Positions 1 to 64,000 of a DNA stretch of 64,000 nucleotides are shown here, piece after piece; within the stretch, counting starts at the first letter, position 1; each line of letters opens with the position of its first letter. Origin of the DNA: Lysobacter alkalisoli (GTDB lineage: Bacteria; Pseudomonadota; Gammaproteobacteria; Xanthomonadales; Xanthomonadaceae). The DNA is taken from assembly GCF_006547045.1 (NCBI RefSeq), contig NZ_CP041242.1:416001-480000 (forward strand). Direction: 5' to 3'. A program made the translations under genes and the position numbers. The notes under the pieces were generated by a model that did no database searches, was not told the origin of the DNA, and saw only the letters and a program-made list of their open reading frames with translations.

Positions 1-221
1 CCGTGAACGCGGTCGGCAAGTCGCTGGCGATGGACCTGAAGCCGCGCGGCATCGACGTGTTCCTGCTTCATCCCGGCTTCGTCTCCACCGACATGGTCGA
101 CAATGCCGGCGAGATCAGTCCGGAGGCGTCTGCCGCACAGCTGGTCGAACGTCTCGATACCCTCGCAAGCGCCGACAGCGGCGGCTTCTGGCATGCCAAC
201 GGTTCTCCATTGCCCTGGTGA
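1..221 (+). CDS. SDR family oxidoreductase, C-terminal fragment (cut by window edge)
   Basis: This is the last 72 or so residues of a short-chain dehydrogenase/reductase. The frame is open to the left edge, so the true start and the Rossmann fold lie outside the window. The visible part has the family's post-catalytic segment: an N-A-V-G-K-S-L helix that follows the YxxxK active site in complete SDRs, then H-P-G-F-V-S-T-D-M, matching the usual PG-x-V-x-T-D-M motif at the end of strand beta-6. It is followed by a helix with P-E-A-S-A. The substrate cannot be inferred from this fragment. The family call is firm and the specific function unknown. Confidence 0.85.
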   Translation, partial: VNAVGKSLAMDLKPRGIDVFLLHPGFVSTDMVDNAGEISPEASAAQLVERLDTLASADSGGFWHANGSPLPW

Positions 222-316
222 CCCCGCTGGGGGATACCTGACTTCCGGCACGGTTGACCTCAACCTTGCTTGAGGTCGTAGTCTTGCCGGCGGCTCGAGG
301 ACACGAGGATCCCCCC

Positions 317-898
317 ATGCAATCGAATGCGTTGAGCGTCATCCACAAGCTTGTCCGGCACAAGCTGTTCGCGGTCGCGCATCGCCTGGCGACGGCCGGC
401 GAACGCGACGATGTCGGCCTGCATGCTGCCATCCATGAAGCGATCGGCATGCTGAAAGGGCATTCCGAACAGGAGGACGCAAGGTTGTTGCCCGAACTGG
501 AGGCGGCGGCGCCGGAACTGGCCCGGCGTCTCGAGCAGGAGCACGAGGAGCTGGACCGGCAGCTGCTCGAGATCTGTGCTGCGGCGGACCGGTTGCTGCA
601 GTTGCCCGAATCCCGGCGGCCGGACCTACGCAAGTGCCTGCACGACGACTGGAATCGCTTCGTTGCCGCCTGCCTGATGCACATGGATGCGGAGGAGCGT
701 GCGGTGCAGCCGTTGCTCGGAGAACAGGTGGGCTTGTCCAAGGTCGCCGAATCCACCCTGGCGATGCCGCAGGGCGAAGCCGACGAGTTCCTCGCCAACC
801 TGTGGCGGGTGATCACGCCGCAGGAGCGGATCGCGATCGAACGGGCGCGGCTGCGCCTGCAACTGTCGCGCGCGACAGCCGAGGGCAGGGCTGCGTAG
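317..898 (+). CDS. Hemerythrin/HHE-domain protein
   Basis: A 193-residue all-helical soluble protein. Histidines and acidic residues are placed as in the hemerythrin HHE cation-binding family: I-H-K near residue 9, L-H-A-A-I-H-E near 39-45, G-H-S-E-Q-E-D near 52-58, Q-E-H-E-E near 77, and H-M-D-A-E-E near 128. Family members bind a di-iron centre and are linked to oxygen, NO or iron handling, but no specific role is shown here. An upstream ATG at 254 is possible. I chose 317 because an AGGA Shine-Dalgarno at 306-309 sits 7 nt before it and the HHE helices begin just after it. It is monocistronic by appearance. Confidence 0.75.
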   Translation: MQSNALSVIHKLVRHKLFAVAHRLATAGERDDVGLHAAIHEAIGMLKGHSEQEDARLLPELEAAAPELARRLEQEHEELDRQLLEICAAADRLLQLPESRRPDLRKCLHDDWNRFVAACLMHMDAEERAVQPLLGEQVGLSKVAESTLAMPQGEADEFLANLWRVITPQERIAIERARLRLQLSRATAEGRAA

Positions 899-910
899 CC
901 GGTGAGGGCT

Positions 911-1285
911 TCAGGCGCCGACGCGGCGGCGCACCGCCTCCATGTCGCGCACCGGGCGCACTTCGATATGGCCGGTGCGTGCCCATGGCAGCAGCTGGGC
1001 GATCTGCAGCGCCTCGTCCATGTCGGCGGCCTCGATCAGGTTGAAGCCGGCGAACACCTCTTTCGCCTCCGCGAACGGGCCGTCGGTGATCGCCAGCGTG
1101 CCGTTGCGCTGGCGCAGGGTCCTGGCGGTGCTGCCGTGTTCGAGCTGCTGGGAATCGAGCAGCTTGCCGGCCGCGCGCAGCTCGTCGGCCTTGGCGAAAC
1201 AGCCGTTCATCAGGCGGTCGAACTCGCCTTCGGGCAGCGCTTCGACCAGCGCGTCGTCGGTGTGGATCATGACCAGGAATTTCAT
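911..1285 (-). CDS. YCII-related (DGPF-type) protein
   Basis: A 124-residue protein opening M-K-F-L-V-M-I-H-T-D and carrying I-T-D-G-P-F-A-E-A-K-E, the signature of the YCII/DGPF family. These small ferredoxin-like-fold proteins are often encoded beside ECF sigma factors (the PhyR/SigJ-like pairs), but no such partner is adjacent here. The open frame extends upstream to 1507. The start at 1285 has a GAGGA ribosome-binding site and matches the usual N-terminus of the family. The molecular function is not established. Confidence 0.8.
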   Translation of the reverse strand: MKFLVMIHTDDALVEALPEGEFDRLMNGCFAKADELRAAGKLLDSQQLEHGSTARTLRQRNGTLAITDGPFAEAKEVFAGFNLIEAADMDEALQIAQLLPWARTGHIEVRPVRDMEAVRRRVGA

Positions 1286-1509
1286 TGCGTCCTCGCGGGG
1301 CTGGGGCTTGGCCAGGACGACACGGTAACCGCTTCGCGCGTTGCCTGCATGACGCAGCGCGATGTCGAAAACCGCGTGTCTCGCCCGTCCTGTCCTGAGC
1401 GCCCTGTCGATGTGGGGTGCAGCATCCCGCTGGAATGCCTTATCGGCGGGTAGTGAAGACGTTACCGTATCCGCCTGCCATGGCGATTCCCGCAACCAGA
1501 AGGTCATCC

Positions 1510-3257
<1,748 letters not shown>

Positions 3258-3620
3258 AAAAGGGCTCTTCGCCCAAGCGAGGGGAAAGCGCCGGCTCTGT
3301 TGGATGACCGGGCGCCGGGGGCGAAGGCCCTTGGATGCGAATGTCCCCCGGCACCGGCCAGGGCCGGCGCCTCCTCCTTGATTTCGCACCCAAGGGCCTT
3401 CGCCCCCGGCGTTTGGACATGACCGGTGGTTCCAGAAGCGGAATCCCGCGGGACCGGCTTCGCATTCCAGCGTGGCCGCGCGACCCGACGTGGCCTGCCG
3501 GCCTTGACGGCGAAATCAAGGAGGAGGCCGGCGCCACGGGCGGCGGCCGGGGGACATTCGCCGTCAAGGCCGGCAGGTCGCGTCGGGACAGCCAGGTAGC
3601 GGGAGAACCGGCGATCGAAC
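3258..3620. repeat. Composite palindromic repeat block, copy L (inverted relative to 33100-33450)
   Basis: This non-coding stretch lies between two convergent genes and holds two long hairpins. Hairpin A (3313-3411) has 22-bp arms at 3313-3334 and 3390-3411. Hairpin B (3494-3577) has 17-bp arms at 3494-3510 and 3561-3577. The arms of A and B are unrelated, yet both enclose the same asymmetric core, GCGAATGTCCCCCGGC ... CCTCCTCCTTGATTTCGC, in opposite orientations. The middle of each core is itself a variable small palindrome. The whole block recurs in reverse complement at 33.1-33.45 kb. No open frame here looks genuine. Confidence 0.8.
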
Positions 3621-3681
3621 CCATGCGGTGGCGTCCCAACGCGGACCACCAAAGCCGAGCTCTTCACAGGCGTCACGGACG

Positions 3682-5310
3682 CTAGTCGGCAAACGCCGCC
3701 TCGATCTCCTCCAGCCGTCGCCCGCGCGTTTCCACCCCGGCACGCAACAGCATCACCCCCGACACCGCCATCGGCACCGCCACCAGCAATGCCGACAGCG
3801 CGAACAGGCCGAAGAAACCGGCCACCCCGAGCAACGCGCCGATGATCCCGCCGGCCTTGGAACTGGCCGCGACCACGCCCGAACCGGTGCCGCGCAGCCG
3901 CACCGGATAGATCTCCGACGCGTAGGGCACCAGCATCGCGATCACCCCGCTCAGGCTGACCAGCAGCGCGGCGGTTGCCAGCGTCAGTGCAGTCGCCGAG
4001 CGCACACCGGCCATGCCCATCGCGAAGAAGGCCAGCAGCGCCAACGTACTCAACATCACGAACAGCACCAGCGCACGCAGGCTGCTCCAGCGGTGGTAGA
4101 GCCAGATCACCAGCGCGATCCCGGGCATCGCCCACAATGCCGAACGTGCGATCAGGCTGCTGGCGCGCGCACCGTCCAGGCCCTCGCTTTCAAAGCCCAT
4201 GCCGACCAGGTTGACCGGCAGGAACAGCAGGAAGCCGAAGTTGGCCACGCCCCAGGCCAGGCCGCAGGTCACCAGCGCGCGGGTGATCGGCGCATGCGAC
4301 CCGCGCAGCAACTGGCGGCTGGTCGAGACCGGGTGGCCTTCATCGATCACCGGTGGGCCGGGGTGGTCTGGATCGTCGGCTTCGAGCCGGCGCGAGAAAC
4401 GCTGCAGCACCTTGCGTGCCTGGTCCGGCAGGCCGACGCTGGACAGGAAGCGGGGTGATTCGGGGATCCAGCGATTGAGCAGCAGCACCAGCGCGCCGGT
4501 CGGCAGCCCCAGCAGCCACAGCACCCGCCAGCTCATCAGCGGCTCCAGCACGGCGGCCGCGCCGGCCGCGACCAGGTAGCCGACCGAGGTGCCGATCCCG
4601 CCCAGCGCCACCAGCAACCAGCCGCGGTGCGCGGCGGGGATGGTCTCGGCCATCAGGGTGAACACGATTGGCAGCATGCCGCCGGCCGACAGCCCCATCA
4701 GAAAGCACATCAGCAGGTTCCAGCCGAAGGTCGGCATCGCCCCGCAGATCGCGGTGCCGATGAACATCAGCGCCGACAGCAGGATCGCCGCGCGGCGGCC
4801 GAACAGGTCGGCGATCCGCCCCCACGCGATCGAGCCGATGGCGGTGCCGGTCAGCGCGACCAGCGGCAGCAGGCCGGCGGTTTCGGTGCCAATGCGGTAT
4901 TCGTCGCGCATGCCGGGCAGCACGAAGCCGAGCGTGGCCGGCTTCATCACGTCGACTACCAGTGCAACCGCCAGCACGACGACAAGGGTCCAGTGCTCGC
5001 GGTTGAGCGGCACGCCGTCGGCGACATGGAAGTTGACCCCGCCTCCCGCGCCCCGCATGGCCAGGCGCATCTGTGCCAGCCGCGGCATCAGCCCGTAGCA
5101 AGCCAGCAGCAGGCCCATCGGGATCGCCGCCATGCCCAGCCACATCTCCGTCGACATCGGCATGCCGACCATCAGCCAGCCGGTATGCCGGCCCATCAGG
5201 AACATCGGCGCGTGCGCGAACACGCCGGCGACGATCAGCGCGCAGCCGGCCCAGAACGCGAGCGGGTGGTGGAAGGACACGCCACGCATGAACGGCCGGT
5301 CGGCGCGCAC
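3682..5310 (-). CDS. MFS transporter
   Basis: A 542-residue polytopic membrane protein of the major facilitator superfamily. The loop 2-3 motif reads G-R-I-A-D-L-F-G-R-R, and the domain-closing motif I-P-E-S-P-R-F-L resembles the PESPR motif of the sugar/organic-anion porter branch. The N-terminal 120 residues add two or more hydrophobic segments before the canonical first MFS helix, making it longer than the common 400-450 residues. The track start is a GTG at 5310 with no clear ribosome-binding site. An in-frame ATG at 5289 is an alternative. The substrate is unknown. Confidence 0.8.
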   Translation of the reverse strand: MRADRPFMRGVSFHHPLAFWAGCALIVAGVFAHAPMFLMGRHTGWLMVGMPMSTEMWLGMAAIPMGLLLACYGLMPRLAQMRLAMRGAGGGVNFHVADGVPLNREHWTLVVVLAVALVVDVMKPATLGFVLPGMRDEYRIGTETAGLLPLVALTGTAIGSIAWGRIADLFGRRAAILLSALMFIGTAICGAMPTFGWNLLMCFLMGLSAGGMLPIVFTLMAETIPAAHRGWLLVALGGIGTSVGYLVAAGAAAVLEPLMSWRVLWLLGLPTGALVLLLNRWIPESPRFLSSVGLPDQARKVLQRFSRRLEADDPDHPGPPVIDEGHPVSTSRQLLRGSHAPITRALVTCGLAWGVANFGFLLFLPVNLVGMGFESEGLDGARASSLIARSALWAMPGIALVIWLYHRWSSLRALVLFVMLSTLALLAFFAMGMAGVRSATALTLATAALLVSLSGVIAMLVPYASEIYPVRLRGTGSGVVAASSKAGGIIGALLGVAGFFGLFALSALLVAVPMAVSGVMLLRAGVETRGRRLEEIEAAFAD

Positions 5311-5329
5311 GGTGGGCAGTCGTTCGGGA

Positions 5330-5587
5330 TCAGTCTTCGCCGCCGCCTGCCGGCAGCAGGAACCAGGCCTCGACCGTACCCTTGAGCTTCATCGTGATCG
5401 GCTGGCCGCGGCGGTCGAGCGCCTTGCCGGCCGCCACCCGCACCCAGCCTTCGCTGATGCAGTACTCCTCGACATTGTGCCGCTCGATGCCGTTGAAGCG
5501 GATGCCGATGCCGCGTTCGAGCAGGGCCTCGTCATGGAACTTGCTGCGCGGGTCGTTGGAGAGGCGGTCGGGCGGGGTGTCGGACAT
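5330..5587 (-). CDS. DUF3297 family protein
   Basis: An 85-residue soluble protein with the features of DUF3297: N-D-P-R-S-K-F-H near residues 11-18, G-I-G-I-R-F-N-G near 26-33, and G-W-V-R-V-A-A-G-K followed by K-G-T-V-E-A-W-F. The family is widespread in Proteobacteria with no known activity. It is encoded 19 nt upstream of the MFS gene on the same strand and may share its transcript. Confidence 0.82.
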   Translation of the reverse strand: MSDTPPDRLSNDPRSKFHDEALLERGIGIRFNGIERHNVEEYCISEGWVRVAAGKALDRRGQPITMKLKGTVEAWFLLPAGGGED

Positions 5588-5656
5588 GGGGCGTGGCGTA
5601 TTGAGAACCGGTGCACAGGATAGCGCCCCCCGCGGCGCTTGCCAGCTGTCCTCCAG

Positions 5657-6937
5657 CTACCAGCTGTCTTCAAGCATTCGCGGCCGGCATGCCAGCCAGC
5701 CGCCGGTCGCCAGCATCAGCAGGCACAGACCGAGGAAGGCGAACGACAGGGTCCAGGCATGGCTCAGGTCATGCAGCCAGCCGAACGCGAGCGGGCCGAT
5801 GCAGCTGAGGCTGTAGCCCAGCCCCTGGGTGAAGCCAGACAACGCCGCCGAGCCGCCCGGCGTGCGTGTTCGCAGGTTGATCAGCACCAGCGACAACGGA
5901 AACGTGCTGGGGCCGAGGCCGAGCAGGGCCACCCACAGCAGCGGCGCCGCCATCGGCGCCAGCCACAGGCCGAGGAAACTGGTGACGAAGCAGGCCAGGC
6001 AGGCCAGCACCACCGGGAACGGATTGGCCACGCGCACGGCAATCATCGGCATCACCAGCCCGGTCGCCAGACCCAGGGTCGAGAACAGCGCGACCATGTT
6101 GCCGCCGAACGCGGGGCTGGCGCCGGCATCGGCGAACAGGGTCGGCAGCCAGGTGAACATCGAATAGGTGACCAGCGAGGTCATGCCGAACATCAGCGCC
6201 AGGCCCCAGGCCACCGGTGAACGCCAGACCCGACCGCGGGCGGGGGGATGGGCCAGTTCCGGCGCCGCGTCGCCCGAGGCGACCGCGCGGTCGTGGGCCT
6301 CGGCCAGCATCCTGGCCCGCTGCGAACAGCCGGGCGTGGTGTGGGCACGCCGTTCCAGCCACAGCACCCCGATCCAGGGCAGCATTGCGGCCACCCCGAC
6401 CAGCGACCAGGCCGCCAGCGACACCCGCCAGCCGGCGGCATCGGCCAGCGGCACCGCCGCCAGCGCCGGCAGGATCGTGCCCAGCTGGAGCAGGGTGATG
6501 TAGGCCGAACTGACCACGCCGACCCGGTCCGGGAAGTAGCGCTTGACCAGCGGCGGCAGCACCACGTTGCCGATGCCCATGCCCGACAGTGCCAGCGCCG
6601 AGGCGGCGAGCAGGGTCCAGGTACCGGGCGCGAGGCCGCGCAGGAACAGTCCGGCGCCGGCCATCAGCATCGCCAGCAGCACGGTGCGTTCGAGGCCGAG
6701 GCGGTGGGCGATGGCCGGGGTGGCGACGCCGAATGCGGCGAAGGCGGCGGTCGGCACCATCCCGAACACGCCGGTCATGGTGGTGCCGAAGCCCAGTCCC
6801 TCGCCGATCCGGTCCAGCAGCGGGGTCAGCGATGTGACCGCGGTGCGCAGGGTGAACGCGGACAGGGCGATGCCGGCCAGCACCAGCAGGCGGCCCCGCC
6901 ATGGGGACCGGGGGAGGGCGGAAGAGGCAGTGTTCAC
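5657..6937 (-). CDS. CynX/NimT-family MFS transporter
   Basis: A 426-residue MFS permease with twelve predicted hydrophobic segments. It shows F-T-L-R-T-A-V-T-S-L-T-P-L-L in the first helix-loop, a feature of the cyanate/nitroimidazole transporter-like (CynX/NimT) branch. It begins with GTG, and that start overlaps the TGA of the DUF4031 gene upstream (GTGA at 6934-6937), so the two are translationally coupled. The actual substrate cannot be read from sequence. The branch assignment is moderate and the MFS call strong. Confidence 0.82.
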   Translation of the reverse strand: MNTASSALPRSPWRGRLLVLAGIALSAFTLRTAVTSLTPLLDRIGEGLGFGTTMTGVFGMVPTAAFAAFGVATPAIAHRLGLERTVLLAMLMAGAGLFLRGLAPGTWTLLAASALALSGMGIGNVVLPPLVKRYFPDRVGVVSSAYITLLQLGTILPALAAVPLADAAGWRVSLAAWSLVGVAAMLPWIGVLWLERRAHTTPGCSQRARMLAEAHDRAVASGDAAPELAHPPARGRVWRSPVAWGLALMFGMTSLVTYSMFTWLPTLFADAGASPAFGGNMVALFSTLGLATGLVMPMIAVRVANPFPVVLACLACFVTSFLGLWLAPMAAPLLWVALLGLGPSTFPLSLVLINLRTRTPGGSAALSGFTQGLGYSLSCIGPLAFGWLHDLSHAWTLSFAFLGLCLLMLATGGWLACRPRMLEDSW

Positions 6938-7251
6938 TGGTGCTCGCCGCGGCCCTGGGCCTTGGCGACCCGGATCACGGCGCGGACCTGCTCGCGGTCG
7001 CGGTGGCGCGAAATCGCGACCGCACCCAGCTCCAACGCCCGTTCACGCAGTTCGGCCGGGACGTCGTAATGGGCGCCGCTGGTCTTGTTCTGGAACGCCC
7101 GGCGCGGGATGCCCAGGCGCTCGGCGAAGGCGTGCAGTTCATCCAGGGTGTCGGCCATCAGATGCGCCCAGCGACGGCCTCGCCAGAGAGTGACGGCATC
7201 GTCGACGTAGACGCTCATGCCGTGGAGTGAGGGGGCGGTCCATGTGGACAT
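6934..7251 (-). CDS. DUF4031 domain-containing protein
   Basis: A 105-residue protein with M-S-V-Y-V-D-D-A, W-R-G-R-R-W-A-H-L and A-D-T-L-D-E-L-H-A-F-A, the hallmarks of DUF4031. The open frame runs up to 7380. I placed the start at 7251 because the reverse strand has AGGAGAGG about 5 nt before that ATG, whereas the next ATG (7218) lacks a ribosome-binding site. It is coupled to the MFS gene by a 4-nt overlap. The function of the family is unknown. Confidence 0.75.
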   Translation of the reverse strand: MSTWTAPSLHGMSVYVDDAVTLWRGRRWAHLMADTLDELHAFAERLGIPRRAFQNKTSGAHYDVPAELRERALELGAVAISRHRDREQVRAVIRVAKAQGRGEHQ

Positions 7252-7513
7252 TGTCGCCTCTCCTGCCCGGGACCGGGCATGCGGCGTTTGGCGCATGCCG
7301 CCTGGAACATGAACGGATTCACACTGGAGATTGTGTCCGGGCCCGGATACGGCTACCGTAGCGGTTGCTGCGTTAGTCAAGGGTCACTCTGAATCGTGAC
7401 CCGGTGTCGTCATCTTGTCGATCCACCGAATGTTTCGCCTCGTCTGCTCCTTGCGACCAGCTCCATCGCCGCCTCTCAGCGGCTTACACCATACGCTCAA
7501 GGAGCAATACAAA

Positions 7514-7723
7514 ATGTCCAACCGCGAAACCGGTACCGTCAAGTGGTTCAACGATGCCAAGGGCTTCGGCTTCATCAGCCGTGAGAACGGCGACGACGTG
7601 TTCGTCCACTTCCGTTCGATCCAGGGCTCGGGCTTCAAGTCCCTGCAGGAAGGCCAGAAGGTCAGCTTCACCGTCGTCCAGGGCCAGAAGGGCCTGCAGG
7701 CCGACGCCGTCGAGGCGCTGTAA
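7514..7723 (+). CDS. cspA: CspA-family cold-shock protein
   Basis: A 69-residue single cold-shock domain that binds single-stranded RNA and DNA and melts RNA structure. Both RNA-binding motifs are intact: K-G-F-G-F-I (RNP1, residues 17-22) and V-F-V-H-F (RNP2, residues 29-33), preceded by T-V-K-W-F-N. The start at 7514 has AAGGAG nearby. About 130 bp separate it from the divergent gene to the left, so a long 5' leader, as is usual for csp genes, is possible. A rho-independent terminator follows at 7773-7797. Confidence 0.95.
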
Positions 7724-7772
7724 GCCACATAGTGTCGCCGCGTTGCCCGAGGGCAGCGCGCCCACACCGCGA

Positions 7773-7797
7773 AAGCCCGGCTCCGGCCGGGCTTTTT
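7773..7797 (+). terminator. Rho-independent terminator after cspA
   Basis: An AAAGCCCGG / CCGGGCTTT stem with a CTCCGG-rich loop is followed directly by TTTTTC, 50 nt after the cspA stop codon. Confidence 0.85.
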
Positions 7798-7801
7798 CGT
7801 T

Positions 7802-7866
7802 GTTCTTCCCCCGATCTTCGGAAATGGCGGCTTTCCCGCGGAGATACCCGCTCCTGGAAGAAGAAC
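7802..7866. repeat. Short palindromic element with GTTCTTCC / GGAAGAAGAAC ends
   Basis: This 65-bp element starts GTTCTTCCCCC at 7802 and ends GGAAGAAGAAC at 7866. Its interior words (CGGAAATGG, CGGAGATACCC) resemble the right end of the larger palindromic element at 9.0-9.24 kb. It may be a minimal form of that family. It lies between the csp terminator and the start of the next gene. Confidence 0.45.
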
Positions 7867-7950
7867 CCTTGTTCGTGCCCACTGTTGCGGGTGACCGGCA
7901 GCGTCCCCATCTTCCGGACGTGGCGCCGTGCCATTCCGTGGAGCACCCCC

Positions 7951-8613
7951 GTGTCCGAGCCCGTTTCCGTTCGCATCGACTTCGTTTCCGACGTGGCCTG
8001 CCCATGGTGCGCGGTCGGCCTGAATGCGCTTGAGCGTGCGATCGAGCGGGTCGGCGATGAAGTCGTGGTCGAGCTCCATTTCCAGCCGTTCGAACTCAAT
8101 CCGCAGATGCCCCCGGAAGGCGAGGATGCCGACGAGCACCTGGCCGCCAAGTACGGCCTGACGCCGGAACAGCTGGAAAAGAACCGCGAGACGCTGCGTG
8201 AGCGCGGCGAGGCGGTCGGCTTCAGCTTTGGCCGGCGCACCCGCATCCACAACACATTCGATGCCCACCGCCTGCTGCACTGGGCCGGCGAGCAAGGCCC
8301 CGAAGCGCAACGCGCGCTCAAGCATGCGCTGCTGCGTGCCTACCAGGGTGAGGGTCGCGATGTTTCATCGCACGATGTGCTGGCGGAGGTGGCCGGCGAG
8401 GCCGGCCTTGACCTCGAGGCCGCGCGTGCCGTGCTCGCCTCCGATGCGCATGCCGATGATGTGCGCAGCCAGGAGCAGTTCTATGCCGGCCGCGGCATCC
8501 GCGCGGTGCCGTCGGTGATCTTCGACGACCAGCACCTGATCCAGGGCGGCCAGCCGGTCGAGGTGTTCGAGCAGGCGCTGCGGCAACTGGCCAGGTTCGC
8601 CCACACCGCCTGA
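7951..8613 (+). CDS. DsbA-family oxidoreductase (FrnE-like)
   Basis: A 220-residue cytoplasmic protein of the DsbA/FrnE family with the thioredoxin-fold opening V-R-I-D-F-V-S-D-V-A-C-P-W-C. The redox motif is C-P-W-C at about residues 16-19. The cis-proline region near the C-terminus reads R-A-V-P-S-V-I-F. The helical insert contains H-N-T-F-D-A-H-R-L, typical of FrnE/HCCA isomerase-like members. I chose the GTG at 7951, with GGAG 8 nt upstream, because residues before it in the longer open frame do not fit the family. There is no signal peptide, so it is probably not periplasmic. Confidence 0.85.
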   Translation: MSEPVSVRIDFVSDVACPWCAVGLNALERAIERVGDEVVVELHFQPFELNPQMPPEGEDADEHLAAKYGLTPEQLEKNRETLRERGEAVGFSFGRRTRIHNTFDAHRLLHWAGEQGPEAQRALKHALLRAYQGEGRDVSSHDVLAEVAGEAGLDLEAARAVLASDAHADDVRSQEQFYAGRGIRAVPSVIFDDQHLIQGGQPVEVFEQALRQLARFAHTA

Positions 8614-8622
8614 GCGCTGCCG

Positions 8623-8922
8623 TCAGGCGTGCGGGAGCTGCCTGATCGCGGCGATCCGGTCGAGCCAGACGTCGTGGAAGCCGGCGGTTTCGGGTCTGTC
8701 CAGCGCGACATCCTCGATCCGTACCAGGCCGTTGAGGCCTTCGTCGCCAACGGCGTTCTGGAACACCTGCACCGTCGGCCGCGCGGCGACGGTCCCGAGC
8801 AACACGGAGCCGTCGTCCAGGGTCAGCTCCACGTGAGCATCGTTGGGCAGTTGGGGAATGAGCGCTTCCAGCTTCGCGATGTCGCCGGGTGCGGTGTAGA
8901 TGTGTTCGGCGAACTTGCCCAT
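8623..8922 (-). CDS. DUF3247 family protein
   Basis: A 99-residue protein beginning M-G-K-F-A-E-H-I-Y-T, with I-P-Q-L-P-N-D-A, L-L-G-T-V-A-A-R-P-T-V-Q-V-F and G-L-N-G-L-V-R-I-E-D. This matches DUF3247, a small family typical of Xanthomonadaceae with no assigned role. The open frame continues upstream to 9183 only because it reads through a palindromic repeat. The ATG at 8922 is the natural start. The gene converges tail to tail with the DsbA-family gene, 9 nt apart. Confidence 0.8.
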   Translation of the reverse strand: MGKFAEHIYTAPGDIAKLEALIPQLPNDAHVELTLDDGSVLLGTVAARPTVQVFQNAVGDEGLNGLVRIEDVALDRPETAGFHDVWLDRIAAIRQLPHA

Positions 8923-9005
8923 GGCGGTTCCAGGCGAGACGGTGGCCTGCCGATGACCGTAACGCGAGGCGTGCAAGCCCGCGGTGAAGACCGGCCTGGC
9001 AGCGG

Positions 9006-9241
9006 GCATGAAAAAAGGTCTTCGCCCAAATGCAGGAGTCTCTGCGTGAAAGCCGGTGGCCATGGGTTTGCGGGACACGCCGTGAATACGTCCATGTAGG
9101 CTCATCCGAAACATCCATGTTTCGGAAGGTCCCACAAACCCATGGCCACCGGCTTCTGGACACCTTGCCGGTGCTTGGAACAATCACCCGAAGCGGCGAC
9201 TCCTTCCGGAGACGCTATCCCCGGAAATGGGAGAAGAACCA
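9006..9241. repeat. Family-2 long palindromic element, copy 1
   Basis: A hairpin spans 9051-9154 with 26-bp arms (9051-9076 and 9129-9154, one mismatch). The core between the arms, 9071-9131, runs GGGACACGCCGTGAATACG ... GTCCC and contains an inner hairpin at about 9104-9127 (TTTCGGAA half-sites). The element appears to extend from about 9006 to a GGGAGAAGAACC end near 9241. The rest of 8923-9355 contains no credible gene. Confidence 0.75.
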
Positions 9242-9243
9242 TG

Positions 9244-9270
9244 AAAAAGGCCGCCCCCGCAGGGGCGGCC
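9244..9270 (-). terminator. Terminator downstream of rtcB
   Basis: On the minus strand, GGCCGCCCCTGCGGGGGCGGCC is followed by TTTTTC. It lies about 85 nt beyond the rtcB stop and fits as the end of the slipin-rtcB transcript. Confidence 0.75.
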
Positions 9271-9355
9271 GTCGCGTGTGCCGAATGGGGCCTGCATCAC
9301 ATGGGCCGGCTTCACGTGGGTCGGCTTCAAGCGAGCATGCTTCAAGCAAGCATGC

Positions 9356-10582
9356 TCAGCCCTTGATGCAGACCACTTGGCGCAGCGTGTGCACCACCTC
9401 GACCAGGTCGGTCTGCGCGGCCATGACCGCGTCGATCGACTTGTAGGCTGCCGGCGACTCGTCGATCACGCCGGCGTCCTTGCGGCACTCGACATGGGCG
9501 GTGGCCTCGCGGTGCTGCTTGAGGGTGATGCTGTTCCTCGCCGCGGTCCGGCTCATCACCCGGCCGGCGCCGTGGCTGCAGCTGTGGAAGCTGTCCGCGT
9601 TGCCCTTGCCACGCACGATGTAGCTGCGCGTGCCCATGCTGCCGGGGATGATGCCCAGCTCGCCCTCGCGGGCGCTGACCGCGCCCTTGCGGGTCACCAG
9701 CAGCGACTCGCCGCCGTGCTGCTCGCGCTGCACGTAGTTGTGGTGGCAGTTCACCGCCAGCTTCTCGAGCTGGAACTTCGGCAGGCGGTGGCGCATCTCG
9801 TGCAGCACCCGCTCCATCATCGCCTCGCGATTGGCACGGGCGTAGTCCTGCGCCCACGACACCGCTTCGACATAGTCGTCGAACAGCGGCTCGCCCTCGA
9901 GGAAGAACGCGAGGTCCTTGTCCGGCAGATGGAAGCCGAGCAAGCGCTTCTCCAGCTGGCGCCGGGCCAGTTCGATGAAATAGGTGCCGACCAGGTTGCC
10001 GGTGCCGCGCGAACCCGAGTGCAGCATCACCCACACCGCACCCGACTCGTCGAGGCAGATCTCGATGAAGTGGTTGCCACCCCCGAGGGTGCCGGCCTGC
10101 ACGTCGATCCTGTCCGGGCGGATCTTCGGGTGCTTCTGGCGGATCAGCGCCAGCCGCTCGGCCAGGCCCGACTTCACCAGCCGCGTGTTGATGCTGTCCG
10201 GCACCCGACGGTGATTGCCGCCGGGACCATTGCCGACTGGTACGCTGCGCTCGATCGAGTTGCGCAGCTGCGACAGGCTGTCGGGCAGGTCGCTCGCGCG
10301 CAGGGTGGTGCGCACCGCGGCCATGCCGCAGCCGATGTCGACGCCGACCGCGGCCGGGATGATCGCGCCGCGGGTGGGCACGACCGAACCGACCGTCGCG
10401 CCCTTGCCCAGGTGCACGTCCGGCATGACCGCGACCCACGGGCCGACGAAGGGCAGCGCGGCGATGTTCTGCAACTGCCGGTGGGCCTGCGTCTCCAGCG
10501 GCACGCCGCGCACCCAGCCCTTGATCGGCGTGGCCGCGCCCTCGGCATGGAGGAACTCGTAGTTGTCGTGTTGTGTGTTCAT
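9356..10582 (-). CDS. rtcB: RNA-splicing ligase RtcB
   Basis: A 408-residue GTP- and Mn(II)-dependent RNA ligase. It joins 2',3'-cyclic-phosphate or 3'-phosphate ends to 5'-OH ends and so repairs RNA cut by toxin-type ribonucleases. Family motifs are visible: M-P-D-V-H-L-G-K-G-A-T-V-G, G-V-D-I-G-C-G-M (metal cysteine), G-G-G-N-H-F-I-E, M-L-H-S-G-S-R-G-T-G-N, N-C-H-H-N-Y-V, and a C-S-H-G-A-G-R guanylation-region motif. The start at 10582 has GAAGGGA upstream. The longer frame to 10624 lacks one. It follows a slipin gene by 67 nt on the same strand and probably shares its mRNA. Confidence 0.95.
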   Translation of the reverse strand: MNTQHDNYEFLHAEGAATPIKGWVRGVPLETQAHRQLQNIAALPFVGPWVAVMPDVHLGKGATVGSVVPTRGAIIPAAVGVDIGCGMAAVRTTLRASDLPDSLSQLRNSIERSVPVGNGPGGNHRRVPDSINTRLVKSGLAERLALIRQKHPKIRPDRIDVQAGTLGGGNHFIEICLDESGAVWVMLHSGSRGTGNLVGTYFIELARRQLEKRLLGFHLPDKDLAFFLEGEPLFDDYVEAVSWAQDYARANREAMMERVLHEMRHRLPKFQLEKLAVNCHHNYVQREQHGGESLLVTRKGAVSAREGELGIIPGSMGTRSYIVRGKGNADSFHSCSHGAGRVMSRTAARNSITLKQHREATAHVECRKDAGVIDESPAAYKSIDAVMAAQTDLVEVVHTLRQVVCIKG

Positions 10583-10649
10583 TGTCTGATTCCCTTCTCG
10601 AAAGGCTCCGGGCAACGCGTCCATGCGCTACCCGGAGGTTACTGCTTCG

Positions 10650-11774
10650 TTACTGCTTCATCGTGACCAGCTGCTTCACGACGCCGTCGAGGCCGCCGAA
10701 GACGGTCATCGAACCGATCTTCTCGGTCACCTTCTCCAGAGCCTCCAGCTCCTTCAGGCGCATCAGCACCGGGCTGCCCTCGATCAGCTTCGCGGTGTTG
10801 AGCAGGGAACGGGTTGCGTTCGCCTCCTCGCGACGGCGGATCACGTTGGCCTGGGCCGACTTCTCCGCCTGCACGACGCTGTTGAGGATGTCCTTCATCT
10901 CGCCCGGCAGGATCACGTCCTTGACGCCGACGCCGAGCACCTCGGTGCCGAACTCGCCGACGCGACCGTGCACGTAGGCGAAGATGTCGGCGTCCAGCGA
11001 GGCCTTGTCGCCGAGCAGCTCGTCCAGCGTCTTGGCGGCGACCGCCTTGCGCAGGCCGTACTGCAGTTCGCGGTAGACGTAGTCGCCGTGCTTGGCGACG
11101 CGGGTCACGGCCGCGACCGGATCGGTGATGCGGATGCTGGCCGCCAGATTCACGCGCAGGCTGACCTTGTCGCGGGTCAGCAGCTCCTGGCCGGAGACCT
11201 CCATCGACTGCACGCGCAGATCGATGGTCTGGGCGACCACGTTCTTGCGGAAGTTCCAGAAGGCGTAGCTGCCGGCCTCGAGCACGCGCGCGAGCTTGCC
11301 GTCGATGAAGACCAGGCCGGCAAATTCCGCCGGCACCTCGACCGCCACCGCGACCCTGGACAACAGACCCAGCTGGCGCAGGCGCATCAGCACGTCGGCA
11401 CGCAGCTCGAGGCCGTCGGCGAGCGACACGCGCTCCACCGCCACCTCGACCAGGCCACGCCAGTACAGCCGACGCATGCCCGGTGCGAGCACGTCCTCGA
11501 GCTTGCCGTTGCGCATGACCAGGCCGACTTCATCGGCCTCGAGATCTACGCGCACGAACACCTCGTCCAGGCGCTCGCCCAGGCGTGCGATCAGGGCGTC
11601 GACATCGTGCCCGGCGTACTCCGGCATGGCGATGTTGAACGTCTTCACTTCGATCCGCCCGAACGGGTCGAACCAGCGGTACACGCCCGCGGCCAGCACC
11701 TGCTCGAATTGACGGTTGCGATACACCAGGCCGCGCTCGCCGTCACCGATCACGACCCTCTTGGTCCAGAACAT
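10650..11774 (-). CDS. Slipin (SPFH/band-7/stomatin family) protein
   Basis: A 374-residue membrane-associated scaffold protein. The stomatin/slipin core follows an N-terminal beta-rich part containing two similar segments (G-L-V-Y-R-N-R near 16 and G-L-V-M-R-N-G / G-L-V-F-I-D-G later). The core includes S-G-Q-E-L-L-T-R-D-K-V-S-L-R-V-N, Y-R-E-L-Q-Y-G-L-R and D-V-I-L-P-G-E-M-K-D. A charged coiled-coil-like tail (A-Q-A-N-V-I-R-R-R-E-E-A) follows. The start at 11774 has AAGGAGGA at ideal spacing. The upstream frame to 12299 runs through a repeat and is not coding. Slipins accompany rtcB in several bacterial genomes, suggesting a shared RNA-damage or stress role. That link is inference. Confidence 0.88.
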   Translation of the reverse strand: MFWTKRVVIGDGERGLVYRNRQFEQVLAAGVYRWFDPFGRIEVKTFNIAMPEYAGHDVDALIARLGERLDEVFVRVDLEADEVGLVMRNGKLEDVLAPGMRRLYWRGLVEVAVERVSLADGLELRADVLMRLRQLGLLSRVAVAVEVPAEFAGLVFIDGKLARVLEAGSYAFWNFRKNVVAQTIDLRVQSMEVSGQELLTRDKVSLRVNLAASIRITDPVAAVTRVAKHGDYVYRELQYGLRKAVAAKTLDELLGDKASLDADIFAYVHGRVGEFGTEVLGVGVKDVILPGEMKDILNSVVQAEKSAQANVIRRREEANATRSLLNTAKLIEGSPVLMRLKELEALEKVTEKIGSMTVFGGLDGVVKQLVTMKQ

Positions 11775-11880
11775 CGGAATGTCCTCCTTGTTGGCTCTGG
11801 TGTTCCGGTCCGCTTGAGTGCGGGGAACCGGTTGCCGCATGCTGTTTGTGAAACTCCGCATGTGCGAGGAGCAAGAAAAA

Positions 11881-12125
11881 TGGTTCTTCTCCCAACTGCG
11901 GGTGTATCTGCGAGGAAGCAGGTGACCCTGCCTTTGCGGGACACGCGTAAATCCATCCATGGAGCTCTTCCGCGACATCCATGTCGCGGACGGTCCCGCA
12001 AAGGCAGGGTCACCTGCTTCTGGATGCGTTGCCGGCGTCCAGGGGAAAATCACTGAAGCTACGACCCCACTCCGCCGGCTAGCGGCTCCTTCCGAAATCG
12101 TTGTCCCCGAAAGTGGGAGAAGAAC
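11881..12125. repeat. Family-2 long palindromic element, copy 2
   Basis: This element has terminal inverted repeats GGTTCTTCTCCCA (about 11882-11894) and TGGGAGAAGAAC (12114-12125). Inside is a hairpin at 11915-12020 with perfect 28-bp arms, sharing the GGGACAC-to-GTCCC core plan of copy 1, with an inner hairpin at 11969-11990 (TCCGCGACA half-sites). The arm sequence differs from copy 1 except for the innermost TTTGCGGGAC. It lies between the tRNA-like genes and the slipin gene. Confidence 0.78.
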
Positions 12126-12332
12126 AAAAATGGTGGAAACACCCCTGACGTTGAAGCCGCGGAGTCGGCGCGCTGCCGGCAGCGGGCGACGAAGCTCGCT
12201 GCACCACGGCGATATGGCTGCCGCGATGCCGATGCGTCGCCGCCGGCCGCGTCGAGGGCGCGGGCCCGGCGATCTCACCGCTGCGGTGTTCCGTCGCACG
12301 CGACACCGATGGCGCCGCGCCTGGCGAAACCC

Positions 12333-12353
12333 CGCACGGGGTGTTTCCTGGCA
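12333..12353 (-). terminator. Possible hairpin terminator after the tRNA-like genes
   Basis: On the minus strand an AAACACCCCGTGCGGGGTTTC stem-loop lies about 40 nt after the tRNA-Asn-like element. The run of T is short, so termination is uncertain. It could instead be a processing structure in a longer transcript reaching slipin and rtcB. The rest of 12126-12392 shows no gene. Confidence 0.4.
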
Positions 12354-12392
12354 GGGACTTGCGTCCCGGTAGTAACGACGTGACAGGTCGTT

Positions 12393-12465
12393 GTTTGGAG
12401 CGGGAATCGAACCCGCAACACTCGGATTAACAGTCCGATGCTCTACCCAATTGAGCTATCCAATT
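12393..12465 (-). tRNA. tRNA-Asn(GTT)-like gene with defective acceptor stem
   Basis: On the minus strand a 73-nt cloverleaf can be drawn: D arm GCTC/GAGC, anticodon arm TCGGA-CTGTTAA-TCCGA with anticodon GTT, variable loop GTGTT, and T arm GCGGG-TTCGATT-CCCGC. The acceptor stem AATTGGA/TCCAAAC pairs at only five of seven positions, with the two terminal pairs open, and no CCA follows. It therefore looks like a tRNA mimic or decayed tRNA rather than a working tRNA-Asn. Its 5' end abuts the 3' end of the second tRNA-like element. Confidence 0.6.
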
Positions 12466-12467
12466 GC

Positions 12468-12535
12468 GAAACGAACGGGAATCGAACCCGTGTCCTGTGG
12501 CTTGCGCCACCGCTCTGCCTCTGAGCTATCGCTTC
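12468..12535 (-). ncRNA. tRNA-like element lacking an anticodon loop
   Basis: A 68-nt minus-strand element. It has a seven-pair acceptor stem (GAAGCGA/TCGTTTC, one G-U), a normal D arm (GCTC-AGAGGCA-GAGC) and a perfect T arm (ACGGG-TTCGATT-CCCGT). The anticodon arm is replaced by GTGGC-GCAA-GCCAC, a stem capped by a GNRA-type tetraloop, so it has no anticodon and cannot decode. It stands in tandem with the tRNA-Asn-like element, upstream of slipin and rtcB on the same strand. In Salmonella the rtcBA operon carries Y RNAs with a tRNA-like module. This is a plausible analogue, but homology is not shown. Confidence 0.6.
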
Positions 12536-12645
12536 CGACGTGGAACACCCTCTCGTGGCCTCGGGCATACGCCACGGCAGCGCCGCGCGCACCGGCCGGG
12601 ACTGTGAGCCCGTACCGCAGGAGATCACTCGAATGGCGCTCCGCA

Positions 12646-12671
12646 TTGGCGCCTCGTCGAAGGCGCCAATT
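12646..12671. promoter_or_regulatory. Perfect ATTGGCGCCT palindrome of unknown role
   Basis: Inverted repeats ATTGGCGCCT and AGGCGCCAAT flank CGTCGA, about 115 bp upstream (minus-strand sense) of the tRNA-like pair. It could be an operator for the tRNA-like/slipin/rtcB transcript or a simple hairpin. I found no sigma-54 promoter match (TGGCAC-N5-TTGC) in 12536-12850, and no protein-coding gene in this 300-bp stretch. Confidence 0.3.
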
Positions 12672-12852
12672 CGTGTGCGATCGCATCGTGTCGCCGCCCG
12701 TGCCGAAGCATCCAGGCACAGCGCTACAGCGCTTCACGGCATTCCCTGCCTCGTCGCGGCCTGCATTGACGGCAGCAACGGATGCTTCGGGAGGACGCGA
12801 TGCAATCGCGATGATCGTTGTGGAGTGGATTGATCCTTTGCGAACGCGGAAA

Positions 12853-12887
12853 AGAAAACGCCCCCGGATCGGAGACCCGAGGGCGTT
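12853..12887 (-). terminator. Rho-independent terminator for the 43-residue peptide gene
   Basis: On the minus strand AACGCCC/GGGCGTT flanks a G+C-rich extension of the stem and is followed by TTTTCTTTTCC. It lies 45 nt beyond the stop of the small ORF at 12932-13063. A second, T-less hairpin (12898-12922, ten perfect pairs GGGAGGTCGG/CCGACCTCCC) stands between them. Confidence 0.85.
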
Positions 12888-12931
12888 CGCGTTCCTCGGG
12901 AGGTCGGGGTGACCGACCTCCCGGTTGGAGA

Positions 12932-13063
12932 TCAGTCGTGCAAGGCCAGCGCGTCGCGCCGCGGTTCGGCATGACCGCCGAAGTCCGGACGCATGGCCAC
13001 GCCATTGCCGAGGCCGTGGGGCCGCAGCGCTGGTGACTTGGCGATGTACCGGATGGAAGTCAT
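12932..13063 (-). CDS. Small 43-residue protein of unknown function
   Basis: The ORF encodes a basic peptide starting M-T-S-I-R-Y-I-A-K-S-P and ending R-R-D-A-L-A-L-H-D. It has several Gly/Pro and four His but no Cys, signal peptide or membrane segment. I consider it real because it is followed by a stable hairpin and a clear rho-independent terminator on the same strand, and it faces the divergent sigma-factor gene of the R-body locus across 206 bp. A GAGGA lies 11 nt before the ATG, a rather long spacing. The function is unknown. An alternative is that the terminator belongs to a non-coding RNA. Confidence 0.45.
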   Translation of the reverse strand: MTSIRYIAKSPALRPHGLGNGVAMRPDFGGHAEPRRDALALHD

Positions 13064-13269
13064 GGGAAAACAGGTCCTCGCGGGACGGAACTGAATTGGT
13101 CGGCTGACCGGAAGGCGGCGAACGATACGCCGTCGACACGCGGCATGCAAGCGCCTTTCGTCGGCGCCGAGCGGTTCGTGCGACCACGGGGATGTGTCAC
13201 CCAGGTGACAGCGCGCACGACGTGGCCTGCGCAGACTCGGGACGGAAGACATGACACGGAGCGTTGTCG

Positions 13270-13842
13270 ATGCAGAACCACTTGTCTCGAAACGATGCGC
13301 TGCGTCCCGAGGACCGCATGTTCGTAGCTGCATGGAAACGCATGCACCCCGAACTCCTCCGACGGGCGAGACGCCTGGCCGATGGCCATCCGGACAGGGC
13401 GGACGATCTGATGTCCGCCACCGCGATCAAGGCGTTGATGTTCATGCGCAGATCGCCGGATGCGATGACCGACCCGGACGGATTCCTGTTCGTCGTGCTC
13501 CGCCACGTGTTCCTCGACAATGTCCGCCAGCAGCTTCGAGAGCGCGCCGTCATCGACGACGCCGTCGATGTGCAGAGCGAGTACACACCCGCATCGGAGT
13601 CGCCTGCACTCTCGCAGATGCAGCGCCTGGAGCTGCAGGAGCAACTCGATGACGTGGTACGCGCGGTCCGTCACCTGACCCGAGAGCAGCGGCAGCTGTT
13701 CGGGTTCCGGTTCGTCCAGGAACTGTCGTATCCCGTTATCGCCGAGCGCCTGGAGATCAGCGAAGCCCTGGCGCGAAAGCGCGTGCAACTGCTACGGGCG
13801 CGGTTGCGCAGAAGCGCACCGGCCGGACGCGATGCGTCCTGA
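13270..13842 (+). CDS. RNA polymerase sigma factor (ECF-type) of the R-body locus
   Basis: A 190-residue sigma-70-family protein. Region 2 includes R-A-D-D-L-M-S-A-T-A-I-K-A-L (sigma2 helix, residues ~44-57) and F-L-F-V-V-L-R-H-V-F-L-D-N. Region 4 includes L-T-R-E-Q-R-Q-L-F and S-Y-P-V-I-A-E-R-L-E-I-S-E-A-L-A-R-K-R-V, the helix-turn-helix. The ATG at 13270 has GGAG 8 nt upstream. A TTG at 13264 is also possible. It lies upstream of and co-directional with the RebB genes. Reb loci in other Proteobacteria carry sigma factors and Crp-like regulators, so control of R-body synthesis is the likely role. Confidence 0.82.
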   Translation: MQNHLSRNDALRPEDRMFVAAWKRMHPELLRRARRLADGHPDRADDLMSATAIKALMFMRRSPDAMTDPDGFLFVVLRHVFLDNVRQQLRERAVIDDAVDVQSEYTPASESPALSQMQRLELQEQLDDVVRAVRHLTREQRQLFGFRFVQELSYPVIAERLEISEALARKRVQLLRARLRRSAPAGRDAS

Positions 13843-14093
13843 AGCGTTTCACCCCAGGCGCAGAGATGAGGTGCGCCAGCGCGACGTCGAGAAGGGCAGG
13901 CACATGAGTTGCGGCCATATCCCGCCCGGACGATGCGATCGGGATCCAGCTCCAGGATTCCCGCGTTCACAAGGTGCCGCAGCCGGCGTTCCTTTTGAGG
14001 CGGGGCCATCGCGCGGCCCGCCAGCCGGCCGCGCGATGGGCGTCCCGTCCCCGACCCAGCTCCCGACCCAGTTCCCGACACAAGGATTGCGCC

Positions 14094-14330
14094 ATGGCCG
14101 ACCCTCTTCCCGTCAACACCCAGATCACCGACGCCGTTACCCAGACCAACGTGAAAGTGGTGGCTGAGGCGCCGGCCCAGGCCATCGCGATGCTCTACCA
14201 GGTATCGAGTCATTCGACCGGACTGTCGCTGCAGAATGCCGTGCACAGCCAGCAGGCACTGAACCAGATATCCAACGCAGTGGTGTCGAAGGCCGCGACG
14301 CTGATCATGGCGATCGGAGAAAAGCCATGA
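14094..14330 (+). CDS. rebB: RebB-family R-body protein, short form
   Basis: A 78-residue protein with the RebB (killing trait) core: N-T-Q-I-T-D-A-V-T-Q-T-N-V-K-V-V at residues 8-23, A-P-A-Q-A-I-A-M-L-Y-Q, and S-H-S-T-G-L-S-L-Q-N-A-V. RebB-type proteins polymerise into refractile-body ribbons that extend like a spring with pH. This paralogue ends about 30 residues earlier than the other two RebB copies and lacks their Thr/Ala-rich tail. An AAGGA stands 8 nt before the ATG. It is the first structural gene after the sigma factor. Confidence 0.9.
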   Translation: MADPLPVNTQITDAVTQTNVKVVAEAPAQAIAMLYQVSSHSTGLSLQNAVHSQQALNQISNAVVSKAATLIMAIGEKP

Positions 14331-14403
14331 GCCCGCTGCTTTGCATCATCGCTGCGAACGTCCGTGACGGCGGGTCCTTTCGGGCCGAAGGGAGGTAATC
14401 GCG

Positions 14404-15066
14404 ATGGCATTCTGGTTCAAACGACGCAGGAAGCCCGGGTCGGGCGGTGACGGGACGGCCGGGGCGGATGCGGCCACCGCGTCGACGGTCGACGCGACGG
14501 AGGGTCCGACATCGCCCGGGAGCGGCGCGACGGGTGCCGGAAAGGACAATGCAAGCGAAGCGACTTCGAAGCCGTCGGCGAACCCGCCGCGCTCGACTTT
14601 TGGCCGGATGACCGACCGGCTGATGACGCAGTCGGTGGCGGCGCGGCCCGACACGTCCGCACTGAACACTCAGATCGTCCAGGCGGTGCAGTTGAGCAAT
14701 GCCGAGACGGTCGCCTATGCGCCGTCGCAGGTCGCGATCGGGCCCAACATGATGATCAGTCAGGCGGCGGGACTGGTCGCGCAGTCCGCGGCGGCCTATT
14801 TCGACGGGGTCAGCAAGTTGGCTCTGGCCAGCCAGGGCGTGCTGCTCAAGGACATGACCGAAAGCCTGGTCAACCAGCAGCTGGAGAAGGCGGCCGAGGA
14901 TGCGGTGGGCGTGCTCGCAACCGACGTGATGATGGGCGCGGCTGCCGCGGTGGCGGCCGCCGCGGGCGCGATGGAGGCGGAATCGGCGAGCTTCGCGATC
15001 GACCGGATCGATCAGAGCATCGCCAAGTACGCCGACTTGCTGGCGAACCGTCGTGGCAAGTCCTGA
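14404..15066 (+). CDS. Reb-locus protein with divergent RebB-like domain
   Basis: A 220-residue protein. Residues 1-65 are basic then low-complexity (F-K-R-R-R-K-P-G, followed by Gly/Ala/Thr/Ser-rich sequence). Residues ~83-125 read L-N-T-Q-I-V-Q-A-V-Q-L-S-N-A-E and Y-A-P-S-Q-V-A, an echo of the RebB T-Q-I-T-D-A-V-T-Q motif. Residues ~175-200 are an Ala-rich helix. A strong GGGAGGT precedes the ATG. Its 3' end overlaps the next gene by 14 nt, so the two are coupled. It may be a capping, nucleating or enlarged R-body subunit. The Reb relation is moderately sure and the function inferred. Confidence 0.7.
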   Translation: MAFWFKRRRKPGSGGDGTAGADAATASTVDATEGPTSPGSGATGAGKDNASEATSKPSANPPRSTFGRMTDRLMTQSVAARPDTSALNTQIVQAVQLSNAETVAYAPSQVAIGPNMMISQAAGLVAQSAAAYFDGVSKLALASQGVLLKDMTESLVNQQLEKAAEDAVGVLATDVMMGAAAAVAAAAGAMEAESASFAIDRIDQSIAKYADLLANRRGKS

Positions 15067-15700
15067 CCACGACGGCGCCCGGCCACAGCCGGCAGAGGGG
15101 AATCGACCGGGAACGCCTCCAGTGGAGTCCGCAAGCGACCCGACGCGAGCCGCGATCCGGAGTTTCTCCGAGCGTTACCTCGCTCGCCCGTTGACCTCCG
15201 AAGAGTGCGATACGCTCGACCGGCTGGTGGTCGGAGGCATGCGCGCGACGCCAATGCCTGTTTCCGGCGCGGACCCGGTCGCCGTGGTTGCCGATGCGCT
15301 GAGATCCGGACAGCGGACGATCGAAGAAGTGCTCTCGCAGGTACGCGAAGAGGCGGCCCGGCAGATCGAGCGGGCGGGTTCCGGCGCCGACAGCGAAACC
15401 CACGCGCTGGCCCGCCTGCTGGAAAAGGCCGAGGACCTGGGGTCGTTGCGTCCCTCACACCTGCCTGCCGGCCAGGAAGCCGGTCGCAGCCATGTCGTGA
15501 TCGCGCAGATCGCGGACCGCCTGGCCAACTTGGTGAAGCAGGAGGTCGAGACGCGCTTCCAGCTGCAGTTCGGCCCCCTCACACGGCAGCTCGAACAGGC
15601 ACTCGCCGCATTGTCGAGAACACCTCCGGAGACGACGGGGACATCGCCGTCGTCGACATCGTCGGCCGGACAGACTGGACCGGCCGACGCGTCGTCATGA
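15053..15700 (+). CDS. Reb-locus accessory protein, unknown function
   Basis: A 215-residue hydrophilic protein starting with GTG, overlapping the upstream gene by 14 nt. It has disordered Pro/Gly/Ser-rich ends and a helical centre. Residues ~36-115 contain L-A-R-P-L-T-S-E-E-C-D-T-L-D-R-L and I-E-E-V-L-S-Q-V-R-E-E-A, and ~145-190 contain I-A-Q-I-A-D-R-L-A-N-L-V-K-Q-E-V-E, a likely coiled coil. There is no signal peptide, membrane segment or enzyme motif. Translational coupling to the RebB-like gene suggests they act as a pair, perhaps chaperoning or organising R-body assembly. I do not recognise the family. Confidence 0.65.
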   Translation: MASPDHDGARPQPAEGNRPGTPPVESASDPTRAAIRSFSERYLARPLTSEECDTLDRLVVGGMRATPMPVSGADPVAVVADALRSGQRTIEEVLSQVREEAARQIERAGSGADSETHALARLLEKAEDLGSLRPSHLPAGQEAGRSHVVIAQIADRLANLVKQEVETRFQLQFGPLTRQLEQALAALSRTPPETTGTSPSSTSSAGQTGPADASS

Positions 15701-15891
15701 TCGAGGTTCCGGGCCTCTTCGCGCGCTGCATCGATTCCGTTTCGCGAGATTCCTCTTCATGGAACTTCGTCTCGCAGAGTTCGACTTCGCGCATCCCTGT
15801 GTCACGGAACCAGGTTTCACAAATGGGCCCCCGCAACGTTTTCTGAAACGTACGGCAGTGGCCGTGCGCAACCTTCCAAGGAGTCGAAGCA

Positions 15892-16215
15892 ATGGCATTC
15901 CCAACCGCGGTCAATGACCAGATCACCGATGCAGTCACCCAGTCCAACGTCAAGGTCGTGGGCGAATCCCCCGCATTCGCGATGAGTTCGATATACCAGA
16001 CCATGGCGCACTCGACCGGAATCCTGTTCGAGAACGCCGTGTCCGCCCAGCAGCAGCAGAACACGCTGTCGCAGGCCGCCGCCAACCAGGGCGTGATGCA
16101 GATCTACAGCCTCGACACCACGGCGGCTGCCGGCGCCACCGAGAAGGTCGCCCAGACCGGCGTGGCGGACAATCTGACCAGTCTGCTCACCGTGCTCAAC
16201 GCCTTCCGCGGATGA
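15892..16215 (+). CDS. rebB: RebB-family R-body protein
   Basis: A 107-residue RebB protein with the motif N-D-Q-I-T-D-A-V-T-Q-S-N-V-K-V-V at residues 8-23, then M-A-H-S-T-G-I-L-F-E-N-A-V-S-A-Q-Q-Q-Q-N. It ends in a Thr/Ala tail containing T-T-A-A-A-G-A-T-E-K. AAGGAG is close before the ATG. It is a close paralogue of the protein encoded 83 nt downstream, indicating tandem duplication. A 191-bp gap before it, with no evident gene, separates it from the accessory pair and may hold a promoter. Confidence 0.93.
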   Translation: MAFPTAVNDQITDAVTQSNVKVVGESPAFAMSSIYQTMAHSTGILFENAVSAQQQQNTLSQAAANQGVMQIYSLDTTAAAGATEKVAQTGVADNLTSLLTVLNAFRG

Positions 16216-16298
16216 ACGAAGGCCGGGCCCTGATGGGCCGGCTGTCTGCGTGAACATCATTCCCGTGGCCGACAAGGCCAGCTGCAAGGAGAAGTCAA

Positions 16299-16643
16299 AT
16301 GGCATTTCCAACTTCCGTCAACAACCAGATCACCGATGCGGTGACCCAGTCCAATGTGAAGATCGTCGGCGAGGCGCCCGCCATGGCGATCGCGTCCATG
16401 TACCAGACGATGGCGCATTCGACCGGCATCCTGTTCGAGAATTCGGTCTCGGCCCAGCAGCAGCAGAACACGCTGTCGCAGGCCGCCACCAACCAGGGGG
16501 TGATGCAGGTCTACAGCGTCGACACCACCGCCGCGGCGGGCGCTTCCGAGAAGATCGCCCAGACCGGGGTCTCGGACAACCTGACCAGCCTGCTCTCGGT
16601 GCTGCAGTCGTTCTCCGGCCCCCAGCAGTCGAAGGGCCTGTAG
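16299..16643 (+). CDS. rebB: RebB-family R-body protein
   Basis: A 114-residue paralogue of the preceding protein, with N-N-Q-I-T-D-A-V-T-Q-S-N-V-K-I-V, M-A-H-S-T-G-I-L-F-E-N-S-V and a seven-residue longer C-terminus (P-Q-Q-S-K-G-L). The two proteins agree over nearly the whole length, while their DNA differs mainly at third positions. Both copies thus appear to be under selection rather than being a very recent duplication. AAGGAG precedes the ATG. Together with the upstream copy it is the probable bulk ribbon subunit. Confidence 0.93.
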   Translation: MAFPTSVNNQITDAVTQSNVKIVGEAPAMAIASMYQTMAHSTGILFENSVSAQQQQNTLSQAATNQGVMQVYSVDTTAAAGASEKIAQTGVSDNLTSLLSVLQSFSGPQQSKGL

Positions 16644-16898
16644 TCGGAGGGCCTGCAAAGGCCAGCACCCAAGCTGCGCGATGCCGGGCCTTCCGGTATC
16701 GCGCGGCTTGTCGCGGAAGTGGCGGGTGACGGCTCGCGAGCGCGCGGGCCGTGCAAGGAAGAAAGGGGGAATGTATGTCGATGCAATACCGGACGATGGC
16801 ATGGCGATGCGCGCACGCAGCGTCGGGGCAACACGAGCTGCCGTGTCGTTGCTGACACGTCCTGGGGAAGGGGACTATGGACACGATGACAGGGACAC

Positions 16899-17765
16899 GT
16901 GCTCAGCCAGCGGGAATCGCGGGAGATCCGCGAAACACGGTCGAAGCAGATGGCGCACGAACGCGCGCGCGAACGGTTGGCGGGCACTTCCATGGGTTGT
17001 GATCGCAGCCGGCCGCAGGCGCCTGGCGCCGACGACGCGGAAGCAGCCCGCCGCCACCAGCTTGCGGCTTCCGCGTTCTTCCAAGGCGTTCCCGATTACA
17101 TAGTGACGCACGTCGCGCGCTACGCGATCGAACGCCGGCTCAGGGATGGCGATGCCCTGTTCTTCAAGAACGACCCGTGCGAGTTCATGGGTGTCGTGGT
17201 GGCCGGGCATGTCTACAAGATCCTGTACGGACCGGAAGGACAGGAGCTGATCGTGGACAGCATCGAACCGGGCGAGAGCGTGGGCGAAACGGCGCTCCTG
17301 GACCGCGGTCGGCACAGCTTCACCGCGATCGCCTATGGCCCGGCGACCGTGCTGGTGCTGGCGCGGCGCCACTTCGCCGCGCTGGTGGCGGAGCCGGCGA
17401 TGATCGAACGCGCCTATGCGGTGCTGTGCACCCGGCTGCGGCGCGCGGTGGACAGCCTTGAGACCATGTGCCTGCATCGCCTGGAGTCGCGGCTGGCGCG
17501 CCACCTGCTGAACCACATGCCTGATGCCCCCGCGGCGTCCCCGGACCGGTTCGTGGTGACGCTGCCCCCGACCCAGAGCATCCTGGCGGCGATGATCAAC
17601 GCCAGTCGGCCGAAGCTCAATGCCCAGCTCCAGTGCTGGCATCGGACCGGTCTGATCAGCAGACGTCGCAACACGCTCAGGATCAACGATATCGACCTGT
17701 TCCGCTGCAAGGCTCAGCTGGGGCGCGGCTCCGCTTGCCTGCCGGCAAACGTCGACAGCGCCTGA
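16899..17765 (+). CDS. Crp/Fnr-family transcriptional regulator at the Reb locus
   Basis: A regulator of up to 288 residues. A cyclic-nucleotide-binding-type beta-roll is visible (G-D-A-L-F-F-K, G-E-S-V-G-E-T-A-L-L-D). A long dimer helix follows, then a Crp-type winged helix with P-P-T-Q-S-I-L-A-A-M-I-N-A-S-R-P-K-L-N. The cAMP-contact pattern R-S/T is not obvious in the phosphate-binding cassette, so the ligand is unclear. The start is ambiguous: GTG 16899, ATG 16950 and ATG 16992 are all in frame and none has a strong ribosome-binding site. Its position right after the RebB genes suggests it regulates them. The 255-bp gap before it shows no other gene. Confidence 0.8.
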   Translation: MLSQRESREIRETRSKQMAHERARERLAGTSMGCDRSRPQAPGADDAEAARRHQLAASAFFQGVPDYIVTHVARYAIERRLRDGDALFFKNDPCEFMGVVVAGHVYKILYGPEGQELIVDSIEPGESVGETALLDRGRHSFTAIAYGPATVLVLARRHFAALVAEPAMIERAYAVLCTRLRRAVDSLETMCLHRLESRLARHLLNHMPDAPAASPDRFVVTLPPTQSILAAMINASRPKLNAQLQCWHRTGLISRRRNTLRINDIDLFRCKAQLGRGSACLPANVDSA

Positions 17766-17780
17766 GCCGGGCCCGGACCT

Positions 17781-18476
17781 TCAATCGAGCAATGGCTCAA
17801 GCGCGGTCCAGACGTGATCGCGCAGCCTGGGCTGCGCTGCCGCGACCGGATGCAGGTTGTCGTCCTGGAATGCATTGCGGTCGAGCGCGATGGGTTCGAG
17901 CAGGAACGGCAGCAGACTGATGCCGTGCGCCTTGGCGAGGGCGGCATAGTTGGCCGAGAAGCTTTCGGTATAGGCGCGGCCGAGGTTGGGCGGCATGCGC
18001 ATGCCGATCAGCAGCACCCTTGCGCCGGAATCCTTCGACGCCTGGATCATGCGCTCGAGGTTGGCCCGGCTCTGCACCAGCGGCAGGCCGCGCAGGCCGT
18101 CGTTGGCACCAAGCTCGATCACCACCACGGCCGGGCGATGGCGGGCGAGTTCGCCTTCGATGCGCGATGCGCCACCAGCGGTGGTCTCGCCGCTGATGCT
18201 GGCGTTGACTACTTTCCAGCCCGGCCGGGTCCGCGCGATGCGGTCCGCGGTCAGCGCCACCCAGCCTTCGGCCGTGGCAAGGTTGTGCGCGGCCGACAGC
18301 GAGTCGCCCATCACCAGCACGGTCTTGTGCGCGGTGGCCGATGCAACCGCCGATGACTGCGCCAATGCCGGCATCGACAGCCATGCGGCAAGTGCCAGTA
18401 ATGTGAGGCTTGCCCAACGAATGGCCCATTGCGATGGGACGGTTGGTGCCGCATATGGTGGAGACAGGTTTTCCAT
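17781..18476 (-). CDS. tesA: Arylesterase / multifunctional acyl-CoA thioesterase I (TesA-like)
   Basis: A 231-residue SGNH hydrolase with an N-terminal signal peptide (hydrophobic L-T-L-L-A-L-A-A-W-L-S-M-P-A-L-A). Block I reads V-M-G-D-S-L-S-A (nucleophile Ser), block III G-A-N-D-G-L-R-G, and block V D-D-N-L-H-P (catalytic Asp/His). It is a periplasmic esterase, thioesterase or lysophospholipase. The ATG at 18476 has GAGGA upstream, with a TTG just before it as an alternative. It is divergent from ybbA-ybbP, the arrangement seen around tesA in many gammaproteobacteria. Confidence 0.9.
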   Translation of the reverse strand: MENLSPPYAAPTVPSQWAIRWASLTLLALAAWLSMPALAQSSAVASATAHKTVLVMGDSLSAAHNLATAEGWVALTADRIARTRPGWKVVNASISGETTAGGASRIEGELARHRPAVVVIELGANDGLRGLPLVQSRANLERMIQASKDSGARVLLIGMRMPPNLGRAYTESFSANYAALAKAHGISLLPFLLEPIALDRNAFQDDNLHPVAAAQPRLRDHVWTALEPLLD

Positions 18477-18500
18477 CAACGCTCTGTCCTCGCTTTGTCG

Positions 18501-18566
18501 TCATTCCGGTGAATGCCGGGATCCGCTTTCAGGTTCGGCAATGGGTCCCGGATTTCGCCGGGATGA
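18501..18566. repeat. REP-type inverted pair
   Basis: TCATTCCGGTGAATGCCGGG (from 18501) and its imperfect inverse ending GCCGGGATGA (18566) flank a 20-bp spacer in the tesA-ybbA intergenic region. This is a widespread proteobacterial REP motif. Confidence 0.65.
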
Positions 18567-18609
18567 GGGCTGTTACAGATGTCCCCTCGGGACGCGAACG
18601 GGAATCATC

Positions 18610-19419
18610 ATGGCCGACGCCACCACACCACAAGCTGAAGTCCGCGCCACCGCCGTTCCGGCATCCGCATTCACGTCCACGCCCGTGCCCGCCCTGAAGG
18701 TGGCCGGACTGGGCAAGCACGTGCCGCTGCCCGGTGGCGATCTGACCATCCTCGCCGATGTCGGTTTCGAGGTCGCGGCCGGCGATACCGTCGCCATCGT
18801 TGGCGCCTCCGGTTCGGGCAAGAGCACCCTGCTTTCGCTGATGGCCGGACTGGACGTGCCCAGCACCGGCGAGGTGCGGCTCGACGGCGCGTCGCTGTCG
18901 ACGCTGGACGAGGACGGCCGCGCCCGCGTGCGTGGCGAGAAGGTTGGTTTCGTGTTTCAGAGCTTCCAGCTGCTGCCTTCGCTGACCGCGCTGGAGAATG
19001 TGATGCTGCCGCTGGAGCTGCGCGGCGACCGCGAGGTCGAGGTACCGGCACGCGCGATCCTGGAGAAGGTCGGACTCGGCGAACGGCTTGGCCATTATCC
19101 GCGCCAGCTGTCGGGCGGCGAGCAGCAACGCGTGGCACTGGCGCGCGCGTTCGTGACCCGGCCGTCGCTGCTGTTCGCCGACGAGCCGACCGGCAATCTC
19201 GACACCCATACCGGCCAGGCGGTGATCGAGCTGTTGTTCGAACTCAATGCCGATGCCGGCACCACCCTGGTGCTGGTCACCCACGACAGTCACCTCGCCA
19301 CCCGCTGTCGCCGCCAATTGCGACTCGACAGCGGGCGACTGGTCGGCGATGAACTGCATGCCGTTGAACAGCGTGCCGTTGAACGGCATGCCATTGAGCA
19401 GCAGGCGAGTGCGCCATGA
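18610..19419 (+). CDS. ybbA: ABC transporter ATP-binding protein YbbA
   Basis: A 269-residue LolD/MacB-type ATPase with Walker [10 protein letters not shown] at about residues 65-73, Q-loop F-Q-S-F-Q-L-L-P-S, signature [11 protein letters not shown] and Walker [13 protein letters not shown]. The N-terminal ~32 residues are an unusual Ala/Pro/Thr-rich extension. The C-terminal tail shows an in-frame repeat ([14 protein letters not shown]). The stop overlaps the ATG of the permease gene by 4 nt. With ybbP it is thought to extract lipophilic compounds at the inner membrane. Confidence 0.9.
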
Positions 19420-21923
19420 GAACGGCGGGACTCGCTTGGCGGCAATTGCGGCGCGACCTGCGTGCCGGCGACGTGCGCATCCTGTTCACCGCACTGGTGC
19501 TGGCGGTGCTGGCGGTGACCGCGGTCGGCTTCGTCACCGACCGTGCCGAGCGCGCGCTGGAACAGCAGGCCAACCGCCTGCTCGGTGGCGATGCGCTGGT
19601 GCGTGCCGATACCCCGATCGACGGCGTGATCCGCGAAGCGGCCGTGCTGGAAGGCCTGGACAGCGCGGAGACGCTCGAACTCGACAGCATGGTCACCGTC
19701 GGCAATGGCGAGGACATGCGCCTGCAGTTGAGTGAACTGCAGGTGCTCGGCGACGGCTATCCCCTGCGAGGCGGCTTCACCGTCCGTGATGCGGATGGCA
19801 TCGATCGCGACTTCGGAAGCGGCCCGGCGCCGGGCACGGTCTGGCTCAGCCGCGACGGCGCCGACCGCCTCGATGCGGGGCCAGGCGACATGCTCGGCAT
19901 CGGCGACAGCCGGCTGCGCCTGGAAGGCGTGGTGGTGCAGGAGCCGGATGCGCAGATCGATTACTTCAACATTTCGCCGAAGGTGTACATGAACCTCGCC
20001 GACCTGCCCGACACAGGGCTGGTCCAGGAAGGCAGCCGGATCCGCTACCGGCTCGCGGTGGCCGGCGCGCCGCAGGCGGTGGATGCCTTCATCGCTGCCG
20101 TTGAACCGAAACTCGGTCGCGGCCAGCGCCTGCAGACGATCAAGGACGCCCGGCCGGAGGTCCGTTCCGCACTCGACCGTGGCAGCCGTTTCCTTGGCCT
20201 GGCAGCGCTGGTGTCGGTGGTGCTGGCGGCGGTGGCGGTGGCGATGGCCGCGCGCCGTCATAGCGAGCGCCACCTGTCCGGAAGCGCGGTGATGCGCTGC
20301 CTCGGCGCGCAACAGCGCACCCTGGTCGCGGTGCATGTCGGCGAACTGCTGATGCTCGGACTGGCCGCGTGCGCGGTCGGTGTGCTGGTTGCCTACGGAT
20401 TGCAGTGGGCGGTGGCCGGCTGGTTGGCCAACGCGCTTGAGATAGAGATACCTTCGGCCGGCATCGCCCCGGTACTGCGCGGTTTCGCGGTGGGGTTGGT
20501 GGTACTGCTCGCATTCGGCGCGCCGCCGGTGCTGGCTTTGCGGCGGGTGTCGGCGTTGCGGGTGCTGCGGCGCGACCTCGACAAGGTCGAACCGGCGGCG
20601 TGGCTGGTCGCCGCTTCGGGCCTGCTCGGCCTGGCCGCACTGCTGTGGTGGCAGGCCGGTTCGGTCGCGCTGGCGCTGGCGATGCTGGTCGGCCTGCTCG
20701 CCACCTTCGCGGTGCTTGCAGCGCTGGCATGGGCACTGATCCTCCTCGTCCGACGCCTGCGCTCGCGGATGCGCGGCAGCCTGCGTTACGGGCTGGCCAA
20801 TGCCGGTCGCCACGCCGGCACCAGCATCGCCCAGGTCACCGCACTCGGGCTTGGGCTGATGGCGCTGCTGCTGCTGACCTTCGTCCGCACCGACCTGCTC
20901 GACCGTTGGCAGCTCGCGCTCGCGGCCGAGGCGCCGAACCGCTTCATCATCAACGTGCAGCAGGATCAGCTCGATGCCGTGCGCGAATTCATCGCCGCGC
21001 AGGACGTGGCGCCGCCAACACTGTTCCCGCTGGTGCAGGCGCGGCTGGCCACCCACAACGGCCAGGCGGTGACTGGCGAGGATTACGCCGGGCGCGGTAG
21101 CCGCGCCGAGCGCATGGCCGAGCGCACCTTCAACCTGTCGGTCGCCGACACGTTGCGCGACGACAACAAGGTCACCGCCGGCACGTTCTGGAGCGGACCG
21201 GTGGATGCGCCCGAGCTGTCGGTGGAAGAAGGGTTTGCCGAAAACCTCGGCTGGACGATCGGCGACCGCGTCGGCTTCGATGTCGCCGGCCAGCCGTTCG
21301 AGGGCACCATCACCAGCCTGCGCAGCGTCGACTGGGAGAGCTTCCAGCCCAACTTCTTCGTGGTCGCCTCGCCGGGCGCGCTCGACGGCTACCCGGCCAG
21401 CCACATCACCGCGATCAGCGTGCCGCCGGAACGACCGCGTTTCACCGCCGAGCTGGTGCGCAGGTTCCCCAATCTGTCGGTGATCGATATCGATGCCGTG
21501 CTCGACCAGGTCCGCAGCACCGCCGACCAGGTCTCGACCGTGGTACGGGTGGTGTTCTATTTCTCGCTGGTGGCCGGGGTGCTGGTGTTGATGGCCGCGG
21601 TCAGTGCCAGCCAGGACGAGCGGCTGCAGGAAGGCGCGGTGATGCGCGCTCTGGGTGGCAGCCGTCGCCAGCTGCGGCTGGCGCAGGCATCGGAGTTCGC
21701 CGCGATCGGCCTGCTCGCCGGCCTGGTCGCCGCGCTCGCCGCCTCGCTGCTGTCCGGCGTGGTTGCGGTGCAGGTATTCGACCTGCCGTGGCGCCCGGAC
21801 TGGGCGATGGCCGCGTTCGGCGGGGGCCTCGGCCTGCTCGCCGCGGTGGCCGCCGGCCTGTTCGCGACCCGCCGCGTACTCGACGCACCGCCGTCGGTGA
21901 CGCTGCGCGAGTTGGACAATTGA
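19416..21923 (+). CDS. ybbP: ABC transporter permease YbbP
   Basis: An 835-residue FtsX-type permease. It has an N-terminal transmembrane segment (A-L-V-L-A-V-L-A-V-T-A-V-G-F), a large periplasmic domain, a first FtsX domain at ~260-400, a second periplasmic domain and a last FtsX domain at ~700-830 that includes E-G-A-V-M-R-A-L-G-G-S-R-R-Q-L. The size and duplicated FtsX layout match YbbP. It is translationally coupled to ybbA. The last 2.5 kb of the window's longest antisense frame lies opposite it and is not coding. Confidence 0.92.
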   Translation: MRTAGLAWRQLRRDLRAGDVRILFTALVLAVLAVTAVGFVTDRAERALEQQANRLLGGDALVRADTPIDGVIREAAVLEGLDSAETLELDSMVTVGNGEDMRLQLSELQVLGDGYPLRGGFTVRDADGIDRDFGSGPAPGTVWLSRDGADRLDAGPGDMLGIGDSRLRLEGVVVQEPDAQIDYFNISPKVYMNLADLPDTGLVQEGSRIRYRLAVAGAPQAVDAFIAAVEPKLGRGQRLQTIKDARPEVRSALDRGSRFLGLAALVSVVLAAVAVAMAARRHSERHLSGSAVMRCLGAQQRTLVAVHVGELLMLGLAACAVGVLVAYGLQWAVAGWLANALEIEIPSAGIAPVLRGFAVGLVVLLAFGAPPVLALRRVSALRVLRRDLDKVEPAAWLVAASGLLGLAALLWWQAGSVALALAMLVGLLATFAVLAALAWALILLVRRLRSRMRGSLRYGLANAGRHAGTSIAQVTALGLGLMALLLLTFVRTDLLDRWQLALAAEAPNRFIINVQQDQLDAVREFIAAQDVAPPTLFPLVQARLATHNGQAVTGEDYAGRGSRAERMAERTFNLSVADTLRDDNKVTAGTFWSGPVDAPELSVEEGFAENLGWTIGDRVGFDVAGQPFEGTITSLRSVDWESFQPNFFVVASPGALDGYPASHITAISVPPERPRFTAELVRRFPNLSVIDIDAVLDQVRSTADQVSTVVRVVFYFSLVAGVLVLMAAVSASQDERLQEGAVMRALGGSRRQLRLAQASEFAAIGLLAGLVAALAASLLSGVVAVQVFDLPWRPDWAMAAFGGGLGLLAAVAAGLFATRRVLDAPPSVTLRELDN

Positions 21924-21953
21924 GGGACGTGAGGTCTCCCGATGGCCGCTGCA

Positions 21954-21988
21954 AGAAAGCGCCGCGCCCCGGCGAGCAGGGCGCGGCG
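21954..21988 (-). terminator. Terminator-like hairpin after the outer membrane protein gene
   Basis: On the minus strand GCGCCCTGCTCGCCGGGGCGC closes a G+C-rich stem followed by CTTTCTT, 20 nt beyond the stop at 22010. It also lies just after ybbP on the other strand and could serve both. Confidence 0.6.
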
Positions 21989-22009
21989 TGACGGTCCAGG
22001 AGTCGGCAG

Positions 22010-22816
22010 TCAGAACGAATGCAGGAAATTGGCGCCGACGCCCCAGTCCGGGCTGCCATCGGACAGGCCCTTGCTCAGGTAGACCTGGAACCGGCCGTCC
22101 TCGCCGGTCGGCGTGGAGAAGAAGCCGACCAGGTCGCTGCGGTCGTCGAAGCCGCTGGCGGCCGCCTCCTTGTAGTCGTACATCAGGCCGACCCGGCCCT
22201 GGCCGGTACGCCAGCCGAGGCCGATGTTGCCGCTGAGCACGCTGTCGACCTCGATGAAGTCCGATTCGCCGAGCCAGGTGTAGCCGACGCCGCCGAACAG
22301 CAGGGTGCCGCCGAAGTCGCGGTACAGGTCGACGGCGACGCCGTAGTCGTTGGCGCCGGTGCCCAGGCCCTTGTCCTCGTCGGCGGTCGCGATCTTGGCC
22401 TTGGCGGTCAGGTCGACGCCGAGCGCACTGCCGGTCGGCACCGCATACGTCGCCGACAGGGTGAGGTCGCCGATGCCGGACGCACTGCCGCGCTCGCTGG
22501 TGTCGTCGTCGGCCGGTGGACCGCCGATCAGGCCGCCGCGGCCACGTCCGACCGGGTTGAGGTTGTCGACCAGACCGACCGACGGCAGTACGTTCGGGTC
22601 GCCGTCCACGCGGATCCACGGCAGACTGGCTTTGAAGCTCCAGTCGCCGACGTCCACGCGCGTGGTGACCGGGATCGAGAGGATGTCGGTGGTGGTGTCG
22701 CTGCCGTAGTCGCCACTGCTGTAGTCGACGCCGATGCCGAGGCTGAAACCGTCGGCGGCCGCGGCCGGTGCGGCGAGCACGAGCAGGGTGAGAGGGAAAA
22801 CGCTGGAACGGATCAT
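22010..22816 (-). CDS. Outer membrane beta-barrel protein (transporter-like)
   Basis: A 268-residue protein with a signal peptide ending A-A-P-A-A-A-A, alternating beta-strand sequence throughout and a terminal aromatic residue (F-L-H-S-F), as in barrels inserted by BAM. Motifs such as D-L-T-L-S-A-T-Y and G-L-G-W-R-T-G-Q-G-R-V-G-L suggest the FadL/DUF3187-like group annotated as putative transporters. It probably forms a transcription unit with the secreted protein gene 99 bp upstream. No substrate can be named. Confidence 0.7.
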   Translation of the reverse strand: MIRSSVFPLTLLVLAAPAAAADGFSLGIGVDYSSGDYGSDTTTDILSIPVTTRVDVGDWSFKASLPWIRVDGDPNVLPSVGLVDNLNPVGRGRGGLIGGPPADDDTSERGSASGIGDLTLSATYAVPTGSALGVDLTAKAKIATADEDKGLGTGANDYGVAVDLYRDFGGTLLFGGVGYTWLGESDFIEVDSVLSGNIGLGWRTGQGRVGLMYDYKEAAASGFDDRSDLVGFFSTPTGEDGRFQVYLSKGLSDGSPDWGVGANFLHSF

Positions 22817-22915
22817 AGGAGCTCGCCTTGTGATGAGGGTGGTCGTCCTGCAGATGTGGAAACGGTGGACGTCCTTCGACGCCCACCGGGATCGATCATC
22901 AGCGGATAGGCGGGT

Positions 22916-23647
22916 TCAGCGACCACCGCGCTGCGGACGCTCGGGGCGCTGCGGGCGCTCGGGCAGCAGCGGACGTTCGGGCAGCAACGGACGGGTCGGC
23001 AGTACCGGCTGGCCGACGCCTTCCGGACGGCCGGAGGTTTCGCCACGGGCGCCGGCGTCGATCCGTGCGTTGACGCGGGCATTGGCGGCAATGTCCTTGC
23101 CGGCCGCGGCCTGGGCGCGGGCGTCGAGCGAAGTGGCGGCACCGGCGTTGGCGCCCGCGCGGCCGGCGGAAGCCTCATCGGCGGTCTCCAGGCCGGCATC
23201 GGCGCGACCGACCGCACTGGCATCGGCGCGAACCGAGCCGCTGACCAGTTCGCCGAGGTTGAAGCCGAGCTCTTGGGCGATCTCGCCCCAGCCCATGCCA
23301 TCGCTGCGCAGCCCCAACACGTCGGCGAGGGCGATGTCGAGGTCAGCGGCGGCACCGCTGTCGATCAACGCTTCGGCCATTGCCAGGGTCATGTTGATTT
23401 CGCCATAGCCCATCGCCGCCGCTGTTTCGCCACCCTCTCGCAGCGAGTGGACCAGGTCGGTCGCGGCCTCGGTCGAGCCGGCCAGTTCGGCGTAGCGGTC
23501 GGCGAGCTGCCCGGTGGGCACGGTTGCGTGGGCGACCGCCTCGATGTCGGTTTCGACGTCGACGCCGGCGTCCTGGGCCAGGGCCGCATGTGGCAGGGAG
23601 AAGAGGGCGGTAAGCAGCGCCGTGGTCAACAGGTGCTTGCGGGTCAT
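22916..23647 (-). CDS. Secreted protein with Arg/Pro-rich repeat tail, unknown function
   Basis: A 243-residue protein with a signal peptide (T-A-L-L-T-A-L-F-S-L-P-H-A-A-L-A). A helical region at ~45-135 contains G-M-G-W-G-E-I-A-Q-E-L-G-F-N-L-G, a motif seen in small exported Proteobacterial proteins of unknown role. An Ala/Gly/Asp-rich linker follows. The C-terminal ~35 residues are built from short P-L-L-P-E-R and P-Q-R-P-E-R repeats. It is encoded upstream of, and probably with, the beta-barrel gene. The basic Pro-rich tail could bind nucleic acid, peptidoglycan or the partner barrel. This is speculation. Confidence 0.65.
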   Translation of the reverse strand: MTRKHLLTTALLTALFSLPHAALAQDAGVDVETDIEAVAHATVPTGQLADRYAELAGSTEAATDLVHSLREGGETAAAMGYGEINMTLAMAEALIDSGAAADLDIALADVLGLRSDGMGWGEIAQELGFNLGELVSGSVRADASAVGRADAGLETADEASAGRAGANAGAATSLDARAQAAAGKDIAANARVNARIDAGARGETSGRPEGVGQPVLPTRPLLPERPLLPERPQRPERPQRGGR

Positions 23648-23741
23648 GTCGGGGACTCCTTCGTGCCGCGGACCATCCGCAGCTCTCAGGAGGGATTACG
23701 CCCGGGGATGCGGGTTTCTTCCCGGATGGGTCAGTCCGCGT

Positions 23742-25067
23742 TCATCGCGGCGCACCGGCGCTGGCGAAGCCCGGCGCGGCCCCGACCAGGCCATGGCCGT
23801 AAGTGTTGTCGCGTCCGCGCGTGCCCAGGTCGCTGGCCTGTGCGGCCAGCACGGTGCGGACCCCGTCGCCGTGATCGGCATTGGCAACAGGCACGATCTG
23901 TGCGGCCAGGCGGGCAACCAGCGGTGCCGCGAACGAGGTGCCGCGGGCCACGTCCCAGCCGCCGCCCGGTATCGCCACCCGCAGCTCCGCGCCGGGAGCG
24001 GCGAAGTCGACCTGTGGCCCGCGACCGGCTTCCGGCAGCGCACGCAGGCGCGCATCGACCGCGGTCACGCCGATCACCTCGGGGTACGCGGCCGGGTACA
24101 GCGGCGGTGCGGCCGGACCGTCATTGCCGACTGCGGCGACCAGCACGTGGCCGCGTCCGCTCATTGCCTGCACCACACGTTCCAGCAGGCGGTTGTGCGG
24201 GCCGACCAGGCTCAGGTTGATCACGCCGACCCGCTCCCGCGCCAGCCAGGCCATCGCCTCGGCCAGCCCGGTTGCGGCGCCGCCGGTCGGTTGCCCGCAG
24301 TAGATGTCGGCCGCGAGCAGTGTCACGGGAGCGCGCGATCCATGGCCGGTGTCGCCGGCCAGCAGCGAGGCGACCGCGGTGCCGTGACGGTCGGGATGTT
24401 GTCTGCCGCCACAGCCCCAGGGCTGCAGTTCCACCCCGGCCAGCGCTGGATGGGCACCGTCGACGCCGCTGTCGACCAGGCCGACCCGGACGTGGCGACC
24501 GCCCGCAGTGCCCCCGGCCGACGAGACCGCCGCCGTCGGCAGGCTCGCGGTGGACGCCGAGCCGAGATAGAGATGGTTGTAGTCGTACTGGCCGTCCGGA
24601 TCCAGGCGTTGCATCCGGCGCAATGCGGCGCGGGTGCCCACGCCCTCGCGTGCGCGCAGGACCACGATGCGCAGGCCGAGTTCGTCGAGTCCGCGCTCGC
24701 TGGCGACGGTGAAACCGGCGGCGCGTGCGCGCTGCAGCGCGTCGGCACTCGGGTCGATGGCGACGATCTCGCTGCGCACCACTGGCGCGCCGGCGCGGTC
24801 GGTGTCGATCGCGTCGCGGTGGTCGCGCACGAGGCGCTCGAGCTCGAGCCGGCGGGTGGCGGTCAACGCATTCGCAGCCACTTTGTCGAGTGCGGCCTGG
24901 GAGGCGGGCAGCGTCCGAAGGCGCTCGGCCGGCAGGCTGCGCAGTTGCGCCTGCAACGGCAGCGATTGCGGTCCCCGCTGCGCGGACGCCGCCGGAATCG
25001 CCAGCAGCGTCGATGCCGCCAGCGTCAATGCGGCCAGGAGCCTGATGGGATGTCGCCGGTTGCGCAT
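23742..25067 (-). CDS. S8 family serine peptidase (subtilisin-like)
   Basis: A 441-residue exported subtilase with a signal peptide at residues ~9-29 (A-A-L-T-L-A-A-S-T-L-L-A-I-P). The catalytic triad is intact: Asp199 in G-L-V-D-S-G-V-D, His228 in H-G-T-A-V-A-S-L-L-A and Ser378 in R-G-T-S-F-A-A-P. The oxyanion Asn is in A-V-G-N-D-G. Residues 30-190 form an N-terminal propeptide-like region. It is divergent from an ECF sigma factor gene, 169 bp apart, so the sigma factor may control it. Confidence 0.92.
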   Translation of the reverse strand: MRNRRHPIRLLAALTLAASTLLAIPAASAQRGPQSLPLQAQLRSLPAERLRTLPASQAALDKVAANALTATRRLELERLVRDHRDAIDTDRAGAPVVRSEIVAIDPSADALQRARAAGFTVASERGLDELGLRIVVLRAREGVGTRAALRRMQRLDPDGQYDYNHLYLGSASTASLPTAAVSSAGGTAGGRHVRVGLVDSGVDGAHPALAGVELQPWGCGGRQHPDRHGTAVASLLAGDTGHGSRAPVTLLAADIYCGQPTGGAATGLAEAMAWLARERVGVINLSLVGPHNRLLERVVQAMSGRGHVLVAAVGNDGPAAPPLYPAAYPEVIGVTAVDARLRALPEAGRGPQVDFAAPGAELRVAIPGGGWDVARGTSFAAPLVARLAAQIVPVANADHGDGVRTVLAAQASDLGTRGRDNTYGHGLVGAAPGFASAGAPR

Positions 25068-25236
25068 GGAATCCGTGTCACGACCGTGGATGAGCGGGTA
25101 CTCGCGGAGTGCCCATGGCGGGGGATGCTAGCATCCGCGCCCTTGCCTTCATGCCCGTTTGTCGATTGCGCGGGCATGCGTTCATGAAACCATTCACGGT
25201 TCATGGAAGAAATCGTGCACGTCGGACGTATATCCA

Positions 25237-25746
25237 ATGACAGACATGGATTCCGCCCATCGCATGCAAGCTCACCTGTGCGAGTTGCTGCCGCGCCTGC
25301 GGCGGTTCGCGCGTGCCCTTGCCGGCGACCCGGATGATGCCGACGACCTGGTCCAGGTCGCGCTCGAACGCGCGCTGGCGCGTTGGGCGCAATGGCGCCC
25401 GGACGGGTCGCTGGATGCGTGGGTATTCGGCATCGTGCGCAATGCCTGGATCGACGAGTTGCGCGCACGCGGGCGTCGGCAGCAGGTGTTCGCGCCGGAG
25501 GAGGCGGGCGAACACGTCGGTACCTCGCCGGTCGATGGCCAGGTGGCGGCGATGTCGGTACAGGCCGCGATGTCGCGGCTGTCTCCGGAACAGCGTGAAG
25601 TGGTCGCGCTGGTGCTGGTGGAAGGACTGGCCTATCGCGAGGCGGCCACGGCGCTGGACGTGCCGATCGGAACCGTGACCAGCCGTCTGGCACGGGCACG
25701 TGAAGCCTTGCAGGACATGCTTGAAGGTTACGACCGGGGCAGGTGA
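25237..25746 (+). CDS. ECF sigma factor
   Basis: A 169-residue sigma-70-family protein. Region 2 contains D-P-D-D-A-D-D-L-V-Q-V-A-L-E-R-A and W-V-F-G-I-V-R-N-A-W-I-D-E. Region 4 contains L-S-P-E-Q-R-E-V-V-A-L-V and G-T-V-T-S-R-L-A-R-A-R-E-A-L, the helix-turn-helix. The start at 25237 lacks a good ribosome-binding site. ATG 25246 is an alternative. Its TGA overlaps the ATG of the anti-sigma gene. Upstream, TGAAAC at about 25184 with a GTTCATG repeat nearby may be its own promoter or operator. Confidence 0.88.
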   Translation: MTDMDSAHRMQAHLCELLPRLRRFARALAGDPDDADDLVQVALERALARWAQWRPDGSLDAWVFGIVRNAWIDELRARGRRQQVFAPEEAGEHVGTSPVDGQVAAMSVQAAMSRLSPEQREVVALVLVEGLAYREAATALDVPIGTVTSRLARAREALQDMLEGYDRGR

Positions 25747-26504
25747 TGAAGATCGACGACGAAATGCTGATGGCCCATGCCGACGGCGAACTGGCTCCGG
25801 CCGATGCCGCTCGGGTCGAGGCGGCGATCGCGGCCGACCCCGCGCTGGCGGCGAAGGTGGAGCGGCATCGCGCGCTGCGATCACGACTGACGGCAGCGTT
25901 CGCCGACGTATCCGACGAGCCGGTGCCGGAGCGGCTGCTGGCCGCCGCGCGCGGCGAGGCTGCGATGGCCGGCGGCGTGGCCGACATCCGCGACGCCGCC
26001 GGCCGTCGCGAGGTGCGCATTCGACGGCAGTGGTCGTGGCCGCAATGGGGTGCGATGGCCGCGTCGCTGCTGCTCGGCATGCTGGTCGCGCAATGGTTCC
26101 ATGCGCGCGATGATCGCGGCGGAAGCGGCGTGCTGATGGCGGATGCAGGCGGACAACTGCAGGCACACGGCCGTCTGGTCGAAGCGCTGGACGTCCGGCT
26201 GGCCAGCGCGCCGGGCGCGGATGACGACATCTCGATCGGCATCAGTTTCCGCGACACCGATGGCCGCTACTGCCGCAGCTTCGCGCTGCAGGGCGCACGG
26301 GTGCAGGCGGGCCTGGCCTGTCGGGATGACGCCGGCTGGCATGTCCCGGTGCTGGAGGAAACAGATGCCATGCCGACGGGCGAGTTGCGCCTGGCGTCGA
26401 CCCCGCTGCCGGCCGCCGTACTGGCCGCTGTGGATGCACGTATTGACGGCGAACCGCTGGACGCCGAAGGCGAACGCGCCGCCCGCGCCGCCGGCTGGCG
26501 CTGA
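25746..26504 (+). CDS. Transmembrane anti-sigma factor
   Basis: A 252-residue protein. The first ~60 residues (M-L-M-A-H-A-D-G-E-L, P-A-D-A-A-R-V-E-A-A-I-A) match the N-terminal anti-sigma domain that clamps ECF factors. A single transmembrane helix lies near residues 100-118 (M-A-A-S-L-L-L-G-M-L-V-A-Q-W-F), followed by a periplasmic domain with two Cys. The start overlaps the sigma factor stop (TGATG), so the pair is made in fixed ratio. A GTG one codon earlier is possible but less likely. Confidence 0.85.
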   Translation: MKIDDEMLMAHADGELAPADAARVEAAIAADPALAAKVERHRALRSRLTAAFADVSDEPVPERLLAAARGEAAMAGGVADIRDAAGRREVRIRRQWSWPQWGAMAASLLLGMLVAQWFHARDDRGGSGVLMADAGGQLQAHGRLVEALDVRLASAPGADDDISIGISFRDTDGRYCRSFALQGARVQAGLACRDDAGWHVPVLEETDAMPTGELRLASTPLPAAVLAAVDARIDGEPLDAEGERAARAAGWR

Positions 26505-26582
26505 CCGTGGCCGCCTCCCGGATGCGAGGGGGGTGGCGCAATCTACGGATAGAATGCGCGCACCTCCACGCTGTCCTTCCGC

Positions 26583-27668
26583 ATGCGCGCCAATCCGCAG
26601 GACGATGCCGTCCAGACCCTGATGTTGCCGTTCGAATCCGGCCTGCTCGAGTGGCCGGAGGCCGGGGGTGCGCTGTTCCTGCGCGCGCGCGACGGCTGGC
26701 CGCTGCATCGGCGAGCATTGCCCGGGCTGGTCTGCGAGCAGAGCTTTCGCCCCGAGGCCGAGGCGTTGGAGCGTTCCGGACTTCAGGTGCAAACCGAAGC
26801 CGACGCGGCCGGCCACCGCTATCCCCTGGTAATGCTCTTGCCGCCGCGCCAGCGCGACGAATCGCGTGCACTGTTCGCGCGAGCGGTCGCTGCCTGCGCG
26901 CCGGGCGGCCGGGTGCTGGCCTGCGTGCCCAACAGCGAAGGTGCGCGTTCGGCCGAGGATGACCTGCGACGGCTGGTGGGCAAGGTCGCCGTGCACAGCA
27001 AGCACAAGTGCCGGGTGTTCTGGAGCGCGCCGCTGGAAGATCCGGCCGGGCACGCTCTGGTCGATCCGGCATTGGCCAATGAATGGGCGGCACTGGATGC
27101 GGTGCGCTCGGTGGCCGGAGGCCGTTTCCTGAGCCGGCCCGGCGTGTTTGCCTGGGACCGCATCGACGCGGCCTCGGCGCTGCTGGTCGAACATCTGCCG
27201 GCCGACCTGTCCGGTGCTGTGGCCGATCTCGGTGCCGGCTTCGGCTATCTGTCGGTCGAATTGCTGGCGCGTTGCCCAGGCGTCACCGCCCTCGACCTGT
27301 ATGAGGCCGAGGCGCGTGCACTCGACCTCGCCCGTCGCAATCTCGACGGCGCCCGGGTTCCGGCCGGTTTCCACTGGCACGACGTAACCGCCGGCCTGTC
27401 GAAGGAATACGACGTGATCGTGATGAACCCGCCGTTCCATGCCCAGGGCCGCGGCGATCGGCCGGATATCGGTTGCCGCTTCATCCAGGTCGCGGCCGAT
27501 GCGCTCAGGCCGGGTGGTCGTTTGTGGATGGTCGCCAACCGTCACCTGCCGTACGAGGACGTGCTCGATGCTGCTTTCGGCGAAGTGCGCGTGCATGCAC
27601 AGCAGGGCGGCTTCAAGGTGGTGGAAGCCGTGAAAGCGGTGAAAGCACGCGCTGGGCGTAGCCGGTGA
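26583..27668 (+). CDS. rsmC: 16S rRNA (guanine-N2)-methyltransferase RsmC
   Basis: A 361-residue duplicated-domain methyltransferase that modifies G1207 of 16S rRNA in E. coli. The N-terminal inactive domain is followed by a SAM-binding domain with V-A-D-L-G-A-G-F-G-Y-L-S at ~214-225 and the catalytic M-N-P-P-F-H at ~281-286. The length agrees with RsmC. It is followed at 37 nt by rsuA, so two 16S modification genes stand together. Confidence 0.88.
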   Translation: MRANPQDDAVQTLMLPFESGLLEWPEAGGALFLRARDGWPLHRRALPGLVCEQSFRPEAEALERSGLQVQTEADAAGHRYPLVMLLPPRQRDESRALFARAVAACAPGGRVLACVPNSEGARSAEDDLRRLVGKVAVHSKHKCRVFWSAPLEDPAGHALVDPALANEWAALDAVRSVAGGRFLSRPGVFAWDRIDAASALLVEHLPADLSGAVADLGAGFGYLSVELLARCPGVTALDLYEAEARALDLARRNLDGARVPAGFHWHDVTAGLSKEYDVIVMNPPFHAQGRGDRPDIGCRFIQVAADALRPGGRLWMVANRHLPYEDVLDAAFGEVRVHAQQGGFKVVEAVKAVKARAGRSR

Positions 27669-27705
27669 TGGCCTCCGCCATGCCGGTCGACCCGGAGACG
27701 CTGCG

Positions 27706-28410
27706 ATGAAGCTGGTCCGCCTGATCGCCAACCTCGGCTACGGCAGCCGCAAGCAGGTCGCGCTGATGTTCCGCGAGGGACGCATCACCGACCCGGAGGG
27801 CGACGTGCTGTACGCCGACGACAAGGTCGGTCACGCCGACATCCGCATCGACGGCGAGCCGCTCGACCCGCCGGCCGGACTGGCCCTGATGCTGCACAAG
27901 CCGGCCGGCTACACCTGCTCGACCCGCGACCCGGGCCGCGTCATATACGACCTGCTGCCGCCGCGGTTCCGTCTGCGTTCGCCCGCGCTGTCGCCGGTCG
28001 GGCGGCTCGACCGCGACAGCACCGGCCTGCTGCTGATGACCGACGACGGTGCGCTGCTGCACCGGATCATCGCGCCGAAATCGAAGCTGGCGAAGGTCTA
28101 CGAAGCGCAGCTGGCGTCGGACCTGCGTGGCGACGAGGCGGAAACCTTCGCCAGCGGCACGCTGATGCTGGAGTCGGAGAAGACCCCGCTGGCGCCGGTC
28201 GAACTGGAGATCGTCGAACCGCGTTTCGCCCGGCTCGCATTGACCGAAGGCCGCTACCACCAGGTGCGGCGGATGTTCGCCGCGGTCGGCAACCACGTCG
28301 AGGCGCTGCACCGCAGCCGCATCGGCGGGCTCAGCCTCGGCGACCTGCCGGCCGGCGCGTGGCGACCGCTCGACACCGATGACCTGGAACTGCTTTTCTC
28401 CTCCTCGTAG
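27706..28410 (+). CDS. rsuA: 16S rRNA pseudouridine(516) synthase RsuA-type
   Basis: A 234-residue pseudouridine synthase with an N-terminal S4-like RNA-binding part (R-L-I-A-N-L-G-Y-G-S-R-K-Q-V). The catalytic motif is G-R-L-D-R-D-S-T-G-L-L with the active Asp. H-K-P-A-G-Y-T-C-S-T precedes it and E-G-R-Y-H-Q-V-R-R-M-F follows, as in the RsuA/RluB/E/F family. RsuA is favoured by size and neighbouring rsmC. Another member of the family cannot be excluded. Confidence 0.85.
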   Translation: MKLVRLIANLGYGSRKQVALMFREGRITDPEGDVLYADDKVGHADIRIDGEPLDPPAGLALMLHKPAGYTCSTRDPGRVIYDLLPPRFRLRSPALSPVGRLDRDSTGLLLMTDDGALLHRIIAPKSKLAKVYEAQLASDLRGDEAETFASGTLMLESEKTPLAPVELEIVEPRFARLALTEGRYHQVRRMFAAVGNHVEALHRSRIGGLSLGDLPAGAWRPLDTDDLELLFSSS

Positions 28411-28479
28411 CGCGGGCAAGGCCGCAGGCCGCACCCGCGATGACACACGCCCCGGGTGCGGCCTGCGGCCTTGCCCGCG
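28411..28479. repeat. Long perfect palindrome after rsuA
   Basis: Perfect 26-bp arms (28411-28436 and 28454-28479) enclose a 17-bp loop. The arm contains GGCAAGGCCGCAGGCCGCACC, resembling the AAGGCCGAAGGTCGCACCCGGG words of the repeat at 50280-50365. It begins directly after the stop codon. It may act as a terminator or mRNA-stabilising structure but lacks a T tract. Confidence 0.75.
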
Positions 28480-28506
28480 CCACGTGATTGCCGCAGTTCC
28501 GACCAG

Positions 28507-29211
28507 ATGAAACGACTGATCGACTTCACCCCCGCCGCGCTGCTGTTCGACATGGATGGCACGATGATCGAGAGCGAGCGCAACCTGCTCGAATGCTGGC
28601 GCCAGGCGGCGTACGAGCTGCAACTCATGCTCGACGACAGCCTGTGGCTGTCGATGGTCGGCCTGTCGGACAAGGTCTGCCGGCAGATGCTGCATGACCG
28701 CCTTGCGGCCGACGAGGCCGAAGCGCTGACCACGCGCCTGGGCGAACTGTACGACCGGAGGGTCGAAGCCGGCCTGCCGCTGCGTCCCGGTGTGAAGCGC
28801 ATGCTCGACCGGGTCGCAGCACGGAGCCTGCCACGCGCGGTGGTGACATCCACCCACCGCTGGCGCACCGAACAGAAGCTCGACCGGTGCGGCCTGGCGC
28901 GTTATTTCGACACCCTGGTGACCGGCGACGAGGTCCGCGAGTCCAAACCCGCACCCGAGATCTACCTGCTCGCGGCGGAACGCCTCGATGTCGATCCCGC
29001 CCGCTGCGTGGTGCTGGAGGATTCGGCAGCCGGCGTCTGCGCCGCGCTTGCGGCCGGGATGACCCCGATCCAGGTGCCCGACCTGGTGGCGCCGGACACG
29101 GCGACGCGCGCGTTAGGCCATCGCATCGTGGACAGTCTGGATGATGCGTGGGTACTGATCGAAACGGCCCTCGTTCCGACCCTCGCTTCGCGCTCCGGCC
29201 CTCAGGCATAG
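28507..29211 (+). CDS. HAD-superfamily hydrolase (beta-phosphoglucomutase-like)
   Basis: A 234-residue haloacid dehalogenase family phosphatase. Motif I is F-D-M-D-G-T-M-I (nucleophile Asp), motif II T-S-T-H, motif III in K-P-A-P-E-I-Y, and motif IV V-V-L-E-D-S-A-A-G. The cap domain is helical as in PGMB-like subfamily IA. The substrate is unknown. The ATG at 28507 is closest to the family N-terminus. The longer frame starts inside the palindrome. Confidence 0.88.
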   Translation: MKRLIDFTPAALLFDMDGTMIESERNLLECWRQAAYELQLMLDDSLWLSMVGLSDKVCRQMLHDRLAADEAEALTTRLGELYDRRVEAGLPLRPGVKRMLDRVAARSLPRAVVTSTHRWRTEQKLDRCGLARYFDTLVTGDEVRESKPAPEIYLLAAERLDVDPARCVVLEDSAAGVCAALAAGMTPIQVPDLVAPDTATRALGHRIVDSLDDAWVLIETALVPTLASRSGPQA

Positions 29212-29242
29212 CCTTCCGGCGCTCGGGCGCGCGCGGTGCCCT

Positions 29243-29782
29243 TCACTCCCGCATCAGCTTCCGCCACCCCTCCCGCCCCAGCTTCTCCAGCGTGGCGATA
29301 TTGCGCTCCACGATCACGTCCGGATCCGGATACGCGGCTACCGCGCGGTCGATGCTGGCTTCCCGCAGCAGGTGCAGGGTCGGATACGGCGAACGGTTGG
29401 TGAAGTTGCCGATGTCGTCGTCATCGGTGCCGGCGAACCGGTAATCGGGGTGGAAGCTGGCGATCTGGATCTCGCCTTCCAGCCCAAGCTCCGCCACCAG
29501 CCCCTCGGCGACGTCGAGGAAATCGTTGTAGTCGAGGAAGTCGGTCAACACCTGCGGATGCACGATCAACGTGGTGTCGATCTCGTCCGGGTCTGTCGCG
29601 TGCAGCAGGCGCAACTCGTCGCCGAGCTGTTCGAGCAGGGCTTGCGGTGTGTCGGCTTCGCTGGGCACGAACCGGACCTGCCGCTTCACGTACACCGCCT
29701 TCGCGAACGGGCACAGGTTCAGCCCGATCACCGCGCGTTCGAGCCAGCGGCGGGTGGCAGTGATGGGATCTTCCAGACTCAT
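29243..29782 (-). CDS. DUF1415 domain-containing protein
   Basis: A 179-residue protein with G-L-N-L-C-P-F-A-K-A near residue 20, L-I-V-H-P, F-L-D-Y-N-D-F-L-D and F-H-P-D-Y-R-F-A-G, followed by N-R-S-P-Y-P-T-L-H-L-L-R. These define DUF1415. The conserved Cys/His pattern suggests metal or redox chemistry, but no activity is established. Confidence 0.85.
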   Translation of the reverse strand: MSLEDPITATRRWLERAVIGLNLCPFAKAVYVKRQVRFVPSEADTPQALLEQLGDELRLLHATDPDEIDTTLIVHPQVLTDFLDYNDFLDVAEGLVAELGLEGEIQIASFHPDYRFAGTDDDDIGNFTNRSPYPTLHLLREASIDRAVAAYPDPDVIVERNIATLEKLGREGWRKLMRE

Positions 29783-29845
29783 CGTGCCTGCATGTTGCTG
29801 TTGGGTTGGCTTTCCGAGGCGGCCATTAGCCTGTCCAGGCGCGGG

Positions 29846-29937
29846 CGGGTATGCCGTGGCAGGACCTTCCGAAACATGGATGTTTCGGAAGAGCCTACAT
29901 GGACGTATTCACGGCGTGTCCTGCCACGGCATACCCG
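29846..29937. repeat. Family-2 long palindromic element, copy 3 (reverse orientation)
   Basis: Perfect 20-bp arms (29846-29865 and 29918-29937) enclose a core that, read on the minus strand, differs from the core of copy 1 at one position over about 60 bp (GGACACGCCGTGAATACG ... GGTCC). The arms share nothing with copies 1 and 2. The inner hairpin is at 29867-29890 (TTCCGAAACAT half-site). It lies between two minus-strand genes. Confidence 0.78.
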
Positions 29938-29966
29938 ACCGCGGCCCCCGCAAGGCCATCCCCTCC

Positions 29967-30449
29967 TCAATCGCGGAAATTGTCGAACTGCAACGGCAGC
30001 TCGAACTCGCCGCCCTTGAGCAGCGCGATCGCCGCCTGCAGGTCGTCGCGCTTCTTGCCGTTCACCCGCAGCTTGTCGCCGTTGATCTGCGAGTCCACCT
30101 TGAGCTTGGCCGCCTTGATCGCGGCCTGGATCTTCTTCGCCAGCTCGCGCTCGATACCCTGCTTCACGGTGACCTTCTGCCGCGCCCCGGCGACATTGGT
30201 CTCGATCTCGCCGCGCTCCAGACAGCGCACGTCGATCCCGCGCGCGATCAGCCGCGCATCGAGAATGTCGCTCATCTGCTTGAGCTGGAAATCGCTCGGC
30301 GCCGACAGGCTGATCACCGTCTCGTCCAGCGCGAACTTCGCGTCCACGCCCTTGAAATCGAAGCGGTTGCCCAGTTCGCGGTTGGCCTGGTCGACGGCAT
30401 TGGTCAGTTCGTGGCTGTCGACTTCGGAAACGATATCGAAGGAAGGCAT
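29967..30449 (-). CDS. yajQ: YajQ-family nucleotide-binding protein
   Basis: A 160-residue protein starting M-P-S-F-D-I-V-S-E-V-D, with the duplicated ferredoxin-like YajQ fold: R-F-D-F-K-G-V-D, L-I-A-R-G-I-D-V-R-C-L, V-T-V-K-Q-G-I-E-R-E-L-A-K-K-I and V-N-G-K-K-R-D-D-L-Q. In Xanthomonas a YajQ protein binds cyclic di-GMP and influences virulence gene expression. The same capacity here is inference. The start at 30449 is the family standard. Confidence 0.93.
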   Translation of the reverse strand: MPSFDIVSEVDSHELTNAVDQANRELGNRFDFKGVDAKFALDETVISLSAPSDFQLKQMSDILDARLIARGIDVRCLERGEIETNVAGARQKVTVKQGIERELAKKIQAAIKAAKLKVDSQINGDKLRVNGKKRDDLQAAIALLKGGEFELPLQFDNFRD

Positions 30450-30584
30450 GGCGCGCTCCATGGATGGGACAGGGGCGAAAGGGTACCGCATGCGATGTCG
30501 CCCGATCCTGTCACGCGGGCCGCCGCGCGCGGCGGGCGCCGTGGCGATTAGACTTGACCCGGCCGTACCCCACCGGAAGCCCCC

Positions 30585-31652
30585 ATGCTCCAGACCCCCG
30601 CCTACGCCGCCCTCGATGCCCGTTCGCCGCTGGCGCCATTCTCGATCGAACGCCGCGAACCCGGCCCGCACGAGGTCCTGATCGACATCCTCTATTGCGG
30701 CGTCTGCCACTCCGACCTCCACCAGGTGCGCGACGACTGGGGCGCGGCGAGATTCCCGATGGTGCCCGGCCACGAGATCGTCGGCCGCGTAGTCCGCGTT
30801 GGCGATGCAGTTACCACGCACAAGACCGGCGACGTGGTCGGCGTCGGGGTGTTCGTCGATTCCTGCCGGCGCTGCCCATCCTGCCAGGCTGGCGAGGAGC
30901 AGTACTGCGACCTTGGCATCAGCGCGACCTATAACGGCTTCGATCGCGACGCCGACGGCCGCCTCGACAAATCACGCCCGACATATGGCGGTTATTCGAC
31001 CCGGATCACCGTCGATGCGGAGTACGTGTTGCGTATTCCGGATGCCATCCCGCTCGACCGCGCCGCGCCGCTGCTGTGCGCGGGCATCACCACGTACTCG
31101 CCGCTGAAACACTTCGGCGTCAAACCGGGCGACAAGGTGGCCGTGGTCGGTCTCGGCGGGCTCGGCCACATGGGCGTCAAGTTCGCCGTGGCGATGGGGA
31201 CGCACGTGACCGTGCTGAGCACGTCGGAATCCAAGCGCGACGACGCGCTCGCGCTGGGCGCGCACGAATTCGCCGCCACCCGCGAGCCCGGGGCGTTCAG
31301 GCGCCTGGCCCGGCAATTCGACCTGATCCTCGACACCGCCGCCGCGCCGCATGATTACAACGCCTACCTCAACCTGCTCCGTCTCGATGGCACCATGGTG
31401 CTGGTCGGCCTGCCCGACGAGCCGATGCCGGTCTCGGCCGGCGTGCTGACCAGCCGGCGCCGGCGCCTGGCCGGCTCGATGATCGGCGGCATCCGCGAGA
31501 CCCAGGAGATGCTCGACTTCTGCGCCGCACACGGCATCGCCTCGGACATCGAACTGATCGACATCGCCGACATCAACGAAGCCTATGAGCGGATGTTGAA
31601 GGGCGACGTGCGCTACCGCTTCGTGATCGACATCGCCAGCCTGCGGCAATGA
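30585..31652 (+). CDS. Zinc-dependent NAD(P) alcohol dehydrogenase (YahK/cinnamyl-type)
   Basis: A 355-residue medium-chain dehydrogenase. Catalytic zinc ligands are in C-G-V-C-H-S-D and G-H-E-I-V-G. The structural zinc loop is C-R-R-C-P-S-C-Q-A-G-E-E-Q-Y-C. The coenzyme motif is G-L-G-G-L-G-H-M-G, followed by S-T-S-E-S-K-R-D-D-A, where a serine pocket favours NADP(H). YahK-like broad-range aldehyde reductase is the best fit. The stop overlaps the next gene by 4 nt. Confidence 0.9.
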   Translation: MLQTPAYAALDARSPLAPFSIERREPGPHEVLIDILYCGVCHSDLHQVRDDWGAARFPMVPGHEIVGRVVRVGDAVTTHKTGDVVGVGVFVDSCRRCPSCQAGEEQYCDLGISATYNGFDRDADGRLDKSRPTYGGYSTRITVDAEYVLRIPDAIPLDRAAPLLCAGITTYSPLKHFGVKPGDKVAVVGLGGLGHMGVKFAVAMGTHVTVLSTSESKRDDALALGAHEFAATREPGAFRRLARQFDLILDTAAAPHDYNAYLNLLRLDGTMVLVGLPDEPMPVSAGVLTSRRRRLAGSMIGGIRETQEMLDFCAAHGIASDIELIDIADINEAYERMLKGDVRYRFVIDIASLRQ

Positions 31653-32521
31653 CCTACTCCCTCCGCGCCCCGTTGGCCATGCTCGCCGCGGTGGCCTTTT
31701 TCTCGCTGATGGATGCCGGGTTGAAGACCCTGTCGACCGGCTATCCACCGTTCCAGGTCGCCTGCCTGCGCGGCGCGGCCTCGCTGCCGTTCGTGCTGGC
31801 CTGGGCACTGTGGTCGGGCGGCGTGGCTTCGCTGCGGGTGCATCGCTGGTCGCTGCACCTGCTGCGCGGCGTGCTCGGCGTGACCATGATGGTCTGTTTC
31901 GTCTACGCGCTGCAGACCTTGCCGCTGTCGACCGCGTATTCGATCTTCTTCGTCGCACCGCTGCTGATCACCGCGCTGTCGGTGCCGCTGCTCGGTGAGC
32001 GGGTCGGGCCGCGGCGCTGGACCGCGATCGCGATCGGCCTGCTCGGCGTGCTGGTGTTGCTGCGGCCGAGCGGGGAAGGGCTGGTCAGCGTGGCCGCGTT
32101 GGCGGTGCTGGTGGCGGCGACCGGTTACGCGCTCAGCGCGATCGCGGTGCGGGTGCTGGGGCGGACCGACAGCATGCAGTCGATGATGGTCTGGCTGATG
32201 GCCATGATCGCGGTTGGCGCGGGCGCGCTGGCGTGGCCGGACTGGGTGCCGATCCGGGCCGCCGACGGCTGGGTGATCCTCGGTGTGGGCGTGGCCGGCG
32301 CACTCGGCCAGTACGCGATCACCGAAGCATTCCGCGTTGGCGAGGCCTCGCTGATCGCGCCGCTGGAATACACCGCCCTGGTCTGGGGCGTGCTGCTCGA
32401 CCTGAGCCTGTGGGGCGTGCTGCCCGATGCCATCACCTGGCTGGGCGCGGCGATCATCGTCGCCAGCGGCCTGTACCTGCTGCGCCGCGAGCGCGTGCAT
32501 GTCGAGGCCGAGCATCCCTGA
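31649..32521 (+). CDS. EamA/DMT-family transporter
   Basis: A 290-residue protein with ten hydrophobic segments and two EamA repeats (residues ~5-138 and ~150-282), typical of the drug/metabolite transporter superfamily. Conserved pieces include L-R-G-A-A-S-L-P-F and L-E-Y-T-A-L-V-W-G. It is coupled to the dehydrogenase gene by ATGA, suggesting export of a related metabolite, which is inference. Confidence 0.88.
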   Translation: MTYSLRAPLAMLAAVAFFSLMDAGLKTLSTGYPPFQVACLRGAASLPFVLAWALWSGGVASLRVHRWSLHLLRGVLGVTMMVCFVYALQTLPLSTAYSIFFVAPLLITALSVPLLGERVGPRRWTAIAIGLLGVLVLLRPSGEGLVSVAALAVLVAATGYALSAIAVRVLGRTDSMQSMMVWLMAMIAVGAGALAWPDWVPIRAADGWVILGVGVAGALGQYAITEAFRVGEASLIAPLEYTALVWGVLLDLSLWGVLPDAITWLGAAIIVASGLYLLRRERVHVEAEHP

Positions 32522-32568
32522 TTGCGATATCTTCGGCCGTACCCGCAATTGCATCGAAGGGTGTCGCG

Positions 32569-33024
32569 ATGGCTACCAGCAAGGCTGCAACCGTGGACGA
32601 ATATCTGGCGGAGCTGCCCCCGGAGAGGCGCGCCATCGTTGTCACGGTGCGCGATGCCGTCAACGCGGCCATGCCGACCGGGTACGAAGAGGGCATGGCC
32701 TACGGCATGATCGGCTGGCACATTCCGCTGTCACGCTATCCGGCGACCTACAACAAACAGCCGTTGAGCTACGCAAGCCTCGCTGCGCAGAAGAACCACT
32801 ACACCCTCTACCTGATGGCTGCCTATGCCGATTCGGCGCAGGAACGCCGCCTGCGCGAGGCTTATGCCGAGGCCGGGTTGAAGTTCGATATGGGCAAGTG
32901 CTGCCTGCGCTTCAAATCCCTCGACGGACTGTTGCTCGAACCGGTTGCCGAAGTCATCGCATCGATGCCGGTGGACGACTACATCGCCGTATACGAGGCC
33001 GCGCGAGGCAGCGGCGGGAAATAA
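32569..33024 (+). CDS. DUF1801 domain-containing protein
   Basis: A 151-residue protein with the DUF1801 (YdhG-like) features: T-V-D-E-Y-L-A-E-L-P-P-E-R-R, P-T-G-Y-E-E-G-M-A-Y-G-M-I-G-W and L-A-A-Q-K-N-H-Y-T-L-Y-L-M, with K-C-C-L-R-F-K near the end. Relatives are annotated as iron chaperones or general stress proteins on limited evidence. It stands alone, 47 nt after the transporter gene. Confidence 0.82.
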   Translation: MATSKAATVDEYLAELPPERRAIVVTVRDAVNAAMPTGYEEGMAYGMIGWHIPLSRYPATYNKQPLSYASLAAQKNHYTLYLMAAYADSAQERRLREAYAEAGLKFDMGKCCLRFKSLDGLLLEPVAEVIASMPVDDYIAVYEAARGSGGK

Positions 33025-33099
33025 GGGCTCTTCCCCCACTGCGGCAGAAGAACGTTTCTTCTGCCAAGTGACGGGAGCTTGCCTTCTGCCGCTTGTATT

Positions 33100-33450
33100 T
33101 GTGTTCGATCGCCGGTTCTCGCTGCAACCTGGCTGTCCCGACGCGACCTGCCGGCCTTGACGGCGAATGTCCCCCGGCCGCCGCCTGTGGCGGCGGCCTC
33201 CTCCTTGATTTCGCCGTCAAGGCCGGCAGGCCTCGTCGGATCGCGCGGCCACGCCGAAACGCGAAGCCGATCCTCCCCGGGATTCTGCTTCTGGAACTAC
33301 CGCCCATGTCCGAACGCCGGGGGCGAAGGCCCTTGGGTGCGAAATCAAGGAGGAGGTACCGGCCATGGCCGGTGCCGGGGGACATTCGCATCCAAGGGCC
33401 TTCGCCCCCGGCGCCTTGTGATCCAACAGACCCGGCGCTTTCCCCGGCAA
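33100..33450. repeat. Composite palindromic repeat block, copy R
   Basis: This is the reverse complement of the block at 3258-3620, similar along its length including flanking words such as CCTGGCTGTCCCGACGCGAC. Hairpin B' spans 33147-33230 (arms 33147-33163 and 33214-33230) and hairpin A' spans 33315-33413 (arms 33315-33336 and 33392-33413). The cores carry the same CCTCCTCCTTGATTTCGC and GACATTCGC ends, but their central mini-palindromes differ from copy L. It again lies between convergent genes (DUF1801 and ompW). No gene is seen in 33025-33521. Confidence 0.8.
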
Positions 33451-33463
33451 TCCGTGAAGAACC

Positions 33464-33493
33464 AAAAAAAACGCCCCGCAAGAAGCGGGGCGT
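33464..33493 (-). terminator. Terminator of ompW
   Basis: On the minus strand ACGCCCCGCTTCTTGCGGGGCG is followed by eight T residues, about 30 nt beyond the ompW stop. Confidence 0.92.
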
Positions 33494-33521
33494 CCGATTG
33501 CAACAGCAGATCAACCGGGAA

Positions 33522-34166
33522 TCAGAACCGTGCGCCGATACCCACCCCGAGCACCACCGGGTTGACCTTGGCCTTGCCGACGGTTTCGCCGTCGAGGTAC
33601 AGGTCGGAGTCGCCACTCAGGTAGCGCGCGTCGGCGCGGGCGAACCAGCTCGGCGACAGCGCCACGTCGACGCCGGCGGTCGCCATCGCGCCCTTGGCGG
33701 TCTCCACGCCCAGGCGCTGGCCGGTCAGAGCGCCGGTCGGCTCGACCGTCTCGCTGTCGAAGTTCTGCTCGTAGTAGCCCAGACCCACGAACGGGCGCAG
33801 CAGACTGTCGGCGGGACGGAAGTGGTACTGGGCGCTCAGTGCGTACGGCTGTGCGTCGACGCTGCCGGCCTTGCCATCGGCGCCGTTGACGCGGTGGCCG
33901 AACTTGCTGGCCGCGCCCCAGGCTTCGACCGCGATGTGGTCGTTGACGTACCAGCTCGCGCTCAGGGTGGCGGCGTTGCTGCCGTCCAGTTCCAGCCGCG
34001 ACTCGTCGCCGATCCAGGTGTTCTCGGTCGGCTCGGCGAGGGCGACGCCGCCTACCACCGCAAAGTTCTTGCCGGTGGAGGTGCCGAAGCTGAGCGCGTC
34101 CTGCGCGAACGCGACGGGGGTGATGGCCAGGGTGCCCAACAGGGCCAGGGTCTGATGGATTCGCAT
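33522..34166 (-). CDS. ompW: OmpW-family outer membrane protein
   Basis: A 214-residue eight-stranded barrel protein with a signal peptide ending P-V-A-F-A. Typical OmpW elements are present: a strand with W-Y-V-N-D-H-I-A-V-E, R-P-F-V-G-L-G-Y-Y-E-Q-N-F, S-W-F-A-R-A-D-A-R-Y-L and a terminal G-I-G-A-R-F. AGGAGA precedes the ATG at 34166. The remainder of the long upstream frame is non-coding. The 320-bp gap up to aceF holds both promoters but no other gene I can support. Confidence 0.88.
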   Translation of the reverse strand: MRIHQTLALLGTLAITPVAFAQDALSFGTSTGKNFAVVGGVALAEPTENTWIGDESRLELDGSNAATLSASWYVNDHIAVEAWGAASKFGHRVNGADGKAGSVDAQPYALSAQYHFRPADSLLRPFVGLGYYEQNFDSETVEPTGALTGQRLGVETAKGAMATAGVDVALSPSWFARADARYLSGDSDLYLDGETVGKAKVNPVVLGVGIGARF

Positions 34167-34486
34167 CTCGAATTCTCCTGGAGCTTCTACGGCTCCTGTG
34201 ATCGGGGGAATGCCCTGGCGCAGGGGGGAGGGTGTGCAACCAGGGCGGCCACACCCTATCCGCGGACGCATGAATGCGCCCCGGCGCGCAGGCCCAGGCT
34301 GAATGAACTTTTCATTGCAGATACAGGTCGGCCGTGGCCCACCGTACCCCGGCGTTTGTTTGCGATCGGGCGCTCGATGTCCCGCGAAGTCGCGCAGGAC
34401 ATTGGTTTCAGCCGTACTGCACCGGTTGGCGCGTTTGCGTTCAGCCGCCACAATAGGGTTTTCCAACCCCACGACGAGTTCGAACC

Positions 34487-35863
34487 ATGGCTGACCTGAA
34501 GGAAGCGCGCGTCCCCGATATTGGCGATTACGACGGCGTGCCCGTGATCGAACTGCTGGTCGCGGTGGGCGATACCGTGAGCCAGGATCAGGGACTGGTC
34601 ACGCTGGAGTCCGACAAGGCCACGATGGAGGTGCCGGCGCCATTCGCCGGTGTGGTCCGCGAGATCAAGGTCAAGGTTGGCGACGACTTGTCCGAGGGCA
34701 GCGTGGTCGCGCTGATCGAACCGGCCGGAAACGGTACCCAAGCTGAAGCCCCAGCGCCTGCGCCAACTCCGGCCCCGGCTCCCGACAAGGCCCCGGACAA
34801 GGCCCCGGACAAGGCCGAAGCGGATTCCGCACCCGCGCCGTCCGAGCGCCGCGATGGGCACGGCGGCGGTGATGCTGCGCAGTCGACTCCCACCAAATCG
34901 CCACCGGTGGCGTTCAACGCCGACGAATTGCTGCCGGACAAGGTGCCTTACGCGAGCCCGGCGGTGCGCCTGTTCGCGCGCGAGCTCGGAGTCGACCTGT
35001 CGCAGGTGACCGGCAGCGAGCGCGGCGGCCGCATCGGCAAGGACGACGTGCAGAAGTTCGTCAAGAGTGTGATGTCGGGTGCGGTGCCCGGCGGTGCGCC
35101 GGCCGCAGGCGGTGGCGGACTCAACCTGTTGCCGTGGCCGAAGGTCGACTTCAGCAAGTTCGGCGAGACCGAGAGCAAGCCGCTGTCGCGGATCAAGAAA
35201 CTGTCGGGCGCCAACCTCGCCCGTAACTGGGCGATGATCCCGCACGTCACCCAGCACGACGATGCCGACATCACCGACCTCGAGGACCTGCGCGTTACTC
35301 TCAACAAGGAGAACGAGAAGGCGAAGAACGGCGTCAAGCTGACGATGCTCGCCTTCCTGATGAAGGCCGCGGTCGCCGCGTTGCAGAAGTACCCCGAGTT
35401 CAACGCCTCGCTCGACGCCAGCGGTGAGAACCTGGTGCTGAAGAAGTACTTCCACATCGGATTCGCCGCCGACACCCCGAACGGCCTGGTCGTGCCGGTG
35501 GTGCGCGACTGCGACAAGAAGGGCGTCATGCAGATCGCGCAGGAGACCGGCGAGCTGGCGAAGAAGGCCCGCGACGGCAAGCTCGGTCCGGCCGAGATGA
35601 GCGGCGGCTGTTTCTCGATCAGCTCGCTGGGCGGCATCGGCGGCACCTCCTTCACGCCGATCGTCAACGCGCCGGAAGTCGCGATCCTGGGCGTGTCCAA
35701 GTCGTCGATCAAACCGGTCTGGGACGGCAAGGCATTCCAGCCGCGGCTGATGCTGCCGCTGTCGTTGAGCTACGACCACCGCGTCATCGACGGTGCCTCC
35801 GCGGCCCGCTTCACTGCCTACCTGGCGGCGCTGATGGCCGACCTGCGCCGCGGCCTGCTGTGA
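34487..35863 (+). CDS. aceF: Pyruvate dehydrogenase E2, dihydrolipoyllysine acetyltransferase
   Basis: A 458-residue E2 component that transfers acetyl groups to CoA. It has one lipoyl domain at residues 1-80, with lipoylated Lys44 in E-S-D-K-A-T-M-E-V-P. An Ala/Pro-rich hinge follows (A-P-A-P-A-P, P-D-K-A-P-D-K). The peripheral subunit-binding domain at ~150-190 includes A-S-P-A-V-R-L-F-A-R-E. The catalytic domain ends in D-H-R-V-I-D-G-A with active His431. aceE is not in the window. Its stop overlaps the next gene (GTGA). Confidence 0.95.
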   Translation: MADLKEARVPDIGDYDGVPVIELLVAVGDTVSQDQGLVTLESDKATMEVPAPFAGVVREIKVKVGDDLSEGSVVALIEPAGNGTQAEAPAPAPTPAPAPDKAPDKAPDKAEADSAPAPSERRDGHGGGDAAQSTPTKSPPVAFNADELLPDKVPYASPAVRLFARELGVDLSQVTGSERGGRIGKDDVQKFVKSVMSGAVPGGAPAAGGGGLNLLPWPKVDFSKFGETESKPLSRIKKLSGANLARNWAMIPHVTQHDDADITDLEDLRVTLNKENEKAKNGVKLTMLAFLMKAAVAALQKYPEFNASLDASGENLVLKKYFHIGFAADTPNGLVVPVVRDCDKKGVMQIAQETGELAKKARDGKLGPAEMSGGCFSISSLGGIGGTSFTPIVNAPEVAILGVSKSSIKPVWDGKAFQPRLMLPLSLSYDHRVIDGASAARFTAYLAALMADLRRGLL

Positions 35864-36546
35864 GGGGCGGACGCATCCAGGGGCGCCGCTTCGCGGCTGT
35901 TGCGGTTGCCGGCCTGCTGGCCGGTGTGGCCGTCATGCCGGCGTGGGCCGCCCGTGATTGCGAGGTTGCGCTCGGCCATGGCTGGCCGCCGGCGACCGAG
36001 AACTACGGCAATGCGGTCGAAAGCCTGCTGGTCGACGATGACGCGCCCGCACTGATGCTGACCCGCCTGCCCGCGCGCGGTACCGAGGATGCGGTGATGC
36101 TGGTCCCCGGCGCTGGAGGCAACTGGACCCTGCAGTACGTCACCGCCAGGAAGCGCGTGCTCAACTGGACCGGCAGCGGCGCCGCCATGCAGCGTGAGCT
36201 GCAGGTGGAACAGACGCCGAAGCGGGAGATGGTGGAGATTCCCGCCGGCTTGGCCGAGCACCTCGTCGATGCCTGGCGGCAGACCCTGGCGGTCGCGGTA
36301 CCGGCCGGGCGTGATGCGCCTTTCAGCGAGGACGACACCTGGCTGCTGGTCATCGATGGCCAGCGCGTGAGCGGCGCCGTGCCGGGGTGCGGTGCAGCCG
36401 GCTTCATGGCCGAACAGGCCGAACTGCTGATCAAGGCTGCCGATACCCGTGAATCCAGGCTCGACAAGCGCTGGGGCAAGCTGGAGCGTTCGCTGGACAG
36501 GATGGCCAAAGCGCGGGCCGCCGACGGCGGGGCGCCTGAACGATGA
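35860..36546 (+). CDS. Exported protein of unknown function inside the pdh operon
   Basis: A 228-residue protein starting with GTG in overlap with the aceF stop. The N-terminus is a signal peptide (A-A-V-A-V-A-G-L-L-A-G-V-A-V-M-P-A-W-A). A Cys follows soon after the cleavage site, and another pair-forming Cys lies near residue 173 in V-P-G-C-G-A-A. The C-terminal ~40 residues are charged and helical. I do not recognise a domain. It also overlaps the MscS gene by 4 nt, so aceF, this gene and mscS form one coupled unit. Confidence 0.75.
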   Translation: MRGGRIQGRRFAAVAVAGLLAGVAVMPAWAARDCEVALGHGWPPATENYGNAVESLLVDDDAPALMLTRLPARGTEDAVMLVPGAGGNWTLQYVTARKRVLNWTGSGAAMQRELQVEQTPKREMVEIPAGLAEHLVDAWRQTLAVAVPAGRDAPFSEDDTWLLVIDGQRVSGAVPGCGAAGFMAEQAELLIKAADTRESRLDKRWGKLERSLDRMAKARAADGGAPER

Positions 36547-37667
36547 CGGCCGGGTCCGCCAGCGAGCGTCTGGGAGCTGCGGGCGAGTACGCCCTCGAGG
36601 CGGCCGATGCGGCCGTGCGCAAGGGCTCCGAGGGGCTGCAGCCGCTGCTCGACTTCACCTTGTTCAAGGTCGGTGACGACGCGGTCACCGTGGCCGGCCT
36701 GCTGGCCGCGGTGGTGGTGGTGCTGGTGGTGCTGACCGCATCGATGCTGCTGCGGCGCGCGCTGTCGCGCTACGGCGAGCGCCACCTCAATGTCAACCCG
36801 GCCTCGCTGTACACCCTGTCGCGGGTGGTTCACTACATCCTGATCGTGCTCGGCCTGCTGCTGGCGCTGGAGCTGGTGGGCATTCCGGTCGCCAAGTTCG
36901 CCGTGGTCGCCGGTGCGATCGGCGTCGGCCTGGGCTTCGGCCTGCAGGCGATTTTCAACAATTTCATTTCCGGCCTGATCCTGTTGTTCGACAAGTCGCT
37001 CAAGGTCGGCGACTTCGTCGAGCTTGAGGAGGGCACCCGCGGCACGGTCAAGGCGATCAACATCCGTGCCACCCAGATCACCACCAACGACAGCATCGAC
37101 ATCCTGGTGCCGAATTCGGAGTTCGTCAGCGGGCGGGTGGTGAACTGGACCCACGGTTCGCCGACCCGGCGGATACGGGTTCCGTTCGGCGTCGCCTACG
37201 GCACCGACAAGGAGCGGGTGAGGCAGGCGGCGCTCGAGGCCGCCGCGCGCGTACCGTTCACCCTGTCGATGGAGGGCTCCCAGGCGCCGCAGGTCTGGCT
37301 GACCCGCTTCGGCGACAGCGCGGTCGAATACGTGCTCGCGGTTTGGCTGAACGAAACCGCGGCGCGACGCAATGCCGCGGTCGAGGCCGCCTACCTGTGG
37401 GAGCTGGATACCGCCCTGAAGGAACATGGCATCGAGATCCCGTTCCCGCAGCGCGATCTGCATATCCGCAGCGTGTTCGGACGCCACGGCGACGATGCAC
37501 TGGCCGCCCTCGGCCAGACGCCGCCCGCGGCGAGTGACGACGACCATGCCTGGCCGCCGTCGGACCGTGCCGCGCCCTCGGCCAACGACGCCATGCGTGA
37601 CGTGGTCCAGGGCGGTACCCCTGCCGAACCCGATACCGATTCAGAAACCGATGCGCGCGACCGTTGA
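36543..37667 (+). CDS. MscS-family mechanosensitive ion channel
   Basis: A 374-residue inner-membrane channel with three membrane segments between residues ~45 and 150. The pore-lining helix is G-A-I-G-V-G-L-G-F-G-L-Q-A-I-F-N-N-F-I-S-G, the hallmark glycine/alanine pattern of MscS. The beta domain has V-G-D-F-V-E-L and V-N-W-T-H-G. A ~50-residue acidic, disordered C-terminal tail is unusual. It would release solutes on hypo-osmotic shock. It is coupled upstream to the exported protein. Confidence 0.93.
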   Translation: MTAGSASERLGAAGEYALEAADAAVRKGSEGLQPLLDFTLFKVGDDAVTVAGLLAAVVVVLVVLTASMLLRRALSRYGERHLNVNPASLYTLSRVVHYILIVLGLLLALELVGIPVAKFAVVAGAIGVGLGFGLQAIFNNFISGLILLFDKSLKVGDFVELEEGTRGTVKAINIRATQITTNDSIDILVPNSEFVSGRVVNWTHGSPTRRIRVPFGVAYGTDKERVRQAALEAAARVPFTLSMEGSQAPQVWLTRFGDSAVEYVLAVWLNETAARRNAAVEAAYLWELDTALKEHGIEIPFPQRDLHIRSVFGRHGDDALAALGQTPPAASDDDHAWPPSDRAAPSANDAMRDVVQGGTPAEPDTDSETDARDR

Positions 37668-37693
37668 TCGCCTGCACGATTGGAGAAGCTGCA

Positions 37694-39529
37694 ATGGCAC
37701 GAGAAGTTGAAGTCAAGGTCCCGGATATCGGCGATTTCGATGGCGTACCGGTGATCGAGCTGCTGGTCGCGGTCGGTGACACCGTCGCGGCCGACCAGGG
37801 ACTGGTCACGCTGGAATCGGACAAGGCGACGATGGAAGTGCCGTCGCCGGCCGCCGGCGTGGTCAAGGCGCTCAAGGTCAAGCTCGGTGACGAGGTGTCC
37901 GAGGGCGCGGTGATCGCGATCCTGGAAGCGGCCGAAGCGGAAGGCGGCGCACCCCCTTCGGCTGGGGCCTCGGCCGACGATCGTAGCGAGGCGGGCGAGG
38001 GCAAGGCCGCCTCGCCGCCGACCTCCCCTGCAGGCGGAGAGAGGAGCCAAGATGCCACGCCGGCACCGCAGGCGGCCGCCGCCAGCGGCCGCAAGGCCGA
38101 CATCGAATGCCGCATGGTCGTGATCGGCGCTGGCCCGGGCGGCTACACCGCCGCGTTCCGTGCCGCCGATCTCGGCCTCGACACCGTGCTGGTCGAGCGT
38201 TACGACAGTCTGGGCGGCGTGTGCCTCAACGTTGGCTGCATCCCGTCCAAGGCCTTGCTGCATGCCGCCGCGCTGATCGACGAGGCCGCGCATTCGGCCG
38301 ACATCGGCGTCGCCTTCGGCAAGCCGAAGATCGACATCGACAAACTGCGCGGGTTCAAGCAGGACAAGGTCGTCGCGCAATTGACCAAGGGCCTGGCCGG
38401 CATGGCCAAGCAGCGCAAGGTGCGCACCGTGCAGGGCGTGGCGAAGTTCGTCTCGGCGAACGAGCTGGAGATTTCCGGCAGCGACGGCAAGACGCAGTTG
38501 CTGCGTTTCGAACACTGCATCATCGCCGCCGGTTCGCAGGCGGTGAAGCTGCCGAACTTCCCGTGGGACGACCCACGGGTGATGGATTCGACCGATGCGC
38601 TCGAGCTGGCCGAGGTGCCGAAGAAGCTGCTGGTCGTGGGTGGCGGCATCATCGGCCTGGAGATGGCGACCGTGTACCGCGCGCTGGGCAGCGAAGTGAC
38701 CGTGGTCGAGTTCATGGACCAGCTGATGCCGGGCGCCGACAAGGACCTGGTCAAGCCGCTCGCCGACCGGCTGAAGAAGCAGGGGGTGCAGGTTCATCTC
38801 AAGACCAAGGCGGCGACCGTCAAGGCGGAGAAGAAGGGCATCACCGTCGGTTTCGAGAGCGCCAGCGAAGGCCAGAAGCCGGCACTGGAATCGGGTACCT
38901 GGGACCGCGTGCTGGTCGCGGTCGGACGCGCGCCCAACGGCGGCAAGATCGACGCCGACAAGGCCGGCGTGCAGGTCACCGAGCGCGGCTTCATCCCGGT
39001 CGACCGGCAGATGCGCACCAGCGTGCCGCACATCTTCGCGATCGGCGACCTGGTCGGCCAGCCGATGCTCGCGCACAAGGCCACCCACGAGGGCAGGCTG
39101 GCGGCCGAAGTCGCCGCCGGCGAGAAGAAAGAGTGGGTCGCGCGGGTGATTCCGTCGGTGGCCTACACCGATCCGGAGATCGCCTGGGTCGGCGTCACCG
39201 AGACCGAGGCGAAGGCCAAGGGGCTGAAGGTCGGTGTCGGCAAGTTCCCGTGGGCGGCCAGTGGCCGTGCGATCGGCATCGGCCGTACCGAGGGCTTCAC
39301 CAAGCTGCTGTTCGACGAAGCCACCCACCGCATCATCGGCGGCGGCATCGTCGGCGTGCATGCCGGCGATCTGATTTCCGAGATCGCGCTGGCGATCGAG
39401 ATGGGCTGCGAGGCGGCCGACATCGGCCACACCATCCACCCGCACCCGACCCTGAGCGAAAGCGTCGCGATGGGCGCCGAGGTGTACGAGGGCACGATCA
39501 CCGACCTCTACATCCCCAAACGCAAGTAG
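37694..39529 (+). CDS. lpdA: Dihydrolipoyl dehydrogenase with N-terminal lipoyl domain (E3)
   Basis: A 611-residue E3. Residues 1-80 are a lipoyl domain nearly identical to that of AceF (Lys44 in E-S-D-K-A-T-M-E-V-P), followed by an Ala/Gly/Ser linker. The flavoprotein begins near 140 with V-I-G-A-G-P-G-G-Y, the redox disulphide G-V-C-L-N-V-G-C-I-P-S-K and the NAD motif G-G-G-I-I-G-L-E-M. The catalytic base motif is H-P-H-P-T-L-S-E. Lipoyl-bearing E3s are known in several Proteobacteria. It starts at 37694, 26 nt after the channel gene. Confidence 0.95.
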   Translation: MAREVEVKVPDIGDFDGVPVIELLVAVGDTVAADQGLVTLESDKATMEVPSPAAGVVKALKVKLGDEVSEGAVIAILEAAEAEGGAPPSAGASADDRSEAGEGKAASPPTSPAGGERSQDATPAPQAAAASGRKADIECRMVVIGAGPGGYTAAFRAADLGLDTVLVERYDSLGGVCLNVGCIPSKALLHAAALIDEAAHSADIGVAFGKPKIDIDKLRGFKQDKVVAQLTKGLAGMAKQRKVRTVQGVAKFVSANELEISGSDGKTQLLRFEHCIIAAGSQAVKLPNFPWDDPRVMDSTDALELAEVPKKLLVVGGGIIGLEMATVYRALGSEVTVVEFMDQLMPGADKDLVKPLADRLKKQGVQVHLKTKAATVKAEKKGITVGFESASEGQKPALESGTWDRVLVAVGRAPNGGKIDADKAGVQVTERGFIPVDRQMRTSVPHIFAIGDLVGQPMLAHKATHEGRLAAEVAAGEKKEWVARVIPSVAYTDPEIAWVGVTETEAKAKGLKVGVGKFPWAASGRAIGIGRTEGFTKLLFDEATHRIIGGGIVGVHAGDLISEIALAIEMGCEAADIGHTIHPHPTLSESVAMGAEVYEGTITDLYIPKRK

Positions 39530-39592
39530 GAGCGCCCTCGGGCGCGATCAGGCCTGCCGCGCGCATGTGGGGGACGGTCCGCCAGACAAACC

Positions 39593-39620
39593 GAAGCCCC
39601 GGCTGTCCCACCGGGGCTTC
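39593..39620. terminator. Hairpin after lpdA
   Basis: A ten-pair stem GAAGCCCCGG/CCGGGGCTTC lies 64 nt after the lpdA stop. The T-rich side is on the minus strand (GGTTTGTC), so it may act for either strand. The rest of 39530-39791 has only the tandem repeat. Confidence 0.55.
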
Positions 39621-39725
39621 GTCGGGTCCGCCACTTCTGACGAGGAAGGTGTTGGCGCAGCGGACTCGCAGGATCGGACTGCGCGAACCGGGCGGAAGTT
39701 CCGCGCCCGCTGCGATCCGTTCGCC

Positions 39726-39790
39726 GACCGCATTCAGGCAAACCGCATTCAGGCGAACCGCATTCAGGCGAACCGCATTCAGGCGAACCG
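39726..39790. repeat. 15-bp tandem repeat, about four copies
   Basis: The unit AACCGCATTCAGGCG is repeated at 39741, 39756 and 39771, with a diverged copy at 39726 and a truncated one at 39786. The array runs right up to the stop codon of the minus-strand DUF2061 gene, where such arrays can vary in copy number by slippage. Confidence 0.9.
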
Positions 39791-39791
39791 C

Positions 39792-40001
39792 TCAGACCAT
39801 CAATGGCCCATCGTCGATTTCCTTCGCGCGGCGGCGCTCGATCCGCGTCCATGCTCTCTCATGCAGGTGGAAGGCGACGGTGTTGCAGGCCGGTTCGACC
39901 AGCGCCAGTGCGCCGCCGACCCAGACACTGCCGGTCATCAGGTAGCCGACCGCGAATGCGACGCTGAAATGCACCGCGGCAAAGCTCAGGGTCTTGGTCA
40001 T
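39792..40001 (-). CDS. DUF2061 small membrane protein
   Basis: A 69-residue protein with S-F-A-A-V-H-F-S-V-A-F-A-V-G-Y and a second hydrophobic stretch, then L-V-E-P-A-C-N-T-V-A-F-H-L-H-E, the hallmark of DUF2061. It ends in a basic tail. A Fur-like palindrome sits 17-33 bp upstream of its ATG, so iron-responsive repression is likely. The function is unknown. Confidence 0.85.
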   Translation of the reverse strand: MTKTLSFAAVHFSVAFAVGYLMTGSVWVGGALALVEPACNTVAFHLHERAWTRIERRRAKEIDDGPLMV

Positions 40002-40015
40002 GTCTGCAGCTTTAT

Positions 40016-40036
40016 ATGAGAATGATTCTCAATATT
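40016..40036 (-). promoter_or_regulatory. Fur-box-like operator
   Basis: The sequence TGAGAATGATTCTCAATATT matches the Fur consensus core (GATAATGATAATCATTATC) as repeated GAGAAT/ATTCTC half-sites. It lies just upstream of the DUF2061 start and about 130 bp from the atp promoter. Fur binding is inferred. Confidence 0.6.
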
Positions 40037-40139
40037 AAGTCAATTGGCAGCAATGTCCAGGTGATTATTCCTGTTGCTTCGATAGGATTCATCGATAGAT
40101 GAGCGGACCGATGTCCCGCCTGTCCGTCGCTGATGGCGG

Positions 40140-40168
40140 TTGCCCGAAAGGAGGGCGCAATCTATACT
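40140..40168 (+). promoter_or_regulatory. Probable sigma-70 promoter of the atp operon
   Basis: TTGCCC at 40140-40145 and TATACT at 40163-40168 are spaced 17 nt apart, about 50 nt upstream of the atpI GTG. Confidence 0.6.
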
Positions 40169-40216
40169 CTCGCGGCTCACCCGGGCGCTTTTAGTCCAAA
40201 CACAATCGAGTCCCGC

Positions 40217-40582
40217 GTGTACGACCCCTTGCATACAGGCCATCGCCTGGCGCGCCGCACGGCCGTCTGGCAGGCCGGAACAACAGCGCTGCTGGCCCTG
40301 ATGTTCCTGTTGCAGGGGGTTCCGCACGCCTTCGCGGTGGTGGTTGGCGGGGCGGCCATGCTGGTCGGCGGGGCGATCGCGGCACGACTGATGGTCGGCG
40401 GCGGCGTCCAGGCGGCGGCAGGTGTGGTGATCCGCTGGTTCGCCGGCGTGATCCTCAAGTGGGGGGTGGTGCTTGTGGTGGTGCCGCTGGCCATGGCCGT
40501 GTGGGGACTACCACCGGTGCCGTTGCTGGCCGGTGTGATTGCCGCCCTCGTGGCGCAGATGCTGGCGCTGTCCCGGCGCTGA
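40217..40582 (+). CDS. atpI: ATP synthase protein I
   Basis: A 121-residue membrane protein with four hydrophobic segments, placed first in the ATP synthase operon. AtpI assists c-ring assembly or Mg/Ca transport and is not part of the enzyme. The open frame begins at 40133, inside the promoter. I chose the GTG at 40217, giving V-Y-D-P-L-H-T-G-H-R-L-A, which fits AtpI length and position. Confidence 0.82.
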   Translation: MYDPLHTGHRLARRTAVWQAGTTALLALMFLLQGVPHAFAVVVGGAAMLVGGAIAARLMVGGGVQAAAGVVIRWFAGVILKWGVVLVVVPLAMAVWGLPPVPLLAGVIAALVAQMLALSRR

Positions 40583-40633
40583 CAACCCAACCGATTTTGC
40601 TTCATTCATTTCATTAACCAGGATCCAGGATAG

Positions 40634-41431
40634 ATGGCGGGCGAGGCCGAACTGACTCCCACCGGGTACATCAACCACCACCTGCAGAACCTGACCACGT
40701 CGGTCGGTGAGGGTGGCTTCTGGACCTTGCACCTGGACACCCTGATCACCGCGGTCCTGATGGGCCTGCTGATCGTGTTCGCGTTCTGGGCGGCGACCCG
40801 CAAGGCCACCTCCGGCGTGCCGGGCAAGTGGCAGGCCTTCGTCGAGATCTGCCTGGAGTTCGTCGACAAGCAGGCGCGTGACACCTATCACGGCCCGAGC
40901 CGGCTGGTGACGCCGATCGCGATCACCCTGTTCTTCTGGATCCTGATGATGAACCTGCTGAAGATGATTCCGGCAGACTTCATCGCCAAGCCGCTCGAAC
41001 TGGCCGGCGTGCACTACTGGAAGCCGGTCCCGACCGCCGACGTCAACGCGACGCTGGGCATGTCGATCAGCGTGTTCTTCCTGATGCTGTTCTTCGCGAT
41101 CCGCGCCAAGGGCTTCGGCGGCTTCACCAAGGAGTTCCTGACCGCGCCCTTCGGCAAGTGGATGATGCCGTTCAACCTGATCATCAACATCGTCGAGTGG
41201 GTGAGCAAACCGATCTCGCTGGCGATGCGACTGTTCGGCAACATGTTCGGCGGCGAGATCGTGTTCCTGCTGATCTGGGTACTCGGTGGCGCCGGCATCA
41301 TCGGTGCGCTCGCGGGCGGCGTGTTCGGCCTCGGCTGGATGCTGTTCCACCTGCTGGTGATCCCGCTGCAGGCGTTCATCTTCATGATGCTGTCGATCGT
41401 TTACCTGAGCCTGTCGGAAGACGCCCACTAA
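40634..41431 (+). CDS. atpB: F1Fo ATP synthase subunit a
   Basis: A 265-residue Fo subunit carrying the proton half-channels. The essential Arg is in S-L-A-M-R-L-F-G-N-M-F, and the last helices show L-Q-A-F-I-F-M-M-L. It starts 51 nt after atpI. Confidence 0.97.
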   Translation: MAGEAELTPTGYINHHLQNLTTSVGEGGFWTLHLDTLITAVLMGLLIVFAFWAATRKATSGVPGKWQAFVEICLEFVDKQARDTYHGPSRLVTPIAITLFFWILMMNLLKMIPADFIAKPLELAGVHYWKPVPTADVNATLGMSISVFFLMLFFAIRAKGFGGFTKEFLTAPFGKWMMPFNLIINIVEWVSKPISLAMRLFGNMFGGEIVFLLIWVLGGAGIIGALAGGVFGLGWMLFHLLVIPLQAFIFMMLSIVYLSLSEDAH

Positions 41432-41518
41432 GCGCTTCGGCGCAAGCCCCGGTTACCAGGTCCTTACCGTTTCAACCCTTCCTCGTTTCAACCCTTAAGC
41501 ACCCGTTCGGAGACAACC

Positions 41519-41815
41519 ATGGAAATCCTTGCCCACCTCGCTTCGGTTCAGGCCTCGACTGCTCTGGCCGTCGGCATCATGATCGGCCTCGCCGCCCTCG
41601 GCGCCGGTCTCGGCCTGGCCATCATGGCCGGCAAGTTCCTTGAGTCGGCCGCCCGTCAGCCGGAGCTGATCCCGGTCCTGCAGGTCCGCATGTTCATCAC
41701 CGCCGGCCTGATCGATGCCGCGTTCATCATCACCGTCGCTGTTGCACTGCTGCTGGCCTTCACCAACCCGCTGGCCTCGGCGCTGCTGAGCGAAGCCGCC
41801 CGGATCGCCGGCTGA
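41519..41815 (+). CDS. atpE: F1Fo ATP synthase subunit c
   Basis: A 98-residue hairpin forming the proton-driven rotor ring. The helix 1 glycine pattern is [11 protein letters not shown]. The loop is A-R-Q-P-E. The proton-binding Asp66 lies in G-L-I-D-A-A-F. The N-terminus is about 8 residues longer than in E. coli. The spacing to atpB is 87 nt. Confidence 0.97.
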
Positions 41816-41926
41816 TAACCGTCGAGCGTCGCACCGGGTGCCCATGAAGACGGGTGCCCGGTGTGGAGATGAAGGGGCGGTGCCCTCGGTACCGTCCGCT
41901 CCATTCCATCTGGCAGAGCCTTACGT

Positions 41927-42397
41927 ATGAGCATCAATCTGACCCTATTCGCCCAGGCGCTGGCTTTTGCCGGTCTGATCTGGATCATTGCGACCAAGAT
42001 CTGGCCGCCGCTGCTCAGTGCCATCGAGGAGCGCCAGAAGAAGATCGCCGAGGGCCTCGCCGCGGCGGACATGAGCCAGAAGCACCTGGCCCAGGCCCAG
42101 GAGAAGGTCGACGCCGAGCTGCGCGCGGCCCGTACCAAGGCCAACGAGATCATCGAACAGGCGCACCAGCGCGCCAACCAGATCATCGAGCAGGCCAAGG
42201 GCGAAGCCATCACCGAGGCGGCCCGCCAGAAGGCGCTGGCCGAGGACGAGATCGTCGCTTCCACCAACCGCGCCCGCGAGGACCTGCGCAAGCAGGTGTC
42301 GGTGCTGGCCGTCAGCGGCGCCGAGAAGCTGATCCGTCGCGAGATCGATCCCAACGTCCACAAGGCGTTGCTGGACGAGCTCGCGGCCGAGATTTGA
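41927..42397 (+). CDS. atpF: F1Fo ATP synthase subunit b
   Basis: A 156-residue peripheral-stalk subunit with one N-terminal membrane helix ([14 protein letters not shown]) and a long charged dimerising helix. The length equals that of E. coli AtpF. The 111-nt gap upstream of it is long for this operon. Confidence 0.97.
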
Positions 42398-42427
42398 TGA
42401 TGGCCGGATCGATGCGTCAGGTTCTTC

Positions 42428-42454
42428 GCAGCCCCCTTGAATCGAGGGGGCTGC
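42428..42454 (+). promoter_or_regulatory. Intercistronic hairpin between atpF and atpH
   Basis: A GCAGCCCCCT / AGGGGGCTGC ten-pair stem with a 7-nt loop stands in an unusual 175-bp gap between atpF and atpH. It has no T tract, so mRNA stabilisation or processing is more likely than termination. Confidence 0.5.
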
Positions 42455-42572
42455 AGCGTGGCTCGCCCATGATGCAGGGGATGCAGAGGCAGGCGTCCGC
42501 AGCAGTTTGCGCAGCAAGCGGCCGGGCGTTGCCGAAGCCGACCGTCGATGGCATTCACGAGGCCGTTTCAGA

Positions 42573-43100
42573 ATGACACAGTCCCTCACCATCGCCCGTC
42601 CCTACGCCCGCGCCGCCTACGCTGCCGCGCGCGATGCCGGCACCGTGCCCGGCTGGTCGCAGGCGTTGGCGTTCGCCGCGCGCGTGGCCGTCGACCCGCA
42701 GGTGCACAGTCTGCTTGGCCATCCGCAACTGGCGGCGGCCGATGCCGCCGGCCTGCTGGTGGTCGACGGTGCCGACGAAGCGTTCACCCGCTTCCTCGGC
42801 CTGCTCGCCGACAACCGCCGGCTGGCGCTGCTGCCGGAGATCGCCGGCCTGTTCGAGGACCTGCGTGCCGAGGCCGACCGCGTGGTCAAGGCCAAGGTCA
42901 CCGCAGCCAGCGAACTGCCCGCGACCGAACTCGAATCGATCCGTGCCGCGCTGAAGAAGCGCTTCGGTCGCGAGGTCGAGGTCGAGACGGCGATCGACGC
43001 CTCGCTGCTCGGCGGCGCGGTGATCGATGCCGGCGACGTGGTCATCGACGGCTCGCTCAAGGGCAAGCTCGCGCGTCTGCAGACGCAGCTGACGCAGTAA
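42573..43100 (+). CDS. atpH: F1Fo ATP synthase subunit delta
   Basis: A 175-residue subunit joining the peripheral stalk to F1. The N-terminal A-R-P-Y-A-R-A-A-Y-A-A-A and the C-terminal domain with L-G-G-A-V-I-D-A-G-D-V-V-I-D-G-S match the family. The ATG at 42573 begins the conserved sequence. The longer frame to 42507 reads through the gap. Confidence 0.95.
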   Translation: MTQSLTIARPYARAAYAAARDAGTVPGWSQALAFAARVAVDPQVHSLLGHPQLAAADAAGLLVVDGADEAFTRFLGLLADNRRLALLPEIAGLFEDLRAEADRVVKAKVTAASELPATELESIRAALKKRFGREVEVETAIDASLLGGAVIDAGDVVIDGSLKGKLARLQTQLTQ

Positions 43101-43155
43101 CCGAATTCACGCATAAGCATTCACTCCGGTTTTGGCCGGATCAAGGGAACCACCC

Positions 43156-44706
<1,551 letters not shown>

Positions 44707-44714
44707 AGAAGGCC

Positions 44715-44784
44715 TGGGGGCTGGAAGCTAGGGGCTGGTAACGGCCAAAGCTGACGGACCCCAGCCCCTGGATCCTAGCCCCCA
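44715..44784. repeat. Inverted repeat between atpA and atpG
   Basis: TGGGGGCTGGAAGCTAGGGG (44715-) and its imperfect inverse ending CTAGCCCCCA (44784) form a 24-bp-armed hairpin in the 105-bp gap. The word GGGGCTGG occurs within each arm. It resembles intergenic REP sequences of xanthomonads. Confidence 0.7.
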
Positions 44785-44811
44785 ACCCCCAAAGCGAGCG
44801 AAGCGAGCGAA

Positions 44812-45675
44812 ATGGCAGGCGGACGCGAAATCAAATCCAAGATCAAGAGCGTGCAGAACACCCGCAAGGTGACGCGCGCGCTCGAGATGGTCTCGGCCTC
44901 CAAGATCCGCAAGGCGCAGGACCGGATGCGCGCCTCGCGCCCGTATGCGCGGGTGATGAAGCAGGTGATCGGCCACCTGGCCCAGGCCAATACCGACTAC
45001 CAGCATCCGTTCCTCGAGGAGCGTGCCGAGGTCAAGCGGGTCGGTTACCTGATCGTCTCCTCCGACCGTGGCCTGGCCGGCGGCCTGAACAACAACATGT
45101 TCCGCAAGCTGCTGGGCGAGTTCCGCGAGTGGCAGGACAAGGGCGTCGAGATCGACGTGGTGACCATCGGCCAGAAAGCCTCGGTGTATTTCCGCCGGCT
45201 CAAGGTCAACATGGTCGGCTCGGTCACCCACCTGGGCGACCAGCCGAAGCTGGAGCAGATCGTCGGCGTGGTCAAGGTGATGCTGGACGGCTACAGCGAC
45301 GGCAACCTCGAGCGCGTGTTCGTCTGCTACAACGACTTCATCAACACGATGACCCAGCGCGCGACCTTCGACCAGCTGCTGCCGCTGCCCAAGCCGGAAG
45401 AGCAGGTCGCCAGGCACGACTGGGATTACATCTACGAGCCGGCTCCGGCCGACGTGCTCGACACCGTGCTGACCCGTTACATCGAGTCGCTGGTGTACCA
45501 GGCGGTACTGGAGAACGTGGCGTCCGAGCACGCCGCGCGCATGGTCGCGATGAAGGCCGCATCGGACAACGCCAGCAAGCTGATCGACACCCTGCAGCTG
45601 GTCTACAACAAGGCCCGGCAGGCGGCGATTACCCAGGAAATCTCGGAAATCGTCGGCGGCGCGGCGGCAGTCTGA
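44812..45675 (+). CDS. atpG: F1Fo ATP synthase subunit gamma
   Basis: A 287-residue central-shaft subunit. It begins [14 protein letters not shown] and ends with the conserved helix [27 protein letters not shown] is also present. Confidence 0.97.
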
Positions 45676-45723
45676 TCCCAACCCCATCACGCGGACGCAG
45701 GTCGCGGCCGCAGGCAAGCTTAA

Positions 45724-47148
<1,425 letters not shown>

Positions 47149-47182
47149 GCCAGCCCGTCGACCGAGCCAAGCGAGACAAAAA

Positions 47183-47605
47183 ATGACCACCATCCGTTGC
47201 GACATCGTCAGCGCCGAGCACGAGATCTTCCACGGTGAGGCCAGCATGGTCGTTGCCACCGGCGAGATGGGCGAGCTCGGCATCGCGCCGCGCCACGCGC
47301 CGCTGATCACCCGCCTCAAGCCCGGCAAGGTCGTGGTGACCCTGCCCAACGGCGAACAGCTCGACTTCGCGATCTCGGGTGGCATCCTCGAGGTGCAGCC
47401 GCAGGTGGTGACCGTGCTGGCCGACACCGCGGTGCGCGCCGAGGACATCGACGAGGCTGCCGTGCGTGCGGCCAAGGACGAGGCCGAGCGCGTGCTGGCC
47501 AATCGCGGCGAGCAGATGGACGTGGCCGAAGCCCAGGCCAAGCTGGCCGAGGCGATGGCCCAGTTGCAGGCACTGGAGCGGTTGCGCCGCAACATGAAGC
47601 ACTGA
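47183..47605 (+). CDS. atpC: F1Fo ATP synthase subunit epsilon
   Basis: A 140-residue inhibitory subunit with the beta-sandwich motif [14 protein letters not shown] and a C-terminal helical hairpin. It is the last gene of the operon, with a terminator hairpin 27 nt after its stop. Confidence 0.97.
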
Positions 47606-47631
47606 CGCTTCCAGCGCCACAACTGCATGTG

Positions 47632-47661
47632 AACGCCGGCCTCGTGCCGGCGTTCTGCTTT
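47632..47661 (+). terminator. Terminator of the atp operon
   Basis: AACGCCGGC-CTCGT-GCCGGCGTT forms a nine-pair stem followed by CTGCTTT. The T tract is modest. Confidence 0.7.
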
Positions 47662-47686
47662 CCGGCCAGTCCGGGGCCCGACGTAC

Positions 47687-47920
47687 CTATCCGGAATCGG
47701 AACCTGCAAATGGGGTCTCGCGGTCGCCCAGGACCGGATGGATCGCCTGGCGTGGCTCGGCAGAAACATCGAAGTTCAGCCATGACAGCAGCATTTGCGC
47801 GCCGAGGATGACAGGCAGCGCCGCCAGCATCACCGTGCCGGCGGTGGCCGGCGTGCCGCTACCCGCAGAGTCAAGCCATTGCCGAAGGCCGAAGGCCGCG
47901 ATCGACTCGATCAGCAGCAT
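47687..47920 (-). pseudogene. C-terminal remnant of a family 2 glycosyltransferase
   Basis: The 77 residues carry F-G-L-R-Q-W-L-D-S-A-G-S-G-T-P and G-T-V-M-L-A-A-L-P-V-I-L-G, the final membrane helices found at the C-terminus of GtrB-like/polyisoprenyl-phosphate glycosyltransferases. The catalytic GT-A domain (about 250 residues) is absent. It sits directly downstream of a gtrA-type gene, the normal partner, so this is probably the stub left after deletion of a gtrB gene. Confidence 0.6.
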
Positions 47921-47968
47921 GACGCACCCGGCAACAGGGAATCACGGCGGCGATGCGGGGCGAAGGAC

Positions 47969-48355
47969 TCATGGCTGGCGATAGATCCAGTGGCGCGAAG
48001 TGAAGAAACTGACCACGGCCAGGCAAGCTTCGACCACGGGCTTGGCCAGCCAGGCCGAGCTCAGCCCAAAGTGGTGGCCAATGCCCGTGACCAGCAGCGT
48101 ACTGACAGCGGTCAGCAACAGCCAGGCGATGATGAAGCGGATCAGCTGCCGGGGCCCCAGGCGGCGGTCACCGCTGGCGAAGGTGATCTTTCCGTTGAGC
48201 CAGAAGCCGAGCAGGGCGCCGGCGATCCGGCCGATGATGTTGGCCGCTTCCAACGACATCCCGGCCCGGCTCAGCGCGATCGTGACCAGCGAATCGACCA
48301 CGACGAGCGCGCCACCGACCAGCAGGAACCAGAACCCTTGCCGCATCAAGACCAT
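47969..48355 (-). CDS. GtrA-family membrane protein
   Basis: A 128-residue protein with four membrane helices and the GtrA pattern: F-L-L-V-G-G-A-L-V-V-V-D, N-I-I-G-R-I-A-G-A-L-L-G-F-W-L-N and a terminal F-F-T-S-R-H-W-I-Y-R. GtrA-like proteins assist translocation of lipid-linked sugars. The ATG lies 2 nt past the upstream stop. The glycosyltransferase partner is reduced to a remnant, so the gene may be relic or serve elsewhere. Confidence 0.85.
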   Translation of the reverse strand: MVLMRQGFWFLLVGGALVVVDSLVTIALSRAGMSLEAANIIGRIAGALLGFWLNGKITFASGDRRLGPRQLIRFIIAWLLLTAVSTLLVTGIGHHFGLSSAWLAKPVVEACLAVVSFFTSRHWIYRQP

Positions 48356-48357
48356 GG

Positions 48358-48726
48358 TCACTTGGGCAGGCTCCACCATTCCGCTTCGCCGACCGACATG
48401 TTCAGCTCGGTCGACAATGCAGGCGAATACCACTCGGAGATACATCCGCGACTGCCGATCTCGGCGAAATGGGGGTGGTCGGGATCGAGCACCGAGCGCT
48501 CGGACATGACCTGCGGGACTGCCTGCAGAATGACGGAAACCCACCCATGGTGAACGGGCAGGAGTGACAACCAGCCGATCAGACCGGCGAGCGCGATCAG
48601 CAGCAGCTCGCCCATGCGGCCGAACGGCCATTGCGTCCACAAGCGATGACTGACAAAGCCGACTGCAAGCAGCACCGGGCCCAGCCACAACAGTGCCGCT
48701 TCGATCCGTCGAGAGGTGTACTGCAT
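48358..48726 (-). CDS. Hypothetical membrane protein, possible fragment
   Basis: A 122-residue protein with two hydrophobic segments near residues 10-28 and 40-57, then a soluble end with [18 protein letters not shown]. It precedes gtrA by 2 nt and is likely co-transcribed. I do not recognise the family. It may be the N-terminus of a once larger surface-glycan protein at this decayed locus. Confidence 0.6.
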
Positions 48727-48816
48727 GGGATTGCGGGTCCGAATATGGGGCGGAAAGGCGATTCCGCCTATGCTATCAGCCGCTGTCGTTTCCAGATTGA
48801 TGCAAGGACCCGTTCA

Positions 48817-50199
48817 ATGACCCATTCCCTCCACGTCGTGATCCTCGCCGCCGGCGAGGGCAAGCGGATGAAGTCCGCTGTTCCCAAGGTGCTGCAGAAG
48901 ATCGCCGGCAAGCCGATGCTGGGGCATGTGATCGACACCGCCCGCGCGCTTCAGCCGGCCGGCATCCACGTGGTGTACGGGCATGGTGGCGAGCAGGTAC
49001 GCGAGGCCTTCGGCGACCAGGAGGATCTGCGCTGGACTGAGCAGGCCGAACGCCTCGGCACCGGCCATGCCGTGCAGCAGGCCATGCCGGGTGTGCCGAA
49101 CGATGCCCGCGTTCTGGTGCTGTACGGCGATGTGCCGCTGATCACAACCGCGACCCTGCAGCGACTGCTCGAGGTGTCCGATCCGCTGGCGGTGCTGGTT
49201 GCCGAACTCGACGATCCGACCGGTTACGGCCGCATCGTTCGCGACGCGGAGGGCAAGGTCGGCGCGATCGTCGAGCAGAAGGACGCCAATGCCGAGCAGC
49301 GTGGGATCCGCACCGTCAACACCGGTATCCTCGTCGCCGATGCCGGCGCGTTGAAGCGCTGGCTGCAGGAGCTGGGCAAGGACAACGCACAGGGCGAGTA
49401 CTACCTGACCGACGTGTTCGGCACCGCGGCACGCGAATACGACGCGGCCGAGATGGTGTTCGTCGATGCTCCGATCGAGGTCGAAGGCGCCAACGATCCT
49501 TGGCAGCTGGCCCAACTCGAACGTGCGTTCCAGCTGCGCGCCGCGCGCGCGCTGTGCGTACAGGGCGCGCGCCTGGCCGATCCGTCGCGCTGCGACATCC
49601 GCGGCACGGTGACGGTCGGCCACGACGTCGAGATCGACGTCGATGTGGTATTCGAGGGCGAGGTCGAGCTGGGCGATGGTGTCCGCATCGGCCCGTTCTG
49701 TCGCCTCAAGGACGTGCGGCTCGGCGCGGGTACACAGGTGCTTGCGCATTGCGACCTGGATGGCGTTCTGGTCGAAGGCGCTGCCGCGATCGGCCCGTAT
49801 GCGCGCCTGCGCCCGGGCACGGTGCTGGCCGACGGTGCGCGCATCGGCAACTTCGTCGAGACCAAGAACACCACCGTCGGCACCGGCAGCAAGGCCAACC
49901 ACCTGACCTACCTCGGCGACACCACGGTCGGTGCGGGTGCCAACATCGGTGCCGGCACGATCACCTGCAACTACGACGGCGTGAACAAGTCGAAGACCAG
50001 GATCGGCGATGGCGCCTTCATCGGTTCCAACAGTTCGCTGGTCGCGCCGGTCGAGATTGGCGCACAGGCGACGATCGCTGCCGGCTCGGTCATCACCCGG
50101 CCCGCGCCCGAGGGCAAACTGACCGTCGCTCGCGCGCGGCAGGAGACCATCGATGGCTGGCAGCGGCCGGTGAAGCGAGAAAGGAGTGGGGAGAAGTGA
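48817..50199 (+). CDS. glmU: Bifunctional GlmU (GlcN-1-P acetyltransferase / GlcNAc-1-P uridyltransferase)
   Basis: A 460-residue enzyme making UDP-GlcNAc for peptidoglycan and LPS. The uridyltransferase motif is [11 protein letters not shown] at residues ~10-20. The left-handed beta-helix acetyltransferase has N-Y-D-G-V-N-K and repeated hexapeptides. The ATG at 48817 starts M-T-H-S-L-H-V-V-I. The location after the atp operon is common in gammaproteobacteria. Confidence 0.97.
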
Positions 50200-50279
50200 G
50201 AAACGAGTAGAAGCATGAGGCGCGGGGTCCCTGCTCTTCTCTCACTCCTCACTCATTTTCCCTCTCTACTCTTCATCGG

Positions 50280-50365
50280 GTAGCCCGGGTAAGGCCGAAG
50301 GTCGCACCCGGGGACCTTCTCAACAAGTCGGAACGTCCCGGGTGCACTCCGCTTACCCAGGCTAC
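50280..50365. repeat. GTAGCCCGGGTAAGG-type inverted pair
   Basis: GTAGCCCGGGTAAGGCCGAA (from 50280) and the inverse CGCTTACCCAGGCTAC (ending 50365) flank about 24 bp. This repeat is frequent in xanthomonad genomes and lies between the convergent glmU and histidine kinase genes. No gene is seen in 50200-50371. Confidence 0.75.
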
Positions 50366-50371
50366 GGCTCT

Positions 50372-51685
50372 CTATTCGGCATCCGGCAGCACCATGCTCA
50401 CGCACAGCCCGCCACCCTCGCGGTTGAGCAGGGCGATGCGGCCGCCGTGGGCCTCGGCGATTTCGCGTGCGAGCGCCAGGCCGAGGCCGGTGCCGTTGCG
50501 CTTGGTCGAGTAGAACGGCAGCAGGGCGTTGGCGAGCACCGCCTCGTTCATGCCGTTGCCGCGATCGAGCACGTCGATTCGCCAGCCATCGGGCAGGCGG
50601 CGCAGCGACAGCTTCACGTCCTGCGGAGGTGAGCCGGATTCGTGCGCGTTCTTGAGCAGATTGAGCAGGCACTGCTCGAGCTGGGCCGCATCGAAGCGGG
50701 CATGGCCGTTGTCCGGCACGCCTTCGGCGACAAACTCGACCTGGTCGCGCAGCTGCGAGACGAAGCGCGACCATCGCACCGGCTGGGTACGTGGTGCCGG
50801 CAGCTTGGCGAAGCGGGCGTAGTCGCGGATGAAGCCTTCGAGGTGACGCGCGCGTTCCTCGATCGTCGCCAGCGCGTTCGGCAGTCGCTCGAGCTGGCCG
50901 CGGCGCAGCAACTCACTGCCGGAATGGGCGAGTGAGGCGATCGGCGCCAGCGAGTTGTTGAGTTCATGACTGATGACCCGGATCACCTTCTTCCAGGTCT
51001 GCACTTCCTGCCGGCGCAGTTCGGCGGTCAGCAGCCGCAGCATGACCAGTTCGTGGCGGCGACCGTTGAGGCGGAACTGCCGGCGCGAGAGGTGGTAGAT
51101 GTCCTCGTTGTCCTCGTCACCGACCGTGAACATGCCGTCGCCGCCGCGGTCGAGCGTCTCACGCATGGCGTCGGGTGCAAGGGCGACCAGATCCTCGAAC
51201 GCGTGGCCTTCGAGCTGATGTCCGTCGCCGAGCATCTTGCGTGCGGCGAGATTTGCGTGGACGACGCGCCGTGCCGGATCAACCAGGATCATTGCCACCG
51301 GCGTGTTGTGCACCATTGTGTCGAGCAGCAGTTCGCGTTGCACGAGGGCGTTGCGCTGCTCGCGCAACGCATCGCCGAGGCGATTGTGGGCGTCTACCAG
51401 GTCGGCGAGTTCGCCGCGCCCTGCCCAGCGAATACCGAAGCTGTAATCGCCGTCCCGATAGGCTGTGACCGCACCAGCCAGGGCACGAAGGAGGGCGCGG
51501 ACCGGAGCGTGCCACCGCCGGATTCGCCAGATAAAAAAAGGCAGCGTCAGTCCAGTCGCAGCCAGGGCAGCGTTCCATGGCGACAGCCAAGATGTCAGCC
51601 AACCCGCCAGGATCGCTACCGCCATCATGAAGCACGCCGCAAGAAGGGTCAGCGACAGCTCAAGCGGCAGCCGGGATACGGGCAT
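50372..51685 (-). CDS. NtrY-like sensor histidine kinase
   Basis: A 437-residue membrane kinase. Two transmembrane helices lie at ~8-28 and ~36-52, then a HAMP-like region, a PAS domain at ~120-200, and the phospho-acceptor in V-I-S-H-E-L-N-N-S-L-A-P. ATP-lid motifs are N-L-L-K-N-A-H-E, D-R-G-N-G-M and G-T-G-L-G-L-A. The periplasmic loop between the helices is only a few residues, so it probably senses a membrane or cytoplasmic cue. The start overlaps the regulator's stop (TGATG). Confidence 0.9.
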   Translation of the reverse strand: MPVSRLPLELSLTLLAACFMMAVAILAGWLTSWLSPWNAALAATGLTLPFFIWRIRRWHAPVRALLRALAGAVTAYRDGDYSFGIRWAGRGELADLVDAHNRLGDALREQRNALVQRELLLDTMVHNTPVAMILVDPARRVVHANLAARKMLGDGHQLEGHAFEDLVALAPDAMRETLDRGGDGMFTVGDEDNEDIYHLSRRQFRLNGRRHELVMLRLLTAELRRQEVQTWKKVIRVISHELNNSLAPIASLAHSGSELLRRGQLERLPNALATIEERARHLEGFIRDYARFAKLPAPRTQPVRWSRFVSQLRDQVEFVAEGVPDNGHARFDAAQLEQCLLNLLKNAHESGSPPQDVKLSLRRLPDGWRIDVLDRGNGMNEAVLANALLPFYSTKRNGTGLGLALAREIAEAHGGRIALLNREGGGLCVSMVLPDAE

Positions 51686-53019
51686 CAGTTGCGCCGCAGC
51701 CCTAGCTTGTCCATGCGACGGTACAACGCTTGGCGCGACAGTCCGAGTTCAGTGGCTGCTTGTGCAAGCACGCCTCCTGCACGTTCAAGAGCGGCCTGGA
51801 TCTGCGAACGGTCAGGCTCTCGCGCGATCACGGAGGAACTGTCGAGCGCTGGCATCCCGAGTGCGTTGGCGTCGATCTGGCATGTTGGCGAAAGAAGGGC
51901 TGCTCGTTGCATCACGTTGCGTAGCTCGCGAACGTTGCCGGGCCATCGGTGGCGCAGTAGGGCCTGCTCGGCGGAGCGTAGCAGAAGCTTGCCGGGAGGG
52001 AGAAAATGGCGAGCCAGCGGCAAAATGTCGTCGGGTCGTTCGGCCAGCGATGGCAGCCTGAGTTCGATTGCATTCAGACGATAGTAAAGGTCTTCGCGAA
52101 AGCGGCCTTGTTCGATCAGGAGAGACAGGTTGGCATTGGTTGCGCTAAGCACACGCACGTGCACCTGCTTTTCGCGATTGGAGCCAAGTCGTTCGAAACG
52201 ACCGGTTTCGAGCACGCGCAACAACTTGGCTTGCCCCTCCAGCGACAAGTTGGCGATCTCATCCAGGAATATTGTGCCTCCATCCGCTGCTTCGAACTTG
52301 CCTTCGCGTGCCCTGCTTGCTCCGGTGTAGGCGCCAGCATCAGCGCCGAACAGCTCCGCTTCGATCAAATCCGCAGGCAGCGCGCCACAGTTGAGCGCGA
52401 CGAACGGGCCAGAATGAGCCGTGGAGTTGGCGTGAATGATCTCGGCGATTTTTTCTTTTCCGGCACCATTCGGCCCTGTTACAAGTACAGGTAGTTTCGA
52501 GCGTGCCACCTGAACTGCCATGGCAAGCACACGCTCGCTCGCCGCATCGGCCCATACCATGCCACATAGATCATGGTCTCGCTCCAGAGCGTCCCGATCG
52601 TGCTGTTCGCGTGCAATCCGCCGCTGGAGCTCTCTCCGGTTCGCTGAAAGCTCCAGAAGATTCCCTAACGTGATCATCAATTTATGATCATCCCACGGTT
52701 TGGCAATGTAGTCGGTTGCGCCTGCCTTGATCAATTCGACTGCAGATTCGAGGCGCGTCCACGCGGTCAGCAATACAATGGGTATTCCCGGGTGCCGTGT
52801 ACGGATTTCGTTGAAAAGCGTCTCGCCTTCATGGCCTGACGTGGTGTCCGCGTGGAAGTTCATATCCTGGATCACCAGGTCCGGCGACGCACGGGACAGG
52901 ATGTCCAGCCCTTCCGAGGGGCTCTCCGCATGCAGGGTCTGGATGCCGTGGAGCGAGAAGAGCACCTCCAGTGCGATCGCGACCGATGGGTTGTCATCTA
53001 TAACGAGAATGGTTGGCAT
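51685..53019 (-). CDS. Sigma-54-dependent response regulator (NtrC family)
   Basis: A 444-residue activator. The receiver domain has phospho-acceptor Asp52 in V-I-Q-D-M-N-F. The AAA+ domain has a variant Walker A G-P-N-G-A-G-K-E and a sigma-54 contact loop reading G-A-Y-T-G-A instead of G-A-F-T-G-A. Walker B is G-G-T-I-F-L-D-E. The C-terminal Fis-type helix-turn-helix ends in [11 protein letters not shown]. In related genomes such regulators neighbour MacAB-like exporters of the type found at 60.3-64 kb, its probable target. The 548-bp gap upstream (53020-53567) has no clear gene. Confidence 0.9.
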
Positions 53020-53567
53020 CGAGACAAGAAGGATTCGAGAGTTCAGGCGGGCATCGTACAGTCACCCATGGAGACGAGCACGTCGGCGCCCGTTGGTTTG
53101 TTAGATGGTGGCGACGGTCTTCATGGCGCGACAGCCATGGGGCGTATCAGTGGATCCGAGATGAATTGTTATAAAGAATGACACGTTAGTAAATATTGGC
53201 AATGCCTGTGTAGTACTGCTGTCCTTGAACGTGAGGCAGATCATAAAAGGTAGAGCTCTGTACGTAGAGCGCCCCGCATTGAGGGGCACAAGAAGAGTGC
53301 AATCAGAAGGGTCTTATTAGGGGTGATTCCGGTGAGAGGCAGGTTGACAGTGATGTTCGGGTCTTCTTGTCTCGTGGGGTGTGGGTACTCGCATCTATGT
53401 CAGCGCTCTTGAACATGAGGGCATGCATTTCGCCTTGTGTGTGACGCGGGGCAAATTGACGATGTGAATCATGAAGAGCAGATTCAGCTGGCCGATGAAA
53501 CTCGAGCATCGGTAGTGAAATGAAGTTCTTTAACGAACGAAATCAATCCACCTAAGGAGATCAAGGC

Positions 53568-53693
53568 ATGAAGAACGTACTCGCCCTGCAGCAACTGAAG
53601 ACCAACGGTTCCGAGCTGGATGCATGCTTGTCCAAGCACAGCTGCCAGTCGTCGGCCAGCTCGAATATGCAGCAGCAGGAACTCGAGAACTGA
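53568..53693 (+). CDS. Candidate class III lanthipeptide precursor peptide (LanA)
   Basis: A 41-residue ORF, M-K-N-V-L-A-L-Q-Q-L in the leader and a Ser/Cys-rich C-terminal half with D-A-C-L-S-K-H-S-C-Q-S-S-A-S-S. V4-L-A-L-Q8 fits the I/V-L-x-L-Q leader motif recognised by class III synthetases. The core offers seven Ser and two Cys (C20, C26), including S22-x2-S25 next to C26, related to but not the standard S-x2-S-x(2-5)-C labionin pattern. AAGGAG stands 9 nt before the ATG. A hairpin attenuator and the LanKC gene follow. No leader peptidase is encoded nearby. The precursor role is inferred from context and composition. Confidence 0.75.
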   Translation: MKNVLALQQLKTNGSELDACLSKHSCQSSASSNMQQQELEN

Positions 53694-53734
53694 TCTGCGG
53701 CATCAGTTCGCGAATGAGCGAAATGATGCGGTTC

Positions 53735-53764
53735 GATGAATGGGCGCGAATGCGCCCATTCATC
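53735..53764 (+). terminator. Attenuator hairpin between precursor and LanKC genes
   Basis: A perfect 13-bp stem GATGAATGGGCGC / GCGCCCATTCATC with a 4-nt loop lies 41 nt after the precursor stop and is followed by ATTTATGG. It would let the precursor be transcribed in excess over the synthetase, a usual arrangement for RiPP clusters. Confidence 0.75.
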
Positions 53765-53856
53765 ATTTATGGAGTCTGAGGCGAGGGCTGCTTCGGGAGT
53801 GCAGTCCGATATGTACCGACTCTGCAGGGGAACTGGATACGGACAAGGTGGAGCAA

Positions 53857-56607
53857 ATGAACTTCGATGATCACCCCTTTATGATGCATACGCTGCTCGA
53901 TAGGGATCACTACGAGCCGATCAGCCGATACGCGCCGAAAGCGGACTATCTGGACATCGTCAGGAAACGCCTTGTCAGCGGTTGGAAGCTCGTCGTCGAT
54001 GGGTTCTGGACTCATTGCACGCCGGAGGACTACCGGGCGATATCACACGGTTGGAAGATCCACGTGTCTAGCACCACAAAGGATGCGCGCGCGATACTGG
54101 AAATTGTTTCCGAGGTGCTTGAACAGAGTGGGACGGCATTCAAATTCTGTTCCGACCCTTGGCTGCTGAGGCTGACGTTCAACAAGAACGCGTCGCGCGT
54201 GCAGGCGGGCAAGTTCGTTACTATCTATCCGCGCGACGCGGGAGATATGAGATCGCTTCTGGATGCGCTGCACCGGCGCACGAGGAGTTTCACTGGCCCT
54301 TACGTGTTGACCGACAAGCCCTATCGCGACAGCAACGTCATTTTTTATCGCTATGGAGAGCATGTCGGAGAGTTCAGACTCAACCGCTATGGAAACAAGG
54401 AATCAGGCTTCCGACTTGCCGACGGTTCCTGGCATTCGGATTCCAGGGCGCCGGGTTTCAGGCTCCCGCCGGGAATCACGGATCCATTCGGTGTGGAAGA
54501 AGATGAGGAAGGTCCGGGCGAGGATGGTGTACTGCTAAAGGATCGTTATCGAGTAACGGCTGCTCTCAAGTTCAACGCCATAGGCGGCGTGTACGAAGCG
54601 ATTGATCAGTTGACGGGCGATGAAGTCGTCATTCGTGAAGAGCGAGGTGGGATGAGCATCCTCGATCTGAACGCCCAGGACGATTCGGATGCGATCATGA
54701 AGGAAGCGAGGATCGTCAAAAGGCTGTCCGAGACCGGTTATGTTCCGCGTTTCGTGGACGTATTCAAGGAATGGAAGAACTGGTTCCTCGTCACCGAAAA
54801 GGTGGATGGGGAGTCACTCTGGGGTCATTCCATGAACTTCTATTTCGAGCGCGAGGGGAAGCCGCCGGGAGAGGCGTTCTCGGAGCTGCGCGAGATCATG
54901 ATCGGAATCGCTACCGGTCTATCGGCCGTGCATCGAGCCGGTGTGGTTCTGCGTGATGTTACAAGGAACAACGTTCTAGTGACCCGGGACGGCGGGATCA
55001 AGTTCATCGACTTCGAATTCTCGCACGAGATTGACGATGAGGGTCCGTGGGTGCATGGCTGGACTCCCGGCTATGCGGCTGCCGATCAGATATCAAACAA
55101 GACCCCTGTTCCTGCAGACGATCATTATGCCTTCGGGGTGCTGCTGCTGGACATGCTGACCTACAGTGCGCCCGGATTCGAGTTGAATCGTCAAGGGTTG
55201 TACGAGAAGCTGCGGCAGAACATCGAGGAGCTGAAATTTCCGCCTGGGCTCTACGATATCGTCGCAGGCTTGACCGCTTCCGACCCAGGGGAGCGCTGGA
55301 ATCTGGAAGATGCCGCGGACGCGCTGAATGCCCTCCCGGTGCCATCGATGACGGAATCTATGTTCCATGTTGGAACGAAGCTGCAAGCGTTTGCTCCGCC
55401 AGCAGAGTCTCTGCGCGAGTCGCTCGACGGTCTGCTGCAGGGGATAGGTGCATACATCGAGCACAGCACGGTACAGGACAGGGATGACAGGATGTGGCCG
55501 ACCGCTGCCGAGGCGTTCGTGACCAACCCGGTCAATCTGCAGCATGGGGCGGCTGGCCCAGTTATCTTTCTGCAGCGTGCTCGGGGAAGGGTCGGGCCGA
55601 CCTGCCTGGACTGGATCGAGCGGCGGGCAAACGTCAAGACCTGTCCGCCTGGGTTGCTGTCCGGGCTGGCGGGGGTTGCGGTTGTCCTGGTGGAGGCTGG
55701 GCGAACGGAGCGGGCCGAAGATCTGATGGCAGCATCTCATGCTCTTGAGAGCATCCACGATGCCCCGGGTCTGTTCTACGGTTCGGCCGGGTGGGGACTG
55801 GCCTGCCTACATCTATGGCTTTCCACGGATGCGCCTATCCATCTGGAGCGGGCAATCGAAGTGGGCGATCGATTGATCGAGACCTCCATTCGAACACCCG
55901 AAGGCGTTTGCTGGAGAACGGAGAGCGACATCCTGTTGGGGCTTGGAGAAGGCCAGAGCGGGGTGGCGTTGTTTCTGAGCTATCTTGGCAAAGCGGCCGG
56001 CGATCAGCGATATCTTCAGTACGCATCCGATGCGCTGGATTTCGAGATCGCGCACAGCATCGAGTCGGGAGGGGAGCTTCTGTGGCAGCCGCGCGTCGAT
56101 GCCAGACCGGGGGAAGCCAAGTCTCCGCATACGTGGTTCGGCGCCAGCGGCGTGGGGAGCGCGTGCCTGCGGCACTACCGGGCTACCGGTGAGGAACGCT
56201 TCCTGCGCATAGCCGAGAGGTGCGCGCATACGGCGGGAGCCTCGAGGTTTACGAACAAGATGTGGCAGGTAGAGGGGATCGCTGGATTCGGAGAATTCAT
56301 GCTCGATATGCATCAGCTCCTCGGCGAAGAAAACTACAGGAACGCAGCATTCCATCTGGCGGAGGCCCTGATCCCACACCGGATAGAGCGAAAGAATGGG
56401 GTCGCATTCGCAGGTAGCGATCACTACAGAATATGCTGTGATTTCGGCCGGGGATCTGCTGGCATTGGAATCTTTCTACAGCGTTTGTTCGCAGGAGGGC
56501 CTCGTCTGCTGATGCTTGATCACCTGCTGGAAGCAGGTCCATATCAGCAGGTGGAGCGTGCTGCTGTGACTGGTACGCATGCTGGTGACGAGTTGGTCGT
56601 GGTTTGA
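53857..56607 (+). CDS. Class III lanthionine synthetase LanKC
   Basis: A 916-residue modular enzyme that dehydrates Ser/Thr and cyclises them with Cys. Residues 1-220 form the lyase region. The kinase at ~225-490 has L-R-D-V-T-R-N-N-V (366-372 core) and F-I-D-F-E-F in place of DFG. The LanC-like cyclase at ~515-880 has repeated turns such as H-G-A-A-G, F-Y-G-S-A-G-W-G, L-G-E-G-Q-S-G-V-A, F-G-A-S-G-V-G and F-G-R-G-S-A-G-I-G. The zinc-binding C-H-G of classes I, II and IV is absent, as in class III. Oddly, the beta-3 position expected to be Lys reads Arg (V-V-I-R-E, residue 260). The start at 53857 has AAGGTGGAG upstream. A longer frame from 53740 begins in the hairpin. Confidence 0.9.
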   Translation: MNFDDHPFMMHTLLDRDHYEPISRYAPKADYLDIVRKRLVSGWKLVVDGFWTHCTPEDYRAISHGWKIHVSSTTKDARAILEIVSEVLEQSGTAFKFCSDPWLLRLTFNKNASRVQAGKFVTIYPRDAGDMRSLLDALHRRTRSFTGPYVLTDKPYRDSNVIFYRYGEHVGEFRLNRYGNKESGFRLADGSWHSDSRAPGFRLPPGITDPFGVEEDEEGPGEDGVLLKDRYRVTAALKFNAIGGVYEAIDQLTGDEVVIREERGGMSILDLNAQDDSDAIMKEARIVKRLSETGYVPRFVDVFKEWKNWFLVTEKVDGESLWGHSMNFYFEREGKPPGEAFSELREIMIGIATGLSAVHRAGVVLRDVTRNNVLVTRDGGIKFIDFEFSHEIDDEGPWVHGWTPGYAAADQISNKTPVPADDHYAFGVLLLDMLTYSAPGFELNRQGLYEKLRQNIEELKFPPGLYDIVAGLTASDPGERWNLEDAADALNALPVPSMTESMFHVGTKLQAFAPPAESLRESLDGLLQGIGAYIEHSTVQDRDDRMWPTAAEAFVTNPVNLQHGAAGPVIFLQRARGRVGPTCLDWIERRANVKTCPPGLLSGLAGVAVVLVEAGRTERAEDLMAASHALESIHDAPGLFYGSAGWGLACLHLWLSTDAPIHLERAIEVGDRLIETSIRTPEGVCWRTESDILLGLGEGQSGVALFLSYLGKAAGDQRYLQYASDALDFEIAHSIESGGELLWQPRVDARPGEAKSPHTWFGASGVGSACLRHYRATGEERFLRIAERCAHTAGASRFTNKMWQVEGIAGFGEFMLDMHQLLGEENYRNAAFHLAEALIPHRIERKNGVAFAGSDHYRICCDFGRGSAGIGIFLQRLFAGGPRLLMLDHLLEAGPYQQVERAAVTGTHAGDELVVV

Positions 56608-56662
56608 TGGAGGAGTGTGTGAGGACAAGGCGAAAGACTCACATTGCAAAGGGGGGCGCGAA

Positions 56663-58534
56663 GTGAGTGCCCCCGAATCTTCGAGCAGACCTCAACGCAA
56701 GAGTTTTCCAGCGCAGATGCTGCGCATAGCGGCTTATGCGCGGCCATACACACGTCGAATCACGGTGGGCGTGGTTCTGGTTCTGCTTGGAACCATGTTC
56801 TCGCTGGTGTATCCGATCGGTATCGCTGCGGTCGTGGATACCGCGGTTGGAAGCGGAGACGAGCGCCTGTTGCACGTGTTCTCCATCTGCGTGCTCGGAT
56901 TGTTCGTGCTTGGCGCGGTGGTAGGGTTCTCCGGCAACTATCTTCTGGACAGCACTGGCGAGTATCTCGTCCTTGACTTGAGAAAGAAGCTGCTTTCCAA
57001 CCTGCTGAAGCTGGATCTCGCATTCTTTCATTCCCAGCGTGCCGGAGACTTGACGGCAAGACTTACCTCCGACACTGCATCGATTCGACATGCGGTGACG
57101 GACACGGGGGTAAGCTTGCTGAATCAGGGGCTTATGCTGGTTGGGTCTGCCGGTGTGATGGTCTACCTGAACTGGAAGCTGGCGCTTATCGTGACTTTGC
57201 TGGCTCCGGTCACCACCGTGCTATCCCGTCGGTTCGGAACTTTCTTTCAGGAAATATCGCGTCAGGCGCAATTGCGCAATGCGGAGTCGAACGCCATCGC
57301 GCATGAAGCGATCTCTGGAATTCCGCTGGTAAAGTCGATGTCGCGCCGCGACTTCGAGGTTGCCAAATATGAGGCTGCGCTCAAGGCGCTTCAGAAGGAG
57401 CGAACCTTGCTGGTACGTACTGACGCATGGTTTCGCGGCCTGGTGGCGGTATCGACGTCCCTTGCTGTCGTTGCCATCTTCTGGTTCGGCGGCATGCAGG
57501 TGTTGGCAGAACAGATCTCGGCGGGCGAGCTGGTGGCATTCTTGTTTTACGTCCAGAACATCAGCGGATGTTTTGCTTCATTCGCCCAGCTTTATGCAGA
57601 CTTGAATCAAGCGGCAGGCGCATCATCACGGGTATTCGATCTTCTGGATATTGAGCCGAAAATTTCGGATGAAGCCCGGCCGGATGTTGCAAGTACATGT
57701 TCGGGAATAGTCGAGTTCGATGATGTCGGGTTTGGTTACACCTCAAATGGCATCAAGGTGATTGATGGTTTGAGAATGACGGTGGGTGGTGGCAGTGTTG
57801 TCGCTCTCGTCGGAAACAGTGGTTGCGGGAAGTCCTCGCTCCTGCATCTTTTGCTGCGGCTATATGATGTGAATGCCGGGCAGATTCGAATCGATGGAGT
57901 CGATATCCGAGAGTATCCGCTGGCCTGGTTGCGGGAACGAGTAACTCTGGTGTCTCAGGACGTATTTTTGTTCAGCGGGTCGGTGCGGGAGAACATACGT
58001 TACGGCAACTTGGAGGCAAACGATAAGGAAGTTGAGCGTGCGGCCAGGTTCGCGCAGGCACATGATTTCGTTGCGAAGCTTGACGAAGGATACGATACCG
58101 AGGTTGGCGATCGCGGTGTCAAGCTCAGCGGAGGACAAAGACAACGGATCGCACTCGCTCGCGCCTTCCTGCGCAAGCCAAAGATCCTCCTGCTGGACGA
58201 GGCGACATCTGGAGTTGACTATGCGATAGAGAACAAGATATTGGCATCTGTGATCGAGTGGGGAAAAAGAGAGGGAATAACCACGATCATAGTGACGCAT
58301 CGCCTGAATTCGATCCGGATTTCGGACAGGGTCGCCGTGCTTGACGGAGGGCGATTGATCGAGGAAGGCTCATATGATGAGCTTGTCAGCAGGGGCGGGA
58401 AGCTTGCAGCCTTGCTGGAAGCGGGAATTCTGCGGGATTTCGACGAGGGCGTAGAGGGAAAGGTTGCGGAAACGAAGTTTCTAGCACCCTCCACCAAGGT
58501 GCGATCCGTCAAGTTGAGTTCAAGTGTCATTTGA
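56663..58534 (+). CDS. ABC exporter with fused membrane and ATPase domains (LanT-like)
   Basis: A 623-residue type I exporter half-transporter. Six membrane helices lie in residues ~30-310, then an ATPase with Walker A G-N-S-G-C-G-K-S-S, signature L-S-G-G-Q-R-Q-R-I-A-L and Walker B L-L-L-D-E-A-T-S-G-V-D. There is no N-terminal C39 peptidase domain, so it would export without cutting the leader. An ATG at 56579 overlaps the LanKC gene, but the GTG at 56663 has AAGGGGGG upstream. Adjacent to LanKC, it is the likely lanthipeptide exporter. Confidence 0.85.
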   Translation: MSAPESSSRPQRKSFPAQMLRIAAYARPYTRRITVGVVLVLLGTMFSLVYPIGIAAVVDTAVGSGDERLLHVFSICVLGLFVLGAVVGFSGNYLLDSTGEYLVLDLRKKLLSNLLKLDLAFFHSQRAGDLTARLTSDTASIRHAVTDTGVSLLNQGLMLVGSAGVMVYLNWKLALIVTLLAPVTTVLSRRFGTFFQEISRQAQLRNAESNAIAHEAISGIPLVKSMSRRDFEVAKYEAALKALQKERTLLVRTDAWFRGLVAVSTSLAVVAIFWFGGMQVLAEQISAGELVAFLFYVQNISGCFASFAQLYADLNQAAGASSRVFDLLDIEPKISDEARPDVASTCSGIVEFDDVGFGYTSNGIKVIDGLRMTVGGGSVVALVGNSGCGKSSLLHLLLRLYDVNAGQIRIDGVDIREYPLAWLRERVTLVSQDVFLFSGSVRENIRYGNLEANDKEVERAARFAQAHDFVAKLDEGYDTEVGDRGVKLSGGQRQRIALARAFLRKPKILLLDEATSGVDYAIENKILASVIEWGKREGITTIIVTHRLNSIRISDRVAVLDGGRLIEEGSYDELVSRGGKLAALLEAGILRDFDEGVEGKVAETKFLAPSTKVRSVKLSSSVI

Positions 58535-58687
58535 CTGTGACCTTGGCTGTGTGTAGAAGTTATGCGGCACCGGAGCACATCGCGGGAACTTTCAGCCCAG
58601 CTTTTTGATGCCGGGAATGGGGCTTCAGCAAGACATCAGACTATGTGGGAATTTCCATAGAATCGGGGTCAAGGAAGAAGGTGATGC

Positions 58688-59134
58688 GTGAAAATCGCGG
58701 ATAGGATCAGGATGGCGCGGCGGCGAGCCGGCTTGTCGCAATGCCGATTGGCCAAGCAGGTGGGAGTAGTTAGAAGCGCAGTGGCACAATGGGAGCGATT
58801 GGGAGGGCCCCGTCCGACCAGCGAGAACATGGCCAAGCTGGCATGTTGTTGTGGCGTATCATACGAATGGCTTGCCACTGGCAGGGGACAGATGGTGCTG
58901 TCGGAGGACAGCGAGGTAATGCCTGTCGAGATTGAGTTCCATCTGTATGCCCAGTGTGAGCTTGAACGGCGATTGCTGACGACATTCCGTAGTCTTCAAT
59001 ATCCGGGAAATCGTGGGCTTGTGGAATTGCTGGAGGCGCTTGCTTCAGGAGACAACTCGTCTTTTGATGAGCCGTCAGGTGTTTCCTTCAATAGGCCGGT
59101 CGCGCTATCACACAAGATAGCTGGTGCAGCATGA
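58688..59134 (+). CDS. XRE-family transcriptional regulator
   Basis: A 148-residue protein with an N-terminal XRE helix-turn-helix: I-R-M-A-R-R-R-A-G-L-S-Q, L-A-K-Q-V-G-V-V-R-S-A-V-A-Q-W-E-R and L-A-C-C-C-G-V-S-Y-E-W-L-A-T-G. The C-terminal ~75 residues are acidic and uncharacterised, possibly a dimerisation or signal domain. It begins with GTG after AAGGAAGAAGG. It is the last intact gene of the plus-strand island and may regulate it. A 153-bp gap without other features precedes it. Confidence 0.85.
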   Translation: MKIADRIRMARRRAGLSQCRLAKQVGVVRSAVAQWERLGGPRPTSENMAKLACCCGVSYEWLATGRGQMVLSEDSEVMPVEIEFHLYAQCELERRLLTTFRSLQYPGNRGLVELLEALASGDNSSFDEPSGVSFNRPVALSHKIAGAA

Positions 59135-59169
59135 GGGGCTGAGGGGCTGAGGGGCGCCAGAAGACAGAC

Positions 59170-60230
59170 CCAGTGATTACTGACAAAGTCACGGTTGAAG
59201 GGTACTGCGTTGTTGTCGGTTTGCGCGCGATGGTTGGCGGCGAACTGCGCCGGTGGGATCCGGCCGCAGCTGCTGTGCGGACGAACCTCGTTGTAGCCGC
59301 GTCGCCAATCGACGATGACCTCGCGAGCCTGCGCCAGCGACGTGAACTAGTGCTCGTTGAGGCACTCTTCGCGGAACTTGCCGTTGAAGCTCTCGATGTA
59401 GCCGTTCTGCATGGGTTTGCCAGGCTTGATCAGGATGTGTTCGACGCCATGCTAGTGCGCCCAAGCGATGAAGGCGCGACTGGTGAATTCGGGGCCATTG
59501 TCCGTGCTCACCGGCACGGGGATAGCCGCGGAAGCAGACGATCTGCTCCGGCACGGGCATCACATAGGCGCCACTGATGCCGTGATCAACCGCGATGTCC
59601 ACGCACTCGTGGGTGTAATCGGCGGCGGCGGTCAGGCACTTGGTGCGGCGGCCGTTGGCCAACTGATCGAAGACGAAATCCATGCTGATCACCTCATTCG
59701 GGTAGCGCGCCGGCTACAGCTTCCGCCGCTGCGCCACCGGGAACTTGGCCTTCTTGCGCCGACGCACGCTCATCTTCGCCTCGCAATACAGGTGGTAGAT
59801 CTTCCTGTGGTTCACGGCGGGAAACTCCGGGCGCAGCAGGTCGTGCAGGCAGCGATTGCCGAAGCGGCGGCGCGCCTGCGCCAGTTCGATCAGCTTGGCC
59901 GACAGCGCCTGCGTCGCCGGCGTGGGCGCCGGCGCGTGGCGGAAAGCATCGCGGGGCAGCCCCGCAAGGCGGCAAGCCCGGCGCTCGCTGATCGACGTAC
60001 GCTCGCACATGCGCCCGATTGCCTCGCGCTTGCATTGCGGGGCTGGCGTTTTACCCCATGCCGCCGTATTTGGCCCGCCACTGGTAGAAGCTGGCCGGGC
60101 TGAAGCCGTGCTGGCGGCACAGCGCGGCCACCGCCATGCGGGCATCCGCCTGCTTGATGAACCTGATGATCTGCTCGGCGACTCTTCTTCATGTCCGTCC
60201 TCGTGGTTGACGGACTTTACAGCTTCAAAT
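59170..60230 (-). mobile_element. Decayed IS3-family insertion sequence
   Basis: Reading the minus strand across frames gives M-K-K-S-R (OrfA start near 60190), F-S-P-A-S-F-Y-Q-W fragments, then OrfB pieces: R-R-F-G-N-R-C-L-H-D-L-L near 59880, N-H-R-K-I-Y-H-L-Y near 59800, M-D-F-V-F-D-Q-L near 59690, T-D-N-G-P-E-F-T-S near 59500 and [10 protein letters not shown] near 59390. The DDE residues can be recovered only by changing frame several times, and a TAG interrupts the sequence near 59452. The ends are approximate because I could not find convincing terminal inverted repeats. Confidence 0.8.
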
Positions 60231-60276
60231 GATATGGCTCAGGGAGGGCTGATCATCAGGCGCAGTTTCGCCTGTC

Positions 60277-61500
60277 TCAGGCGAGACGAGTAGCGGTTGC
60301 TGGCGGAATCATTGCTGCTCGCGTTGCTGGATATAGCGCCGCGGTCACCCCGAGTAACCAAAGAATGGTCGCGCCCAGCGGAAGAATGTGAATCGGCATT
60401 CTCGCGATTTCGTAGTAGTCCATCAGGCGAATATTGATGGCATAAGCCAGCAGCATGCCAACTGCGATTCCTATCGTGGTCAGGAGGAAGCTTTCGAGCA
60501 GGAACATCTTCATGATGTCGGTACGGGCAGCACCAAGTGAGCGCAGGATGCCGATTTCGCGGAATCGTTGCTGTACCCAAAAGCTGACAATCCCGACAAT
60601 GCCGAACGCGGTCATAGCAAGCAGCGCGGAACATATCGAAGTCAGAAGCCAGGCCATGGCGAGATCTTTCCGGAAGTACTCGTCGCGAATATCTTCGAAT
60701 GTATCGATGCTGAAAAACGCTCGGTTTCCGTTGATGGACATGAGTGCCCTTGCCGCGGAGTCCAGTATCTCCGTGCGCAGGCCAGGGTCGGCGCGCAGCA
60801 CATAGTTTCCGAAGATTCGGCTATAGGAAGTACGGATTGGAAGCAAAACGGAGTTCTCGTAGAGTGCGGGGTTCCCTTCGACGTACCCACGCTTGAGGTG
60901 TTCAACTACACCAACAACCCGCACCGGATCGCTGCTCCAGATGTAGAAAATCCTGCCAACAGCATCCCCTTCGGGAAACATCTGTTCGGCGACGCTTCGG
61001 GTGAGCAACGCAACACCCGGACTCGGTTTCGTTTCCTGGTGTTGCGGCCAGTCGACAGTATCGCTCTCGTCGAAAAGCCGTCCGGCTATGAGACGCAGTC
61101 CCAAAGTCTCGGCGATGCCTGTGTCGCCGATGAACGCAGTGGCTTGCAGAGTGGGAGCCTGCTGGTCCGGGGTTCGTCTGAGCGGGACGGCGTCATCGGC
61201 CTGTCCGAATGGAACAAAGCTTGTCAGTGAGGCAGATCTCACGCCTGGAATGGCGCGTAACGCGGCGATATCTGCCCGGGTAATCTGGTCCGGATTCTCC
61301 ATTTCCTTCAGGTCTACCGGCTGGATACGGACAACTTCCCGCTCGGCGACCCCGCTAGGTATGGAGGCGCGTTCTAGCCTGAGCCCGATGATATATGCCG
61401 CATTGCAAAGGATTGCGCAGCTGATGGCAATTTCGAGGATTATGATCGCAGAGGACGCTTTCCTGCGACGGAGAAGGGACAGGGCATGATGGAATGACAT
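60277..61500 (-). CDS. MacB-like ABC transporter permease, second copy
   Basis: A 407-residue FtsX-type permease with an N-terminal membrane helix (A-I-I-I-L-E-I-A-I-S-C-A-I-L), a periplasmic MacB-PCD-like domain at ~55-270, and three C-terminal helices containing R-F-R-E-I-G-I-L-R-S-L-G-A. The open frame reaches 61590, but the ATG at 61500 lies 41 nt after the previous stop and begins M-S-F-H-H-A-L-S-L-L-R-R-R-K. It pairs with the upstream permease as a heterodimer. It is the last gene before the IS element. Confidence 0.85.
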   Translation of the reverse strand: MSFHHALSLLRRRKASSAIIILEIAISCAILCNAAYIIGLRLERASIPSGVAEREVVRIQPVDLKEMENPDQITRADIAALRAIPGVRSASLTSFVPFGQADDAVPLRRTPDQQAPTLQATAFIGDTGIAETLGLRLIAGRLFDESDTVDWPQHQETKPSPGVALLTRSVAEQMFPEGDAVGRIFYIWSSDPVRVVGVVEHLKRGYVEGNPALYENSVLLPIRTSYSRIFGNYVLRADPGLRTEILDSAARALMSINGNRAFFSIDTFEDIRDEYFRKDLAMAWLLTSICSALLAMTAFGIVGIVSFWVQQRFREIGILRSLGAARTDIMKMFLLESFLLTTIGIAVGMLLAYAINIRLMDYYEIARMPIHILPLGATILWLLGVTAALYPATRAAMIPPATATRLA

Positions 61501-61541
61501 GGCGGGACTGGCTTCCTGGTTCGAGGGTGGCGCGGTTGCCG

Positions 61542-62849
61542 CTACGGTGACTTGAGTTGAATGGCGGGCCGCGCCCGACTTGCCCACCATGCCGGAAGCA
61601 GGCCGGCCAGTACGGAGGCGGTCAGCGCGAACGCAACAGTGACGGCTGTCATGACCGGGTCCAAGTGAGCAACCTGGACGTGATCACCGGGAAGCTGTCG
61701 AATTACCCACAAACCGAACGCCGCCAAGGCAAGTCCGGGGATGCTGCCTGCCAGGCCGATTGTTGCTGCTTCCGTCAGATGTTGAACGAAGATGCTCTTG
61801 CGGGAGGCTCCAAGTGCGCGGCGGAGCCCAATTTCCGGGCTTCGTCGCAAGAACTTGGCAAGTAGCAGGCCAGCTGTATTGATCAGGCATACCAGAAGAA
61901 ACCCGGCTGCGACCCAGGCTTGCAGCCAAACATCCTTCGGGATGACTTGGTTGAACTCCAGCCATTCGTTGACGTCACGAAGCCGGATGTTGACCGGCCT
62001 GGCGAAACGGCCGGCTTCGCGCTGCTGTTGGGAGTAGTTCATGAGGTAAGCGCGATACGACTCCACTTCATCTCGGGTATCGAGCTGAACCCAGAACTGT
62101 ATCCAGGCGCAGGGTGCGTTTGGTTCTGTGGGATCCTCGACATCACTGCCCCAACAATATGTGGTTCCCATCCTGGGGAGTTGCAGCGACATCGCCGTGT
62201 GGAAAGGGATGAATATATGATCCTGATGGGACAGATCGCGCACATACATATCGTAGAACTGGGGAACAGGCCGCCAGTGCTCGATGACGCCGATGATGCG
62301 GAAGGAAGTGTCATTGACGGTTACGGTTTTGCCGAGGCCGCCTCCGCCTCCAAATATGCGATCGCTCAGTTCCTTCGAGATCACTGCGATGCGGGCTCGC
62401 TCCTCATCCTGCTCCTGGCTCCAAGGGCCTCCTTCCAGGAATGCAATGTCAAAGAGGGCGAAGAAGTCGGAGGTGGTGTAGCGAGCCTCCTGAAACGATG
62501 GCACCAGGCGATCGTTATCGGGTTTTACGGCGACCATGCCGCTGGTCATCAATGCCTTGTGTCGGCCTCCTTCATGCCTTAGGAGAGCTTCGGCGTCGTG
62601 TCGCGTGAGTTGTCCGTGTGGAGGTGAACCAGGTACGTATCCGGTCATCCCTGCAGCGTCAAGCTGCGGGTAGAAAAGGGTGGAGCTCTTGGTCGGGATG
62701 GGATCCTTGGAAAGGATGTAAAGAATGGTGACTGTGGACATGCAGGCGCCGATTCCAAGCGCAATCGCCATCACCATGAGCAGCGTGAGCAGTCGGTTCC
62801 TGCCGAAACTGTGCAATGCCATTCTGAGGTAGTAACCGAACATCGGCAT
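61542..62849 (-). CDS. MacB-like ABC transporter permease, first copy
   Basis: A 435-residue FtsX-type permease with the opening helix L-L-T-L-L-M-V-M-A-I-A-L-G-I-G-A, a large periplasmic domain and a C-terminal FtsX core with R-S-P-E-I-G-L-R-R-A-L-G-A. It starts 12 nt after the ATPase stop. The substrate is unknown. Membership of a tripartite MacAB-TolC-type export system is inferred from the operon. Confidence 0.87.
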   Translation of the reverse strand: MPMFGYYLRMALHSFGRNRLLTLLMVMAIALGIGACMSTVTILYILSKDPIPTKSSTLFYPQLDAAGMTGYVPGSPPHGQLTRHDAEALLRHEGGRHKALMTSGMVAVKPDNDRLVPSFQEARYTTSDFFALFDIAFLEGGPWSQEQDEERARIAVISKELSDRIFGGGGGLGKTVTVNDTSFRIIGVIEHWRPVPQFYDMYVRDLSHQDHIFIPFHTAMSLQLPRMGTTYCWGSDVEDPTEPNAPCAWIQFWVQLDTRDEVESYRAYLMNYSQQQREAGRFARPVNIRLRDVNEWLEFNQVIPKDVWLQAWVAAGFLLVCLINTAGLLLAKFLRRSPEIGLRRALGASRKSIFVQHLTEAATIGLAGSIPGLALAAFGLWVIRQLPGDHVQVAHLDPVMTAVTVAFALTASVLAGLLPAWWASRARPAIQLKSP

Positions 62850-62861
62850 GTCCTTGCGTTA

Positions 62862-63590
62862 TCAGGTAACCAGTTGGGTTTCGGCACGGGCCACGATCTG
62901 GAATGAGGTGCCCGGTGTTTCGATATCGAAGTCGCTCGCGATACCGTCGACGATATGTACGTTGCGTGCCGCGCGCGCCGCCAGATCGGGATCATGGGTG
63001 ACCATGATGATGGTTGTGCCACGTTGATTGATGTTTTCGAGCATCTCGATGATGCTTCGCGCCATGCTCGTGTCCAGGTTTCCCGTCGGCTCGTCGGCAA
63101 GAATCAAGAGCGGATCGCCTGCCAGGGCACGCGCAATGGCAACGCGCTGTTGCTGTCCGCCCGAGAGCTCGGACGGGTAATGCTTCATGCGGGATCCCAG
63201 ACCTACACTATGTAGTGATTCCTCGACGCGACGGTTCCGCTCGGCTGTCGACATGCCTCTATAGCGCAAGGGCACAGCTACGTTGTCGAACAAGTTGAGG
63301 TCCGGGATAAGATTGAAGCTCTGGAAAATGAAACCGATCTTCCGGTTGCGCAGGCGACTCATGGCGCCATCGGACAATCCACTGACATCCTGGCCGTCGA
63401 AGAGGTAGGTGCCAGACGTGTAGTTCTCCAGCAGTCCGGCGATGTTGAGCAGGGTGGTCTTGCCTGACCCGGAAGGCCCGGTGATGGCGACGAACTCGCC
63501 TTTCCTGACATGCAGGTCCACCCCTCGCAACGCATGCGTCTCGATGGCCGAAGTGCGGTAGATCTGGGAGATTCCTGTCATTTTCAGCAT
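62862..63590 (-). CDS. MacB/LolD-type ABC transporter ATP-binding protein
   Basis: A 242-residue ATPase with Walker [11 protein letters not shown]-loop F-Q-S-F-N-L-I-P, signature [11 protein letters not shown] and Walker [12 protein letters not shown]. It is encoded separately from its permeases, unlike E. coli MacB. It is followed at 12 nt by the first permease. Confidence 0.9.
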
Positions 63591-63690
63591 GAAGTGGCTC
63601 CGGGCAGATTGGAGTATGTGTAGGTGGGGGCGGACGGTTCAGCCGCGGTGCCGAACGGTGGGACGCCGGGGTGGTGAGTACACAGGGAAG

Positions 63691-64000
63691 TCATAAGCCA
63701 AAGACGCGTACTTTGGGTTCGTTCTGAAAAGCCTCGCTCCCGAACACGACGACGCGGTCGCCTGCTTTCAGGCCGGAGATGATCTCGACAGCGCTGACGC
63801 TGCTGCGGCCGATGCTGATCGGGCGCTTGACGGTGAAGTTTCCGTCAATAACATAAGCGTACTGGCCACCTCCCTGTTCCACGAAGGGGCCGCGTTCCAC
63901 CATCAGCACATCGCGCTGGGTGTCGAGAAGGATGCGTGCCGAAAGACGCTGGTTCTGTCGCAGGCCGGGGGGCTGGCGGTCGCTGAAGCGCAGCCGGGCG
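63691..64000 (-). CDS. HlyD/MacA-type periplasmic adaptor subunit, C-terminal part (cut by window edge)
   Basis: The last 102 or so residues of a membrane-fusion adaptor. The frame is open to the right edge. The visible part has Q-Y-A-Y-V-I-D-G, K-R-P-I-S-I-G and V-E-I-I-S-G-L-K-A-G-D-R-V-V, the beta-barrel and membrane-proximal domain signature of RND/MacA adaptors. It is the first gene of the exporter operon within the window, 100 bp upstream of the ATPase. Confidence 0.85.
   Translation of the reverse strand, partial: ARLRFSDRQPPGLRQNQRLSARILLDTQRDVLMVERGPFVEQGGGQYAYVIDGNFTVKRPISIGRSSVSAVEIISGLKAGDRVVVFGSEAFQNEPKVRVFGL

What the first reader, a model, noticed from the sequence alone, without database searches (positions are those of the whole stretch)
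13270..17765. Complete R-body (Reb) locus with own sigma factor and Crp-type regulator
Three RebB paralogues of different lengths, two coupled accessory genes and two regulators lie on one strand. R-bodies are contractile protein ribbons known as toxins' delivery devices in Caedibacter and as host-interaction factors in rhizobia. Their role in free-living xanthomonads is not established.
Basis: partly seen in the sequence, partly recalled or inferred. Interest (0 to 1): 0.66.

Follow-up and report, generated by a model that had tools for sequence, protein, structure and literature searches.

The report
R-body gene cluster with private promoter
This is an intact example of a known cluster that makes contractile bacterial protein ribbons (R-bodies); new here is a very specific two-part promoter sequence, probably read by the cluster's own sigma factor, which also flags scattered genes that may encode what R-body-making cells release.

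Summary
Window 13270-17765 (+) carries an ECF-type sigma factor, three RebB proteins (78, 107, 114 aa), two overlapping accessory genes and a Crp-type regulator, all open and under purifying selection. It is not a new kind: it is the published 'Group 2' reb cluster (HP2.1-HP2.4), matching P. aeruginosa PA14 rebD-rapA-rebP1P2-fecI2-rcgA. In the host genus (Marilutibacter) and in Lysobacter it sits in the same chromosomal slot, and one congener lacks it.

What I add is a promoter code. TTCACA(A/G)-N14-CGTT lies upstream of rebD (13966-13990) and of rebP1 (15816-15840). Its strict form occurs three times in the 3.86 Mb genome, two of them here. In 80 loci not used to define it, spacing 14 gives 98 hits on the cluster strand; no other spacing gives more than 2. 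Ten reb-positive genomes have 40 sites, ten reb-negative relatives 2. Remaining sites precede other ORFs, including an M35-like metallopeptidase found in all six reb-positive congeners and not in the reb-negative one, and in other taxa an adenosine-deaminase-fold enzyme and an EEP-family nuclease. I infer that the cluster sigma runs an R-body-plus-cargo regulon. Expression and R-body formation are untested.

The parts
13270..13842 (+). ECF-type sigma factor (HP2.3 / FecI2-position gene)
   Evidence: Pfam Sigma70_r2 (1.2e-5) and Sigma70_r4_2 (3.9e-9), TIGR02937 above its cut-off; same position in Group 2 clusters of Lysobacter, Xanthomonas, Dyella, Pseudomonas, Burkholderia relatives
13966..13990 (+). 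Promoter site 1: TTCACAA-N14-CGTT, upstream of rebD/HP2.1/HP2.2
   Evidence: conserved upstream of rebD in 52 of 61 held-out rebD genes
14094..14330 (+). rebD-type short Reb (78 aa)
   Evidence: Pfam RebB 3.5e-26; dN/dS 0.03-0.06
14404..15066 (+). HP2.1 / RapA-type protein: short N-terminal aromatic and basic motif, disordered linker, divergent Reb-like C-terminal domain
   Evidence: alignment of homologues, N-termini across taxa, profile comparison with Reb
15053..15700 (+). HP2.2, fast-evolving predicted helical protein with conserved QIADRLANLV segment
   Evidence: alignment; low-confidence all-helical model
15816..15840 (+). Promoter site 2: TTCACAA-N14-CGTT, upstream of rebP1-rebP2
   Evidence: conserved upstream of rebP1 in 55 of 73 held-out loci, against 1 of 71 later rebP genes
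15849..15868 (+). Inverted repeat at the expected 5' end of the rebP1 transcript (stem-loop or operator)
   Evidence: 8-bp stem in the window; a 7-bp stem is conserved with changes on both sides at 5 of 7 pairs, 92.5% of cells paired
15892..16215 (+). rebP1-type structural Reb (107 aa)
   Evidence: Pfam RebB 5e-29
16299..16643 (+). rebP2-type structural Reb (114 aa)
   Evidence: Pfam RebB 3.1e-28
16899..17765 (+). Crp/Fnr-type regulator (HP2.4 / RcgA-position gene)
   Evidence: Pfam cNMP_binding 1.6e-16, HTH_Crp_2 1.8e-11

Best explanation
The locus is a functional Group 2 R-body cluster. The cluster-encoded ECF-type sigma factor directs RNA polymerase to TTCACA(A/G)-N14-CGTT promoters. One drives rebD-HP2.1-HP2.2; the other drives the structural pair rebP1-rebP2 through a leader that starts with a stem-loop or operator. 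The Crp-type protein gates the system from an intracellular signal. RebP1 and RebP2 polymerise into the coiled ribbon with the RapA-like HP2.1. On uptake by a predator or another trigger the ribbon extends, breaks the cell and releases its contents, which include products of other genes carrying the same promoter elsewhere in the genome. Shown here by sequence: gene content, homology, synteny, purifying selection, the promoter motif and its restriction to reb-positive genomes. Shown by others in PA14: R-body formation, and the need for sigma and regulator for rebP1 expression. Inferred: that this sigma reads this motif, ribbon formation in this organism, and cargo release.
For: Gene identities. 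Same gene order in some 60 Group 2 clusters from Lysobacter, Xanthomonas, Dyella, Pseudomonas and Paraburkholderia. Motif: 98 cluster-strand hits against 2 on the other strand and 0-1 in shuffles in 80 held-out loci, at spacing 14 only; rebD 52/61, rebP1 55/73, downstream rebP genes 1/71; strict form 3 times in the own genome, two at this locus; 40 sites in 10 reb-positive genomes against 2 in 10 reb-negative relatives, with similar backward-pattern controls; two conserved blocks with no conserved half-site upstream, as for a promoter. Clusters in which no sigma gene was found (L112, L113, L117) also lack the motif. PA14: FecI2 and RcgA required for PrebP1 (PMC8322103).
Against: No expression data. 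No direct evidence that this sigma binds the motif. Schulz 2015 derived a FecI2 logo that I could not read (figure only), so agreement in Pseudomonas is unchecked. The site deviates or is missing in some clusters, mostly Burkholderia-type and alphaproteobacterial ones. HP2.2 remains unexplained (model pLDDT 60).
Confidence: 0.82

Rival explanations
1. The TTCACA element is a binding site for the Crp-type regulator (TCACA is half of a Crp site), not a sigma -35 element.
For: TCACA resembles a Crp half-site; a Crp-family activator (RebR) binds a palindrome in the Azorhizobium reb promoter (PMC5527310).
Against: The 14-nt distance to CGTT is rigid; no second half-site is conserved in 40 nt upstream of 107 sites; clusters in which no sigma was found lack the site; no sigma-70 promoter is found at the locus.
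Confidence: 0.1
2. The inverted repeat downstream of the rebP1 promoter is a regulator operator rather than an mRNA 5' stem-loop.
For: Half-sites about one helical turn apart; RebR, a Crp-Fnr protein, binds GT(A/G)(A/C)C-N4-G(T/G)(T/C)AC in the Azorhizobium reb promoter; regulator and operator could co-evolve.
Against: The stem sequence varies with compensation between taxa. By inspection, the leader of the M35-like gene has an inverted repeat of different sequence at the same place in the same genomes, which one regulator would not share.
Confidence: 0.4
3. The cluster is a relic that no longer makes R-bodies.
For: No R-body has been reported in this genus to my knowledge; related Xanthomonas-type genomes G141 and G180 carry decayed clusters; congener G302 lacks the cluster.
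Against: All seven frames are open; dN/dS 0.03-0.35 for six of the seven genes against congeners; both promoter sites intact.
Confidence: 0.07

Closest known systems
Group 2 reb synteny pattern (Raymann et al. 2013, PMC3583457)
   Same: Reb genes with HP2.1 and HP2.2 (205-220 aa), sigma factor HP2.3 and cyclic-nucleotide regulator HP2.4, all present here
   Different: The text read describes no promoter signature or co-regulated genes outside the cluster; several relatives carry an extra gene between HP2.1 and HP2.2 that the window locus lacks
Pseudomonas aeruginosa PA14 reb cluster (Wang et al. 2021, PMC8322103)
   Same: rebD, rapA, rebP1, rebP2, sigma fecI2 and regulator rcgA correspond by position and type; sigma and regulator drive rebP1 there
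   Different: The regulator gene lies downstream here; PA14 itself was not held, so the comparison runs through other Pseudomonas clusters
Reb groups 2, 3 and S4 (BMC Genomics 2026, PMC13430693)
   Same: rebP1/rebP2, rebD and RapA-like HP2.1 correspond to groups 2, 3 and S4
   Different: That study left out sigma factors, regulators and promoters
Azorhizobium caulinodans reb operon with RebR (PMC5527310)
   Same: A Crp-Fnr-type activator in the operon and a palindrome in the promoter
   Different: There the dominant control is PraR repression and the word sigma does not occur in the paper; here none of the seven cluster genes is of PraR or TetR type

Membership tests
Group 2 reb cluster | Reb (PF11747) structural genes | tested here: met
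   three matches at 90-101 bits, cut-off 24
Group 2 reb cluster | HP2.1 and HP2.2 genes of about 205-220 aa | tested here: met
   220 and 215 aa; profiles built from them find the same two genes in the same order in other clusters of this type
Group 2 reb cluster | associated sigma factor and cyclic-nucleotide-binding regulator | tested here: met
R-body producing system | forms coiled, extendable, SDS-insoluble ribbons | not testable with these tools
   needs microscopy or biochemistry
[quoted passage not shown]
   directly after rebD; homologues in the same place in Pseudomonas clusters; profile match to Reb E 4.6e-5, probability 68%, control HP2.2 0.2%, so the Reb link is modest; PA14 RapA itself was not available
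ECF sigma factors | regions 2 and 4 only, short protein | tested here: met
   190 aa, Sigma70_r2 and r4_2, TIGR02937 above cut-off
FecI/FecR iron-starvation sigma system | FecI family score and an adjacent FecR anti-sigma | tested here: not met
   FecI model 36.6 bits against cut-off 260; no FecR among the seven cluster genes
Crp/Fnr regulators | cyclic-nucleotide-binding fold plus Crp-type HTH | tested here: met
   whether it binds cAMP, c-di-GMP or another ligand was not tested
Adenosine deaminase fold (cargo-slot gene of relatives, not in the window) | ADA-type barrel with HxH, HIHCGEG and Asp metal/catalytic residues | tested here: met
   model pLDDT 80; VIA-align Z 17-21 to adenosine deaminases and Cad1 over about 300 residues; residues conserved in most rows; activity not tested
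Aspzincin M35 peptidases (regulon gene, not in the window) | HExxH with downstream Asp, Pfam PF14521 | tested here: inconclusive
   HEMSH...D present, E 3.3e-5 but 24.8 bits, below the curated cut-off of 30

The most novel reading that the evidence does not exclude
The reb-cluster sigma commands a dedicated regulon in which the R-body and a genome-specific set of soluble enzymes (M35-like metallopeptidase in this genus; ADA-fold enzyme, EEP nuclease, papain-like enzyme or lysozyme in others) are made together in the same sacrificial cells, so that these enzymes are the long-sought cargo released when the R-body breaks the cell.
Probability: 0.4. Interest if true: 0.78.

Novelty: new member of a known kind. 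Interest (0 to 1): 0.55.

Why it matters
What R-body-producing cells deliver has been open since Sonneborn's 1938 report of the Paramecium killing phenotype (cited in PMC8322103): the toxic factor is described there as unidentified. A promoter signature that is nearly absent from reb-negative relatives turns any reb-positive genome into a short list of testable co-regulated genes, and predicts that overexpressing one sigma factor should switch on the R-body and its accompanying proteins together.

Tried and rejected
A first profile comparison of full-length HP2.1 with Reb gave 1.4%; restricted to the C-terminal domain with 63 and 194 sequences it gave 68%. HP2.2 structure: low confidence, all helix, no inference drawn. 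No solved structure is related by sequence to RebP1. No sigma-70 promoter or intrinsic terminator was found at the locus. Recent mobility was considered and set aside: a tRNA pair lies upstream, but the same flanks (slipin-like gene and tesA block) occur around the cluster in congeners and in Lysobacter, GC is that of the window (0.659 against 0.654), and congener G302 has the tesA block without the cluster; vertical inheritance with loss fits better. Co-occurrence of the M35-like gene with reb across the order could not be tested usefully, because it is essentially confined to the genus; the one distant hit, G244, has no motif and is only a remote M35-type protein. The ADA-like gene was not found in the own genome. 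Several genome-wide motif hits lie inside long reading frames and are probably chance.
Full report
1. The observation. Pfam identifies three RebB proteins, an ECF-type sigma with regions 2 and 4, and a Crp-type regulator. HP2.1 and HP2.2 have no Pfam family and overlap by 14 nt. The genome has no other RebB match. Against congeners the genes evolve under purifying selection, the Reb genes most strongly (dN/dS 0.03-0.16) and HP2.2 most weakly (0.34-0.53).

2. What it is. Raymann et al. (PMC3583457) defined a Group 2 reb pattern by two hypothetical proteins of 205-220 aa (HP2.1, HP2.2) with frequent association of a sigma factor (HP2.3) and a cyclic-nucleotide regulator (HP2.4). The window locus has every one of them. 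In P. aeruginosa PA14 the corresponding rebD, rapA, rebP1, rebP2, fecI2 and rcgA belong to a cluster that makes R-bodies, and FecI2 and RcgA are required for rebP1 expression (PMC8322103). Profiles built from the window's homologues recover the order sigma-rebD-HP2.1-(extra gene)-HP2.2-rebP1-rebP2 in Lysobacter, Xanthomonas, Dyella, Pseudomonas, Paraburkholderia and others; the Crp gene lies downstream, upstream or inverted depending on the lineage. So the locus is a new member of a known kind.

3. Host and history. Same-genus genomes match contigs titled Lysobacter spongiae, chinensis, maris and aestuarii, which NCBI now places in Marilutibacter; the window's own species was not identified. 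RebB is present in 31 of 299 genomes sampled from the order and 6 of 7 in the genus. The cluster sits in front of the tesA-ABC-permease block, behind a slipin-like gene, in congeners and in Lysobacter; in G302 the tesA block is present without it. This fits vertical inheritance with occasional loss. G141 and G180 show decayed clusters without sigma, rebD and Crp genes.

4. Promoter code. Reading leaders of rebD and rebP1 side by side showed TTCACAA followed at a fixed distance by CGTT. The motif was framed on Lysobacterales loci and then checked. In 80 loci fetched by their HP2.1 gene, TTCACA(A/G)-N14-CGTT occurs 98 times on the cluster strand, twice on the other, 0-1 times in dinucleotide shuffles, and spacings 8-13 and 15-21 give at most 2. 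Some of these 80 loci are the same clusters as, or close relatives of, loci read; the Pseudomonas and Burkholderia-type ones (about half) are fully independent of it. The sites lie in front of 52 of 61 rebD genes, 55 of 73 first rebP genes and 1 of 71 later rebP genes. Many of the missing cases are clusters in which no sigma gene was found (L112, L113, L117) or clusters of distant alphaproteobacterial or Burkholderia type. Information is confined to the two blocks, extending to CGTTC; nothing is conserved in the 40 nt upstream. In the window the sites are 13966-13990 and 15816-15840. The strict form occurs three times in the 3.86-Mb genome. Ten reb-positive genomes of the order hold 40 sites, ten reb-negative genomes of the same family hold 2, while the same pattern read backwards gives about equal counts in both sets. 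The inference that the cluster sigma reads this promoter rests on these facts and on the PA14 genetics; binding is not shown. A FecI2 logo exists in Schulz et al. (PMC4362757) but only as a figure I could not read, so priority for the Pseudomonas motif may lie there.

5. Leader of rebP1. Starting 8-10 nt after CGTT there is an inverted repeat of about 7 bp with a 4-nt loop in most rebP1 leaders and not in rebD leaders. In 23 leaders 92.5% of cells pair; 5 of 7 pairs change on both sides; slid controls pair at 17-44%. The alignment was chosen from leaders that show the repeat, which favours pairing; the slide control only partly corrects for that. It may be an mRNA 5' stem-loop or an operator; a Crp-Fnr protein, RebR, binds a palindrome in the Azorhizobium reb promoter. 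By inspection, the M35-like gene carries a different inverted repeat at the same place, which mildly favours RNA.

6. Other genes with the promoter. In the window's genome, 2194315(-) precedes a 243-aa protein with an HEMSH motif and a sub-threshold match to Aspzincin_M35. It is present in all six reb-positive congeners (the window's genome included) and absent from the reb-negative one, and the site stands in front of it in all six, four at spacing 14 and two at 15. 547855(-) precedes a 113-aa ORF, conserved with its site in one congener, followed by two more ORFs, the second resembling ubiquitin by eye only. In other genomes sites precede a standalone reb gene (G258), the ADA-like gene in a Xanthomonas-type genome (G195), an EEP-family nuclease ORF in two Paraburkholderia clusters (L089, L092; Pfam Exo_endo_phos 1.9e-12 for L092) and uncharacterised ORFs. 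Some remaining hits lie within long frames and are probably chance.

7. Cargo slot. Between HP2.1 and HP2.2 relatives carry different genes or none: a 713-775-aa protein in Lysobacter, Dyella, some Pseudomonas and Azoarcus-type clusters, a weak C92 papain-like match in the Pseudomonas fluorescens group, and a 4.5-kb insert with a phage-type lysozyme in Paraburkholderia. PA14 too has non-conserved genes in its cluster (PA14_27650, 27660 and 27675), one of which was found in R-body preparations. The large protein has no Pfam family, but its model (pLDDT 80) matches adenosine deaminases and Cad1 at Z 17-21 over about 300 residues, with HxH, HIHCGEG and Asp conserved in most rows. Foldseek alone gave only weak E-values for the same families. 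In the window this slot is empty: HP2.1 and HP2.2 overlap.

8. HP2.1. Across taxa it has a short N-terminal aromatic and basic motif (MAFWF, MWPF, MSWFSRKK and similar), a linker of very variable length and composition, and the conserved domain. A conserved tip on an unconserved linker suggests tethering of the polymer to something, possibly the membrane; this is only a guess.

9. Verdict. The finding is real and correctly read, and of a known kind. Its value lies in the promoter signature and the gene list it generates. Steps not shown: R-body formation, sigma binding, the signal sensed by the Crp-type protein, and any toxic or protective effect of the co-regulated proteins.

Noticed in passing
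L057:7564-9801 (also L024, L026, L029, L030, L054, L055, L062, L065, L082, L085): A 713-775-aa protein without a Pfam family between HP2.1 and HP2.2 in many reb clusters; its predicted fold is adenosine deaminase (Z up to 20.8).
   Followed up: yes
L092:10355-11050 and L089 about 10480 (+): EEP-family nuclease ORF behind a TTCACA-N14-CGTT site next to Paraburkholderia reb clusters; its opening TWNM.G resembles CdtB-type proteins by eye.
   Followed up: partly
G000:C1:547855 (-), L140 and L210: Third strict promoter site in the own genome, before a 113-aa ORF, a second ORF and one whose start looks ubiquitin-like (MLITITFEG...LRVRA); no Pfam match.
   Followed up: partly
L075:7563-8204 and L064:11437-11877: Other occupants of the slot after HP2.1: a papain-like C92-type protein (weak match) and a phage-type lysozyme.
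   Followed up: partly
L016, L018, L117: Decayed reb clusters in Xanthomonas-type genomes: no sigma, rebD or Crp gene, and a degenerate rebP2.
   Followed up: no
L028:6631-8268, L031:6763-7569: HP2.1 linkers made of long simple repeats, (SPS)n in Luteimonas aquatica and (PT)n in Dyella.
   Followed up: no
G258:C6:712171-712483 (L025): A standalone Reb protein of about 205 aa far from the main cluster, with its own promoter site; similar standalone Reb genes occur in many genomes.
   Followed up: partly
window 12392-12535 (-): Two adjacent tRNA genes upstream of the cluster; a tRNA-Arg(CCG) lies next to the cluster in several Pseudomonas genomes.
   Followed up: partly
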